Below are positions 1 through 40,736 of a stretch of DNA of 40,736 nucleotides, in pieces (positions within the stretch are counted from its first letter, which is position 1; each line of letters starts with the position of its first letter). Below the pieces are notes generated by a model, which did not search any database, was not told the origin of the DNA, and saw only the letters and a list, made by a program, of their open reading frames with translations. The stretch comes from a virus, in the IMG/VR virus record IMGVR_UViG_3300020193_000047, positions 1 to 40,736 of that record; one strand, written 5' to 3'. Position numbers and translations under genes: made by a program.

Positions 1-1264
1 GTATACAGGAACAGGCTCTTCTAGTCCAATAAATGTAGATGGATTACAATCAAATACTGCATATACTTATACTGTTACAGCTACAAATAATTATGGCACA
101 AGTTCTGCATCATCTGCGTCTAGCGCAGTTACTGCAACTACTGTGCCACAAGCGCCTACTATAGGAACTGCTACGGGTGGAAATGCTCAAGCATCAGTTA
201 CATTTACAGCAGGAGCAACAGGTGGCTCTGCAATTACTGGATACACTGTAACATCTTCTCCAGGAAACATTACAGCATCTGGCGCATCGTCGCCAATAAC
301 TGTAACAGGTCTGACAAATGGCACTGCTTATACATTTTCTATTGCGGCTACTAATTCAGCTGGACAAGGTGGATTTTCACAAGCCTCTAACTCTGTAACA
401 CCTAATCCGCTTCCTACTGTTACGGGCGGCACTCTTACAAATGATGGTACTTATTATTACCGCACATTTACAAGTAGCGGAACTCTTGGTGTTGCTAACG
501 CAACTTTAACTGCTGATGTTTTGGTTATTGCTGGCGGCGGTGCTGGTGCTGGTTCTAGCCGATCAGGTGTAGATAATTACAAAGGTAGCGGCGGCGGTGC
601 TGGTGGTGTTGTTTATGCGGCTTCAACAAACATCTCACCTTCTTCAGTTACAGTAACTATTGGCGCTGGCGCAACACGCCCTGCTGTACCAGGAGGCATA
701 CCGTCAAATGGAAGCGATAGTAGTTTCACTGGCGTAACAACCGCTGTTGGTGGAGGCGGTGGTAATTATGGTTATGCAGGAAGTAATGGTGGTTCAGGCG
801 GCGGTGGTGGAGCGGCTTATTACAATCCTGGTTGGTTTCAATCCGCTGGCGGTTCAGCAACATCAGGACAGGGTTATGCGGGTGGCAATGGTTTTGGTAC
901 AACTACTACAAACCCTGCCGCTGGCGGTGGCGGCGGTGCTGGTGGAGTAGGTGCTAATGGAGCTTCTTTTGCTGGCGGTGCTGGTGGTAATGGAACAAAT
1001 GCTTATTCATCTTGGGCAACTGCAACATCTACTGGTGAAAATGGTTATTATGCAAGCGGCGGAAGCGGCGGAGGCTCTAGCAATGTGGTTTCTCCTGATG
1101 GTGGGGGTGGAAATGCAGGAGCCGATACCAATGGGTCTAACGCGCTTGCAAATACTGGTGGCGGTGGCGGTGGTAGCGGAACTACAATCAGTGGAACTTC
1201 TTGGTTAGGTGGCAATGGCGGTTCAGGACTTGTGATTATTCGCTATTTAATGAGCGCAGTTTAA
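1..1264 (+). CDS. Phage tail fibre/adhesin with FN3 and glycine-rich domains (5' end outside window)
   Basis: The frame is open from base 2 to the stop at 1262-1264, so the true start lies left of the window; the GTG at 143 is not a convincing start because FN3-like sequence continues upstream of it. Two fibronectin-III-like units can be seen, the second with the typical ending SPITVTGLTNGTAYTFSIAA. From about base 500 the protein becomes a glycine-rich domain beginning ADVLVIAGGGAGAG, with many GGGG/GGAGG runs, and closes with SGLVIIRY, the usual end of this glycine-rich phage/bacterial domain family. Such proteins form distal fibres or adhesins that touch the host surface, with glycine-rich loops as contact surfaces; the receptor is unknown. 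It is followed 34 nt later by a small gene that typically sits beside tail fibre genes. The FN3 units resemble those in the 27543-32198 fibre. The adhesin role is well supported, the exact virion position is not. Confidence 0.8.
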   Translation, partial: YTGTGSSSPINVDGLQSNTAYTYTVTATNNYGTSSASSASSAVTATTVPQAPTIGTATGGNAQASVTFTAGATGGSAITGYTVTSSPGNITASGASSPITVTGLTNGTAYTFSIAATNSAGQGGFSQASNSVTPNPLPTVTGGTLTNDGTYYYRTFTSSGTLGVANATLTADVLVIAGGGAGAGSSRSGVDNYKGSGGGAGGVVYAASTNISPSSVTVTIGAGATRPAVPGGIPSNGSDSSFTGVTTAVGGGGGNYGYAGSNGGSGGGGGAAYYNPGWFQSAGGSATSGQGYAGGNGFGTTTTNPAAGGGGGAGGVGANGASFAGGAGGNGTNAYSSWATATSTGENGYYASGGSGGGSSNVVSPDGGGGNAGADTNGSNALANTGGGGGGSGTTISGTSWLGGNGGSGLVIIRYLMSAV

Positions 1265-1298
1265 TTTAAGATAGTATTACCTTCTAAGGAGAAAACAC

Positions 1299-1427
1299 AT
1301 GGCACACTTTGCACAACTAGATGAGAACAACAAGGTACTTCAGGTAATTGTTGTTGCTAATGAAGAACTTATGGAAAATGGCGCTGAGTCAGAACAGTTT
1401 ACAGCAAATGGAAATTTTACCCTTTAA
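1299..1427 (+). CDS. Very short homologue of the phage 'MAHFA-LDENN' structural-associated family (42 aa, apparently truncated)
   Basis: An ATG at 1299 follows a good ribosome-binding site (AAGGAGA at 1287-1293) and opens a 42-residue frame starting MAHFAQLDENNKVLQVIVVA. This start is very like the N-terminus of a small phage protein family often found beside tail-fibre and structural genes in marine and freshwater phages, where (from memory) the protein is usually about 80-150 residues and continues with a conserved Cys/Trp-containing part. Here the frame ends after GNFTL, so the conserved C-terminal part is missing. The gene is either a natural short form or a decayed remnant. It sits 34 nt after the adhesin and upstream of a terminator hairpin, so it would be the last gene of the adhesin transcript. 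Function of the family is unknown. Confidence 0.65.
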   Translation: MAHFAQLDENNKVLQVIVVANEELMENGAESEQFTANGNFTL

Positions 1428-1439
1428 TTTTTAAACCTA

Positions 1440-1448
1440 TGCTATACT
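1440..1448 (+). promoter_or_regulatory. Candidate extended -10 promoter (TGCTATACT)
   Basis: TGCTATACT matches the extended -10 motif seen before many genes in this window. No -35 box is visible. The predicted transcription start (about 1455) lies inside the left arm of the hairpin at 1451-1477, so transcripts from here would lack part of that stem and could read on into the ribonucleotide reductase gene. Confidence 0.45.
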
Positions 1449-1450
1449 AA

Positions 1451-1487
1451 GAGAGCTTTGTAAAATTCAAAGCTCTCATATTATTTT
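1451..1487 (+). terminator. Rho-independent terminator hairpin between adhesin block and ribonucleotide reductase
   Basis: A perfect 10-bp inverted repeat (GAGAGCTTTG at 1451-1460, CAAAGCTCTC at 1468-1477) with a 7-nt loop is followed by the T-rich stretch ATATTATTTTTT. This is the form of an intrinsic terminator ending the adhesin transcript. It overlaps the presumed start of the transcript that carries the downstream reductase gene. Confidence 0.7.
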
Positions 1488-1505
1488 TTGAAAGGTTTAT
1501 ATAAA

Positions 1506-3536
1506 ATGTCAGATGTTTTTTCATTTCGTCTTTTGGAAGAGTTTGTAAATAAATATAAAAATATTGAGCCTCCTTTTGGCTTTACCGACGCAGGTAGCAA
1601 TTCCCTTGGGGAGATCACCTTTATCAGGACTTATTCTCGTGTAAAAGAGGACGGTACAAAAGAACGCTGGCATGAAGTATGTAAGCGTGTAATTGAAGGA
1701 ATGTACTCAGTACAAAAAAATCATGCTAAGGAAAATAGGCTACCTTGGAATGATAATAAAGCACAAAAATCTGCACAAGAAGCCTATGATCGTATGTTTA
1801 ATCTTAAATGGACCCCACCAGGGCGTGGACTATGGGCATTTGGTACCCCTATGACGATGGAGAGACGCAATTCAGCAGCCTTGCAGAACTGCGCCATGGT
1901 TTCTACAAGGGACATTGATAGAAACGATCCTGGAGCCCTTTTTGGCTGGGTTATGGATGCTTTAATGCTGGGGGTAGGAGTAGGATTTGATACTCTTGGA
2001 CAAGAGAAGAATCTTGATATATACCCAAACGCAAAAGAAGAAGTAGTATATGAAATTCCAGATACTCGTGAAGGTTGGGTAGAATCTGTAAGACTTCTTT
2101 TGAATTCTTATTTAAAACCAGGACAAGCAAAAATAGTATTTGATTATTCTAAAATTAGACCATTGGGTTCACCTATTAAAGGTTTTGGTGGTACGGCTTC
2201 AGGTCCAGAACCATTGATTAAATTACATAATACTCTTCGTGTTGTTATCGGCGGTAGAATGGGAGAAACACTTGACTCTCGTGCAATTGTAGATATAGTT
2301 AATCTTATTGGTACATGTGTAGTTGCTGGAAATGTTCGTCGTTCTGCAACTCTTGCTCTTGGATTGCCTGAAGATAATAACTTTATTAATCTTAAAAATT
2401 CAGAGGTATTTCCAGATCGTAATTCATTTGATCCAGAAAATCCAGGGTGGGCGTGGATGAGCAATAACTCTATATCTGCATCTATAGGAACAAAATATGA
2501 GGACTATGTAGATTTAATTTCTAATAATGGAGAACCAGGATTTATTTGGCTTGATGTTTCTCGTAATTTTGGTCGTCTTGCAGATCCTGCAGATGGAAAA
2601 GATTATCGTGTCATGGGCTTTAATCCATGCGCTGAGCAGCCACTAGAGTCATATGAATTATGTACTCTTGTAGAGGTTCATTTAAATCGTCACGAATCTA
2701 AAGAAGATTTCTTGCGTACATTAAAGTTTGCATATCTTTATGGAAAAACAGTTACTCTTGTTCCTACACATTGGCAAATTACAAATGGTATTATGCAACG
2801 CAATCGCCGTATCGGAACTTCCCTAACTGGTATTGCTTCTTTTGCAGATCAAAACGGTCTTCCTGTAGTTCGTGAATGGATGGATGAAGGATATAAAACA
2901 ATTCGTAAATATGATCATACATATTCAGAGTGGCTATGTGTTCGTGAATCAATTCGTGTAACAACTGTAAAGCCATCAGGGTCTGTGTCATTATTATCAG
3001 GTGCAACTCCAGGCGTTCACTGGGGTCCAGGAGGAAACTTCTTCCTTCGTGCAATTCGTTTTGGAAACACAGATCCAATGATTCATTTGTTCAAAGCAGC
3101 GGGGTATAAAATGGAAGCTGATCTAGTATCTGCTAATACAACAGTTGTATATTTCCCAGTTCATTCTGGACATCCTCGTTCTGAGAAAGATGTCTCTTTA
3201 TTTGAAAAGATTGGTCTTGCTGCTACAACTCAAAAATATTGGTCAGATAATGGTGTTTCTGTTACCCTTTCATTTGATAAGGATAGCGAGACTAAGCACA
3301 TAGCACCAGCCCTTCATATGTATGAGGGTCAGTTGAAGGCGGTATCATTTTTGCCAATGGGAAATATGACATATCCACAACAACCATATACACAAATAAC
3401 AAAAGATGAATATAACTCATATATTGGTCAGATCAAGAAGATTGACTGGTCTGCTATTTATGATGGAGTAGATAATCTTGAGGCTATTGGCGAGAGTTAC
3501 TGTACAACGGACAGCTGTGAGCTAAAAATTGTATAA
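1506..3536 (+). CDS. nrdJ: Adenosylcobalamin-dependent (class II) ribonucleoside-triphosphate reductase
   Basis: This enzyme reduces ribonucleotides to deoxyribonucleotides in the cytoplasm, using coenzyme B12 to make a thiyl radical, and so feeds phage DNA synthesis. The monomeric class II pattern is visible: C129 (QNCAM) and C386 as the reducible pair, NPCAE at 373-377 with thiyl C375, N373 and E377, and a C-terminal CTTDSC pair (C666, C671). The C375-C386 and C666-C671 spacings equal those of the Lactobacillus leichmannii enzyme (C408-C419, C731-C736). KPSGSVSLLSGATPGVHWGP is also typical. At 676 residues it is slightly shorter than that enzyme (about 739). The ATG at 1506 was chosen over the TTG at 1488 because GAAAGG at 1489-1494 is well spaced for it. 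No intein or frameshift was seen. It stands alone between the adhesin block and the head module. The upstream gap (78 nt) is too short for a cobalamin riboswitch. Confidence 0.93.
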   Translation: MSDVFSFRLLEEFVNKYKNIEPPFGFTDAGSNSLGEITFIRTYSRVKEDGTKERWHEVCKRVIEGMYSVQKNHAKENRLPWNDNKAQKSAQEAYDRMFNLKWTPPGRGLWAFGTPMTMERRNSAALQNCAMVSTRDIDRNDPGALFGWVMDALMLGVGVGFDTLGQEKNLDIYPNAKEEVVYEIPDTREGWVESVRLLLNSYLKPGQAKIVFDYSKIRPLGSPIKGFGGTASGPEPLIKLHNTLRVVIGGRMGETLDSRAIVDIVNLIGTCVVAGNVRRSATLALGLPEDNNFINLKNSEVFPDRNSFDPENPGWAWMSNNSISASIGTKYEDYVDLISNNGEPGFIWLDVSRNFGRLADPADGKDYRVMGFNPCAEQPLESYELCTLVEVHLNRHESKEDFLRTLKFAYLYGKTVTLVPTHWQITNGIMQRNRRIGTSLTGIASFADQNGLPVVREWMDEGYKTIRKYDHTYSEWLCVRESIRVTTVKPSGSVSLLSGATPGVHWGPGGNFFLRAIRFGNTDPMIHLFKAAGYKMEADLVSANTTVVYFPVHSGHPRSEKDVSLFEKIGLAATTQKYWSDNGVSVTLSFDKDSETKHIAPALHMYEGQLKAVSFLPMGNMTYPQQPYTQITKDEYNSYIGQIKKIDWSAIYDGVDNLEAIGESYCTTDSCELKIV

Positions 3537-3538
3537 TT

Positions 3539-3578
3539 TGGTATAATTAAGTACTGAATTACTACAATCTGGTATACT
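3539..3578 (+). promoter_or_regulatory. Tandem extended -10 promoters (TGGTATAAT, TGGTATACT)
   Basis: TGGTATAAT at 3539-3547 and TGGTATACT at 3570-3578 both match the recurrent extended -10 motif, and a further TTGTATAAT overlaps the reductase stop codon. For the second copy the expected transcription start, 7-8 nt past the hexamer, falls on the A of the ATG at 3586. There is no room for a Shine-Dalgarno sequence, so that transcript would be leaderless. Confidence 0.55.
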
Positions 3579-3585
3579 TATGGTT

Positions 3586-3996
3586 ATGAGCAACAATATA
3601 AATCCTTTTATCAACCCTCAAACTGGCGAGCCCATTGTCAAAAATGTCCGCCGTCAGGTTATTGAAAAAAAATATAATTGGGGGCTATATGTTTATAAAA
3701 AGTCAAATGGTAAATGGTTTACAGATGGAGAAGGTAATATTTTAAACATACCTGCAGTTCGTGGGGATCTTACAAAGATTTCAGAACTAAAACAAGCAGC
3801 AAAATATTATGGCGATGAAGGCGACGGAGAAGCCGTATTCGTTCCAGGTCTTACAAGAGTTTCAGATGAAGAGCATTCTGAGCAAATGGATAGATTTAAG
3901 GATGGACTTCTTCCATCAATGAATGATTTAGGTGCTATTCATGCTGCACAGCAAACATTAAAAACCTATGGAAAGGATGCCTACGAAAATGGCTGA
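3586..3996 (+). CDS. Small conserved-looking protein of the head module, upstream of portal (function unknown)
   Basis: This gene encodes about 136 residues ending just inside the portal gene (8-nt overlap). I do not recognise a family. The sequence starts SNNINPFINPQTGEPIVKN, has a lysine/tryptophan-rich N-terminal third (NWGLYVYKKSNGKWF) and an acidic middle, and shows no membrane segment or signal peptide. It begins at ATG 3586 (or 3580 in the same frame). Neither start has a Shine-Dalgarno sequence, and 3586 lies where the upstream extended -10 promoter should start transcription, which argues for leaderless translation. In many phages the gene just before the portal is a small terminase or a portal-associated protein, but no helix-turn-helix is evident, so such a role would be a guess. 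It is probably co-transcribed with the portal. Confidence 0.75.
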   Translation: MSNNINPFINPQTGEPIVKNVRRQVIEKKYNWGLYVYKKSNGKWFTDGEGNILNIPAVRGDLTKISELKQAAKYYGDEGDGEAVFVPGLTRVSDEEHSEQMDRFKDGLLPSMNDLGAIHAAQQTLKTYGKDAYENG

Positions 3997-5590
3997 TTTT
4001 GATTATATACAAGCAAGTTTAAATACACAACCAGAAAAAGATAATGCGTTTTTATCGCATGATCCATTTAATAAATCATGGGATGATTTAAAGAATTTTT
4101 CTGGCATAGACAATAATTTTAAACGTAGAGCAGCACGGAATTTAAATAAAGCGGTAGCGACAGAAAATCCTGCATATCTTGATGCAGCTAATGCAACCCC
4201 ATACGGACAAAACTCAGGATCAAAGGCTATTAATCCTGGAACGGTATATAGAAATGGTTATGGATTATTTGATGTAATTACACCACCATACAACATGTAT
4301 GAGCTAGCAAATTTCTATGATACAAACTTTGCTAATCATGCTGCTATTGATGCAAAGGTAGAAAATGTTGTTGGTCTTGGATACCGTTTTGATATTACAG
4401 ATCGTACAATGCTTAGTTTTGAACTTACAGAAGATCAAGGAAAAGTTGATCGTGCAAGAAATAGAATTGAAAGAGCAAAGATTGAACTACGTGATTGGGT
4501 GGAATCACTCAATGATGATGATTCATTTACAACCATTATGGAAAAGGTTTATACAGACCTACAAGCCACTGGAAATGGCTTCATTGAGGTAGGACGTACA
4601 GTATCTGGAGAAATAGGCTATATCGGTCATATACCAGCTACAACAGTGCGTGTACGCCGTTTGCGTGATGGATATCTACAAATTATTGGACAGAAACTTG
4701 TTTACTTTAGAAACTTTGGCGGTAAAAATCCAAATCCAGTAACAGATGATCCACGTCCAAATGAGATTATTCATCTTAAGCAATACTCTCCACTAAATAC
4801 ATTTTATGGTATTCCAGATATTCTTGCTGCCATGCCATCTCTAATTGGAGACCAACTTGCCTCACAATATAACATTGATTATTTTGAAAATAAGGCGGTA
4901 CCAAGATATGTAATTACAGTAAAAGGTGCTAAGTTATCTGCTGATGCAGAAGACAAGATGTTTAGATTTTTACAGACAGGACTAAAGTCTCAATCTCACA
5001 GAACACTTTACATCCCACTTCCTGGAGATACAGAAAATAATAAGGTTGAATTTAAAATGGAGCCAATTGAAAACGGTATTCAAGAAGGCTCATTTAAGGA
5101 GTATCGTAAACAAAATCGTGATGATATTTTGATTGCTCATCAAGTCCCTATTTCTAAGTTAGGTGGAGCAGACTCTGCTGCTATCGCTGCTGCTTTGGCA
5201 CAGGACCGTACATTTAAAGAACAGGTTTCTCGTCCAGCACAAAGATATCTTGAGAAGATCGTAAATAAGATTATTAAAGAAAAGACTGATATTTTAGAAC
5301 TTAGGTTTAATGAGCTGACACTTACAGACGAAATAGCACAGTCTCAGATTTTGGAACGCTATGTTAAAACTCAGGTTATGACTCCGAATGAAGCACGTGA
5401 GAAGCTTGATCTTCCACAGCGCTCAGATGGAGATGCCCCATTTGTCATGTCCCCAAGACAAGCCACAGATGCTAGGGCAAACTTGGCGGGTAACAGAGAA
5501 AGAGATGCCGAAAGAACAAATAATAACTCAGACTCTTTATCCACAATTTCTGGTCGTAATCCACAAGGAGAGGGTCGTTCTACACAGTAA
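3989..5590 (+). CDS. Phage portal protein (PBSX family)
   Basis: The portal is the ring at one capsid vertex through which DNA enters and leaves and to which the neck attaches. The 533-residue product has the PBSX-type layout: an N-terminal region with the PPYNMYELANFYDTNFANHA stretch, a central DDSFTTIMEKVYTDLQATGNG segment, then RPNEIIHLKQYSPLNTFYGI followed by SLIGDQLASQYNIDYFENKA, a hallmark of this family, and a polar, disordered C-terminal tail. ATG 3989 was chosen because GAAAGGA at 3971-3977 is suitably spaced; ATGs at 3968 and 3977 are in frame alternatives. It overlaps the previous gene by 8 nt and is followed by the protease, scaffold and capsid genes, the standard head-gene order. 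No large terminase is encoded upstream within the window. Confidence 0.93.
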   Translation: MADFDYIQASLNTQPEKDNAFLSHDPFNKSWDDLKNFSGIDNNFKRRAARNLNKAVATENPAYLDAANATPYGQNSGSKAINPGTVYRNGYGLFDVITPPYNMYELANFYDTNFANHAAIDAKVENVVGLGYRFDITDRTMLSFELTEDQGKVDRARNRIERAKIELRDWVESLNDDDSFTTIMEKVYTDLQATGNGFIEVGRTVSGEIGYIGHIPATTVRVRRLRDGYLQIIGQKLVYFRNFGGKNPNPVTDDPRPNEIIHLKQYSPLNTFYGIPDILAAMPSLIGDQLASQYNIDYFENKAVPRYVITVKGAKLSADAEDKMFRFLQTGLKSQSHRTLYIPLPGDTENNKVEFKMEPIENGIQEGSFKEYRKQNRDDILIAHQVPISKLGGADSAAIAAALAQDRTFKEQVSRPAQRYLEKIVNKIIKEKTDILELRFNELTLTDEIAQSQILERYVKTQVMTPNEAREKLDLPQRSDGDAPFVMSPRQATDARANLAGNRERDAERTNNNSDSLSTISGRNPQGEGRSTQ

Positions 5591-5614
5591 TATCCACAGG
5601 GTATTATAAAGGAA

Positions 5615-5623
5615 TGATATAAT
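5615..5623 (+). promoter_or_regulatory. Extended -10 promoter (TGATATAAT) before head protease
   Basis: TGATATAAT ends 9 nt before the protease ATG at 5633. A start at or just before the ATG would give a leaderless or nearly leaderless mRNA. The only purine-rich sequence (AAAGGA at 5608-5613) is about 20 nt from the ATG, too far for a normal ribosome-binding site. Confidence 0.6.
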
Positions 5624-5632
5624 TATTCTGCC

Positions 5633-6937
5633 ATGAATATAAATAAAGCACAATGGACTACTGATGGCGACAATGTTCGCTTTTCTATGCCTATCGGCAA
5701 GATCGATCAGGAGCGCAGAATCGTATCTGGTTTTGCCACTCTTGACAACATTGACAAGCAGAGCGATATCGTTACTACTGAAGCAAGTATAACCGCTTTT
5801 AAGAAGTTCCGTGGAAACCTGCGTGAAATGCATCAGCCAACTGCTGTTGGTAAGGTAGTTTCATTTAAAGAAGATCGTTATTTTGATCCAAGCACAAAAA
5901 AGTTTTATAGCGGAGTATATGTTTCTGCATATATTTCAAAAGGCGCACAAGATACATGGGAAAAAGTTTTAGATGGTACATTAACTGGTTTTTCAATTGG
6001 CGGGAATATAAAGAAGTTTGATGATTCCTATAATGAAGAATTAGAAAAAGCGGTACGAGTAATTAAAGAATATGATCTTCATGAACTGTCTTTGGTAGAT
6101 AATCCAGCAAATCAATTTGCAAATGTAATTTCAATTGAAAAAGGACAACTTGGTGGATTTTTAGCAAAGGCAGAAATTGAGAATGTTTTTTGGGATGAAG
6201 ATAATGATATTGTTTTAATATCATCTTCAGAAACTGAATCAAGCCCACATTCTGGAAAACCTATGCAAAACATTGGCTTTGTAGAAAAATCTGATTCAGA
6301 TAATACAGATAAAATAAAGTTCTTAGTTGATAGTGCAAAAGGCATTAGGACAATTAAGATTACAAAGGAGGAAAATCCTATGACAGAAGAAACAAATACT
6401 GCTGAAGAGACTTTAGTAAAGTCTGAAGATGCAGTTGTTGAAAATGTTGAGGTTGCTCCAGAGGCTACAGAAGTTGTAGCAGAGGCAGAAGCAATTACTG
6501 AAGCGGCTGTTGCAGAACCAGCAATCGCTAAGTCTGAAGAAGTTGCTCCTTCTGCAGAAGAAACCGTAGAGAAGACTGAAGATGCAGTTGAAAGCACAGC
6601 AGCAGAAATTGCTAAAGGTGTAGCTGATATTAAAGATTCTCTAACTAATGCCTTGAGCAGTCTAGCAGAAACAGTTAAGTCACTTCAGGCTAACGTTGAT
6701 GCAATAACAAAGTCCCTTGAAACAGTTACAGGTGAAGTAAAGTCTGTAGCAAATGAGGTAAGCCAAGTAAAGGGTTCTTTTAATGAGTTTGGAAAGCGAG
6801 TAGATGCCGTAGAGCAAGATACTGCTTTCCGCAAATCTGGCGATCTAGGCGAGATCGTGCAGGAGCTTCCAGAAATGAAAGCTCAAAAATCCCTATGGGG
6901 CGGACGTTTCCTCAAAACAGCCGACCTATTTAATTAA
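5633..6937 (+). CDS. Prohead serine protease (XkdF-like) fused to scaffolding domain
   Basis: The N-terminal 160 residues match the XkdF/HK97-type prohead protease: IVSGFATLDNIDKQSDIV at 30-47, GNLREMH with the probable catalytic His67, LTGFSIGG with the probable nucleophile Ser121, and EYDLHELSLVDNPAN supplying an acidic residue. The enzyme matures the procapsid by cutting scaffold and capsid proteins. From about residue 250 the protein becomes an acidic Ala/Glu/Val-rich stretch and then a coiled coil (about 325-400), as expected for a scaffolding domain. This order, protease then scaffold then capsid gene, is typical. It lies 27 nt before the capsid gene. The ATG is not preceded by a usable ribosome-binding site and lies 9 nt from an extended -10 promoter. 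A strong internal start at 6380 probably makes the scaffold part separately (listed next). Confidence 0.88.
   Translation: MNINKAQWTTDGDNVRFSMPIGKIDQERRIVSGFATLDNIDKQSDIVTTEASITAFKKFRGNLREMHQPTAVGKVVSFKEDRYFDPSTKKFYSGVYVSAYISKGAQDTWEKVLDGTLTGFSIGGNIKKFDDSYNEELEKAVRVIKEYDLHELSLVDNPANQFANVISIEKGQLGGFLAKAEIENVFWDEDNDIVLISSSETESSPHSGKPMQNIGFVEKSDSDNTDKIKFLVDSAKGIRTIKITKEENPMTEETNTAEETLVKSEDAVVENVEVAPEATEVVAEAEAITEAAVAEPAIAKSEEVAPSAEETVEKTEDAVESTAAEIAKGVADIKDSLTNALSSLAETVKSLQANVDAITKSLETVTGEVKSVANEVSQVKGSFNEFGKRVDAVEQDTAFRKSGDLGEIVQELPEMKAQKSLWGGRFLKTADLFN
6380..6937 (+). CDS. Probable nested scaffolding protein (internal in-frame start of the protease gene)
   Basis: ATG 6380 is codon 250 of the protease gene, in the same frame, and is preceded at 8 nt by AAAGGAGG (6364-6371), one of the strongest ribosome-binding sites in the window; the parent gene itself has none. 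The internal start lies where the globular protease part gives way to the acidic, coiled-coil part. Translation from here would give a 185-residue scaffold, MTEETNTAEETLVKSE onward, with the Ala/Glu-rich stretch and coiled coil but no protease domain. Lambda's C/Nu3 pair works this way: the short in-frame product is the scaffold in many copies and the long one is the protease in few copies. The sequence signal is direct; the function is inferred from that precedent. Confidence 0.65.
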   Translation: MTEETNTAEETLVKSEDAVVENVEVAPEATEVVAEAEAITEAAVAEPAIAKSEEVAPSAEETVEKTEDAVESTAAEIAKGVADIKDSLTNALSSLAETVKSLQANVDAITKSLETVTGEVKSVANEVSQVKGSFNEFGKRVDAVEQDTAFRKSGDLGEIVQELPEMKAQKSLWGGRFLKTADLFN

Positions 6938-6963
6938 GGTATATTCACTAGGAGGTGAACAAT

Positions 6964-8100
6964 ATGTCGGAACAAGAAATCGTAAAGAATTACCCAGGAA
7001 CTACTGAGGCACACAATCACGACGGACAGGGTGCATTTGCATCAGGTGGCGTTGGAAGTGCAACAACAACAGGTCCTTCAGGTAATCTTTCTCCAGCGGC
7101 TTCACTCGGTAACGTTGCTACAGCAAACTTTGGTGTAACAAGCGGACCAAATGCAGTAAGCCCAACTGGTACACCTGGTGGTATTTTAGCACCAGAACAG
7201 GCTCGCCGCTTCATCGACTATGTGTGGGATGCAACAGTTCTCGCCAAAGATGGTCGTAGAGTTACAATGCGAGCAAACACTATGGAGATCGAAAAGGTCA
7301 ACGTAGGTGAGCGTGTAATCCGTGCAGCAGCTCAAGCTGATAACACTTACACAAATGCTGGCGCAACATTTACCAAGGTAGAACTAACAACCAAAAAGAT
7401 TCGTCTTGATTGGGAAGTTTCTACTGAGTCTTTAGAAGACAATATTGAAGGAGGTGCTCTTGAAGATCATCTCGTTCGTCTTATGACAAACGCATTTGCT
7501 AATGATATCGAAGATCTCGCTATCAATGGTGATGCTTCAACAGGCAATTTCCTTTCAATTATGCAAGGTTTCGTTAAGAGGGTTACAACTGGCACCGCTG
7601 CTCACGAATCAGTCGTGACTGTTTCTGATAACGCTTGGACTCCAGCAGTAATGCAGGATATTATCCTTGCAATGCCACGTAAGTATCGTGCAATTAAGAG
7701 CAATCTTAAGTTCTATGCAGGTACAGATGCATTCCAGGGTATCGTTACAAACAACGGTACACTTGCTGACGCAGTAGCAGAAGCAATTGCTGGAATGACT
7801 CCAGGCAGCACACAGGCTAACCGTCAAAACTATCTTGATGGTGTTGGTCAAACACTTGGTGGAGCACGTACAACACGTGTTCTCGGTGTTGACGTTATGG
7901 AAGTACCTTACTACCCAGCAGGTTATGTCGACTTGACATTCCCTTCAAACCGTGTTTGGGGCTTCCAGCGTGATATCACGGTAAACCGTGAGTACAAGCC
8001 AAAGAAGGATACAATTGAGTACACAGTATTCGTCCGCTTTGGTCTACAATGGGAAGAGCTTGATGCAGTTGCTTATGCAGATGCAGCAGCTGATGAGTAA
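6964..8100 (+). CDS. Major capsid protein (HK97 fold)
   Basis: This is the main shell protein. The 378-residue product follows the protease/scaffold gene and has the expected parts of an HK97-type subunit: a flexible Gly/Ser/Thr-rich N-terminal arm of about 75 residues, an E-loop-like stretch (GRRVTMRANTMEIEKVNVGE, near residues 97-116), then TTKKIRLDWEVSTESLED and NAFANDIEDLAINGD leading into the P- and A-domains. It looks closest to PBSX XkdG-type capsids. ATG 6964 was chosen because AGGAGG at 6950-6955 is ideally spaced, although a GTG at 6955 is in frame. Codon use is richer in C-ending codons than in neighbouring genes, as expected for a highly expressed protein. A strong terminator hairpin follows 21 nt after the stop, so it is probably the last gene of the head transcript. 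Confidence 0.92.
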   Translation: MSEQEIVKNYPGTTEAHNHDGQGAFASGGVGSATTTGPSGNLSPAASLGNVATANFGVTSGPNAVSPTGTPGGILAPEQARRFIDYVWDATVLAKDGRRVTMRANTMEIEKVNVGERVIRAAAQADNTYTNAGATFTKVELTTKKIRLDWEVSTESLEDNIEGGALEDHLVRLMTNAFANDIEDLAINGDASTGNFLSIMQGFVKRVTTGTAAHESVVTVSDNAWTPAVMQDIILAMPRKYRAIKSNLKFYAGTDAFQGIVTNNGTLADAVAEAIAGMTPGSTQANRQNYLDGVGQTLGGARTTRVLGVDVMEVPYYPAGYVDLTFPSNRVWGFQRDITVNREYKPKKDTIEYTVFVRFGLQWEELDAVAYADAAADE

Positions 8101-8121
8101 TAACTAAATAGCAGTACCGAA

Positions 8122-8151
8122 AAGGAGGGTAGCGTAAAAACTACCCTCCTT
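8122..8151 (+). terminator. Terminator hairpin after the major capsid gene
   Basis: A perfect 11-bp inverted repeat (AAGGAGGGTAG at 8122-8132, CTACCCTCCTT at 8141-8151) with an 8-nt loop lies between the capsid stop and the next promoter. The T tail is short (TTATT), so it may terminate only partly or also protect the 3' end of the capsid mRNA. Confidence 0.7.
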
Positions 8152-8161
8152 ATTCACATTC

Positions 8162-8170
8162 TGATATAAT
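8162..8170 (+). promoter_or_regulatory. Extended -10 promoter (TGATATAAT) for the connector genes
   Basis: TGATATAAT lies 11 nt after the terminator hairpin. The predicted start (about 8177) coincides with the GGAGG ribosome-binding site at 8177-8181, giving a very short leader for the gene at 8189. No -35 box is visible. Confidence 0.6.
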
Positions 8171-8188
8171 AGCAGTGGAGGAATAATA

Positions 8189-8539
8189 ATGTCAGCAGAA
8201 TTAGTAGAAGATTTAAAAAAGAAAACAGTGCCACAATTAAAAGCATACGCAAAGAAAAATAACATAGATTTGTTTGGAGTAAGCACAAAGGTAGAAATAT
8301 TAGAAGTAATTTTTTCCTTTATTCCAAGACCAGAACAAGCAATGAAGAAAAAAGATCAGCCAGCAGAGAGAGTTGCTCTTTATTCAGAAAAAAATCTTCA
8401 CTGGAATGGCGTGGGGGACCTTGAAAGAGGCTATAACATAGTATCTAAGGAGGATTCCGAAAAGTGGTTGTTTCGTAAAGATGTACGCATAGCGACGCCT
8501 GACGAAGTAGCAAAATTTTACGGTAAAAATAAGAAATGA
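8189..8539 (+). CDS. Small head-module protein with Rho-N/SAP-like N-terminal motif
   Basis: The 116-residue product begins with a helical motif, LKKKTVPQLKAYAKKNNIDL followed by GVSTKVEILEVI, of the Rho N-terminal/SAP/HeH type, a small helix-extended-loop-helix fold that often binds nucleic acid. The C-terminal half (LHWNGVGDLERGYNIVSKED, then EKWLFRKDVRIATPDEVAKF) resembles short proteins found just downstream of capsid genes in Gram-positive phages. It has GGAGG 8 nt before its ATG, its own promoter and a terminator upstream, and overlaps the next connector gene by 4 nt (ATGA). A role as head decoration, head-completion or DNA-contacting connector protein is plausible from position; the function is not established. 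Confidence 0.75.
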   Translation: MSAELVEDLKKKTVPQLKAYAKKNNIDLFGVSTKVEILEVIFSFIPRPEQAMKKKDQPAERVALYSEKNLHWNGVGDLERGYNIVSKEDSEKWLFRKDVRIATPDEVAKFYGKNKK

Positions 8540-9507
8540 ATATACTGAGACTTCCACCATATCCATTATCGATATCTTATAATGTTGAGTCTGCTTCAAC
8601 TGACTATTTATTAGTAATTAGAGATTCTGATAGAGATATATCTCGTGTTGATGAGGTAGTAACCTCCACATCTGGATCAGTTCTTACATTTGAATTACCA
8701 GAATATTTTTCAAAATATGATGGGTTTTATCATCTAGAAATTTACGAATACCCAGAAAGTGAAATGGGTGACTTGGTAATTGAAGATAATTTAAACATTG
8801 AAAGACCTTATGTTAATCCAAACACCCTTGGAACTACGGCAAGCGAAATTAAAGAATATAAAGAATATGAGTTACTTGCTAGGGCAATTATAGATTCTCA
8901 AGTTCCTGGCGGATTTTATTATAAAACAAGTTATGTAGAAACAGTCGGACAAGGAACAGACTATCTTCCTTTATGGGTTCGTCCTTATAAAATATTAAAA
9001 GTATACGAAAATGCAGAATTAGTTTATGATGTTGATGATGAAGATGGTCCAGCACTGGGCAGTTGGAATTATTTAATTACAAAAGACAAAACTGCAATTA
9101 CAAAAGATCCAGTTGCAGCAGTAGATTCTATGAATAGATCAGAACGCAAGCCGCCAAGAATGGCTTTAGCAGCATCTGATTCTATATTTATGTTTGATAC
9201 ACAAGATAGCGGAAATACGCTAACCGTTCAGCCTGGAGTTGTTTTTGGCGAGGGTATGGATTATATATTTCTACTTGAAACAGGATATAGAGTAGTGCCA
9301 ATTGATATTAAAGATGCTATAACAATGTTAATTAATGATATTAAGTGTGGAAAGCTTGACTACTATAAGAGATATGTATCAAATTATTCTACAGATCAAT
9401 ACCGCCTTCAATTTGATAAGGGATTGTTTGAGGGAACAGGAAATCTTTTGGTTGATAAAATTCTAGATAGGTATATAACCAATATTGGCAAACCAGGAGT
9501 ATTATAA
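8536..9507 (+). CDS. Head-tail connector/adaptor protein (probable)
   Basis: The 323-residue product lies where the first head-tail adaptor is encoded in siphophages, after the capsid gene and before the stopper and tail-completion genes. The N-terminal 90 residues form a beta-rich domain that looks like an added module (ILRLPPYPLSISYNVESAST). Then comes a helical segment, PYVNPNTLGTTASEIKEYKE then YELLARAIIDSQVPGG, of the kind found in actinophage adaptor proteins. The C-terminal part (IDIKDAITMLINDIKCGKL then a Tyr-rich stretch) has helices resembling gp6/gp15-type connectors. It overlaps the previous gene by ATGA and the next by TAATG, implying translational coupling. It is longer than classic connectors (about 100-150 residues), mostly because of the N-terminal domain. 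Assignment rests mainly on position and these segments. Confidence 0.65.
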   Translation: MNILRLPPYPLSISYNVESASTDYLLVIRDSDRDISRVDEVVTSTSGSVLTFELPEYFSKYDGFYHLEIYEYPESEMGDLVIEDNLNIERPYVNPNTLGTTASEIKEYKEYELLARAIIDSQVPGGFYYKTSYVETVGQGTDYLPLWVRPYKILKVYENAELVYDVDDEDGPALGSWNYLITKDKTAITKDPVAAVDSMNRSERKPPRMALAASDSIFMFDTQDSGNTLTVQPGVVFGEGMDYIFLLETGYRVVPIDIKDAITMLINDIKCGKLDYYKRYVSNYSTDQYRLQFDKGLFEGTGNLLVDKILDRYITNIGKPGVL

Positions 9508-9959
9508 TGGTAGACTCTTGCTTAGAAACAGATTTTTTATATCCGCTTAAAGCTGATGTATTTTATCCCATTGTTGAGCAAGGAGCTTATGGAAATGTTC
9601 AAAAGAAATGGGTTTTGGATAGAGTTATAACCTGCAGTTTTGCTCCAGTCGGTACTTCTGGACAGGAAGAGGTTAAGCCAAATCCAAAAATTAATCTTGA
9701 TGTAAATTTGCTGGGTAGAACAAAAAATGATGTAAGAATTGGATCAAGCTATTCTAGAGAATCTATAACCAATGTAGTGATTACAAACATAAGAACACAT
9801 TCAGAAACACCCGTATATTTAGAGACTGCTGGACCTCGTTCTGGCCGATCTACTATTTTTGAAATAGCATCCAACGAACCAATTGTTGGTCCATTTGGAG
9901 AGGTAGAGTATTATAAACTTGTTGTTCGTAGATCAGAGAATCAGGCATCAGACCTATGA
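9507..9959 (+). CDS. Head-tail stopper/closure-like protein (probable)
   Basis: This 150-residue, mostly beta-strand protein (YPLKADVFYPIVEQGAYGNV, then KKWVLDRVITCSFAPVG) occupies the second connector position. Stopper proteins of the SPP1 gp16/HK97 gp7 type are small beta-barrels that start by describing a change of reference (lysine/tryptophan strand), as here. The frame overlaps the previous stop by one base (TAATG) and the next start by four (ATGA). No membrane segment or signal peptide is present. The family was not recognised directly; the call comes from gene order, size and predicted beta content. Confidence 0.6.
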   Translation: MVDSCLETDFLYPLKADVFYPIVEQGAYGNVQKKWVLDRVITCSFAPVGTSGQEEVKPNPKINLDVNLLGRTKNDVRIGSSYSRESITNVVITNIRTHSETPVYLETAGPRSGRSTIFEIASNEPIVGPFGEVEYYKLVVRRSENQASDL

Positions 9960-10639
9960 TATCCGTTAAATTAAATCAATCTAAATTTATTAGTGATATG
10001 AATAATGTTGTTCAGTATTCTCTTGGATTTTTAGACGGCATTAAAAAGGGCAAAAGAGTATTTTTAGGAAATCTGGGCGAAGGAGCAAAGAAGATACTAG
10101 AGGCATTTATAGATGCAAATGCAAGATCTAATCCTCAAATGCTTCACCACGTTTATGAGTGGTCAAGAGTGGGTAGTCCAGATGCAAGATTATTTGATAT
10201 TAATTATACCGTTAGTAATCTTGGGCTATCGTTCTCTTCTTCTTTTAGACAATCTAATAGTATAAAGCAAGGTTCGTCTGTTCCATTTTATAATAAGGCA
10301 AAAATTATGGAAGAAGGAATTCCAGTAGTTATTACTCCAAAAAGATCTACTGTTTTAGCATTTGAGCAAAATGGAGAAACTGTATTTACAAAATCTCCAG
10401 TAGAGGTTTTAAATCCAGGTGGCGCACAAGTACAAGGCTCATTTGAAAGAACAGTTGATTTATTTTTTAGCAGGTATTTTACACAGGCATTTTTAAGAAC
10501 AAGTGGAGTGGCAGAGTATTTTAAGAATCCAGTATTATATAAAAGAAATTTACAAAAAGGAAAATCTGGCGGTAGACAAGTTGGAATATCAACAGGTTAT
10601 TCATGGATTACTAATGTAGGAGCAAGAACAAATGGCTAA
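9956..10639 (+). CDS. Neck/tail-completion protein, HK97 gp10-like (probable)
   Basis: This 227-residue protein lies in the third connector position, between the stopper-like gene and the candidate tail terminator. It starts with an amphipathic helical region (KFISDMNNVVQYSLGFLDGI, then GNLGEGAKKILEAFIDANAR), the arrangement seen in HK97 gp10-like neck proteins, and continues with strands and an 'HHVYEW' segment common in related actinophage proteins. The C-terminus is rich in Gly/Lys/Arg (RNLQKGKSGGRQVGISTGY). It overlaps both neighbours (4 and 8 nt), so it is in one translationally coupled run. The function is inferred from position and this pattern. Confidence 0.6.
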   Translation: MISVKLNQSKFISDMNNVVQYSLGFLDGIKKGKRVFLGNLGEGAKKILEAFIDANARSNPQMLHHVYEWSRVGSPDARLFDINYTVSNLGLSFSSSFRQSNSIKQGSSVPFYNKAKIMEEGIPVVITPKRSTVLAFEQNGETVFTKSPVEVLNPGGAQVQGSFERTVDLFFSRYFTQAFLRTSGVAEYFKNPVLYKRNLQKGKSGGRQVGISTGYSWITNVGARTNG

Positions 10640-11216
10640 CGATACACCACTCAATACTCCAGTTTTATGGATAAACAAATATTTACAATCTAAGCTTGCT
10701 GATTTTGGATTTGATAGTGTTCCATTTTTTCCAACTGCTCCATCTACAATAGATAACCTAACACAGTCATTTGTAGAAAATAATGGGGTAATGGCAACAT
10801 ATGACCGTATGTTTAAAATGAACAGAAAATCTTTTCCACATATAAAGTGCGAACAACTATTATATTATTTTTATGCTACTCAAGAAAACTCTATTACAAA
10901 TATGATTCAGGTTACAGAGATTATATATAGACTGTTAGACCGTTTTGATGAATCAGCAGAAGAAATAAATAGCTGGTGCTCAAATCGCAGGGTAGATCTA
11001 GACGACGCTGGATTGGTCGATAATGTTTTCTATTTCCATAATTTCAGGGTATACCAGTTAGAGGAAACCAGAGATATTATAGATTTTGGAACAGCCAGAA
11101 CGTATGCTGGAAATAAGATTATTATAGATTTTGATTATCATCAGATGCCTGAGTTGACCTCAAATCTATGGTCTCCAGAGCCAAAGCTCACTGGTGACGA
11201 TAAAATCACCGTATAA
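10632..11216 (+). CDS. Tail terminator/tail-completion protein (probable)
   Basis: This 194-residue protein is encoded immediately before the major tail tube gene, the usual place for the tail terminator that caps the tube and joins it to the head connector. It begins TPLNTPVLWINKYLQSKLAD and has a conserved-looking central stretch (FPHIKCEQLLYYFYATQENS, then a helical segment around DRFDESAEEINSW) followed by a strand-rich C-terminus. I do not recognise the family from sequence alone. The stop is followed by an extended -10 promoter and a 73-nt leader before the tube gene. Confidence 0.55.
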   Translation: MANDTPLNTPVLWINKYLQSKLADFGFDSVPFFPTAPSTIDNLTQSFVENNGVMATYDRMFKMNRKSFPHIKCEQLLYYFYATQENSITNMIQVTEIIYRLLDRFDESAEEINSWCSNRRVDLDDAGLVDNVFYFHNFRVYQLEETRDIIDFGTARTYAGNKIIIDFDYHQMPELTSNLWSPEPKLTGDDKITV

Positions 11217-11221
11217 AAATC

Positions 11222-11230
11222 TGTTATACT
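11222..11230 (+). promoter_or_regulatory. Extended -10 promoter (TGTTATACT) before the tail tube gene
   Basis: TGTTATACT starts 6 nt after the stop of the preceding gene. The expected leader is about 50 nt and carries a good ribosome-binding site (GAGGTG at 11280-11285). This would give the highly expressed tube protein its own transcript, ending at the hairpin at 11951-11970. Confidence 0.5.
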
Positions 11231-11289
11231 TATATCTGAGGAAACCCGCCCAAAACTTAATAAATACTTATTGAAAGTAGAGGTGAAAA

Positions 11290-11922
11290 ATGGCATATGA
11301 ACGTGGTACGTCCAACAATATTATCGTTGGTGCTGCTGCTCTTTTCCTAGCAGATACAACCCTAACTCCAGCAACACTGGAGGCATTTGACGCTACAGAA
11401 TCATTCAAGGAAACTCTTTCTGGCGCTGAAGATTATACAAATGTAGGTTATACCATGAATGGTCTTGAACTACAATTCCAACCTGATTTCGGTGAGGTTG
11501 CAGTTGATCAGGTTCTTGACGTTGCTAAGCTATACAAGCAAGGTATGCAGGTAAATCTCGCAACAGCGTTTGCTGAGGCTACACTTGAAAATCTTCTTTT
11601 GGCTCTTGCTTTCAGCGGTTCTGATTTGACAGGAACAAAGTCAACATCTGCTGGACGGGTTCTTAACCTTTCCGCAGGTAACATTGGCGAATGTCCAGTT
11701 GAACGTGGTATCGTTGCAGTAGGACCAGGAACTGGTGACTGCGTAAACTCTGACTCTGTTGAGCGTGTTTATACAGCATATCGTGCTCTATCTATTGAAA
11801 ATGTAACAGTCTCGGCAAAGCGTGACGAAGCTTCAATGTTTGAAGTTTCATTCCGTCTTCTACCAGAAGATTCTTCGGGATCTTATGGTAAGATCGTAGA
11901 TCGTACAATTACTGGAGCTTAA
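11290..11922 (+). CDS. Major tail tube protein
   Basis: This protein polymerises into the tail tube, the channel for DNA. The 210-residue product, beginning AYERGTSNNIIVGAAALFLA, has the beta-sandwich tube signature: an N-terminal strand with an acidic DATESFKETLSGAEDYTNVG stretch, then a 'YTMNGLELQFQPDFGEV' segment and 'VTVSAKRDEASMFEVSFRLL' near the C-terminus, as expected for tube proteins that vary little in length. It follows the tail terminator candidate and precedes the chaperones and the tape measure, the canonical order. It has its own promoter and leader, and a textbook terminator directly after it, which together fit the high copy number required. Codon use resembles that of the capsid gene (more C-ending codons), also consistent with high expression. 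Confidence 0.88.
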   Translation: MAYERGTSNNIIVGAAALFLADTTLTPATLEAFDATESFKETLSGAEDYTNVGYTMNGLELQFQPDFGEVAVDQVLDVAKLYKQGMQVNLATAFAEATLENLLLALAFSGSDLTGTKSTSAGRVLNLSAGNIGECPVERGIVAVGPGTGDCVNSDSVERVYTAYRALSIENVTVSAKRDEASMFEVSFRLLPEDSSGSYGKIVDRTITGA

Positions 11923-11950
11923 TAATTTAAAATTATTTAGCACTAAAGAG

Positions 11951-11976
11951 GCCCACCCTTCGGGGTGGGCTTTCTT
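11951..11976 (+). terminator. Strong intrinsic terminator with UUCG tetraloop after tail tube gene
   Basis: GCCCACCC (11951-11958) and GGGTGGGC (11963-11970) form a perfect 8-bp GC-rich stem closed by the very stable TTCG tetraloop and followed by TTTCTT. It isolates the tail tube transcript from the chaperone genes. Confidence 0.88.
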
Positions 11977-11979
11977 ATA

Positions 11980-11988
11980 TGATAAAAT
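11980..11988 (+). promoter_or_regulatory. Extended -10 promoter (TGATAAAAT) for the long tail chaperone gene
   Basis: TGATAAAAT lies 9 nt after the terminator stem. The predicted start near 11995 leaves only about 9 nt before the ATG at 12004, with a poor ribosome-binding site (CGGGG), so translation of the long chaperone is probably inefficient. Confidence 0.5.
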
Positions 11989-12003
11989 AGTATTCGGGGT
12001 ATT

Positions 12004-12696
12004 ATGGCTACTAAAGTATATTCAACTAAAAATATTTATTTGTTTGATGGCACAGAGATAGAAATATCGCCATTAAAAATAAAGTATCTGCGTGAATTTA
12101 TGGATACTTTTGCATTGATTAATAAAACTGAGAATGATGACGATTCTATATTGTTATTGCTTGAATGTGTAAGAATTGCAATGAAGCAGTACCGCCCAGA
12201 ATTATCAACATCTACATCCGATATAGAAAACGCAATTGATATGCCCACAATACATGAAATATTAGAAATCGCAGGCGGTATAAAAATAACAGAAGAGTCT
12301 GAAGAAACAGTTAAGCAGCAAGTAGAAAATAATAAGTCCAAAAATTCTTGGGAAGATATAGATTTAGTAAAGCTAGAATCAGAGGTATTTACGCTGGGTA
12401 TTTGGAAAAACTATGATGATCTAGAATCTCATATATCTATGCCAGAACTAATGGCTATTATATCTGGAAGAAGAGAATTGGATTATGAAGAAAAGAAGTT
12501 TTTAGCAGCAATACAGGGTGTAGATATAGATAAAAATCAAGATCGTGGACAAAAAGAATGGGAAGATTTAAAGGCAAGGGTATTTAGCAAGGGACAAACA
12601 ACTGATAGTAAGGACATACTTGCTTTACAAGGACAAAATGCAGTAAAAGCAGGATTTGGTATTGGAATGGGTTTAGATTATGAGGATTTAAGATAG
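12004..12696 (+). CDS. Tail assembly chaperone, long (GT-like) form encoded in one frame
   Basis: Tail assembly chaperones hold the tape measure protein while the tail tube is built. This 230-residue protein has two parts: residues 1 to about 98 form a G-like domain (FDGTEIEISPLKIKYLREF, then LECVRIAMKQYRPEL and MPTIHEILEIAGG), and residues from about 115 form a T-like domain (GIWKNYDDLESHISMPELMA, ISGRRELDYEEKKFLAAIQG). In lambda and most siphophages the G-T fusion is made by a -1 frameshift; here it is one continuous frame. The next gene (12742-13065) is a paralogue of the G-like part only. Initiation looks weak (GGGG, 4 nt before the ATG, very short leader), which would keep the fusion at low level. 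Position directly before the second chaperone and the tape measure strongly supports the role. Confidence 0.85.
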   Translation: MATKVYSTKNIYLFDGTEIEISPLKIKYLREFMDTFALINKTENDDDSILLLLECVRIAMKQYRPELSTSTSDIENAIDMPTIHEILEIAGGIKITEESEETVKQQVENNKSKNSWEDIDLVKLESEVFTLGIWKNYDDLESHISMPELMAIISGRRELDYEEKKFLAAIQGVDIDKNQDRGQKEWEDLKARVFSKGQTTDSKDILALQGQNAVKAGFGIGMGLDYEDLR

Positions 12697-12704
12697 CCCC
12701 CCTA

Positions 12705-12713
12705 TGATATAAT
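12705..12713 (+). promoter_or_regulatory. Extended -10 promoter (TGATATAAT) for the short tail chaperone gene
   Basis: TGATATAAT starts 8 nt after the long chaperone's stop. The leader of about 20 nt contains a strong ribosome-binding site (GGGAGG at 12730-12735), in contrast with the weak initiation of the long chaperone. Confidence 0.55.
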
Positions 12714-12741
12714 TTATACTAGCCTATATGGGAGGAAAATA

Positions 12742-13065
12742 ATGGCAACAACTATACATGAGGAAAAGACTCTTACTCTAATTGATGGAACAGAGATTAA
12801 GGTTCGTCCTCTAAAAATATCACTTCTTCGTCCGTTTTTGAAGAAGTTTGAAGGTGTTGCGGCAGTGGCTGAAGATAACGAAAAGTCTATGACTCTTCTT
12901 GTGGAGTGTGCTCAAATTGCAATGAAGCAATACAATCCTGAAATTGCAGAAGATCTAGAAAAACTTGAAGAGCTATTGGATCTTCCAACAGTTTACAAGA
13001 TCGTTGAAGCAGCATCGGGTGTTACGCTTGGCGGTATGCCAGATGTAATTTCTCCTGCCGAGTAA
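12742..13065 (+). CDS. Tail assembly chaperone, short (G-like) form, paralogue of the upstream gene
   Basis: This 107-residue protein aligns along its full length with the first part of the 12004-12696 product: MAT at the start, then IDGTEIKVRPLKISLLRPF, VECAQIAMKQYNPE and LPTVYKIVEAASGV. By eye 18 of the first 36 positions are identical, then an 8-residue block IAMKQY-PE is shared. It lacks the T-like domain. It therefore corresponds to the abundant gpG-type chaperone, encoded by its own gene with its own promoter and a strong ribosome-binding site (GGGAGG). No slippery heptamer or downstream T-like frame was found at its end, and only 25 nt separate it from the tape measure gene, so frameshifting is not needed here. 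Confidence 0.85.
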   Translation: MATTIHEEKTLTLIDGTEIKVRPLKISLLRPFLKKFEGVAAVAEDNEKSMTLLVECAQIAMKQYNPEIAEDLEKLEELLDLPTVYKIVEAASGVTLGGMPDVISPAE

Positions 13066-13090
13066 TACAATTTAAGATGAGGTGAAGTAA

Positions 13091-16000
13091 TTGGCTGATG
13101 TAAATGCCGAGATTAACGTAAATATAGATACGTCTGGTGCATTAGCACAGCTTAAAGCTCTACAAAGAGAAATATCTAGATTTCACACCTCAGTTGCAAA
13201 AAGCAGCGATGCAGCTGCATTAGCACAACGTGATCTGCAGAAGAACTTTATTAATGGTGTAAGCGCTATTAGAGGTTTTTCTGCAGAGTTACGAACAGTA
13301 AAAACAACTGCTGAAAATTTTACAGATTCTTTAGAACGTAATAAATTTTCTATGCGGGAATACTTCAGATATTCCATGGCATCCACCAAAACATTTGGTA
13401 GGATGTTTTCTTCTGAATTAGATACAGTAAATAAGGTAGCCGTAGAAAATGTAAAGAGGCTACAGACACAATATATCAAGATGGGCCGTGACGCAACTGG
13501 CGCTATGAAGGCAATTGCAGTTATGCCAACTAAACTTGATATGACTAATCTAACCACACAAACGCAGTTGGCTGCACAAAGACAAGCTATATTTAATCAG
13601 CTTGTTAAACAAGGATCAACTAATCTTTTAAATTTTGGTAAGAATACACAATGGGCTGGTCGTCAGCTTATGGTTGGTTTTACAATTCCACTAATGGGGC
13701 TTGGCGCAGTTGCAACAAAAACATTTATGCAAATGGAAACAGCAGCAATTAAATTTAAGAAGGTATATGGAGATTTATTTACTGCACCAGAAGAAACACA
13801 GTTTGCACTTGAATCTATACAGATGCTTGGTCAAGAATTTACTAAGTATGGAATTGCTGTAGCAGATACCGTTGGATTAGCAGCAGAAGCAGCAGCAGCT
13901 GGTTTTTCTGGAGCAGACTTACAAGCACAAGTAACACAAGCAACAAGACTTCAAGTTCTAGGACAAGTTGAACAACAGAGAGCGCTTGAAACAACTATCT
14001 CATTGCAAAATGCTTTTAGAATTGCTTCTACTGAACTAGCAGATGCTATTAACTTTTTAAACGCAGTTGAAAACCAAACTGTTGTTTCTCTTGATGATAT
14101 TACAACAGCTATTCCAAAAGCCGCACCAATTGTTCGTGAGCTTGGTGGAGATGTAAAAGATTTAGCGTTCTTTATGGCAGCCATGAAAGAGGGCGGTATA
14201 AATGCAGCAGAAGGTGCAAACGCTCTAAAGTCTGGTCTTGCATCACTTATTAATCCAACAGATAAAGCAAAAGGAATGCTCAGTGCTATGGGCATTGATA
14301 TTGATAGAATTGTAGAAAGCAATGTTGGAAATCTTAAAGCAACAGTTATTGAATTTGCTAAAGCATTAGACGGACTTTCTAATCTTCAGAGACAGAGAGC
14401 AATTGAACAGTTATTTGGTAAGTTCCAACAGGCACGTTTGTCTGCATTGTTTGACAACGTAATTCGTGATGGAAATCAGGCATCTCGTGTCCTTGATCTT
14501 GCCTCAGCGTCTATGGAAGAGCTAGCCTCCCTTGCTGAAAAAGAATTAGGATTAACTGCAGATAGTGCAATGAACAAATTCCGTTCTTCTGTTGAGCAAT
14601 TAAAGTTATCGCTGGCTCCAGTTGGAGAAGTATTTTTACAAATTGTAACTCCTTTACTAGATAAATTAAATGGTCTTTTACAGTGGTTTAATAGTTTGCC
14701 AGACTCTACAAAAAAAGCAATAGCAAAAGTTACATTATATTTGGGTGGACTAGCACCAGTTCTTCTTATGACAATAGGTCTGCTTGCAAACTTTGTTGCC
14801 AATGGCATTAAGGGGCTAAATCTTCTTAGAAATGGATTTTTAAGATTAACAGGTCAGTCAAAGATCTTAGGAGAACAAACGCAGTATTTGACTGTAGAAC
14901 AACAAAATGCAGTAGCCGCAGCAGCATCTCTTGAACAATCACACATGAGATTACAGCAGGCATTTACTGGAGAAGCTGTTGCAGTAAGACAACTTATAGC
15001 AGAATATCAAAGAATGATTGCTGCACAAAATACTTCTGCTACAAGATTCCCAGGAATGATGGCTCCAGGATTTAAAGCAAAGGGATATGCAAATGGAATT
15101 ATGAGTGTCCCTGGACCAAAAGGAGCTGGCGACATAGTTCCTGCTATGGTATCTCCAGGCGAAGCAATTATTTCTACAGCAATGAATAAGAAATATGCTC
15201 CATTAGTACAGGGAATTATTGCAGATAATATTCCAGGATATCAAAATAGTAGGTTTGGAAGAGTTTCAATGACTGGTGGTCAGTCTGTTGTTTATAGCGG
15301 TCTTGGTCTTCCAGCTCCAGGAAACACAAGCTCAAGTAGATTGGGTATGTCTTCGTCATTTTTTGCAGGAACACCAGGCACTGCTGCTGCAGACGATGGA
15401 TTTATTTTATCTTTGCTATCTGCACTAGCTGGAGGATCATTTACTTTAGGCCAAGGTGCAGGGGTAGAAACAAGAAGAAGCATGACAGATGTTGTTAGAC
15501 AAGAATATGCTAATGAATTATCTGGATATGCTGAAGAAATAGCAAGCACTTTAAGAACATCGGCAAAAAATCTTGGTGGTGTAGAAAATAGTACAGTAAC
15601 AATGAATAGAATTCTTGATAATTCTAGAGATGATTTGGATAATATTTTTGGAAGAATGAGAAATGCTAGTAGCAAGGCTGCTTTTGCTGCAGAGGCAATG
15701 GAAAAACATGGAATGTTCCCAACAGTTGCTGAAATGGGAGGAACATATGGTGAAATCAGAGCACCATCTATTAAAGAAGGTGACCATGCATCAGAAACCT
15801 CATTTAGAAGATTAAAAAACTCACCTTTCCAAGGCAGAGTACAAGGTATGTTTGGATTTTTAACTAAAGATAAACCAGATTTAGCAAATCTTAAAACTTC
15901 ATATGCACATCTTAATGATGCGAGAATGCTTGGTCCAGTAATGCCAATGAGTGGTGGAGCAGTAGCACCAGGCGCAGTTACCCCAGAAGAAAGATCTAGA

Positions 16001-18712
16001 ATGATTGCTGCTATACAGGCTAAGAGTGGTTTAGCAGCAGGCACATATAGCTCAACAGAAATAAGATCGGCAGTAGCATTAAGAGCACAAAAAGATGCTA
16101 AAACATATCAAGAAGCAATAGAAAAAAGTACCACAGATATTTATGAGCAGTCAAGAGATAGAAGAAGCCCACATCCACTAGCCGCTAAAGACGGTGCTAG
16201 TGATGGAAGGGCATATCAACAGGCCAGAATTAAAGCAATGAACGTTGCTGGAGGCACATCATCTGCTGCAACTGCACTAATTAATCCAAGAACTGGAAGG
16301 CCATTTACAGAGCAAGAGATTGCAGATGCTACTAGAGTATCTGGATCAAAGGTTGCAAATATGGCTTCTAACGCAGGCAGAGGGCCAGTATTTTTGGGTA
16401 TGCCCTCATTTCCAGAACAACCACAAGAAAGAAAGAAAAGATTTGGTAAAGTCAAAGGAGCTGTTGGTCGTGGTGTAGGTCGTGCTGCTGGTGCTGGTGG
16501 AGGATTTGGTTTATCTGGATTATTGTTTGGACTATCAATGCTTCCAGGAAAACTTGGACAAATGGCACAATCTATAATGCCAGTTGTATTTGGTTTACAA
16601 GCTCTAGGAATGATCACTAGAATTTTAGGTGGATGGCCAACGCTTCTTATTGCAGCAGCAGCTGGAATCTATTTATTTAATAAGTCTTCAATCAAAGCAG
16701 CTGAAGAAATTGCAGATGCTGCAAAAATGGAGGCAGAAGCAAGATATGGTAGCGCAAAAGCAATAGAAGAGTATGCAGAATTTACTGGAAGGGCACTACC
16801 AAGTGCTAGAGAATTTAGCAGAAATAATAGACAACTAATATCTGCAAGTGGAGAAGCAGTAAAAAGATTTGCAGAATTTTATGGACAAAAAGGAAATAGA
16901 GCTACTCAAGTAATAAATACTGCAGCAATGCGTAGTCCAGAGGCAGGAGTGCAGGCAGCTGCAATAGATGTTGCACAAAGAGCAGCAATTTTTGGTTTCG
17001 GACCAGCAGATATTGCCGCAAATATAAAGGCAGCAGCAGATTTAATAGGTGCAGACCAAGTAGAGCTTAAAGCAAAAATTCAAACACTGCTTGCACCAAA
17101 TGGGCAAGATATTACAAAAACTCCATTAACAGTAAAAGCAAGGATGGAATTTTTGCAAGGAGACTCTACAAGAAAAATTGAATCAATTGCTACTGGAATA
17201 GATAAACTTGGCAAAATACAATTACCAAAAACTGCAGGAACTATTTTAGGCACAAAGTTTGATTACCAGTCATTAAAAAAGGCTGCAGGAGCACAAGAAT
17301 TAATCAACAGGTCATACTCTGGTGGCATTGGTGGAAATATTATGGGGGCAGCTAAACAGGCTGCAAGATTCTTAAATCCAACATCAAAAAGAGGAACAGC
17401 TGGATATTTCAGCTTACCAACAACAGATGTTTTATCAGAATTTAAAAAATTACAAGATCAGGTACAATCAGCAAGCGTACAAGTATCTGCTGCATTTACA
17501 CAAGAAAAAGAATCTCTTGCACTGTTGAATGCAGAATACGCTGATGGAAAAATAAGTAAAGAGGAGTACGATGCTGCTTTTGCTGTATCATTTGATAATT
17601 TTGATAATCTTGAATCTTCAACAGTTAAACTTGTAAAAGAATTAAATAAAATAGATTCATCTGGAGAGTTAGCATCTTCCGCAATTAAAGATTTAGGAAA
17701 TCAAGCTTTAGGAGCACTTAAGAAAACAAATCCAGAATTATTTAAAAAGATATCAGATTCATTGTCTAAAATTGATAAAAATGCACAAATAGACATTTAT
17801 ATGGGGTTTGCAAAGGGCAGCTTAACACTTTTAGATTTAGCAAAAATTCCAGATGTGCTAGATAAGATTAATGGAAAAACCTATACAGTTTCACTAAAAA
17901 TTATTGGAGAATCTGGACTAAGTACTGGCGGAGCTGGTATGTTAACAGCTGCAGCAGCTCAGGCAGAAGTAGACAGAATTACAAAACTTATTAAAGGAAA
18001 ACCTCGTGTTCCTGGCGCACTTGCTAGACAGCTTGCACAGGCCAAAAAAGATTTAGCAGCTGCTAAAAAAGCAGAAAAAGATGCAGCAAAAGTTCTTCAA
18101 AAAGGAAATCTTGACACAGATACTGGCAGTAAGGGCGGTAGTACTGGTGGCACTGGCAAATTTATCAATCCATACGAAAAAGAAATAAGACTTTTAAATA
18201 AAAAGCGTGATGCGCTAAAGGAAGTAAATGATGAATTAGATAGACAAAATCAATATCAAATGAAACAAATTAGCCTTATTAACCAAGCTGCTAAAGCTAA
18301 AATGACTGGGGATTATTTAGAGGCAGCAAGTTTGCAGCAACAATCAATGCTAGAAGGAGCTAAATTTGCTCGTGAAAGCAGAATTGTTCAAATGGATAGA
18401 ATAATTGATCAGGCACAAGAAAGAAGTGGAATTGTTGCAAATACAAAGAAGTTAGCACCTGTAGATCGAAAGCTATTAAAGAAGTTGCGTACAGGAAGTT
18501 ATGGAGATATTGCTGCCTTGCCCAAAACACCAAATGTTGGATTTGGAGCAACTGGGCCAAGAAATACAGCAGCTGTAACGGGATCTAGTTCCGTGTATAA
18601 TGTAACAATGAACGTTACTGGATCTAATGCTGAAGAAATTTCAACCAAGGTATTGGCAAAGATAAAGCTTATAGATAGCAAAATGAATAAGACAAATAGG
18701 ATACCACTATAA
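13091..18712 (+). CDS. Tail tape measure protein (TP901-type core)
   Basis: The 1873-residue product sets tail length and is ejected with the DNA. The start is TTG at 13091, supported by GAGGTGA at 13079-13085. Residues about 215-460 form the TP901-type core (VGLAAEAAAAGFSGADLQAQ, LGGDVKDLAFFMAAMKEGGI, LFGKFQQARLSALFDNV). Hydrophobic, membrane-like segments lie near 546-572 and 1136-1197. Around 674-697 it carries the VPGPKGAGDIVPAMVSPGEA motif common in tape measures. The C-terminus holds charged coiled coil (KEIRLLNKKRDALKEVNDEL near 1695). By the lambda rule of roughly 0.15 nm per residue it implies a tail near 280 nm, if not trimmed. It follows the chaperones and overlaps the next gene by 1 nt. 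No peptidase or lysozyme domain was recognised. Confidence 0.94.
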   Translation: MADVNAEINVNIDTSGALAQLKALQREISRFHTSVAKSSDAAALAQRDLQKNFINGVSAIRGFSAELRTVKTTAENFTDSLERNKFSMREYFRYSMASTKTFGRMFSSELDTVNKVAVENVKRLQTQYIKMGRDATGAMKAIAVMPTKLDMTNLTTQTQLAAQRQAIFNQLVKQGSTNLLNFGKNTQWAGRQLMVGFTIPLMGLGAVATKTFMQMETAAIKFKKVYGDLFTAPEETQFALESIQMLGQEFTKYGIAVADTVGLAAEAAAAGFSGADLQAQVTQATRLQVLGQVEQQRALETTISLQNAFRIASTELADAINFLNAVENQTVVSLDDITTAIPKAAPIVRELGGDVKDLAFFMAAMKEGGINAAEGANALKSGLASLINPTDKAKGMLSAMGIDIDRIVESNVGNLKATVIEFAKALDGLSNLQRQRAIEQLFGKFQQARLSALFDNVIRDGNQASRVLDLASASMEELASLAEKELGLTADSAMNKFRSSVEQLKLSLAPVGEVFLQIVTPLLDKLNGLLQWFNSLPDSTKKAIAKVTLYLGGLAPVLLMTIGLLANFVANGIKGLNLLRNGFLRLTGQSKILGEQTQYLTVEQQNAVAAAASLEQSHMRLQQAFTGEAVAVRQLIAEYQRMIAAQNTSATRFPGMMAPGFKAKGYANGIMSVPGPKGAGDIVPAMVSPGEAIISTAMNKKYAPLVQGIIADNIPGYQNSRFGRVSMTGGQSVVYSGLGLPAPGNTSSSRLGMSSSFFAGTPGTAAADDGFILSLLSALAGGSFTLGQGAGVETRRSMTDVVRQEYANELSGYAEEIASTLRTSAKNLGGVENSTVTMNRILDNSRDDLDNIFGRMRNASSKAAFAAEAMEKHGMFPTVAEMGGTYGEIRAPSIKEGDHASETSFRRLKNSPFQGRVQGMFGFLTKDKPDLANLKTSYAHLNDARMLGPVMPMSGGAVAPGAVTPEERSRMIAAIQAKSGLAAGTYSSTEIRSAVALRAQKDAKTYQEAIEKSTTDIYEQSRDRRSPHPLAAKDGASDGRAYQQARIKAMNVAGGTSSAATALINPRTGRPFTEQEIADATRVSGSKVANMASNAGRGPVFLGMPSFPEQPQERKKRFGKVKGAVGRGVGRAAGAGGGFGLSGLLFGLSMLPGKLGQMAQSIMPVVFGLQALGMITRILGGWPTLLIAAAAGIYLFNKSSIKAAEEIADAAKMEAEARYGSAKAIEEYAEFTGRALPSAREFSRNNRQLISASGEAVKRFAEFYGQKGNRATQVINTAAMRSPEAGVQAAAIDVAQRAAIFGFGPADIAANIKAAADLIGADQVELKAKIQTLLAPNGQDITKTPLTVKARMEFLQGDSTRKIESIATGIDKLGKIQLPKTAGTILGTKFDYQSLKKAAGAQELINRSYSGGIGGNIMGAAKQAARFLNPTSKRGTAGYFSLPTTDVLSEFKKLQDQVQSASVQVSAAFTQEKESLALLNAEYADGKISKEEYDAAFAVSFDNFDNLESSTVKLVKELNKIDSSGELASSAIKDLGNQALGALKKTNPELFKKISDSLSKIDKNAQIDIYMGFAKGSLTLLDLAKIPDVLDKINGKTYTVSLKIIGESGLSTGGAGMLTAAAAQAEVDRITKLIKGKPRVPGALARQLAQAKKDLAAAKKAEKDAAKVLQKGNLDTDTGSKGGSTGGTGKFINPYEKEIRLLNKKRDALKEVNDELDRQNQYQMKQISLINQAAKAKMTGDYLEAASLQQQSMLEGAKFARESRIVQMDRIIDQAQERSGIVANTKKLAPVDRKLLKKLRTGSYGDIAALPKTPNVGFGATGPRNTAAVTGSSSVYNVTMNVTGSNAEEISTKVLAKIKLIDSKMNKTNRIPL

Positions 18713-19218
18713 TGGCATACGCACTACAATCTGGAGTTCATGTTTCTATTAATGGAACTACTTGGTATAAATTAACAGATCACAATAGAAGAGAGATTGA
18801 TATTTCTCCATTATTGATAGAAAAAGAATCAAGAATGGCAAATGGAACTTTAAGAAAATTTGTTGTTGCTAAGAAAGATGTTATTTCTGTATCATGGGAT
18901 TTTTTACCATCTAAGCCAGCTAGCACTGGTAATGCAACAAATGATGCTAAGTTTACTATAGTTGATGCAAATTATGCAGGATCTTGGATGCAATCATTTT
19001 ATAATGCAAACGTTGGCATACCGATTTATCTTAAAATAATTGCTGCAAAACACACAGATCCATCAACGGGGGCGGTACCAGCAGATAATACATATGTCTC
19101 TGCTTCAACAGGAGAAAAGACATATCAGGTGTTCATGACTGGATTTTCAAAAACAATTAGAAAGAGAAACCCTGTAACGGACTTCCTAGATATCACTCTA
19201 GAGTTTACGGAGATCTAA
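18712..19218 (+). CDS. Small tail protein at the distal-tail position (function uncertain)
   Basis: The 168-residue product begins AYALQSGVHVSINGTTWYKL and looks all-beta. It contains the segment ANGTLRKFVVAKKDVISVSW and a closing strand LDITLEFTEI. It lies directly after the tape measure and before the hub, where the distal tail protein (Dit) or an accessory tube-tip protein is encoded in siphophages of Gram-positive hosts. It overlaps both neighbours by one base (TAATG), which suggests translational coupling and similar copy number. The fold might be tube-like, which would fit a tail-tip ring; that is inference. No signal peptide or membrane segment is present. Confidence 0.65.
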   Translation: MAYALQSGVHVSINGTTWYKLTDHNRREIDISPLLIEKESRMANGTLRKFVVAKKDVISVSWDFLPSKPASTGNATNDAKFTIVDANYAGSWMQSFYNANVGIPIYLKIIAAKHTDPSTGAVPADNTYVSASTGEKTYQVFMTGFSKTIRKRNPVTDFLDITLEFTEI

Positions 19219-22200
19219 TGCTTTCCAATGTTAGTTCTTCTATTTTCTCTGATTCCAGATCAATAAAAATGTCACCAGCAGTATCTGCTGAGTGGAATCA
19301 AAATATATTTAATCCTCCTTATGCGACGGTAGCTGGAAATGGTGCAATTCAGAATAATTTAACAACATCTACATCATTAACAAATGTAACTGGATCAGAT
19401 GCTAAGGCAGGCTTTACAACTAAAAAATATCAGATGGTAGATAATGAAGATAAAATAACATATACTGTTACACCATCTGCTACTAGTGCTGCATTTAAAA
19501 TTATCACATATGTCAAGACAAATAAAGACTATCCAATTGTGGCTAACATATCCGCATCTGGAAGCGCAAGCCAGTTTGGATCATCTAGCCTAGAAGTTAA
19601 TTCTTTTGGATGGGTAAAGGTAGAAACATATATTGGTGGTTCATCTTCTTCAGACGATATATCAAGTTTTACATATGACATTGTTTTAAATAGGCTAAGT
19701 TTAGAAGATGATCTACCGCTTGATTTTTTATTTACCGTCCCAGAAGTATACGCTGTAAGTTATTTTGATTATCAATATAATTCTATGTGGCCTTCGGATT
19801 CAGTATTCACTAGCTTCCGTCCAGGAGAATCCTATGTTAATACTGGAAGTTCTAAGTTTTCATTTCCTACAAACTTTAGAAAAGTTAATACCTCTATTCT
19901 TGACGGGTATGCCTCAGATGTATTTATGCCAGTAACTCCTATTATTCATAACCCACAATTATTTAATATTTCTCCACCAGTGCCGTTTTATAAAAATAGT
20001 ATGCTTAGTGACATCAATAACTATAAATACTTTGTCTCTGATGTGGATAACAAGTCAATTACTGGTTTATACGATAAGGCTAATATTTATACTAATAAGC
20101 TAGTTATAAAGTTTAATACTTTAATGGCTGTTCCAACTATTAATATTTATATTAATGGATCTCTTATTACCGTCGACGGTTCAACATCTATTAGTCTATC
20201 TACTAATATAAGTAAGGAGAGGGGTGGAGTTATTGAGGACGCTGGAGTTCTTACTCTATATTGGAGCGGTACTGCATGGACTAGAACACGCTGGACAAAT
20301 ATGCCAGAGTTCACCTCATCTGGATCTATAGATAGAATAACAACGCTAAATAAAATAACTGTTACACAGATATCTAATTCAGTTAGGTCAGAACTATCTT
20401 CATATACATCAGATCAGTTTTTAGATGATGCATCTAGAATGCAAATTATTGAGGTGTCTCCAAGAATTGAAGTTGATTTAAGTAATTATGTTATTAACTA
20501 CTCAGTAAATAAATCTTTTGACGGCCAGGATACATATCTTCCAGTGTCTTCGATAAATGCTGACGATGCAAGCATTGTGCTTTCTGGAATTCCACTTGGT
20601 ACTATATCAGCTCCAATTGCAATATTTTCAAGCCAGAGTAACAAGTCTGGCGTAATATTAAAAAATATGTTAAGAAAAAATGTTAAGATCTATGTTAACT
20701 ATTTATTAGATAACTATTTTAATAATACAACAAAGGCTTTAGTTACTTCTAATACCCTGATACCTGGTGGGGTATATTATTCAGATACTTGGGAAGAATC
20801 AGATGTTAATGAGGTAACAATTCAGGCATTTGATATTGGGCGGTATTTACAGGCAGTACAAGTGTCAGACTATGTATCAAGCCTAAGAAGTGTATTAGAA
20901 GTTATTACAAATATGCTCGATCTGTCTGGTTTTACAGATTATGATTATGACTCTTTGCATACCGTTTGTACTAGCAAAAATATACCACTAGATGTAGCAT
21001 ATTTTTATATTAACTCACAAGACTCAACGATTATAGACGCACTAAATCAAATATTTTTGCCATATCAAATAAGTGCATATATTGACGAATATGGTGTAAT
21101 GAAGTTCCTAAGTCTATCAGGAATTTTATCAAAGACAACCTCTGACCTTACCATTAATGAATCAACATTATTGGATAATGGATACTCTGTCACAACTAAG
21201 GCTAAGCCAGGAAAGATATCTTTAAGGTATCAAGCTCCAAAGATAAAACAGTCGCTATCAATGCAAAACCTTTCTCTTGACGCCAACTCTCCATCATTTA
21301 TTTTAACAACATCAAATGATATTTTATGGTCTCAGCAAAACTCAGATTCTGTTGGCATGAACTATTTAGCAGAAAGCATGAATAATCGTCAAAATTATTT
21401 TATGCTAGATCCTAATGATCCATTAGATGTATTCCATACATATAATCTAAACAGTAACGGATATGCATTTATTGAAAATGAAATTGTATCTTTCTTATAT
21501 AAAGAATATACCTTAGAAGATGAAAGCAGCAATACTACCCTGGTCTCTATAAAAAATGATATAGAGTTGTACGGAGAAATAAATAGATTTAATAGAAAAT
21601 ATAATGTTGGTTTAGCAACTAGTGACGGATCAACAAAGGTTGAAGATAATACTACGATAACTCCAACAGGTAAAATCTCAAACATTCAACGAGGAATGTT
21701 TGGAACAAAAGTTGCAGACCATACAGTTTTAGCTAGTGGGAATCAAGCATCAAAAAATATAACATGTAAGAATCTTTCTTCCTCATATTCAATTACTGGG
21801 AATGGAACTTTTAGCTCTTCATCTTATAACCAGTTTACTCCCACTACACAAAATACTGGAAAAACTATTTTTTATCCAACAACAGAAAGAAGCTCAGTAG
21901 CTACTGATTCTGGCACAAATCCATATAAAACATATTCAACTAAGTTTAATTTTAAAGATGGTACACAAAGAGTTTCTGGCGGACTATTCTTTAATATGGA
22001 TAGTGATGAAACAGATGCTAATGGAGCACTCTTTGTTGAGTTGGTTAGATTTAATACAATGAAGGCAGATGGATCAGAATTAAATTCTCCTCCAATATTT
22101 AGATACATGCTGGTATTTTATAGATGCAATGGGTCTAATGCAGATATTATTTCATATTCTGATGTAACATCTATCATTAACAATATTATAAATAATTTTG

Positions 22201-23345
22201 AAAAGGTATTAGAAAAAAGCATAGTAGGTGGAGAGGTAGTTTATACTCCAACTATTGATTTTAGATATGCCTCATTTAATCTGCGTGTTGCACTATATGA
22301 ATCTACTGGAACAGATGGAGAAGGCATATCAGTTAAAAATTTAATGTCAGTATTTATAAATAATGTTGAGGTTGGTGGATGGAAGACTAAGAGTGGTGCT
22401 AATTGGATTCCTATTGAGTTAAATACAATTACCTCACTGCCAAAGAAGTTGAACTTTACGCATACATTAAATGCGGGAACTATTTTTGGATCTTTTATTT
22501 CTACTGATCCAGTTGCTATTGATGAAATAACATATCCTTCACAATCAGGCACAGATGCTGGCGGCATAAGAGAGATACATGCAACACATAAGACATTAAA
22601 AGAAAGAAGCGTTAACTATTATTTCCAAGACAGAGAATTCTTGAATGGTTTAATACAAAATCAAAACATTTTTTCAAACTCAAAGACATATCTCATGCAA
22701 ACAAAGCCCGAAGTAGTTGGCATAAATACCTATGATGTTCAGTATACAACTCCAGCAGCAGTAATTGCAGATATTGCTCCAGTAGAATATTTAATGAAAT
22801 ATTTTCCAGGCAATGAGGTCGTTGATCAACAATATTTACAGGAGAAACTGGTAGATGAATATTCTCTATCTTATTCAACCATCCTCAATACTGGCTTCAG
22901 ATCAAAATTTGCAATAGCAAACAATGCATCACATATGATATTTCTTAAAAAAGATCCAAGCGAAATAATGCCCTTTGACATTTCTCTTAATATCTGGACA
23001 CACGAGATCATTGCTCCATCTGATCCAGAGGTATTGGAGAAGGTATTAGACTATTCAAACATATCAGAGGTAGTTCAGCTAGACTCAAACTGGATACAAT
23101 CAAAAGACGCAGCAAACAAACTTATCAATATAATTTCCAAGGGTATAGAGATATTTTCTAAAGATGTATCAATTCAAATGTTTGGAAATCCACTAATACA
23201 GGTTGGAGATGTAGTACAGCTTTCATATAATCTAGGAGGGCTAAATAGTCAAAAGTATATAGTTCATTCTGTATCTCAAAATTTTGATAATGGTCTTTCT
23301 ACTAACTTGGTTTTAAATATGATAACCGACGGGGTATCATATTAG
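19218..23345 (+). CDS. Large minor tail protein / tail hub with inserted lectin-like domain
   Basis: This 1375-residue protein follows the tape measure and distal tail genes and is the likely baseplate hub. Its start (SIKMSPAVSAEWNQNIFNPP) resembles actinophage minor tail proteins. A hub-like domain begins near 411 (EVSPRIEVDLSNYVINYSVN) and continues through DTWEESDVNEVTIQAFDIGR to SAYIDEYGVMKFLSLSG near 640. The C-terminal 250 residues (WIQSKDAANKLINIISKGIE, GNPLIQVGDVVQLSYN) look like the second half of the same hub fold. Between them, roughly 860-1090, is a beta-rich stretch (YKTYSTKFNFKDGTQRVSGG, then FRYMLVFYRC) that resembles concanavalin/laminin-G-like carbohydrate-binding modules. 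The stop region overlaps a hairpin (23329-23354). The hub call is firm by position; the lectin-like insertion is an interpretation. Confidence 0.8.
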   Translation: MLSNVSSSIFSDSRSIKMSPAVSAEWNQNIFNPPYATVAGNGAIQNNLTTSTSLTNVTGSDAKAGFTTKKYQMVDNEDKITYTVTPSATSAAFKIITYVKTNKDYPIVANISASGSASQFGSSSLEVNSFGWVKVETYIGGSSSSDDISSFTYDIVLNRLSLEDDLPLDFLFTVPEVYAVSYFDYQYNSMWPSDSVFTSFRPGESYVNTGSSKFSFPTNFRKVNTSILDGYASDVFMPVTPIIHNPQLFNISPPVPFYKNSMLSDINNYKYFVSDVDNKSITGLYDKANIYTNKLVIKFNTLMAVPTINIYINGSLITVDGSTSISLSTNISKERGGVIEDAGVLTLYWSGTAWTRTRWTNMPEFTSSGSIDRITTLNKITVTQISNSVRSELSSYTSDQFLDDASRMQIIEVSPRIEVDLSNYVINYSVNKSFDGQDTYLPVSSINADDASIVLSGIPLGTISAPIAIFSSQSNKSGVILKNMLRKNVKIYVNYLLDNYFNNTTKALVTSNTLIPGGVYYSDTWEESDVNEVTIQAFDIGRYLQAVQVSDYVSSLRSVLEVITNMLDLSGFTDYDYDSLHTVCTSKNIPLDVAYFYINSQDSTIIDALNQIFLPYQISAYIDEYGVMKFLSLSGILSKTTSDLTINESTLLDNGYSVTTKAKPGKISLRYQAPKIKQSLSMQNLSLDANSPSFILTTSNDILWSQQNSDSVGMNYLAESMNNRQNYFMLDPNDPLDVFHTYNLNSNGYAFIENEIVSFLYKEYTLEDESSNTTLVSIKNDIELYGEINRFNRKYNVGLATSDGSTKVEDNTTITPTGKISNIQRGMFGTKVADHTVLASGNQASKNITCKNLSSSYSITGNGTFSSSSYNQFTPTTQNTGKTIFYPTTERSSVATDSGTNPYKTYSTKFNFKDGTQRVSGGLFFNMDSDETDANGALFVELVRFNTMKADGSELNSPPIFRYMLVFYRCNGSNADIISYSDVTSIINNIINNFEKVLEKSIVGGEVVYTPTIDFRYASFNLRVALYESTGTDGEGISVKNLMSVFINNVEVGGWKTKSGANWIPIELNTITSLPKKLNFTHTLNAGTIFGSFISTDPVAIDEITYPSQSGTDAGGIREIHATHKTLKERSVNYYFQDREFLNGLIQNQNIFSNSKTYLMQTKPEVVGINTYDVQYTTPAAVIADIAPVEYLMKYFPGNEVVDQQYLQEKLVDEYSLSYSTILNTGFRSKFAIANNASHMIFLKKDPSEIMPFDISLNIWTHEIIAPSDPEVLEKVLDYSNISEVVQLDSNWIQSKDAANKLINIISKGIEIFSKDVSIQMFGNPLIQVGDVVQLSYNLGGLNSQKYIVHSVSQNFDNGLSTNLVLNMITDGVSY

Positions 23346-23354
23346 GCACCCCGT
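23329..23354 (+). terminator. Hairpin at the end of the hub gene, possible terminator
   Basis: ACGGGGT (23329-23335) and ACCCCGT (23348-23354) form a perfect 7-bp GC-rich stem around a 12-nt loop that contains the hub stop codon. No T-run follows; an extended -10 promoter begins 3 nt later. It may be a weak terminator or a structure affecting the promoter or the hub mRNA end. Confidence 0.4.
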
Positions 23355-23356
23355 AA

Positions 23357-23365
23357 TGATATAAT
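23357..23365 (+). promoter_or_regulatory. Extended -10 promoter (TGATATAAT) before the H-lectin-like gene
   Basis: TGATATAAT starts 3 nt after the hairpin, and a strong ribosome-binding site (AAAGGAG at 23373-23379) leads into the ATG at 23385, giving a short leader of about 13 nt. Confidence 0.55.
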
Positions 23366-23384
23366 TACATACAAAGGAGAATAA

Positions 23385-23876
23385 ATGGCTTACGTAAAAA
23401 TATCAGACCCAGCAATCATGGACTTGTCGGGAATTCAACAAATTATTAACGTCGTTAATCAACATAGCGATTATTTAAATGCCCTAGTAAATAGATTTGG
23501 GGCAAACTATATACCAGATTGGACACAGCCAAATGTTCAGGCTAACTTTGACATAGCAACAAGCAATATTATTTATGGCAAGGTAACTATTACACCAGAT
23601 GATGATGCCACAGTGCCAACTAGCGGCAGAACGTATTATTCTAAAAATGTTACATTTGATACAGGTATTTCATTTTCTGAAATTCCAAATGTTGTCATAA
23701 CAAACAATAATATTGATAATGAAATATATGGAAATCTTGATATAGTTGCATCTATTCATAATGCCAGTACTACAGGGTTTACTGCCAGAATATATAGGGC
23801 TGGAATTAAAACAACTAATAAAGATTTAATTACTACAGATGTAGAGCTTAACTTTATTGCAGTTGGCAGAAGATAG
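23385..23876 (+). CDS. H-type-lectin-like tail protein (163 aa)
   Basis: The N-terminal 50 residues are helical (DLSGIQQIINVVNQHSDYLN) and could form a trimerising or attaching coiled coil. The remainder has the pattern of an H-type lectin-like beta-sandwich seen in phage receptor-binding proteins: YGKVTITPDDDATVPTSGRT, then VTFDTGISFSEIPNVVITNN, the FTARIYRA strand and a closing VELNFIAVGRR. Such domains bind sugars, and here would decorate the tail tip between the hub and the large fibres. It has its own promoter and strong ribosome-binding site, which suggests higher copy number than its neighbours. It ends 10 nt before the next gene. Recognition is from the pattern only. Confidence 0.7.
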   Translation: MAYVKISDPAIMDLSGIQQIINVVNQHSDYLNALVNRFGANYIPDWTQPNVQANFDIATSNIIYGKVTITPDDDATVPTSGRTYYSKNVTFDTGISFSEIPNVVITNNNIDNEIYGNLDIVASIHNASTTGFTARIYRAGIKTTNKDLITTDVELNFIAVGRR

Positions 23877-23885
23877 GGTAGTCCT

Positions 23886-26800
23886 GTGCAGTCTCAATAT
23901 AGATCACCGTTTACCGTTGGTAAAAGAAAAACTGTCTATATAGATGCTGCTGACCCACGAGTTCAGGGCTTTAAGGCAAACATTACAGCTGCAAGACTTG
24001 GTGCAGAACTTGTTATTGTAGATTCTAGAATAAATACATTAAGTCAGGCTGGACGACTATCCAATATTAGATTTTCATCTAAAACTTTTAAAGATAAGAC
24101 TATTGATCCAAAGGGAGAAAATTTTACAACCCCATCTGGACTAAGTAACGTTTCTTTAGCATGGGAAGAACTTTCAGGCGGACCAGCACTTGTAATATCT
24201 TTTGATTTTGATTTTAATGATCCCGACAATAAATATGTATCTAGTTTTGGGTATACATTAACAGGTAACAGTGAAACAACACCACTCATAGAAAGCATTA
24301 CCTTAAATAAAGATAGCACTTCTCAAAGAGTAGAATTTACATATGCACTTAATACACAATACTACGGTATTTTTCAAACATCATTTACAGAATTAAAAAT
24401 AGCAGCATATGATAGTTTTGGTAATAATGGACCAGTTACAACGATTACATCTATACCGTCGTATTCTAACAGTCTTCCTGCTCCAGTAATTACTGTAACA
24501 AGTATTCCAATGGGATATTCTGTTGATTGGAACGCAATAGCACAAACATATCAGTACATATCTGTAGAAGAAATAGTATCAAATGCAGGAACAGCGCCAT
24601 CTACTGGATATCAACAAGTATATTTAAATACTATAAAGCCTGCAGTAGTTCCAACTCCAACTACAGAGGCTCGTTGGGTAAAGGCAAGATTTACTGATAA
24701 AGCTGGAACATATGGGCCATACTCAAATGCAGTAAAAGTAACTCCAACTAATCCAATTTCTGTAGATTTAATTCCACCAGCAGAAGTTGTTTCAGTATCA
24801 GCAGCATGGTCTGGAGACAATATTGTTATTAACTATACATTGCCAGCATCAGATGCAGGTGCTAGATTCCAAGTTGCTCTTACTGCACCAAACACTTTTG
24901 TAGGATATTTTTATGCATTCCCATCTGGAACATCCTTAAATCAAACATATATTATAACTAAGGCAGATTTGTTTGCACAATTTGGATCACACTATTCTTC
25001 ATATACTGGAGTTTTTAAAAGTATGGACGCAGCAGACAATAGATCAAATGGAGTATCATTTATTGTTGCAGCAAGAGTAAATCCTTTACTTGGAATTACT
25101 CCTACATTTACAACTACCGCTCTTGTTAATGGATATAACGTTTCATATACATTATCAGCAGGTGCTGTTTATGCAAAGATATATCAAAAATATACAAGTT
25201 GGTCAGGAGTAACGCCATACGATTCATTCACTGGAACACGTTCATCTGGCGGAGCATCTGGAACAAATACAGTTACATTATCAGGTATTGTTTCTAATAC
25301 AGGTGCTTCAGTATCGCCACTTGTTGGATACATAGTTATTGGTACTGGCATTCCAGAAAATACTTATATAACTGCTGTATCTGGAGGTCAAATAACAGTA
25401 AATAACAACTTTACTTCACAAGTATCTGGATCAGTAACAGGATATGGAATAGTATATTCTGGAGGAAGTCCAGCCAACATATCTTCTACTTTATATCAAA
25501 ACACATATCTTCTTGTTAGATATTCTGATGATTTTGGAAATTCGTCAAACTATTCTGCAGAACAAATTGTTGTACCACTTTCTCCAGTAACAGTTGATGT
25601 AACTGGTCCTGGAAATGTTGCCACTGTTGCTGCATCAACAAACGGCATAGACACATCGGGGACTTTAGGATTCAATGGCTATATTAATTTAAATTGGACC
25701 GCAGTATCTGACACAACTCTGCGTGGATATAGAATTAGATTTACTACAGACACATCTAATCCAGTTTATTCACATGTTGATTTTCCAATAGATCAGGCTA
25801 ATCCTCCTACAGGAACAATATCATATAAGCTTGTTGGGTTGGCTGTAGGCGCAACATATAAAATAGGAGTTGCAACGTATGATGAATACAACAATACTTC
25901 TTCTGCATATACGTCTTTTGCAGACGTAACAATAACAGGTACTCCAGCTTTATCAAACTATATAGAGTCTGGAGCTGCAGGATTTCAATTTGGATCAGGA
26001 ATTAAAGATAAAACAGGTGCACAAAATGCATCTGCACAAGGTATATATTTAAGCAATAGTAATTATTGGTATTTAACATCTGCAAACTCTGCACAGTTTA
26101 AGGTTGGCGGATCAGCTGCTAATTATTTAGAGTGGAATGGAACTAAACTAACTGTAGATGGAGATATAACCGCAAAGGGTGGATCATTTGCAGGAAACAT
26201 AGCTCTCACTACATCTGGAGCGTCTATATATAATGGAGATGTTACAACTAGTGCAAATAATTTAACGGGTGATGGATTTATATTTAATAAAGATGGATTA
26301 TTAATTCGTAAGGGTGGTAATCAGGTATCTTTAGACACAACTAATGGAGCCATTACAGCCAATGCTGGAAATATCGCAGACTGGGTAATATCTTCTAGCA
26401 AAATAGAAAAACTTGATCCTGTTTCAACAAAATATGCAGGGCTATCATCAACTGGACTTTATAAGTTTTATTCTGGCAGCACATCTTCTGGCGGAGATAC
26501 TACACAATTTGCAGTAGATAGAACTGGAAAAGTTTGGGCAAAATCTGTTGAGATTTCTGGAGGAACATTAGACATAGGTGCAACATCATCTAACCTAACA
26601 TCTGGGTTCCATGTTTTAACTGATGGAACCATGTATGCTACTGGAGCACAGATTAATGGCGCTATAACTGCTACCTCTGGAAAAATTATAGGAACTTTTC
26701 AGGTAGAATCTGGATCATTTTATACTGGAACAAGTCCAACCGATACAAGCGTTATTATTAACGATAAAGGTTTGGCTTCTATTGGAACAAGCAATGCTAC

Positions 26801-27539
26801 ATTGACAGCAATTGTTAATACTCCAATAAGTTCTGGAAATATTCCTATTGGAGATAATCCAGCAGTTGGAGCATTGCCTACAGCAATTACATTTTTTACA
26901 AAAGCAGCATTAATAGGTGGATGGGTAGTAAATAGCACATCTATAAGAGATAGATCAGAACAGTTTATTCTTGATTCAGATGATAAGAGAATATCTATTA
27001 CAGGTGTTATTGATGTTTCAAGTAACTACCGTGTAAGATTTGGAACAGACTTAACTGGCTCTGGTAGTGGCACTACAAATATATTTGAGGCTGGAGTAGA
27101 TGGATCAACTCCTAATTTTTACATAACTAGAAGCGGTATTTTAAATGCACAAGGAGCAGTAATTAGTGGAAACATTACTGCAACAACAATGACTTCGACT
27201 GGTAATTTTAGTTTTGCAGACAACATATTGTCTGGTACTACTACATCTGTAGCTTTTGATTTAGGCAATGGTAATAAAGACATAACATTTAATAATATGC
27301 CATCTGCAGATTTTAATGGATGGGCGGGAGATCCAACAATAACAATTGATGATGTATCAAAGAAACTTGTAAAGGGTCGCAGATTTATATATCAAAGTCG
27401 GTATACTGGTAACAATGGTCCTGGAACTGTTACAAATTTTGATGGCGTTCAAGGAAAATATTTAACTGGAGATGGACAGGGTGGAGAAACTGAAAGAGAT
27501 ATTAAAGCTGGAGATATAGTCTTTATTCAGGAGGCTTAG
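23886..27539 (+). CDS. Central tail fibre with FN3 domains and beta-repeat C-terminus
   Basis: This 1217-residue protein starts at GTG 23886 with no clear ribosome-binding site. After an N-terminal attachment region (SPFTVGKRKTVYIDAADPRV) it carries three or more FN3-like domains (near 199-290, 296-400 and 570-690); the middle region has an inserted segment around 445-535. From about 700 it changes to the signature of J-like phage fibres (NYWYLTSANSAQFKVGG, YLEWNGTKLTVDGDITAKGG) and then short beta-repeat units such as GAQINGAITATSGKIIGTFQ, ending in a compact domain around LVKGRRFIYQSRYTGNNGPG. It likely hangs from the hub and helps bind the host. The 3' end carries GGAGG (27530-27534), which serves the next gene 3 nt later. 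Confidence 0.82.
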   Translation: MQSQYRSPFTVGKRKTVYIDAADPRVQGFKANITAARLGAELVIVDSRINTLSQAGRLSNIRFSSKTFKDKTIDPKGENFTTPSGLSNVSLAWEELSGGPALVISFDFDFNDPDNKYVSSFGYTLTGNSETTPLIESITLNKDSTSQRVEFTYALNTQYYGIFQTSFTELKIAAYDSFGNNGPVTTITSIPSYSNSLPAPVITVTSIPMGYSVDWNAIAQTYQYISVEEIVSNAGTAPSTGYQQVYLNTIKPAVVPTPTTEARWVKARFTDKAGTYGPYSNAVKVTPTNPISVDLIPPAEVVSVSAAWSGDNIVINYTLPASDAGARFQVALTAPNTFVGYFYAFPSGTSLNQTYIITKADLFAQFGSHYSSYTGVFKSMDAADNRSNGVSFIVAARVNPLLGITPTFTTTALVNGYNVSYTLSAGAVYAKIYQKYTSWSGVTPYDSFTGTRSSGGASGTNTVTLSGIVSNTGASVSPLVGYIVIGTGIPENTYITAVSGGQITVNNNFTSQVSGSVTGYGIVYSGGSPANISSTLYQNTYLLVRYSDDFGNSSNYSAEQIVVPLSPVTVDVTGPGNVATVAASTNGIDTSGTLGFNGYINLNWTAVSDTTLRGYRIRFTTDTSNPVYSHVDFPIDQANPPTGTISYKLVGLAVGATYKIGVATYDEYNNTSSAYTSFADVTITGTPALSNYIESGAAGFQFGSGIKDKTGAQNASAQGIYLSNSNYWYLTSANSAQFKVGGSAANYLEWNGTKLTVDGDITAKGGSFAGNIALTTSGASIYNGDVTTSANNLTGDGFIFNKDGLLIRKGGNQVSLDTTNGAITANAGNIADWVISSSKIEKLDPVSTKYAGLSSTGLYKFYSGSTSSGGDTTQFAVDRTGKVWAKSVEISGGTLDIGATSSNLTSGFHVLTDGTMYATGAQINGAITATSGKIIGTFQVESGSFYTGTSPTDTSVIINDKGLASIGTSNATLTAIVNTPISSGNIPIGDNPAVGALPTAITFFTKAALIGGWVVNSTSIRDRSEQFILDSDDKRISITGVIDVSSNYRVRFGTDLTGSGSGTTNIFEAGVDGSTPNFYITRSGILNAQGAVISGNITATTMTSTGNFSFADNILSGTTTSVAFDLGNGNKDITFNNMPSADFNGWAGDPTITIDDVSKKLVKGRRFIYQSRYTGNNGPGTVTNFDGVQGKYLTGDGQGGETERDIKAGDIVFIQEA

Positions 27540-27542
27540 AGA

Positions 27543-30500
27543 GTGCCAATATATAGATTAAATAATAGTGGGGTTTTAAAAAAGATAACTGGTTTATATC
27601 GTCTTAACAGTAACGGTGTTTTAAAAAAAATATCTAACGCATATAGACTAAATGATTCTGGAATATTTAAAAGAATATTTGCATCTTTATTAACTCCAAG
27701 TGTAAAAACAGCAACCAGACCATTGTTGTATTTTAGAGATGGTGGGGGTTATGAAACAGCATCTTCAGAAATTTTTTCTGCTACAAGTTCTAATTTAACA
27801 TCTCCAGCAGCATATGATGGAGATAAAATATTTTTAATAAGAGGAAACTGGAATGAAGAACCAATATCGTTTTTTATGAGGATACAGAAGTCTCAAAGCG
27901 CTGGCTTTAGCTCTGGTGTTACAAATGTTAATTCATCATCGTCAGTAACCAGAACATACCCATCATATTCAGATTCTAACTATGCAGATGAAGTTCCATT
28001 AAGTTCTACAAACAGATATACAATAACAAAGGCCGATGTTAGAGATGGCTATTATTTTAGAGGGTATATAGAAGCAACTAATAATCTTGATCGTACAGGT
28101 GAATACTCTACAGAAGTCGTCTTACCAAGAATGTATGCTAATGTTGTTTTTAATCAGGCAACAATAGGTTCTTATGTTGGTGATCCACAAACAAATGGTG
28201 GAACATTTTATTGGTCTTATAGCGGTAATTCTACTATACAGGCACAAGATATATCCGAGCAACAGTTTTTAGTATATCCATACAATAATACATCTGCAAG
28301 TCCTCTTTATAGTACAACGATATTTCCTGGAACAGGAACAAGTTCACCCAATACAACCGTTACTTTTACAAGTGCAAACTTAAGCCCTAATACACAATAC
28401 ACCATAGTTATAAAAGCAACCATGCAAGACGGCTGGGCATCAAATTCAACAGTTGCACTAAGAACAATAGAAACAGATCAACAATCTTTTACAACTGCAC
28501 AGGCAACACCCGCCATACCAACTAATGTAACTGCTACAGATGTTGGAACCAATAGGCCATACAATAATGGCGCTGTAAACTTATCTTGGGCACAACCAAA
28601 TAATGGAACAACAATAGTTGGATACAAAATTGAATATCAGGTAGGGCCTAATTATTTAACATATCAAACTTTAGTTGCCAATACTGAAAATAATACAACT
28701 TCTGGAACCTTTACTGGATTATCATCAAATACAAGTTATAAATTTAATGTAAGTGCAATTGGGTCTTTACAAACATCAAATAGGTCTGAAGATAGCAATG
28801 CTGTTCTTATTACTACAGTACCATTAGCACCAACAGGTGTTTTCGCAATTGCTGGAAATGCATCTGCAGATGTTTATTATAATCTTGTTTCTTCTTCTAA
28901 TAATGGTGGTAAATCTATTTCATACTACAGGGCAACATCAAGTCCAAGCGGTATAACTGGTACAGAAAATATTTCTCCAATAACGGTTGAAGGATTGACA
29001 AATTATACGTCATATACATTTACTGTTGCAGCCAATAATGCTAATGGATTTTCTGCTGAATCTGCCGCTTCATCTGCAGTAACCCCACAACTACCATTGC
29101 CAACTGGAAGCGGTACTGTAACAATAGTATCACAATCAAATACAAATTATATATATGAGGTAACATCATACGGGGTATGGTCTAATAGTGCAACAACTTA
29201 TGATTATGAATGGCAGACAAGCTCCAATGGTGGTATTAGTTGGACTACAAGATCTTCTGGAACAGATGTATCAACAGTACCCAACTATAATGCAGTTTTA
29301 TATAAGGCTCAAAATGTTAGAGTAATAATATATGGAAGAAATCAAACTGGTAGAGCTGTTATTGGATTAGAAAGCAATTCTCTTTTTGTTTTTTATACCG
29401 CCCCAGTTATTACATCATTTAGTGTTACTGGTGATGAGCTTCAAGTTTCATATTCATATGCTTATACTGCAGATGATCCGTCTACAAGTACACAAATTGA
29501 ATACAAATTATCATCAGCATCTACTTGGACAACTATAATTTATCCAGCAAGTAGTGGATTTATAAATTTAAGTCCAGGAACATATGATTTTAGGTTATGG
29601 GTTTATAATTCTGTAAATGGTGGAAACAGAACAACATCGTCTACTCTTACTGGAATAGTTGTATCTAAATTTTACACATTCTCATTTGGAAATATTTTAT
29701 ATCCATCCACAAATGGACACATAGGTTTAACTGGAGGATCAACAACCAGCATACCATCAACTGGAAAGTTTATTTCTATATTTCCAGGCGACTATGTTGG
29801 AAATACTGGTGCTTCACCAGGGTATATGTTAGCATGGTCAGACTCAACCAAATATGTAATAAGATTTGATGGATATAAATTTGGCTTTGTTGGACAAGCA
29901 GCATATAGAGTACAGTGGATGGCAACATTCTATACAAATCAAGATTATGCAGATATTAAAATTATTTCAAAAGGTAGCAGCATAAGTGGTGCAGAAACAG
30001 TTGGATTATATAAAAATGGTTTTGTAGTATCTGGATTGCCTGGACCATATACACTATCTACTGGAACAACTTTTAGAGTACGCTTTGACGCAACATCTGG
30101 ATCATTTGGTATATCATATGATGAAATATCAATAACATCTCCAGATGATATTATGACAACGGCGGGTACAAAAGTGGGTACTGGAGATGATGATATTTAT
30201 TATTCAATAACTACATCTTCAAACTACTATAAAACACCAGTTGTATCTTTTCAATCTCCATCAAACACAAATACTACAATATCTGTTCCATTTACAGAAA
30301 CATCTACTGATTATATTACATATGATGTAAGATCTAATAGCTATTCAGGAACTATCCTATCATCTGGTACCCTTTTTTCTAGCCCTCTAACTGCAAGTGG
30401 TCTTACTGCAGCAACAACATATTATATTACAGCAGTGCCATATAATTATAAAAATCAAGTAGGACCAACGGTACAGACTACTTCTCAAACAACCCCACCT

Positions 30501-32198
30501 GCACCAACAGTAACTTGGAGCAATGTCACCGCAAATACAGCAACAGTGTCATGGTCTGCAGCAAGTGCAACATCATATTATGTAATGATATATAATACAA
30601 ATAGTTTTGTTTATGTGTATGGTCCAACTACAACAGCAAATACCTTTGTTAATTTAACAGGACTAACTACTGCGGCACCATATAAAGCTTATGTTTATGG
30701 AATTAACAGTGGTGGTAATGGTCCAGATACACAGGTTGATCAATATACAGATGCAAAACTGTTCTATGATGGAAATACAAATACAGGTGGTTCTGCTCCA
30801 GCAACCACAGAACATGATTACAATACCTTTGCAACAGTATCGGGAAATACTGGAAGCTTAACAAAAACATACGGTACCTGGTCAGGATGGTCACTATTTT
30901 CAAATGGATCAGGCACAACATATGGTCCAGGATATACATCAACAATATTAATGGATGGTAGCAAGTATTTATATGCTAAATGGTCAGCTAATCAGCCAGG
31001 TACTCCATCAGTAACAGTAAATTATGGTCCATCTACTACCACATCATCTGGAAACTTTTTAACATTTAATCCAGTTAATTTTGGATCTGATACGTCATCA
31101 GTTCTTGTAGAATGGGGAACTTCTACTTCATATGGAAATAGTTCTTCAGTATCAACTAATGGTGGATCATATACAACACCTTCAAATCTAGCATGGAATA
31201 CCACTTGGTATTGGAGAGCAAGGGGATATAATCCATTTTATAATGGCTATGGTTCAGCACAAACTGGATCTGTATTTATTCCAATAACAACATGGACTGT
31301 TACATTTAATGCTGGAGACAATGGAGGTACTGTTGATGGATTGTATTCTACAACTCGTACTGCAAACAATGGTAGTTCTGTTACTGCACCAACAGCAACA
31401 AGAAGCGGATACACATTTAATGGATGGTACAACTCCTCATCTGGAGGGTCTTTAATTGTTGCTGGCGGAGGATCATATCAGCCAAGCTCAAATATAACTT
31501 TATGGGCTCAATTTACATTAACCCAGATTGCACCGTTTAACGGAAACGTTACCGTTTCACAATTTAGTGGATCTGGAAATATAAATAGTGCTAGATGGGA
31601 CGACTTATACTTTGTTACATCTGCTACAGCTAGCGGTACTCCTAGTCCAAGCGTAAGTTCCTATCAATGGCAAAGATTTAGCTTAGTTACCTCAACATGG
31701 AACAGCGTATCTGGACAAACAGGATCTAGTTTTACAATTGATTCTACTCATACAGGAGGAAGATTTAGATGCCTAGTTACATTTTCTAATGGAGTTTCAC
31801 CAAATTTACAGACACCATCAAATGAAATATTAGTTGCAAATCCAACAGTAACAAGTGTAAAATCATCTTATTTTTCAACTGCCCCATTTGTTATATGGTA
31901 TGTTTTTGGATACAATATGCAAGGAATGACAACTAGAACAATTATTCAAGGAGTAACTCAAACTGGAAGCACAACCAGTGCAAGCACTAACTCAGATGCG
32001 GTGACTAATGGAATAACCAGACAAACAAACTTAGGTGGAACTGGTCAGACATATGCTCTTATAATTAGGCCAGAAAACAATGCTGGTGGCGGAGGAGCTA
32101 TCGGAACAACCGTAACAACCAATACTTTGACCAATAACCAAACAAATAGAAACAATAGTCCTGTAACAAATACATTTAGCCCTGGAGGGTCTATATAA
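27543..32198 (+). CDS. Giant tail fibre/adhesin with FN3, Ig-like and InlB-type repeats
   Basis: This 1551-residue protein starts at GTG 27543 behind GGAGG. Residues 4-48 are three tandem 15-residue units (YRLNNSGVLKKITGL and two variants). FN3-like domains are visible near 323-424 and 425-514 and more loosely further on. Two Listeria-Bacteroides (InlB B) type repeats are seen near 1072-1148 (YLYAKWS ending) and 1250-1325 (WTVTFNAGDNGGTVDG then SGYTFNGWYNS and ITLWAQFT), and an Ig-like strand set near 1375-1436 (SYQWQRFSLVTSTWN, GRFRCLVTFSNG). The C-terminus is Asn/Thr/Gly-rich. Such mosaics of sugar- and protein-binding modules are typical of phage adhesins exchanged between phages and surface proteins. 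A run of eight A at 27623-27630 is a possible slippage site. It overlaps the following small gene by 1 nt. Confidence 0.82.
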   Translation: MPIYRLNNSGVLKKITGLYRLNSNGVLKKISNAYRLNDSGIFKRIFASLLTPSVKTATRPLLYFRDGGGYETASSEIFSATSSNLTSPAAYDGDKIFLIRGNWNEEPISFFMRIQKSQSAGFSSGVTNVNSSSSVTRTYPSYSDSNYADEVPLSSTNRYTITKADVRDGYYFRGYIEATNNLDRTGEYSTEVVLPRMYANVVFNQATIGSYVGDPQTNGGTFYWSYSGNSTIQAQDISEQQFLVYPYNNTSASPLYSTTIFPGTGTSSPNTTVTFTSANLSPNTQYTIVIKATMQDGWASNSTVALRTIETDQQSFTTAQATPAIPTNVTATDVGTNRPYNNGAVNLSWAQPNNGTTIVGYKIEYQVGPNYLTYQTLVANTENNTTSGTFTGLSSNTSYKFNVSAIGSLQTSNRSEDSNAVLITTVPLAPTGVFAIAGNASADVYYNLVSSSNNGGKSISYYRATSSPSGITGTENISPITVEGLTNYTSYTFTVAANNANGFSAESAASSAVTPQLPLPTGSGTVTIVSQSNTNYIYEVTSYGVWSNSATTYDYEWQTSSNGGISWTTRSSGTDVSTVPNYNAVLYKAQNVRVIIYGRNQTGRAVIGLESNSLFVFYTAPVITSFSVTGDELQVSYSYAYTADDPSTSTQIEYKLSSASTWTTIIYPASSGFINLSPGTYDFRLWVYNSVNGGNRTTSSTLTGIVVSKFYTFSFGNILYPSTNGHIGLTGGSTTSIPSTGKFISIFPGDYVGNTGASPGYMLAWSDSTKYVIRFDGYKFGFVGQAAYRVQWMATFYTNQDYADIKIISKGSSISGAETVGLYKNGFVVSGLPGPYTLSTGTTFRVRFDATSGSFGISYDEISITSPDDIMTTAGTKVGTGDDDIYYSITTSSNYYKTPVVSFQSPSNTNTTISVPFTETSTDYITYDVRSNSYSGTILSSGTLFSSPLTASGLTAATTYYITAVPYNYKNQVGPTVQTTSQTTPPAPTVTWSNVTANTATVSWSAASATSYYVMIYNTNSFVYVYGPTTTANTFVNLTGLTTAAPYKAYVYGINSGGNGPDTQVDQYTDAKLFYDGNTNTGGSAPATTEHDYNTFATVSGNTGSLTKTYGTWSGWSLFSNGSGTTYGPGYTSTILMDGSKYLYAKWSANQPGTPSVTVNYGPSTTTSSGNFLTFNPVNFGSDTSSVLVEWGTSTSYGNSSSVSTNGGSYTTPSNLAWNTTWYWRARGYNPFYNGYGSAQTGSVFIPITTWTVTFNAGDNGGTVDGLYSTTRTANNGSSVTAPTATRSGYTFNGWYNSSSGGSLIVAGGGSYQPSSNITLWAQFTLTQIAPFNGNVTVSQFSGSGNINSARWDDLYFVTSATASGTPSPSVSSYQWQRFSLVTSTWNSVSGQTGSSFTIDSTHTGGRFRCLVTFSNGVSPNLQTPSNEILVANPTVTSVKSSYFSTAPFVIWYVFGYNMQGMTTRTIIQGVTQTGSTTSASTNSDAVTNGITRQTNLGGTGQTYALIIRPENNAGGGGAIGTTVTTNTLTNNQTNRNNSPVTNTFSPGGSI
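27552..27686 (+). repeat. Three tandem 45-bp units encoding YRLN-x-x-G-[VI]-[LF]-K-[KR]-I repeats
   Basis: Units at 27552-27596, 27597-27641 and 27642-27686 encode 15-residue copies with YRLN, Gly at position 7 and Lys/Arg-Ile near positions 10-12. The DNA copies have diverged (synonymous changes), so the repeat is conserved at protein level. It may form the attachment helix/strand of the fibre. Confidence 0.85.
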
Positions 32199-32422
32199 TG
32201 ATAAACAACAATGAAAAAATATTATTACTAGATAAAAGAATAACAGATTTAACTAAAATCTATTTGTCTTTGCTTGATTATATTAAAAAAATTGAAGATG
32301 GAATGGAAGATCCAGATATGACAATATCTGAGTGTAACGAGGTTTTGCCAAAAATTATGGCAAAAAAAGAGTCATTAGTAGCAGAAAAACAAAGGCTGTT
32401 AGACTCTATACCAGTGGTATAA
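32198..32422 (+). CDS. Small coiled-coil protein after the fibre genes (74 aa)
   Basis: This 74-residue protein is almost entirely heptad-like helix (KILLLDKRITDLTKIYLSLL, then IMAKKESLVAEKQRLLDSI). It overlaps the fibre stop by one base (TAATG), so it is translationally coupled to the fibre, and the next small gene begins 16 nt after its stop. No family recognised. Candidate roles are a fibre assembly partner or a small virion protein, suggested only by coupling and by the run of three similar genes. Confidence 0.7.
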   Translation: MINNNEKILLLDKRITDLTKIYLSLLDYIKKIEDGMEDPDMTISECNEVLPKIMAKKESLVAEKQRLLDSIPVV

Positions 32423-32423
32423 T
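32415..32423 (+). promoter_or_regulatory. Extended -10 promoter (TGGTATAAT) overlapping a stop codon
   Basis: TGGTATAAT overlaps the stop of the 32198 gene. The expected start lies at about 32430, immediately in front of AGGAGG (32429-32434) and ATG 32439, giving a leader of around 9 nt. Confidence 0.5.
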
Positions 32424-32438
32424 ATACTAGGAGGAAAA

Positions 32439-32651
32439 ATGACCATACTAACAAATGAAGATAAAATATCAATTGTAAATCAACATAAAAAAAATGTTGA
32501 GTACAGCAAATATAATTTGCAGGTATCATTGATTGAGGAAAATGCTGTAACCAGCCCAGACCAAGATGCCATTGATGCACTAAATGATAAGATTACTGAG
32601 ATTAATAAAAAGCTTGCAGCACTAGATGCTGAGATATTATCTTTATCATAA
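32439..32651 (+). CDS. Small coiled-coil protein (70 aa)
   Basis: A strong AGGAGG precedes the ATG. The 70-residue product has two helices separated by VTSPDQDAID; the second (ALNDKITEINKKLAALDAEI) is a clear heptad coiled coil. The layout, size and position match its neighbours on both sides, so the three may be related or work together. No recognised family, membrane segment or signal peptide. Confidence 0.7.
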   Translation: MTILTNEDKISIVNQHKKNVEYSKYNLQVSLIEENAVTSPDQDAIDALNDKITEINKKLAALDAEILSLS

Positions 32652-32669
32652 TAATATAGGGGGGGTAAA

Positions 32670-32864
32670 GTGGATAAGGCAGAATTAGTAATTACCGCCT
32701 TGCAGCAACGCATAGGTGAATTAGTCTCTGGCTATGAAACACAAATTGCTATTTTGAGAGCAGAAATAACAAGTCTTATTGATGAAAAAAATGAAAAAGA
32801 TGAGGCTGTACAAGAGTATTCTGAACAAATAGCATCTAAGGTTGGATTAGATATAGAGCAATAA
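32670..32864 (+). CDS. Small coiled-coil protein (64 aa, GTG start)
   Basis: GTG 32670 is preceded by AGGGGGGG (32658-32665). The 64-residue product is a single long helix (LVITALQQRIGELVSGYETQ, then ILRAEITSLIDEKNEKDEAV) with a heptad pattern. It overlaps the zinc-ribbon gene by one base (TAATG). The family is unknown; the sequence resembles helical stalks or small chaperones rather than an enzyme. Confidence 0.68.
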   Translation: MDKAELVITALQQRIGELVSGYETQIAILRAEITSLIDEKNEKDEAVQEYSEQIASKVGLDIEQ

Positions 32865-33052
32865 TGTTTTGTAGAAAATGCAAGGGTAGAGTTTTTATAG
32901 ACCGTCAATATTCTAGTATTGATCACATAGAGACCTTTTGCATAATGTGTGGAGCTAGAAAGTTTTTTCATCCACCGTCTCAATCTTTGGAGGGAAGATG
33001 GCTACTGGAAAAGGAAAAATTGAGAGCCAAGCGTACAATAACGAGCCTGTAA
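32864..33052 (+). CDS. Small zinc-ribbon protein (62 aa)
   Basis: Two CxxC pairs, CRKC at residues 3-6 and CIMC at 26-29 (followed by GARKFF), form a zinc-ribbon. The 62-residue protein otherwise lacks recognisable domains and ends in a basic tail (LLEKEKLRAKRT). Small phage zinc ribbons usually bind nucleic acid or host polymerase parts and may act in gene control. Its last 55 nt overlap the start of the MerR-like gene in another frame, so the two are coupled. The overlap supports co-regulation; function is unknown. Confidence 0.7.
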   Translation: MFCRKCKGRVFIDRQYSSIDHIETFCIMCGARKFFHPPSQSLEGRWLLEKEKLRAKRTITSL

Positions 33053-33543
33053 TAAAAGCTAATAAAAAAATTTGGTTTTTAAATGGTGATCTTGTTAGAT
33101 ATCATCATAGTTCTCGTTCTACAGGAATGGTTACTGTTTATAATATAACTAAAGATAGACTAGAGACTTGTTTGCGTATCGATTTTAGAAAAAATAGACA
33201 AAGGGCATATACTGTAGCAGATACAGCACGACTTGTCAATAGGCATCGTAAATATTTTCCATCATTAATTAAACGTGGAATTATTCCACCACCAACAGGT
33301 GCACAAGTCGGCGGTACACGAGAATGGAAAATAAGAGCATATTACTCTGAGTCGCAAGTAAAAGAGATACGTGATATACTAGCAAGTATACATATTGGAA
33401 GACCAAGAAAAGATAACTTAATAACAAATAATATGACTCCTACAGCACAGGAGTTGACACGAAAAACTGGTAATGGTATACTGGTTTATACAAGAACTGA
33501 AGATGGTAGGTTTATACCTGTTTGGGGAGAGAGCATTAATTAG
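32998..33543 (+). CDS. MerR-like helix-turn-helix DNA-binding protein
   Basis: This 181-residue protein contains a winged-helix pattern of the MerR/excisionase type at about 68-125: YTVADTARLVNRHRKYFPSL, then IKRGIIPPPTG and REWKIRAYYSESQVKEIRDI. A basic 'GRPRK' follows, which resembles an AT-hook core. The N-terminal 60 residues form a separate beta-rich part (WFLNGDLVRYHHSSRSTGMV). The ATG at 32998 follows GGAGGG closely and lies inside the zinc-ribbon gene. Located at the border between virion and replication genes, it is a good candidate for a regulator that recognises DNA in this genome, but its targets are unknown. Confidence 0.7.
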   Translation: MATGKGKIESQAYNNEPVIKANKKIWFLNGDLVRYHHSSRSTGMVTVYNITKDRLETCLRIDFRKNRQRAYTVADTARLVNRHRKYFPSLIKRGIIPPPTGAQVGGTREWKIRAYYSESQVKEIRDILASIHIGRPRKDNLITNNMTPTAQELTRKTGNGILVYTRTEDGRFIPVWGESIN

Positions 33544-33561
33544 CCTATGAAGGAGGCAGCA

Positions 33562-33774
33562 GTGGAAGAACGTAATGATACAAAGGTATCTGTAACACTT
33601 GGATACACACTTAATTTAGGAAACTTTCAATCTTTGCGAGTTGATCTAGGGGTTGTAGATTACACTCGTGACGGTGAGACTACAAACGATGCAATGGATC
33701 GTGTATATGCTTTTGTTGAAAGCAAGGTAGTTGAGAAGGTTCAAGAAGCCAAATCTGAGATTGTAGAAGAATAA
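33562..33774 (+). CDS. Small conserved-looking phage protein before the helicase cluster (70 aa)
   Basis: The GTG at 33562 was chosen because AAGGAGG (33550-33556) lies 5 nt upstream; the in-frame ATG at 33547 would put this site inside the gene. The product (EERNDTKVSVTLGYTLNLGN, then RVDLGVVDYTRDGETT and a C-terminal acidic helix VVEKVQEAKSEIVEE) resembles small proteins found near replication genes in other Gram-positive phages, whose function I do not know. The strand-rich first half and amphipathic tail suggest a small adaptor. It is separated by 2 nt from the next gene. Confidence 0.7.
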   Translation: MEERNDTKVSVTLGYTLNLGNFQSLRVDLGVVDYTRDGETTNDAMDRVYAFVESKVVEKVQEAKSEIVEE

Positions 33775-33776
33775 CT

Positions 33777-34085
33777 ATGGCTGATCGCAAAGACCGAATG
33801 GCTTTGCTCAGTCGCTACAATAAGCTTCATTTGCAGAGATACGAGCAAAAGTCTAATCTCAATCTTAATGTTGAACAGTGGGCTGCAGATGCCCTAGTTG
33901 AATCATATGGGCTAAATGCCTGCTATGATTTATTAGATTATTATTTTGAGGTAGCACAAAATCCTACTTGGAACTTTTTTGCTTATAATGCACAAGAAAT
34001 ATTAAATGGTAGATCTGCTACTGAAAGAGATATAGCTGAAAGACAAGAGCGTAGAGAATTGGCTAGGAAGTGGTTAAGTGAATAA
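33777..34085 (+). CDS. Small protein coupled to the replicative helicase (possible loader)
   Basis: This 102-residue, largely helical and charged protein (RKDRMALLSRYNKLHLQRYE, then YGLNACYDLLDYYFEVAQNP) overlaps the helicase gene by 8 nt and is surely translated with it. The stretch NPTWNFFAYNAQEIL resembles the C-terminal 'W-F-N' pattern of helicase-loader-like proteins of phages, but this resemblance is weak. A loader for the DnaB-type helicase is the natural guess from position; no ATPase motif is present, so an AAA+ DnaC-type loader is excluded. Confidence 0.65.
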   Translation: MADRKDRMALLSRYNKLHLQRYEQKSNLNLNVEQWAADALVESYGLNACYDLLDYYFEVAQNPTWNFFAYNAQEILNGRSATERDIAERQERRELARKWLSE

Positions 34086-35301
34086 TTCAGAATCTAAATT
34101 AATATCTGCTGTACTAGAAGACAAACAGGTACATGTATTGCTTCAAGCAAATATTGATTCAATGCTTAGAACGCATGGAGATGTTTGGAATTTTATCAAG
34201 CGGTATGCAGAAAACAACGGAACAGTACCACCTGTATCTTTAGTAGTAGAAAAGTTTAGAGACTTTGCCCCAACTCAAGGAATAGGATCTACAAAGCATC
34301 ATCTTGAAGAATTTCAAGCAGACTATTTAAATGATAGTCTAAAAGATATTATTCGTAATGCTGCTACAGAGGTTCAGGGTGGGCAGGGTGTAAAAGCATT
34401 AGAACAACTAATTACAAAGACTTCTGAGTTAAAGAAGAATACATCCGCTATTCGTGATATTGATGCTACCGATATTCAGTCTGCAGTTGCATATTTTGAA
34501 AATGTAAAAAAGCAACAAGAACTAGGTAAGATTGGAATTAAGACAGGCTTGCCAGGGTTTGACAATTACCTCCCTTCAGGAATCATGCCAGGACAATTGG
34601 GGATTTTCCTAGCATATCCAGGTATTGGCAAATCTTGGCTTGCTCTTTACTTTGCTGTACAAGCATGGAAACAGGGCAAGACACCAATGATTATAAGTCT
34701 TGAAATGTCTGAGACAGAAGTTCGTAATCGTGTGTTTGCGATTATGGGTGAAGGTCTATGGTCACATCGCAAGATTTCTAATGGCAATATTGAAATAGAT
34801 ATGTTGAAGAAATGGCACGACAATAAGATTGCTGGCAAGCCACCCTTTCATATTATTTCAAATGATAGTGGTGGAGAAATTAATCCATCAGTTATTCGTG
34901 GAAAGATTGATCAGTACCGCCCAGACTTTGTAATTGTAGATTATCTACAACTTATGGCACCAAACCAAAAGTCTGAGAACGAAACGGTACGCATGAAAAA
35001 TCTGTCTCGTGAATTAAAGCTTATGTCTATTAGTGAAGAAGTTCCTATTATTGCAATTTCATCTGCGACACCAGATGATGTTACTAATATGAGCACAGTC
35101 CCAACGCTAGGTCAAACTGCTTGGTCACGTCAGATTGCATACGACGCTGACTGGGTTTTAGCTCTTGGTAGGGCGACGAATAGTGATATAATTGAATGTG
35201 CGTTTAGAAAAAACCGTAATGGATTTATGGGAGACTTTTTAGTACAAGCAGATTTTGATAAAGGATATTACAGATATAAGGATTATGAAGACAAAAAATA
35301 A
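34078..35301 (+). CDS. dnaB: Replicative DNA helicase, DnaB type
   Basis: This 407-residue RecA-fold helicase unwinds DNA at the phage fork. It has an N-terminal helical region (SESKLISAVLEDKQVHVLLQ), Walker A AYPGIGKSWLAL with K185, the conserved ISLEMSETEV motif, Walker B PDFVIVDYLQLM near 282-293 and a closing arginine-finger-like region (FRKNRNGFMGDFLVQADFD). It starts at GTG 34078, overlapping the upstream gene by 8 nt, and overlaps the primase start by 17 nt, so the three are translated as a unit. Its length is somewhat short compared with bacterial DnaB (about 470), mostly because of a reduced N-terminal domain. Confidence 0.92.
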   Translation: MNNSESKLISAVLEDKQVHVLLQANIDSMLRTHGDVWNFIKRYAENNGTVPPVSLVVEKFRDFAPTQGIGSTKHHLEEFQADYLNDSLKDIIRNAATEVQGGQGVKALEQLITKTSELKKNTSAIRDIDATDIQSAVAYFENVKKQQELGKIGIKTGLPGFDNYLPSGIMPGQLGIFLAYPGIGKSWLALYFAVQAWKQGKTPMIISLEMSETEVRNRVFAIMGEGLWSHRKISNGNIEIDMLKKWHDNKIAGKPPFHIISNDSGGEINPSVIRGKIDQYRPDFVIVDYLQLMAPNQKSENETVRMKNLSRELKLMSISEEVPIIAISSATPDDVTNMSTVPTLGQTAWSRQIAYDADWVLALGRATNSDIIECAFRKNRNGFMGDFLVQADFDKGYYRYKDYEDKK

Positions 35302-36217
35302 CGATATATACACACAACAACAAATACAACGAGTACTGACTGGTGCTGGAATAGATATAGAAGCAGAATACGGTACTGATTATATTATATTTTGTCCATA
35401 TCACAATAACAACAGAACCCCTGCTGGTGAAGTATCTAAAGAGTCTGGATTATTTTTTTGTTTTGGATGTCAAACAACTAAAAATTTAACTGAATTAATT
35501 ATGCATATGACTGGTAGATCTTATTTTGAATCTATCAGATATATTAAAAGCAAAGAGACTGAGACTAATTTAGAAGATGTAATTAATAAGGCTCTTTATG
35601 CTGCTCCCGACTTTGTGCAGTATGACGAATTATTAATTAAAAGATTGGCAAAACAGGCTACTGACAGCCCAAGAGCTACATCATATTTTGAGGGTCGTAG
35701 AATAAATAAAGAGTCAATGTTTAAATTTGATTTAGGCTATTCTGAAAAACAGGATTCAGTTATTGTTCCAATGCATTCTCCCGACGGTATGTGTATAGGT
35801 TTTGTAGCAAGAACGGTAGAAGGAAAAGAATTTAAAAATACACCAGGATTACCCAAGAGTAAGATATTATTTAATTTGCACAGAGTAAAGTCTTCTAGTA
35901 CAGTATATTTAGTAGAGTCTTCTTTTGATGCTATTAGATTAGACCAAGTAGGATTACCCGCAGTTGCCACGCTGGGGGCTAATGTTTCATCAAGCCAGAT
36001 GAAACTATTAGAAAAGTACTTCACAAATGTTGTGCTTGTGGCAGATAATGATGAAGCAGGCTCAATTATGGCTGACCGCCTAGTTGAGAAATTAGGGTCA
36101 CTAGTTACTATAGTTAAATTAGATAAACAATATAAAGATATAGGCGATATGAATGATGATGCTATTAGACAACTGGAATACTCGTTTGACAACTCCATCA
36201 TTTCTATGCTAAAATAG
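35285..36217 (+). CDS. DNA primase, DnaG type (zinc finger and TOPRIM)
   Basis: Primases make RNA primers at the fork. ATG 35285 was chosen with AAGGA at 35278-35282, inside the helicase end. The 310-residue product has a CHC2-type zinc finger (CPYH at 37-40, CFGC at 59-62) and a TOPRIM core with Glu in VYLVESSFDAIRL and the acidic ADNDEAGSIMADRLVEKL motif. It lacks the C-terminal helicase-binding domain of bacterial DnaG (full length about 600), as expected for a phage short form. It sits directly after the helicase gene, overlapping it. Its 3' end contains the -35/-10 promoter for the SSB gene. Confidence 0.9.
   Translation: MKTKNNDIYTQQQIQRVLTGAGIDIEAEYGTDYIIFCPYHNNNRTPAGEVSKESGLFFCFGCQTTKNLTELIMHMTGRSYFESIRYIKSKETETNLEDVINKALYAAPDFVQYDELLIKRLAKQATDSPRATSYFEGRRINKESMFKFDLGYSEKQDSVIVPMHSPDGMCIGFVARTVEGKEFKNTPGLPKSKILFNLHRVKSSSTVYLVESSFDAIRLDQVGLPAVATLGANVSSSQMKLLEKYFTNVVLVADNDEAGSIMADRLVEKLGSLVTIVKLDKQYKDIGDMNDDAIRQLEYSFDNSIISMLK
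36186..36215 (+). promoter_or_regulatory. Promoter with -35 TTGACA and extended -10 (TGCTAAAAT) before SSB
   Basis: TTGACA at 36186-36191, an 18-nt spacer, then TAAAAT at 36210-36215 within the extended form TGCTAAAAT (36207-36215). It is the only copy in the window with an exact -35 consensus. The ribosome-binding site AAGGAG (36230-36235) leads into ATG 36242. Confidence 0.6.
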
Positions 36218-36241
36218 AAAAACTTATATAAGGAGAAAACA

Positions 36242-36895
36242 ATGGCAATAGTTAAAGGGCTTAAAAACATCAACGCATTAGTTGAAAAGCCAAAATATGA
36301 AAGCACAGGAACAAAGGTTCGTTGGGTTAAGTTAGCTGACGGACAAGCAGCAAAGATTAGATTCGTTAACGAGTTAGACCAAGATTCGGCAAACTATAAT
36401 GAGGATCGTGGATTGGCAGTAGTATGCTCAGAACATACAAATCCAAAAGACTATAAGCGTAAGGCTGCATGTACTATGGAATCTGAGGGTCGTTGCTTTG
36501 GTTGCGAAATGGCACGTAAAGAGCCAAAGAGTGGCTGGAGAGCACGTCTTCGTTTCTACACAAATGTACTTGTAGATGATGGAACAGAAGATCCATATAT
36601 TGCAGTATGGTCGCAAGGTATTAGTAAGCAGTCTGCATTTAATACAATTCGTGAGTATGCACTTGAAACAGGTAGTATCTCAAACTTAGTATGGAAACTA
36701 AAGCGTAATGGCCAGGGTACTGAAACAAATTACACACTTATTCCATCAACACCTGATACTGAACCATTTAAATGGGAAGGTAATGAATATTTCAATCTTG
36801 AAAAGGTAGTCCGTGAAGTTCCATATCCAGAGCAAGAAGCATTTTACTTTGGATTTGATACTCCATCAACAACTGCTACAAACATTGATTGGTAG
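36242..36895 (+). CDS. Single-stranded DNA-binding protein, T4 gp32-like, with zinc site
   Basis: The protein coats single-stranded DNA at the fork. The 217-residue product has an OB-type core (TKVRWVKLADGQAAKIRFVN, then RLRFYTNVLVDD) and four possible zinc ligands, H65, C77, C85 and C88. In T4 gp32 they are H64, C77, C87 and C90, so the spacing is nearly the same. The C-terminus (EAFYFGFDTPSTTATNIDW) is mildly acidic and ends in an aromatic, but is not the long acidic tail of gp32. It has its own promoter with a strong ribosome-binding site and lies 3 nt before the polymerase. Assignment is from these residues and genomic position; other OB-fold families remain possible. Confidence 0.72.
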   Translation: MAIVKGLKNINALVEKPKYESTGTKVRWVKLADGQAAKIRFVNELDQDSANYNEDRGLAVVCSEHTNPKDYKRKAACTMESEGRCFGCEMARKEPKSGWRARLRFYTNVLVDDGTEDPYIAVWSQGISKQSAFNTIREYALETGSISNLVWKLKRNGQGTETNYTLIPSTPDTEPFKWEGNEYFNLEKVVREVPYPEQEAFYFGFDTPSTTATNIDW

Positions 36896-36898
36896 TAG

Positions 36899-39800
36899 AT
36901 GAATTACGTTGGGCTTCATGTCCACACACATTACTCGTTAATGGATGGTGTGGCTACTCCGCAGGAATATGTAAATAGAGCCGTAGATCTTGGTATGCAA
37001 GCAATTGCAATTACAGATCATGGAACTCTATCAGGTCATCGTGAGATGTACCGTGCTGCAAAAGAAGCAGGCATAAAGCCCATATTAGGCGTGGAGGGCT
37101 ATATGACAACAGATATGGCTGACAAGAGAGCAAAGGCAGACCGCACTGATCCTCTTGATCAAAACTATCATCATATAGTCCTTCTAGCTAAGAATCAACA
37201 AGGTTTGGAAAACCTAAATAAGATTAATGAGATTGCTTGGACTGAAGGATTTTTTAGTAAGCCAAGATTTGATTTTGAAACATTAAAGAAATATAAAGAA
37301 GGAATTATTGTAACTTCTGCCTGCCTAAGTGGCTGGGTAGCAAAAGCGGTAGAGCTAGATGAACTAGCAGTTGCAAAGAAACATATTAAATGGTTTAAAG
37401 AAACTTTTGGAGATGATTATTATATTGAGGTAATGCCTCATAACTCTGAAAAGGTAAATAAAGGATTAGCAGAATTAGCAAAATCTATGGGGGTAAAGCT
37501 AGTAGTTACTCCTGATTGTCATCATTCTGATACCAGCCAAAAAGAGATTCAGGAACTAATGCTTATCCTGAATACCCACGCAAAATTACAGAAAAATGCT
37601 ACATACGACAAGTCTAAGAAGCATAAAGATATGATGGAAAGACTTAACTATCTTTATGGTGCAGATCGTCAAATGTCATTCCAATCATTTGATATTCATC
37701 TTTTGTCTTATCAAGAAATGAAAGATGCAATGCTAAAGCATGGTATTGATAATGAAGAAATGTTTACATCTACACTTGAGATTTGTAACAAGGTTGAAGA
37801 ATATGATATACAATCTGGATTAAATCTACTGCCAGTGCAGTATCGTAAGCCAGGAGAAGAGTTACGCAAACTTGCACTTGAAGGATTAAAAGAGCGTGGT
37901 CTTGATACAAACAAAGAATACTTAGATCGTCTTGATGAAGAACTAGAAATTATTAATCAAAAGAATTTTGCCCCATACTTTTTGGTTGTTCGTAATATGC
38001 TTAACTGGGCAAAGAAGGAAGGAATTATGGTTGGTCCAGGTCGTGGATCTTCTGCTGGTTCGCTTCTTTGTTATTCAATTGGTATTACAGACATTGATCC
38101 AATTGAGCACGGACTTTTGTTCTTTCGTTTTATTAATCCTGAGCGTAACGACTTCCCTGATATTGATTCAGATATTCAGGATTCACGCCGTGATGAAGTA
38201 AAAGATTATCTAGTTAGACAATATCGGCATGTTGCATCTATTGCTACATTTCTAGAATTTAAAGATAAGGGTGTTGTACGAGATGTTTCTCGTGCTTTGA
38301 ACATACCGTTGCCAGATGTAAATAAAGTATTAAAGACTGTAGATACATGGGATGATTTCTGTACATCTAAAAACTCTTCTTGGTTCCGTGATAAATATCC
38401 AGAAGTCGTAGTGTATGGTGAACAACTTCGTGGTCGCATCCGTGGAACTGGTATTCACGCTGCAGGTGTAGTAACTAGCAAGGAGCCAATCTTTAAGTAT
38501 GCTCCTATGGAAACTCGTAATGTAACTGGTGCAGATGAGCGTATCCCAGTTGTGGCGGTAGATATGGAAGAAGCAGAACGCATTGGTTTAATTAAGATTG
38601 ATGCACTTGGTTTAAAGACTTTAAGTGTTGTTAAAGATACTCTTGATATTATTGAAGATAGACACGGAAAGAAAATAGATATCCTTAATATTGATATGGA
38701 TGATAAAAATGTATATCAGATGTTATCTGATGGGTATACAAAAGGTGTGTTTCAGTGCGAAGCAGCCCCATATACTAACCTACTGATAAAGATGGGTGTA
38801 AAAAATCTTTCTGAATTGGCTGCTTCAAACGCTCTCGTCCGACCTGGTGCTATGAATACTATTGGTAAAGATTATATTGCTCGTAAACATGGTAGACAAA
38901 ATATTGATTATATTCATCAGATATTAAAGCCATTTACTGAAGAAACATATGGGTGTATCCTATACCAGGAACAGGTTATGCAGGCTTGCGTTGAACTTGG
39001 TGGTATGACAATGGCAGAGGCAGACAAGGTTCGTAAAATCATTGGTAAAAAGAAGGACGCAAGAGAGTTTGATGTTTTCCAAGATCAGTTTATTAAGGGT
39101 GCTTCTCGTTATGTTGCTCCTAATGATGCTCTTGATTTATGGCATGACTTTGAAGCACATGCAGGATATTCGTTCAACAAGAGTCATGCGGTTGCTTATT
39201 CTACGCTCTCGTATTGGACGGCGTGGTTAAAATATTATTATCCAATAGAATTTATGTTTGCTCTTCTCAAAAATGAGAAGGATAAAGATGCAAGAACGGA
39301 GTACTTAATTGAAGCAAAAAGAATGGGCATTCCAATTAAACTACCTCATATTAATGATTCGGATAAAGATTTTAAAATTGAGGGTAAGGGCATTAGGTTT
39401 GGACTCAGTGCTATCAAGTTTATATCTGACAAAATTGCAGAGAGATATATTGAAGCAAGACCTTTTAAAACGTTTAAAGAAGTAGAAGAGTTTACTTTTA
39501 CAAAAGGTAACGGAGTTAATAGCCGTGCACTTCAAGCAATGAATGCTGTTGGTGCACTAACTTTCCCAGATAATCCAGGGGATGCAGTAAAGGTTAAAGA
39601 GAACTTATATGAGTATCTCAATCTTCCTGAATTTAATATATCTATACCACAACACTATTATGCGTACATAAATGATATTGAAGAATATGAAGAAAAGGGC
39701 GCATTCATTTTGATGGGTATGGTAAAATCAATTAAGAGATCAAAAGGATGGTCAAGGGTAGAGTTGTTAGATAAGACAGGAAGCGTGGGTATATTTGATG

Positions 39801-40174
39801 AAGAAAATACCACTATTGAGGCTGGTCGTTCTTATATTATTCTTGCAAACGATAATAGGGTTGTATCTGCAGTACCTGTGGATGAAATAAAAGAATCTAA
39901 AGACGCACTTGTTAAGTTTTTAAATTACAAGATGTTGCCATATAAAGATGATGAGATGTTTGTTGTTTCTTTTAAGCCAAGAACTACGAAGACTGGCAAG
40001 AAGATGGCATCCTTAACGCTGGCTGATGCTGCCAGAGAACTACACGCAGTTACAGTATTTCCAATGGCATTTCCAAAAGCATATATGAATGTTGAAGCAG
40101 GTAGTGTATATAGGTTTGAGTTTGGCAAAACAAAAGACGGTACAGTAATAATGGAGGATGTAAAAAATGTTTGA
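36899..40174 (+). CDS. dnaE: DNA polymerase III alpha subunit, DnaE type, with PHP domain
   Basis: The 1091-residue enzyme is the fork polymerase. An N-terminal PHP domain has HVHTHYSLMDG at 7-17, ITDHG and VVTPDCHH, so metal ligands for a proofreading nuclease are largely kept. The polymerase core has GPGRGSSAGSLLCYSIGITD, catalytic D423 and D425 in FPDIDSDIQ, and D568 in IKIDALGLKTLS. A C-terminal OB-like domain (GAFILMGMVKSIKRSKGW) follows; no clear tau-binding tail is seen. It is slightly shorter than E. coli DnaE (1160). The ATG has no good ribosome-binding site but begins 3 nt after the SSB stop, so it probably relies on reinitiation. It overlaps the MazG-like gene by 8 nt. Confidence 0.95.
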   Translation: MNYVGLHVHTHYSLMDGVATPQEYVNRAVDLGMQAIAITDHGTLSGHREMYRAAKEAGIKPILGVEGYMTTDMADKRAKADRTDPLDQNYHHIVLLAKNQQGLENLNKINEIAWTEGFFSKPRFDFETLKKYKEGIIVTSACLSGWVAKAVELDELAVAKKHIKWFKETFGDDYYIEVMPHNSEKVNKGLAELAKSMGVKLVVTPDCHHSDTSQKEIQELMLILNTHAKLQKNATYDKSKKHKDMMERLNYLYGADRQMSFQSFDIHLLSYQEMKDAMLKHGIDNEEMFTSTLEICNKVEEYDIQSGLNLLPVQYRKPGEELRKLALEGLKERGLDTNKEYLDRLDEELEIINQKNFAPYFLVVRNMLNWAKKEGIMVGPGRGSSAGSLLCYSIGITDIDPIEHGLLFFRFINPERNDFPDIDSDIQDSRRDEVKDYLVRQYRHVASIATFLEFKDKGVVRDVSRALNIPLPDVNKVLKTVDTWDDFCTSKNSSWFRDKYPEVVVYGEQLRGRIRGTGIHAAGVVTSKEPIFKYAPMETRNVTGADERIPVVAVDMEEAERIGLIKIDALGLKTLSVVKDTLDIIEDRHGKKIDILNIDMDDKNVYQMLSDGYTKGVFQCEAAPYTNLLIKMGVKNLSELAASNALVRPGAMNTIGKDYIARKHGRQNIDYIHQILKPFTEETYGCILYQEQVMQACVELGGMTMAEADKVRKIIGKKKDAREFDVFQDQFIKGASRYVAPNDALDLWHDFEAHAGYSFNKSHAVAYSTLSYWTAWLKYYYPIEFMFALLKNEKDKDARTEYLIEAKRMGIPIKLPHINDSDKDFKIEGKGIRFGLSAIKFISDKIAERYIEARPFKTFKEVEEFTFTKGNGVNSRALQAMNAVGALTFPDNPGDAVKVKENLYEYLNLPEFNISIPQHYYAYINDIEEYEEKGAFILMGMVKSIKRSKGWSRVELLDKTGSVGIFDEENTTIEAGRSYIILANDNRVVSAVPVDEIKESKDALVKFLNYKMLPYKDDEMFVVSFKPRTTKTGKKMASLTLADAARELHAVTVFPMAFPKAYMNVEAGSVYRFEFGKTKDGTVIMEDVKNV

Positions 40175-40484
40175 TGAGTTAGCAGAACAAATACACAAGA
40201 ATGCAGTAGAAAAAGGTTTCTGGGATAAAACTGTAGACCCTATCTTTGTAGCAAAACAAATGATGATGATTGTCTCTGAGGTGTCAGAGGCCATGGAAGC
40301 ACTTCGTAAAGATATGGATCCAGATCAGATATCAGATGAGTTTGCAGATATTATTATTCGTACCCTTGATTTGTATGCTGGTATTGCAGAGGCAGGGTAT
40401 GTAAAAAAATCCCTTGATTATGCCATCAAAGAAAAGATGGAAAGAAATACACATAGACCAAAGAAGCATGGGGTAAGATTCTAA
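40167..40484 (+). CDS. MazG-like nucleoside triphosphate pyrophosphohydrolase
   Basis: The 105-residue product has the all-alpha NTP-pyrophosphatase motif ExxE-(16)-ExxD: E38 and E41 in SEVSEAMEAL, E58 and D61 in DEFADIII. Such enzymes hydrolyse noncanonical nucleotides or (p)ppGpp-related compounds; in phages they may adjust the nucleotide pool or the starvation signal. GGAGG at 40152-40156 precedes ATG 40167, which overlaps the polymerase stop by 8 nt. It overlaps the next gene by one base. Substrate cannot be told from sequence. Confidence 0.85.
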   Translation: MFDELAEQIHKNAVEKGFWDKTVDPIFVAKQMMMIVSEVSEAMEALRKDMDPDQISDEFADIIIRTLDLYAGIAEAGYVKKSLDYAIKEKMERNTHRPKKHGVRF

Positions 40485-40736
40485 TGACAGTAACAATAGA
40501 AGAAGTGCTAGCACAACTAAATCCTAAATTAAGAAAAAATATTCTTGTTGGAGATGAGGTTCCAAAGACTGAGTATGCAGCAACACCTAGCTTTGGCCTT
40601 AACCGTGCACTTAATGGTGGGTTCCCATATGGAAGACAGGTATTGGTTTGGGGCAATAAGTCAAGCGCCAAGTCTTCTTTATGCTTACAAGTTGTCTCTA
40701 TTGCACAAAAAGAGGGCAGAGTTTGTGCTTGGATAG
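40484..40736 (+). CDS. RecA/UvsX-like recombinase (3' end outside window)
   Basis: The frame runs from ATG 40484 (TAATG overlap with MazG-like gene) off the end of the window; only 84 codons are visible. The segment SFGLNRALNGGFPYGRQVLV resembles the RecA start (LGIGGLPKGRIVEIYG), followed by WGNKSSAKSSLCLQVVSIAQ at the Walker A position, with Ala-Lys-Ser-Ser in place of the usual Gly-Lys-Thr-Thr, as in some phage UvsX proteins. It then enters a strand VCAWI where RecA has AAFID. Such enzymes catalyse strand exchange in recombination-dependent replication. A RadA/DnaB-like ATPase is a less likely alternative because the protein begins directly with the ATPase core. Confidence 0.75.
   Translation, partial: MTVTIEEVLAQLNPKLRKNILVGDEVPKTEYAATPSFGLNRALNGGFPYGRQVLVWGNKSSAKSSLCLQVVSIAQKEGRVCAWI

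Follow-up and report, generated by a model that had tools for sequence, protein, structure and literature searches.

Two adjacent genes in the tail module of a long-tailed actinophage, here called GT and G2, very probably encode its two tail assembly chaperones in an arrangement where programmed frameshifting has been replaced by a fusion of G and T together with a second G gene, the dosage of the two products being set by their initiation signals. The stretch analysed (the window) is the whole virus record IMGVR_UViG_3300020193_000047, of 40,736 bases, which is possibly itself a fragment of a phage. The relevant features are the following.

11290-11922, plus strand: major tail protein gene (context), matching phrog_2175 'protein with Ig domain' (E=8e-34)
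11951-11977, plus strand: terminator-like hairpin GCCCACCC-TTCG-GGGTGGGC then a T-rich run, upstream of the GT promoter, from sequence (the scan called the minus strand; the plus-strand terminator reading was made by eye)
11980-11988, plus strand: extended -10 element TGaTAAAAT of GT, 15 nt before the ATG
12004-12696, plus strand: GT, 230 aa, a G domain (about residues 1-98) and a T domain (about residues 115-230) in the same frame
12705-12713, plus strand: extended -10 element TGaTATAAT of the short G (G2), 28 nt before the ATG
12723-12735, plus strand: G2 leader element CCTATATGGG running into the Shine-Dalgarno GGGAGG (12730-12735)
12742-13065, plus strand: G2, 107 aa, putative separate short tail assembly chaperone, paralogue of the G domain
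13091-18712, plus strand: tape measure protein gene (context), matching phrog_10030 tape measure (E=2e-102) and Pfam PhageMin_Tail (E=9e-25)

GT and G2 lie between the genes for the major tail protein and the tape measure protein, as lambda-type chaperone genes do. The positional counterparts of the gene at 11290 in Streptomyces phages are annotated as major tail protein and some as protein with Ig domain. A sequence-only reading of this DNA had proposed two adjacent open reading frames of 230 and 107 aa, the first joining a G-like domain in frame to a T-like domain and the second a paralogue of the G-like domain only. Both reading frames have the coordinates it gave, and a hand count confirms its 18 identities among the 36 N-terminal positions, as well as the common IAMKQY-PE block. 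The domain assignments are borne out by homology: the N-domains of GT and G2 both match phrog_10504, residues 133-221 of GT match another family, phrog_10474, and the T domain is homologous to the -1-frame open reading frame of the Stanwilliamsviridae. GT and G2 are 42% identical across 96 aa (BLASTP, E=9e-25), and profile-profile comparison of the GT G-domain family with the G2 family gave a probability of 100% (E=1.9e-40). A homologous N-terminal domain is therefore present in the short and the long form, with a T domain added in the long one. The family phrog_10504 carries no function name in PHROGs, Pfam gave no usable match for GT or G2, a PDB sequence search with both proteins returned nothing significant and an Rfam scan of the window found no RNA element. 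On position and homology, GT would be the long tail assembly chaperone, produced without a frameshift, and G2 is likewise a predicted chaperone.

Structure prediction, proposed earlier as a check for a shared G fold and a separate T domain, agrees with this at modest model confidence (pLDDT 69 for GT and 66 for G2). The G-domain elements come in the same order in both models (two strands, then helices at about 26-41, 46-64, 72-78 and 81-92), and a helical T region follows the G domain in GT. A fold search of both models against the PDB gave no match; the best viral match of the predicted G2 fold was a phage tail assembly chaperone (probability 1.00, TM 0.74).

Among named phages, the Streptomyces phages of the family Stanwilliamsviridae are the nearest relatives. 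Their G and T are separate overlapping reading frames; T occupies the -1 frame in every case, and this frame can be entered at an invariant GAC CCG GAA or GAC CCA AAT. G and T were joined by the annotators of Phredrick. Many deposited Streptomyces genomes of the family (e.g., L001 and L095) treat T as an independent hypothetical protein with a start of its own, and a -1 frameshift at CCCAAAT or CCCGGAA has likely been missed in many Stanwilliamsviridae annotations.

A different picture emerges in IMG/VR, where the best 80 relatives of the window GT have the fusion in frame in all 80 and a second G downstream in 79. Profile-based scans of viral contigs followed by HMM classification, with identical sequences removed, yielded 283 distinct modules, 179 with a fused GT and a second G and 104 with a frameshifted G/T, those of the Streptomyces Stanwilliamsviridae among the latter. 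All 104 frameshift-type loci have the -1 overlap and a candidate slippery heptamer (CCCAAAN in 71, CCCGGAA in 19, GGGAAAC in 13 and another pair in 1), and a search for a second G in these loci found none. The programmed frameshift of the lambda type is missing from the other group, the fusion being in frame in the window and at 179 distinct loci; recurrence at that many distinct loci rules out chance or an assembly error. A CCCAAAN site was retained in none of 128 distinct fused genes, whose junction region contains 21 in-frame heptamers of mixed type. A residual slippery site in the fused gene was considered and rejected on the same 128 genes, no heptamer being common to the clade.

The second G is present in each of the 179 fused relatives that have a downstream region. 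Four fused loci lack it (L048, L179, L309 and L324), on contigs with no more than 4 to 524 nt left past GT (values of 4, 4, 116 and 524 nt). Whole-record searches located two G places in the fused-type records checked (one in the truncated L048 and L179) and one in frameshift-type records. A search of related genomes for intermediate states had also been suggested, and neither a fusion without second G nor a frameshift with second G was seen in the scans of viral contigs. The replacement of frameshifting by duplication, claimed at the outset for a single genome, is thus supported by the contrast of 104 frameshift with 179 fused loci and, as shown below, by their separation on one branch of the GT tree.

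Some individual loci deserve mention. In L042 an endonuclease-like gene lies between GT and G2, and G2 keeps its own promoter and Shine-Dalgarno; in L048 an unrelated reading frame follows GT. The window itself has an endonuclease VII-like short reading frame at 8189-8539, directly after the major head gene, with its own -10 element and Shine-Dalgarno. A scan of genome contigs found a frameshift-type G/T module (L269) on the cyanobacterial MAG contig CAINGU010000031.1, probably a phage contig binned with that MAG. Of 18 long related contigs, 14 scored above the cut-off for WhiB, an actinobacterial marker, with a control match only in Corynebacterium. The viruses thus appear to infect actinobacteria and to be related to Stanwilliamsviridae, judging from the homologous tail module and from WhiB in longer relatives.

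Phylogenetic analysis of GT (82 representatives) places the fused type on one side of a single branch (99/99, and 98% of bootstrap trees), consistent with one change. The fused type adjoins metagenomic frameshifters and is nested among frameshifters under a midpoint root. As the root of this tree was not inferred, the direction of change, frameshift first, rests on how widely the frameshift occurs among other phages with long tails (PMC5009743). A tree of the major tail and tape measure proteins needs two changes, the frameshifter L204 joining three fused rows, and its starred branches force one. The G of L204 is 54-63% identical to G2 proteins, and this locus may represent the nearest frameshifting relative or a recombinant. 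In the tree of G domains, the G part of GT (G1) forms one clade and G2 forms one clade (99/95). G2 falls among the G sequences of the frameshifters, while the stem leading to G1 is long, at 0.89 changes per column. An AU test does not reject the alternative topology in which G1 and G2 are sisters (p=0.155); a tandem duplication with an accelerated G1 is therefore possible, as is the acquisition of G2.

The clearest difference between the two genes concerns their start signals, counted over distinct upstream sequences with TGnTAnnnT as the -10 element sought. A Shine-Dalgarno motif precedes 0 of 163 distinct fused GT genes, versus 161 of 164 G2 and 87 of 91 frameshift-type G genes. The -10 element ends at most 15 nt from the start in 161/163 fused GT genes (median 7, mostly 6-9 nt), versus a distance of at least 20 nt in 160/164 G2 genes (median 26) and in 82/91 frameshift-type G genes (median 25). 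An element located 5-15 nt before GT occurs in 117 of 118 distinct relatives, against a mean of 2.9 expected after shuffling. Fused GT genes all start with ATG; frameshift-type G genes use ATG, GTG and TTG. If transcription starts about 7 nt past the -10 hexamer, most GT transcripts would begin at, or at most 3 nt from, the AUG, and fused GT mRNAs are predicted to be leaderless or nearly so. Because the signals of G2 resemble those of frameshift-type G and those of GT differ, G2 would have retained the ancestral kind of start signals, and GT would have lost them.

The window conforms to this pattern. The sequence-only reading had given each gene its own extended -10 element, and both are found, at 11980-11988 for GT and 12705-12713 for G2. 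It had further described a weak ribosome site on a near-leaderless GT mRNA and a strong GGGAGG site before the short form. The GT transcript is predicted to start at about 11995, with a leader of about 9 nt and only a weak GGGG as ribosome site, and GGGAGG is located at 12730-12735; the unequal initiation signals inferred there from one genome prove to be conserved across the clade. Hairpins similar to that at 11951-11977 precede 77/118 GT and 46/67 frameshift-type G genes and none of 117 G2 genes. A short palindrome (CCTATAGG, CCTATATAGG, CCTTATAAGG) lies close to where the G2 mRNA is predicted to begin, at 12723-12735 in the window and in other G2 leaders, running into the Shine-Dalgarno; a loose pattern for it matches 75/117 G2, 3/67 frameshift-type G and 0/118 GT leaders. 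Elsewhere in the window (5590-5633) the head maturation protease gene lacks a Shine-Dalgarno and has an extended -10 element just 9 nt ahead of its ATG; a leaderless-type start is therefore also predicted at 5633, and GT is not the sole predicted leaderless gene.

Codon usage separates the two genes as well. With the major tail gene as reference and 48 fused representatives, codon adaptation is 0.494 for the G domain of GT, 0.493 for the T domain, 0.631 for G2 and 0.712 for the major tail gene. G2 exceeds the G part of GT in 46 of the 48 (p=2e-13). Among the frameshift relatives it is the shared G part (0.615) that exceeds T (0.555), in 28 of 31 (p=7e-6). Within the window, GT has one of the lowest values of any gene (0.49), and the value of G2 (0.605) lies above that of every tail gene except the major tail protein gene. 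This indirect evidence fits low production of GT and high production of G2, with G1 now presumably made at the GT level only.

We propose the following scenario. The ancestor would have used -1 frameshifting at a CCCAAAN-type site to obtain a short G and a long G-T from a single gene. The G and T frames would have been joined in one lineage, every ribosome on the gene then yielding GT, and the short form would have come to be supplied by a second G gene. Dosage would from then on depend on two separate initiation signals, GT being translated from a leaderless or near-leaderless mRNA; for G2, a promoter of its own would give a transcript whose leader, about 22 nt long, carries a strong Shine-Dalgarno. 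The transcription starts, the excess of G2 over GT and the chaperone function are predictions from sequence, and the initiation signals are likely what sets the G:GT ratio.

Other explanations of the second G must be considered. G2 could have been neofunctionalised, binding for instance another stretch of the tape measure protein or another tail protein; GT alone would then cover both lambda roles, and the frameshift would not have been replaced. The divergence of G1 and G2 to about 42% identity, with G1 on its long stem, would suit such a history. However, the copy resembling the G of the frameshifters, in sequence and tree as in start signals and codon adaptation, is G2 and not G1, the fusion and the second G co-occur at every resolved locus, and lambda needs both forms at a set ratio (reviewed in PMC5009743), all of which renders neofunctionalisation improbable. 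We give even less credence to a fused gene that still yields some short G by recoding, through a frameshift into a stop or through transcript slippage as in dnaX, with G2 being redundant. The 21 mixed heptamers of the junction region speak for it, but the absence of CCCAAAN and of any clade-wide heptamer in fused genes, against one per frameshift relative, and of an Rfam RNA element within the window make it very improbable indeed.

A more serious question is whether, the replacement being right, the ratio is set mainly by transcription (through promoter strength or read-through from GT to G2) or by mRNA stability, and not by the mode of initiation. Since each gene has a -10 element and G2 lacks a preceding terminator-like hairpin (0/117), G2 should receive transcripts from two promoters; transcripts from the GT promoter probably read into G2, so that the two units are not fully independent. 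In mycobacteria, leaderless transcripts are common and need only a 5' ATG or GTG, and their translation is reportedly about as robust and efficient as that of leadered ones (PMC4633059), so the start signals are no proof of low GT; leaderless mRNAs may moreover be less transcribed (PMC7148126). We infer that leaderless initiation is the weaker mode. The loss of the Shine-Dalgarno in GT and its retention in G2 are near absolute (163 and 164 genes), which is hard to explain if the initiation mode were irrelevant, and a mainly transcriptional ratio therefore seems unlikely, though clearly less so than the two explanations above.

Fusion with a second G, and dosage through initiation signals, can be compared with systems already described. 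The lambda type is marked by a short form in excess over the long one, by binding of G to the tape measure protein and of T to the tail tube protein, and by the absence of both from the virion. Lambda-type G and GT are made by a programmed -1 frameshift (Xu, Hendrix and Duda 2004, cited in PMC5009743), which is described as widely conserved among phages with long tails, T4 excepted, the lambda ratio being near 30:1 (PMC5009743). Lambda shares with the present locus the position before the tape measure gene and a G domain at the N-terminus of both forms, with T only in the long one; here, however, in-frame translation yields the long form directly, and a diverged second gene, with a promoter and ribosome site of its own, supplies the short form. 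The G/T modules of Stanwilliamsviridae (Coruscant, Circinus, EGole, Faust and others) and of the metagenomic loci L201-L247 have homologous domains, the same gene order and a G with a strong Shine-Dalgarno, but an overlapping T in the -1 frame, CCCAAAN or CCCGGAA sites and no second G. Frameshifting is not universal across actinophage collections (PMC10274946), and some Microbacterium EA subclusters have no evident frameshift (PMC7302621). The tail chaperones of Burkholderia phage KS10 are likewise described as lacking an evident frameshift, but in the passages considered neither a fused GT with a second G nor an analysis of start signals or evolution is described (PMC2628397).

T4 offers another parallel. 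Its gp26 and gp51 are encoded by paralogous neighbours, both match Pfam PF12322, and they match each other at E=2e-6. Vladimirov, Gautam and Davidson (2022, cited in PMC12859696) reportedly proposed a mechanism other than translational frameshifting for the chaperones of T4-like phages, whose genes we take to be 26 and 51. Both systems are thus paralogous pairs, in the T4-like case reportedly without frameshifting, but gp26 and gp51 are full-length relatives and not G versus G plus T, their genes are divergently transcribed and no close frameshifting lineage has been shown for them. The G family of the window has no detectable similarity to gp26 or gp51 (hhalign, probability 0.7% and 2.1%), and neither GT nor G2 has a significant match to PF12322. 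A frameshift-free solution, probably as a paralogous pair, is hence already known as a class. A literature search for a fused GT with a duplicated G found no description, which is weak evidence of absence given that subscription journals lay mostly outside the search. As far as the literature searched shows, what is new is the design of a fused GT plus G, its single switch beside frameshifting relatives and the opposite start signals. On balance, we consider it reasonably probable that this actinophage lineage has a subfunctionalised pair in place of the near-universal frameshift, with G:GT dosage hard-wired by leaderless versus Shine-Dalgarno initiation and with frameshifting sisters still extant.

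Few known recoding events are as conserved as the frameshift of tail chaperones, which is usually explained as fixing the G:GT ratio. A clade in which a single, complete replacement has persisted despite deep divergence, with relatives that still frameshift alongside, allows one to ask what the frameshift is for, be it the ratio itself, co-translational coupling or economy, and the paired genes with their opposite start signals and codon usage amount to a natural experiment. Annotators gain a further layout of tail chaperones besides the frameshift and the T4-like pairs, and the gene pair can now be tested as a different way to fix a protein ratio.
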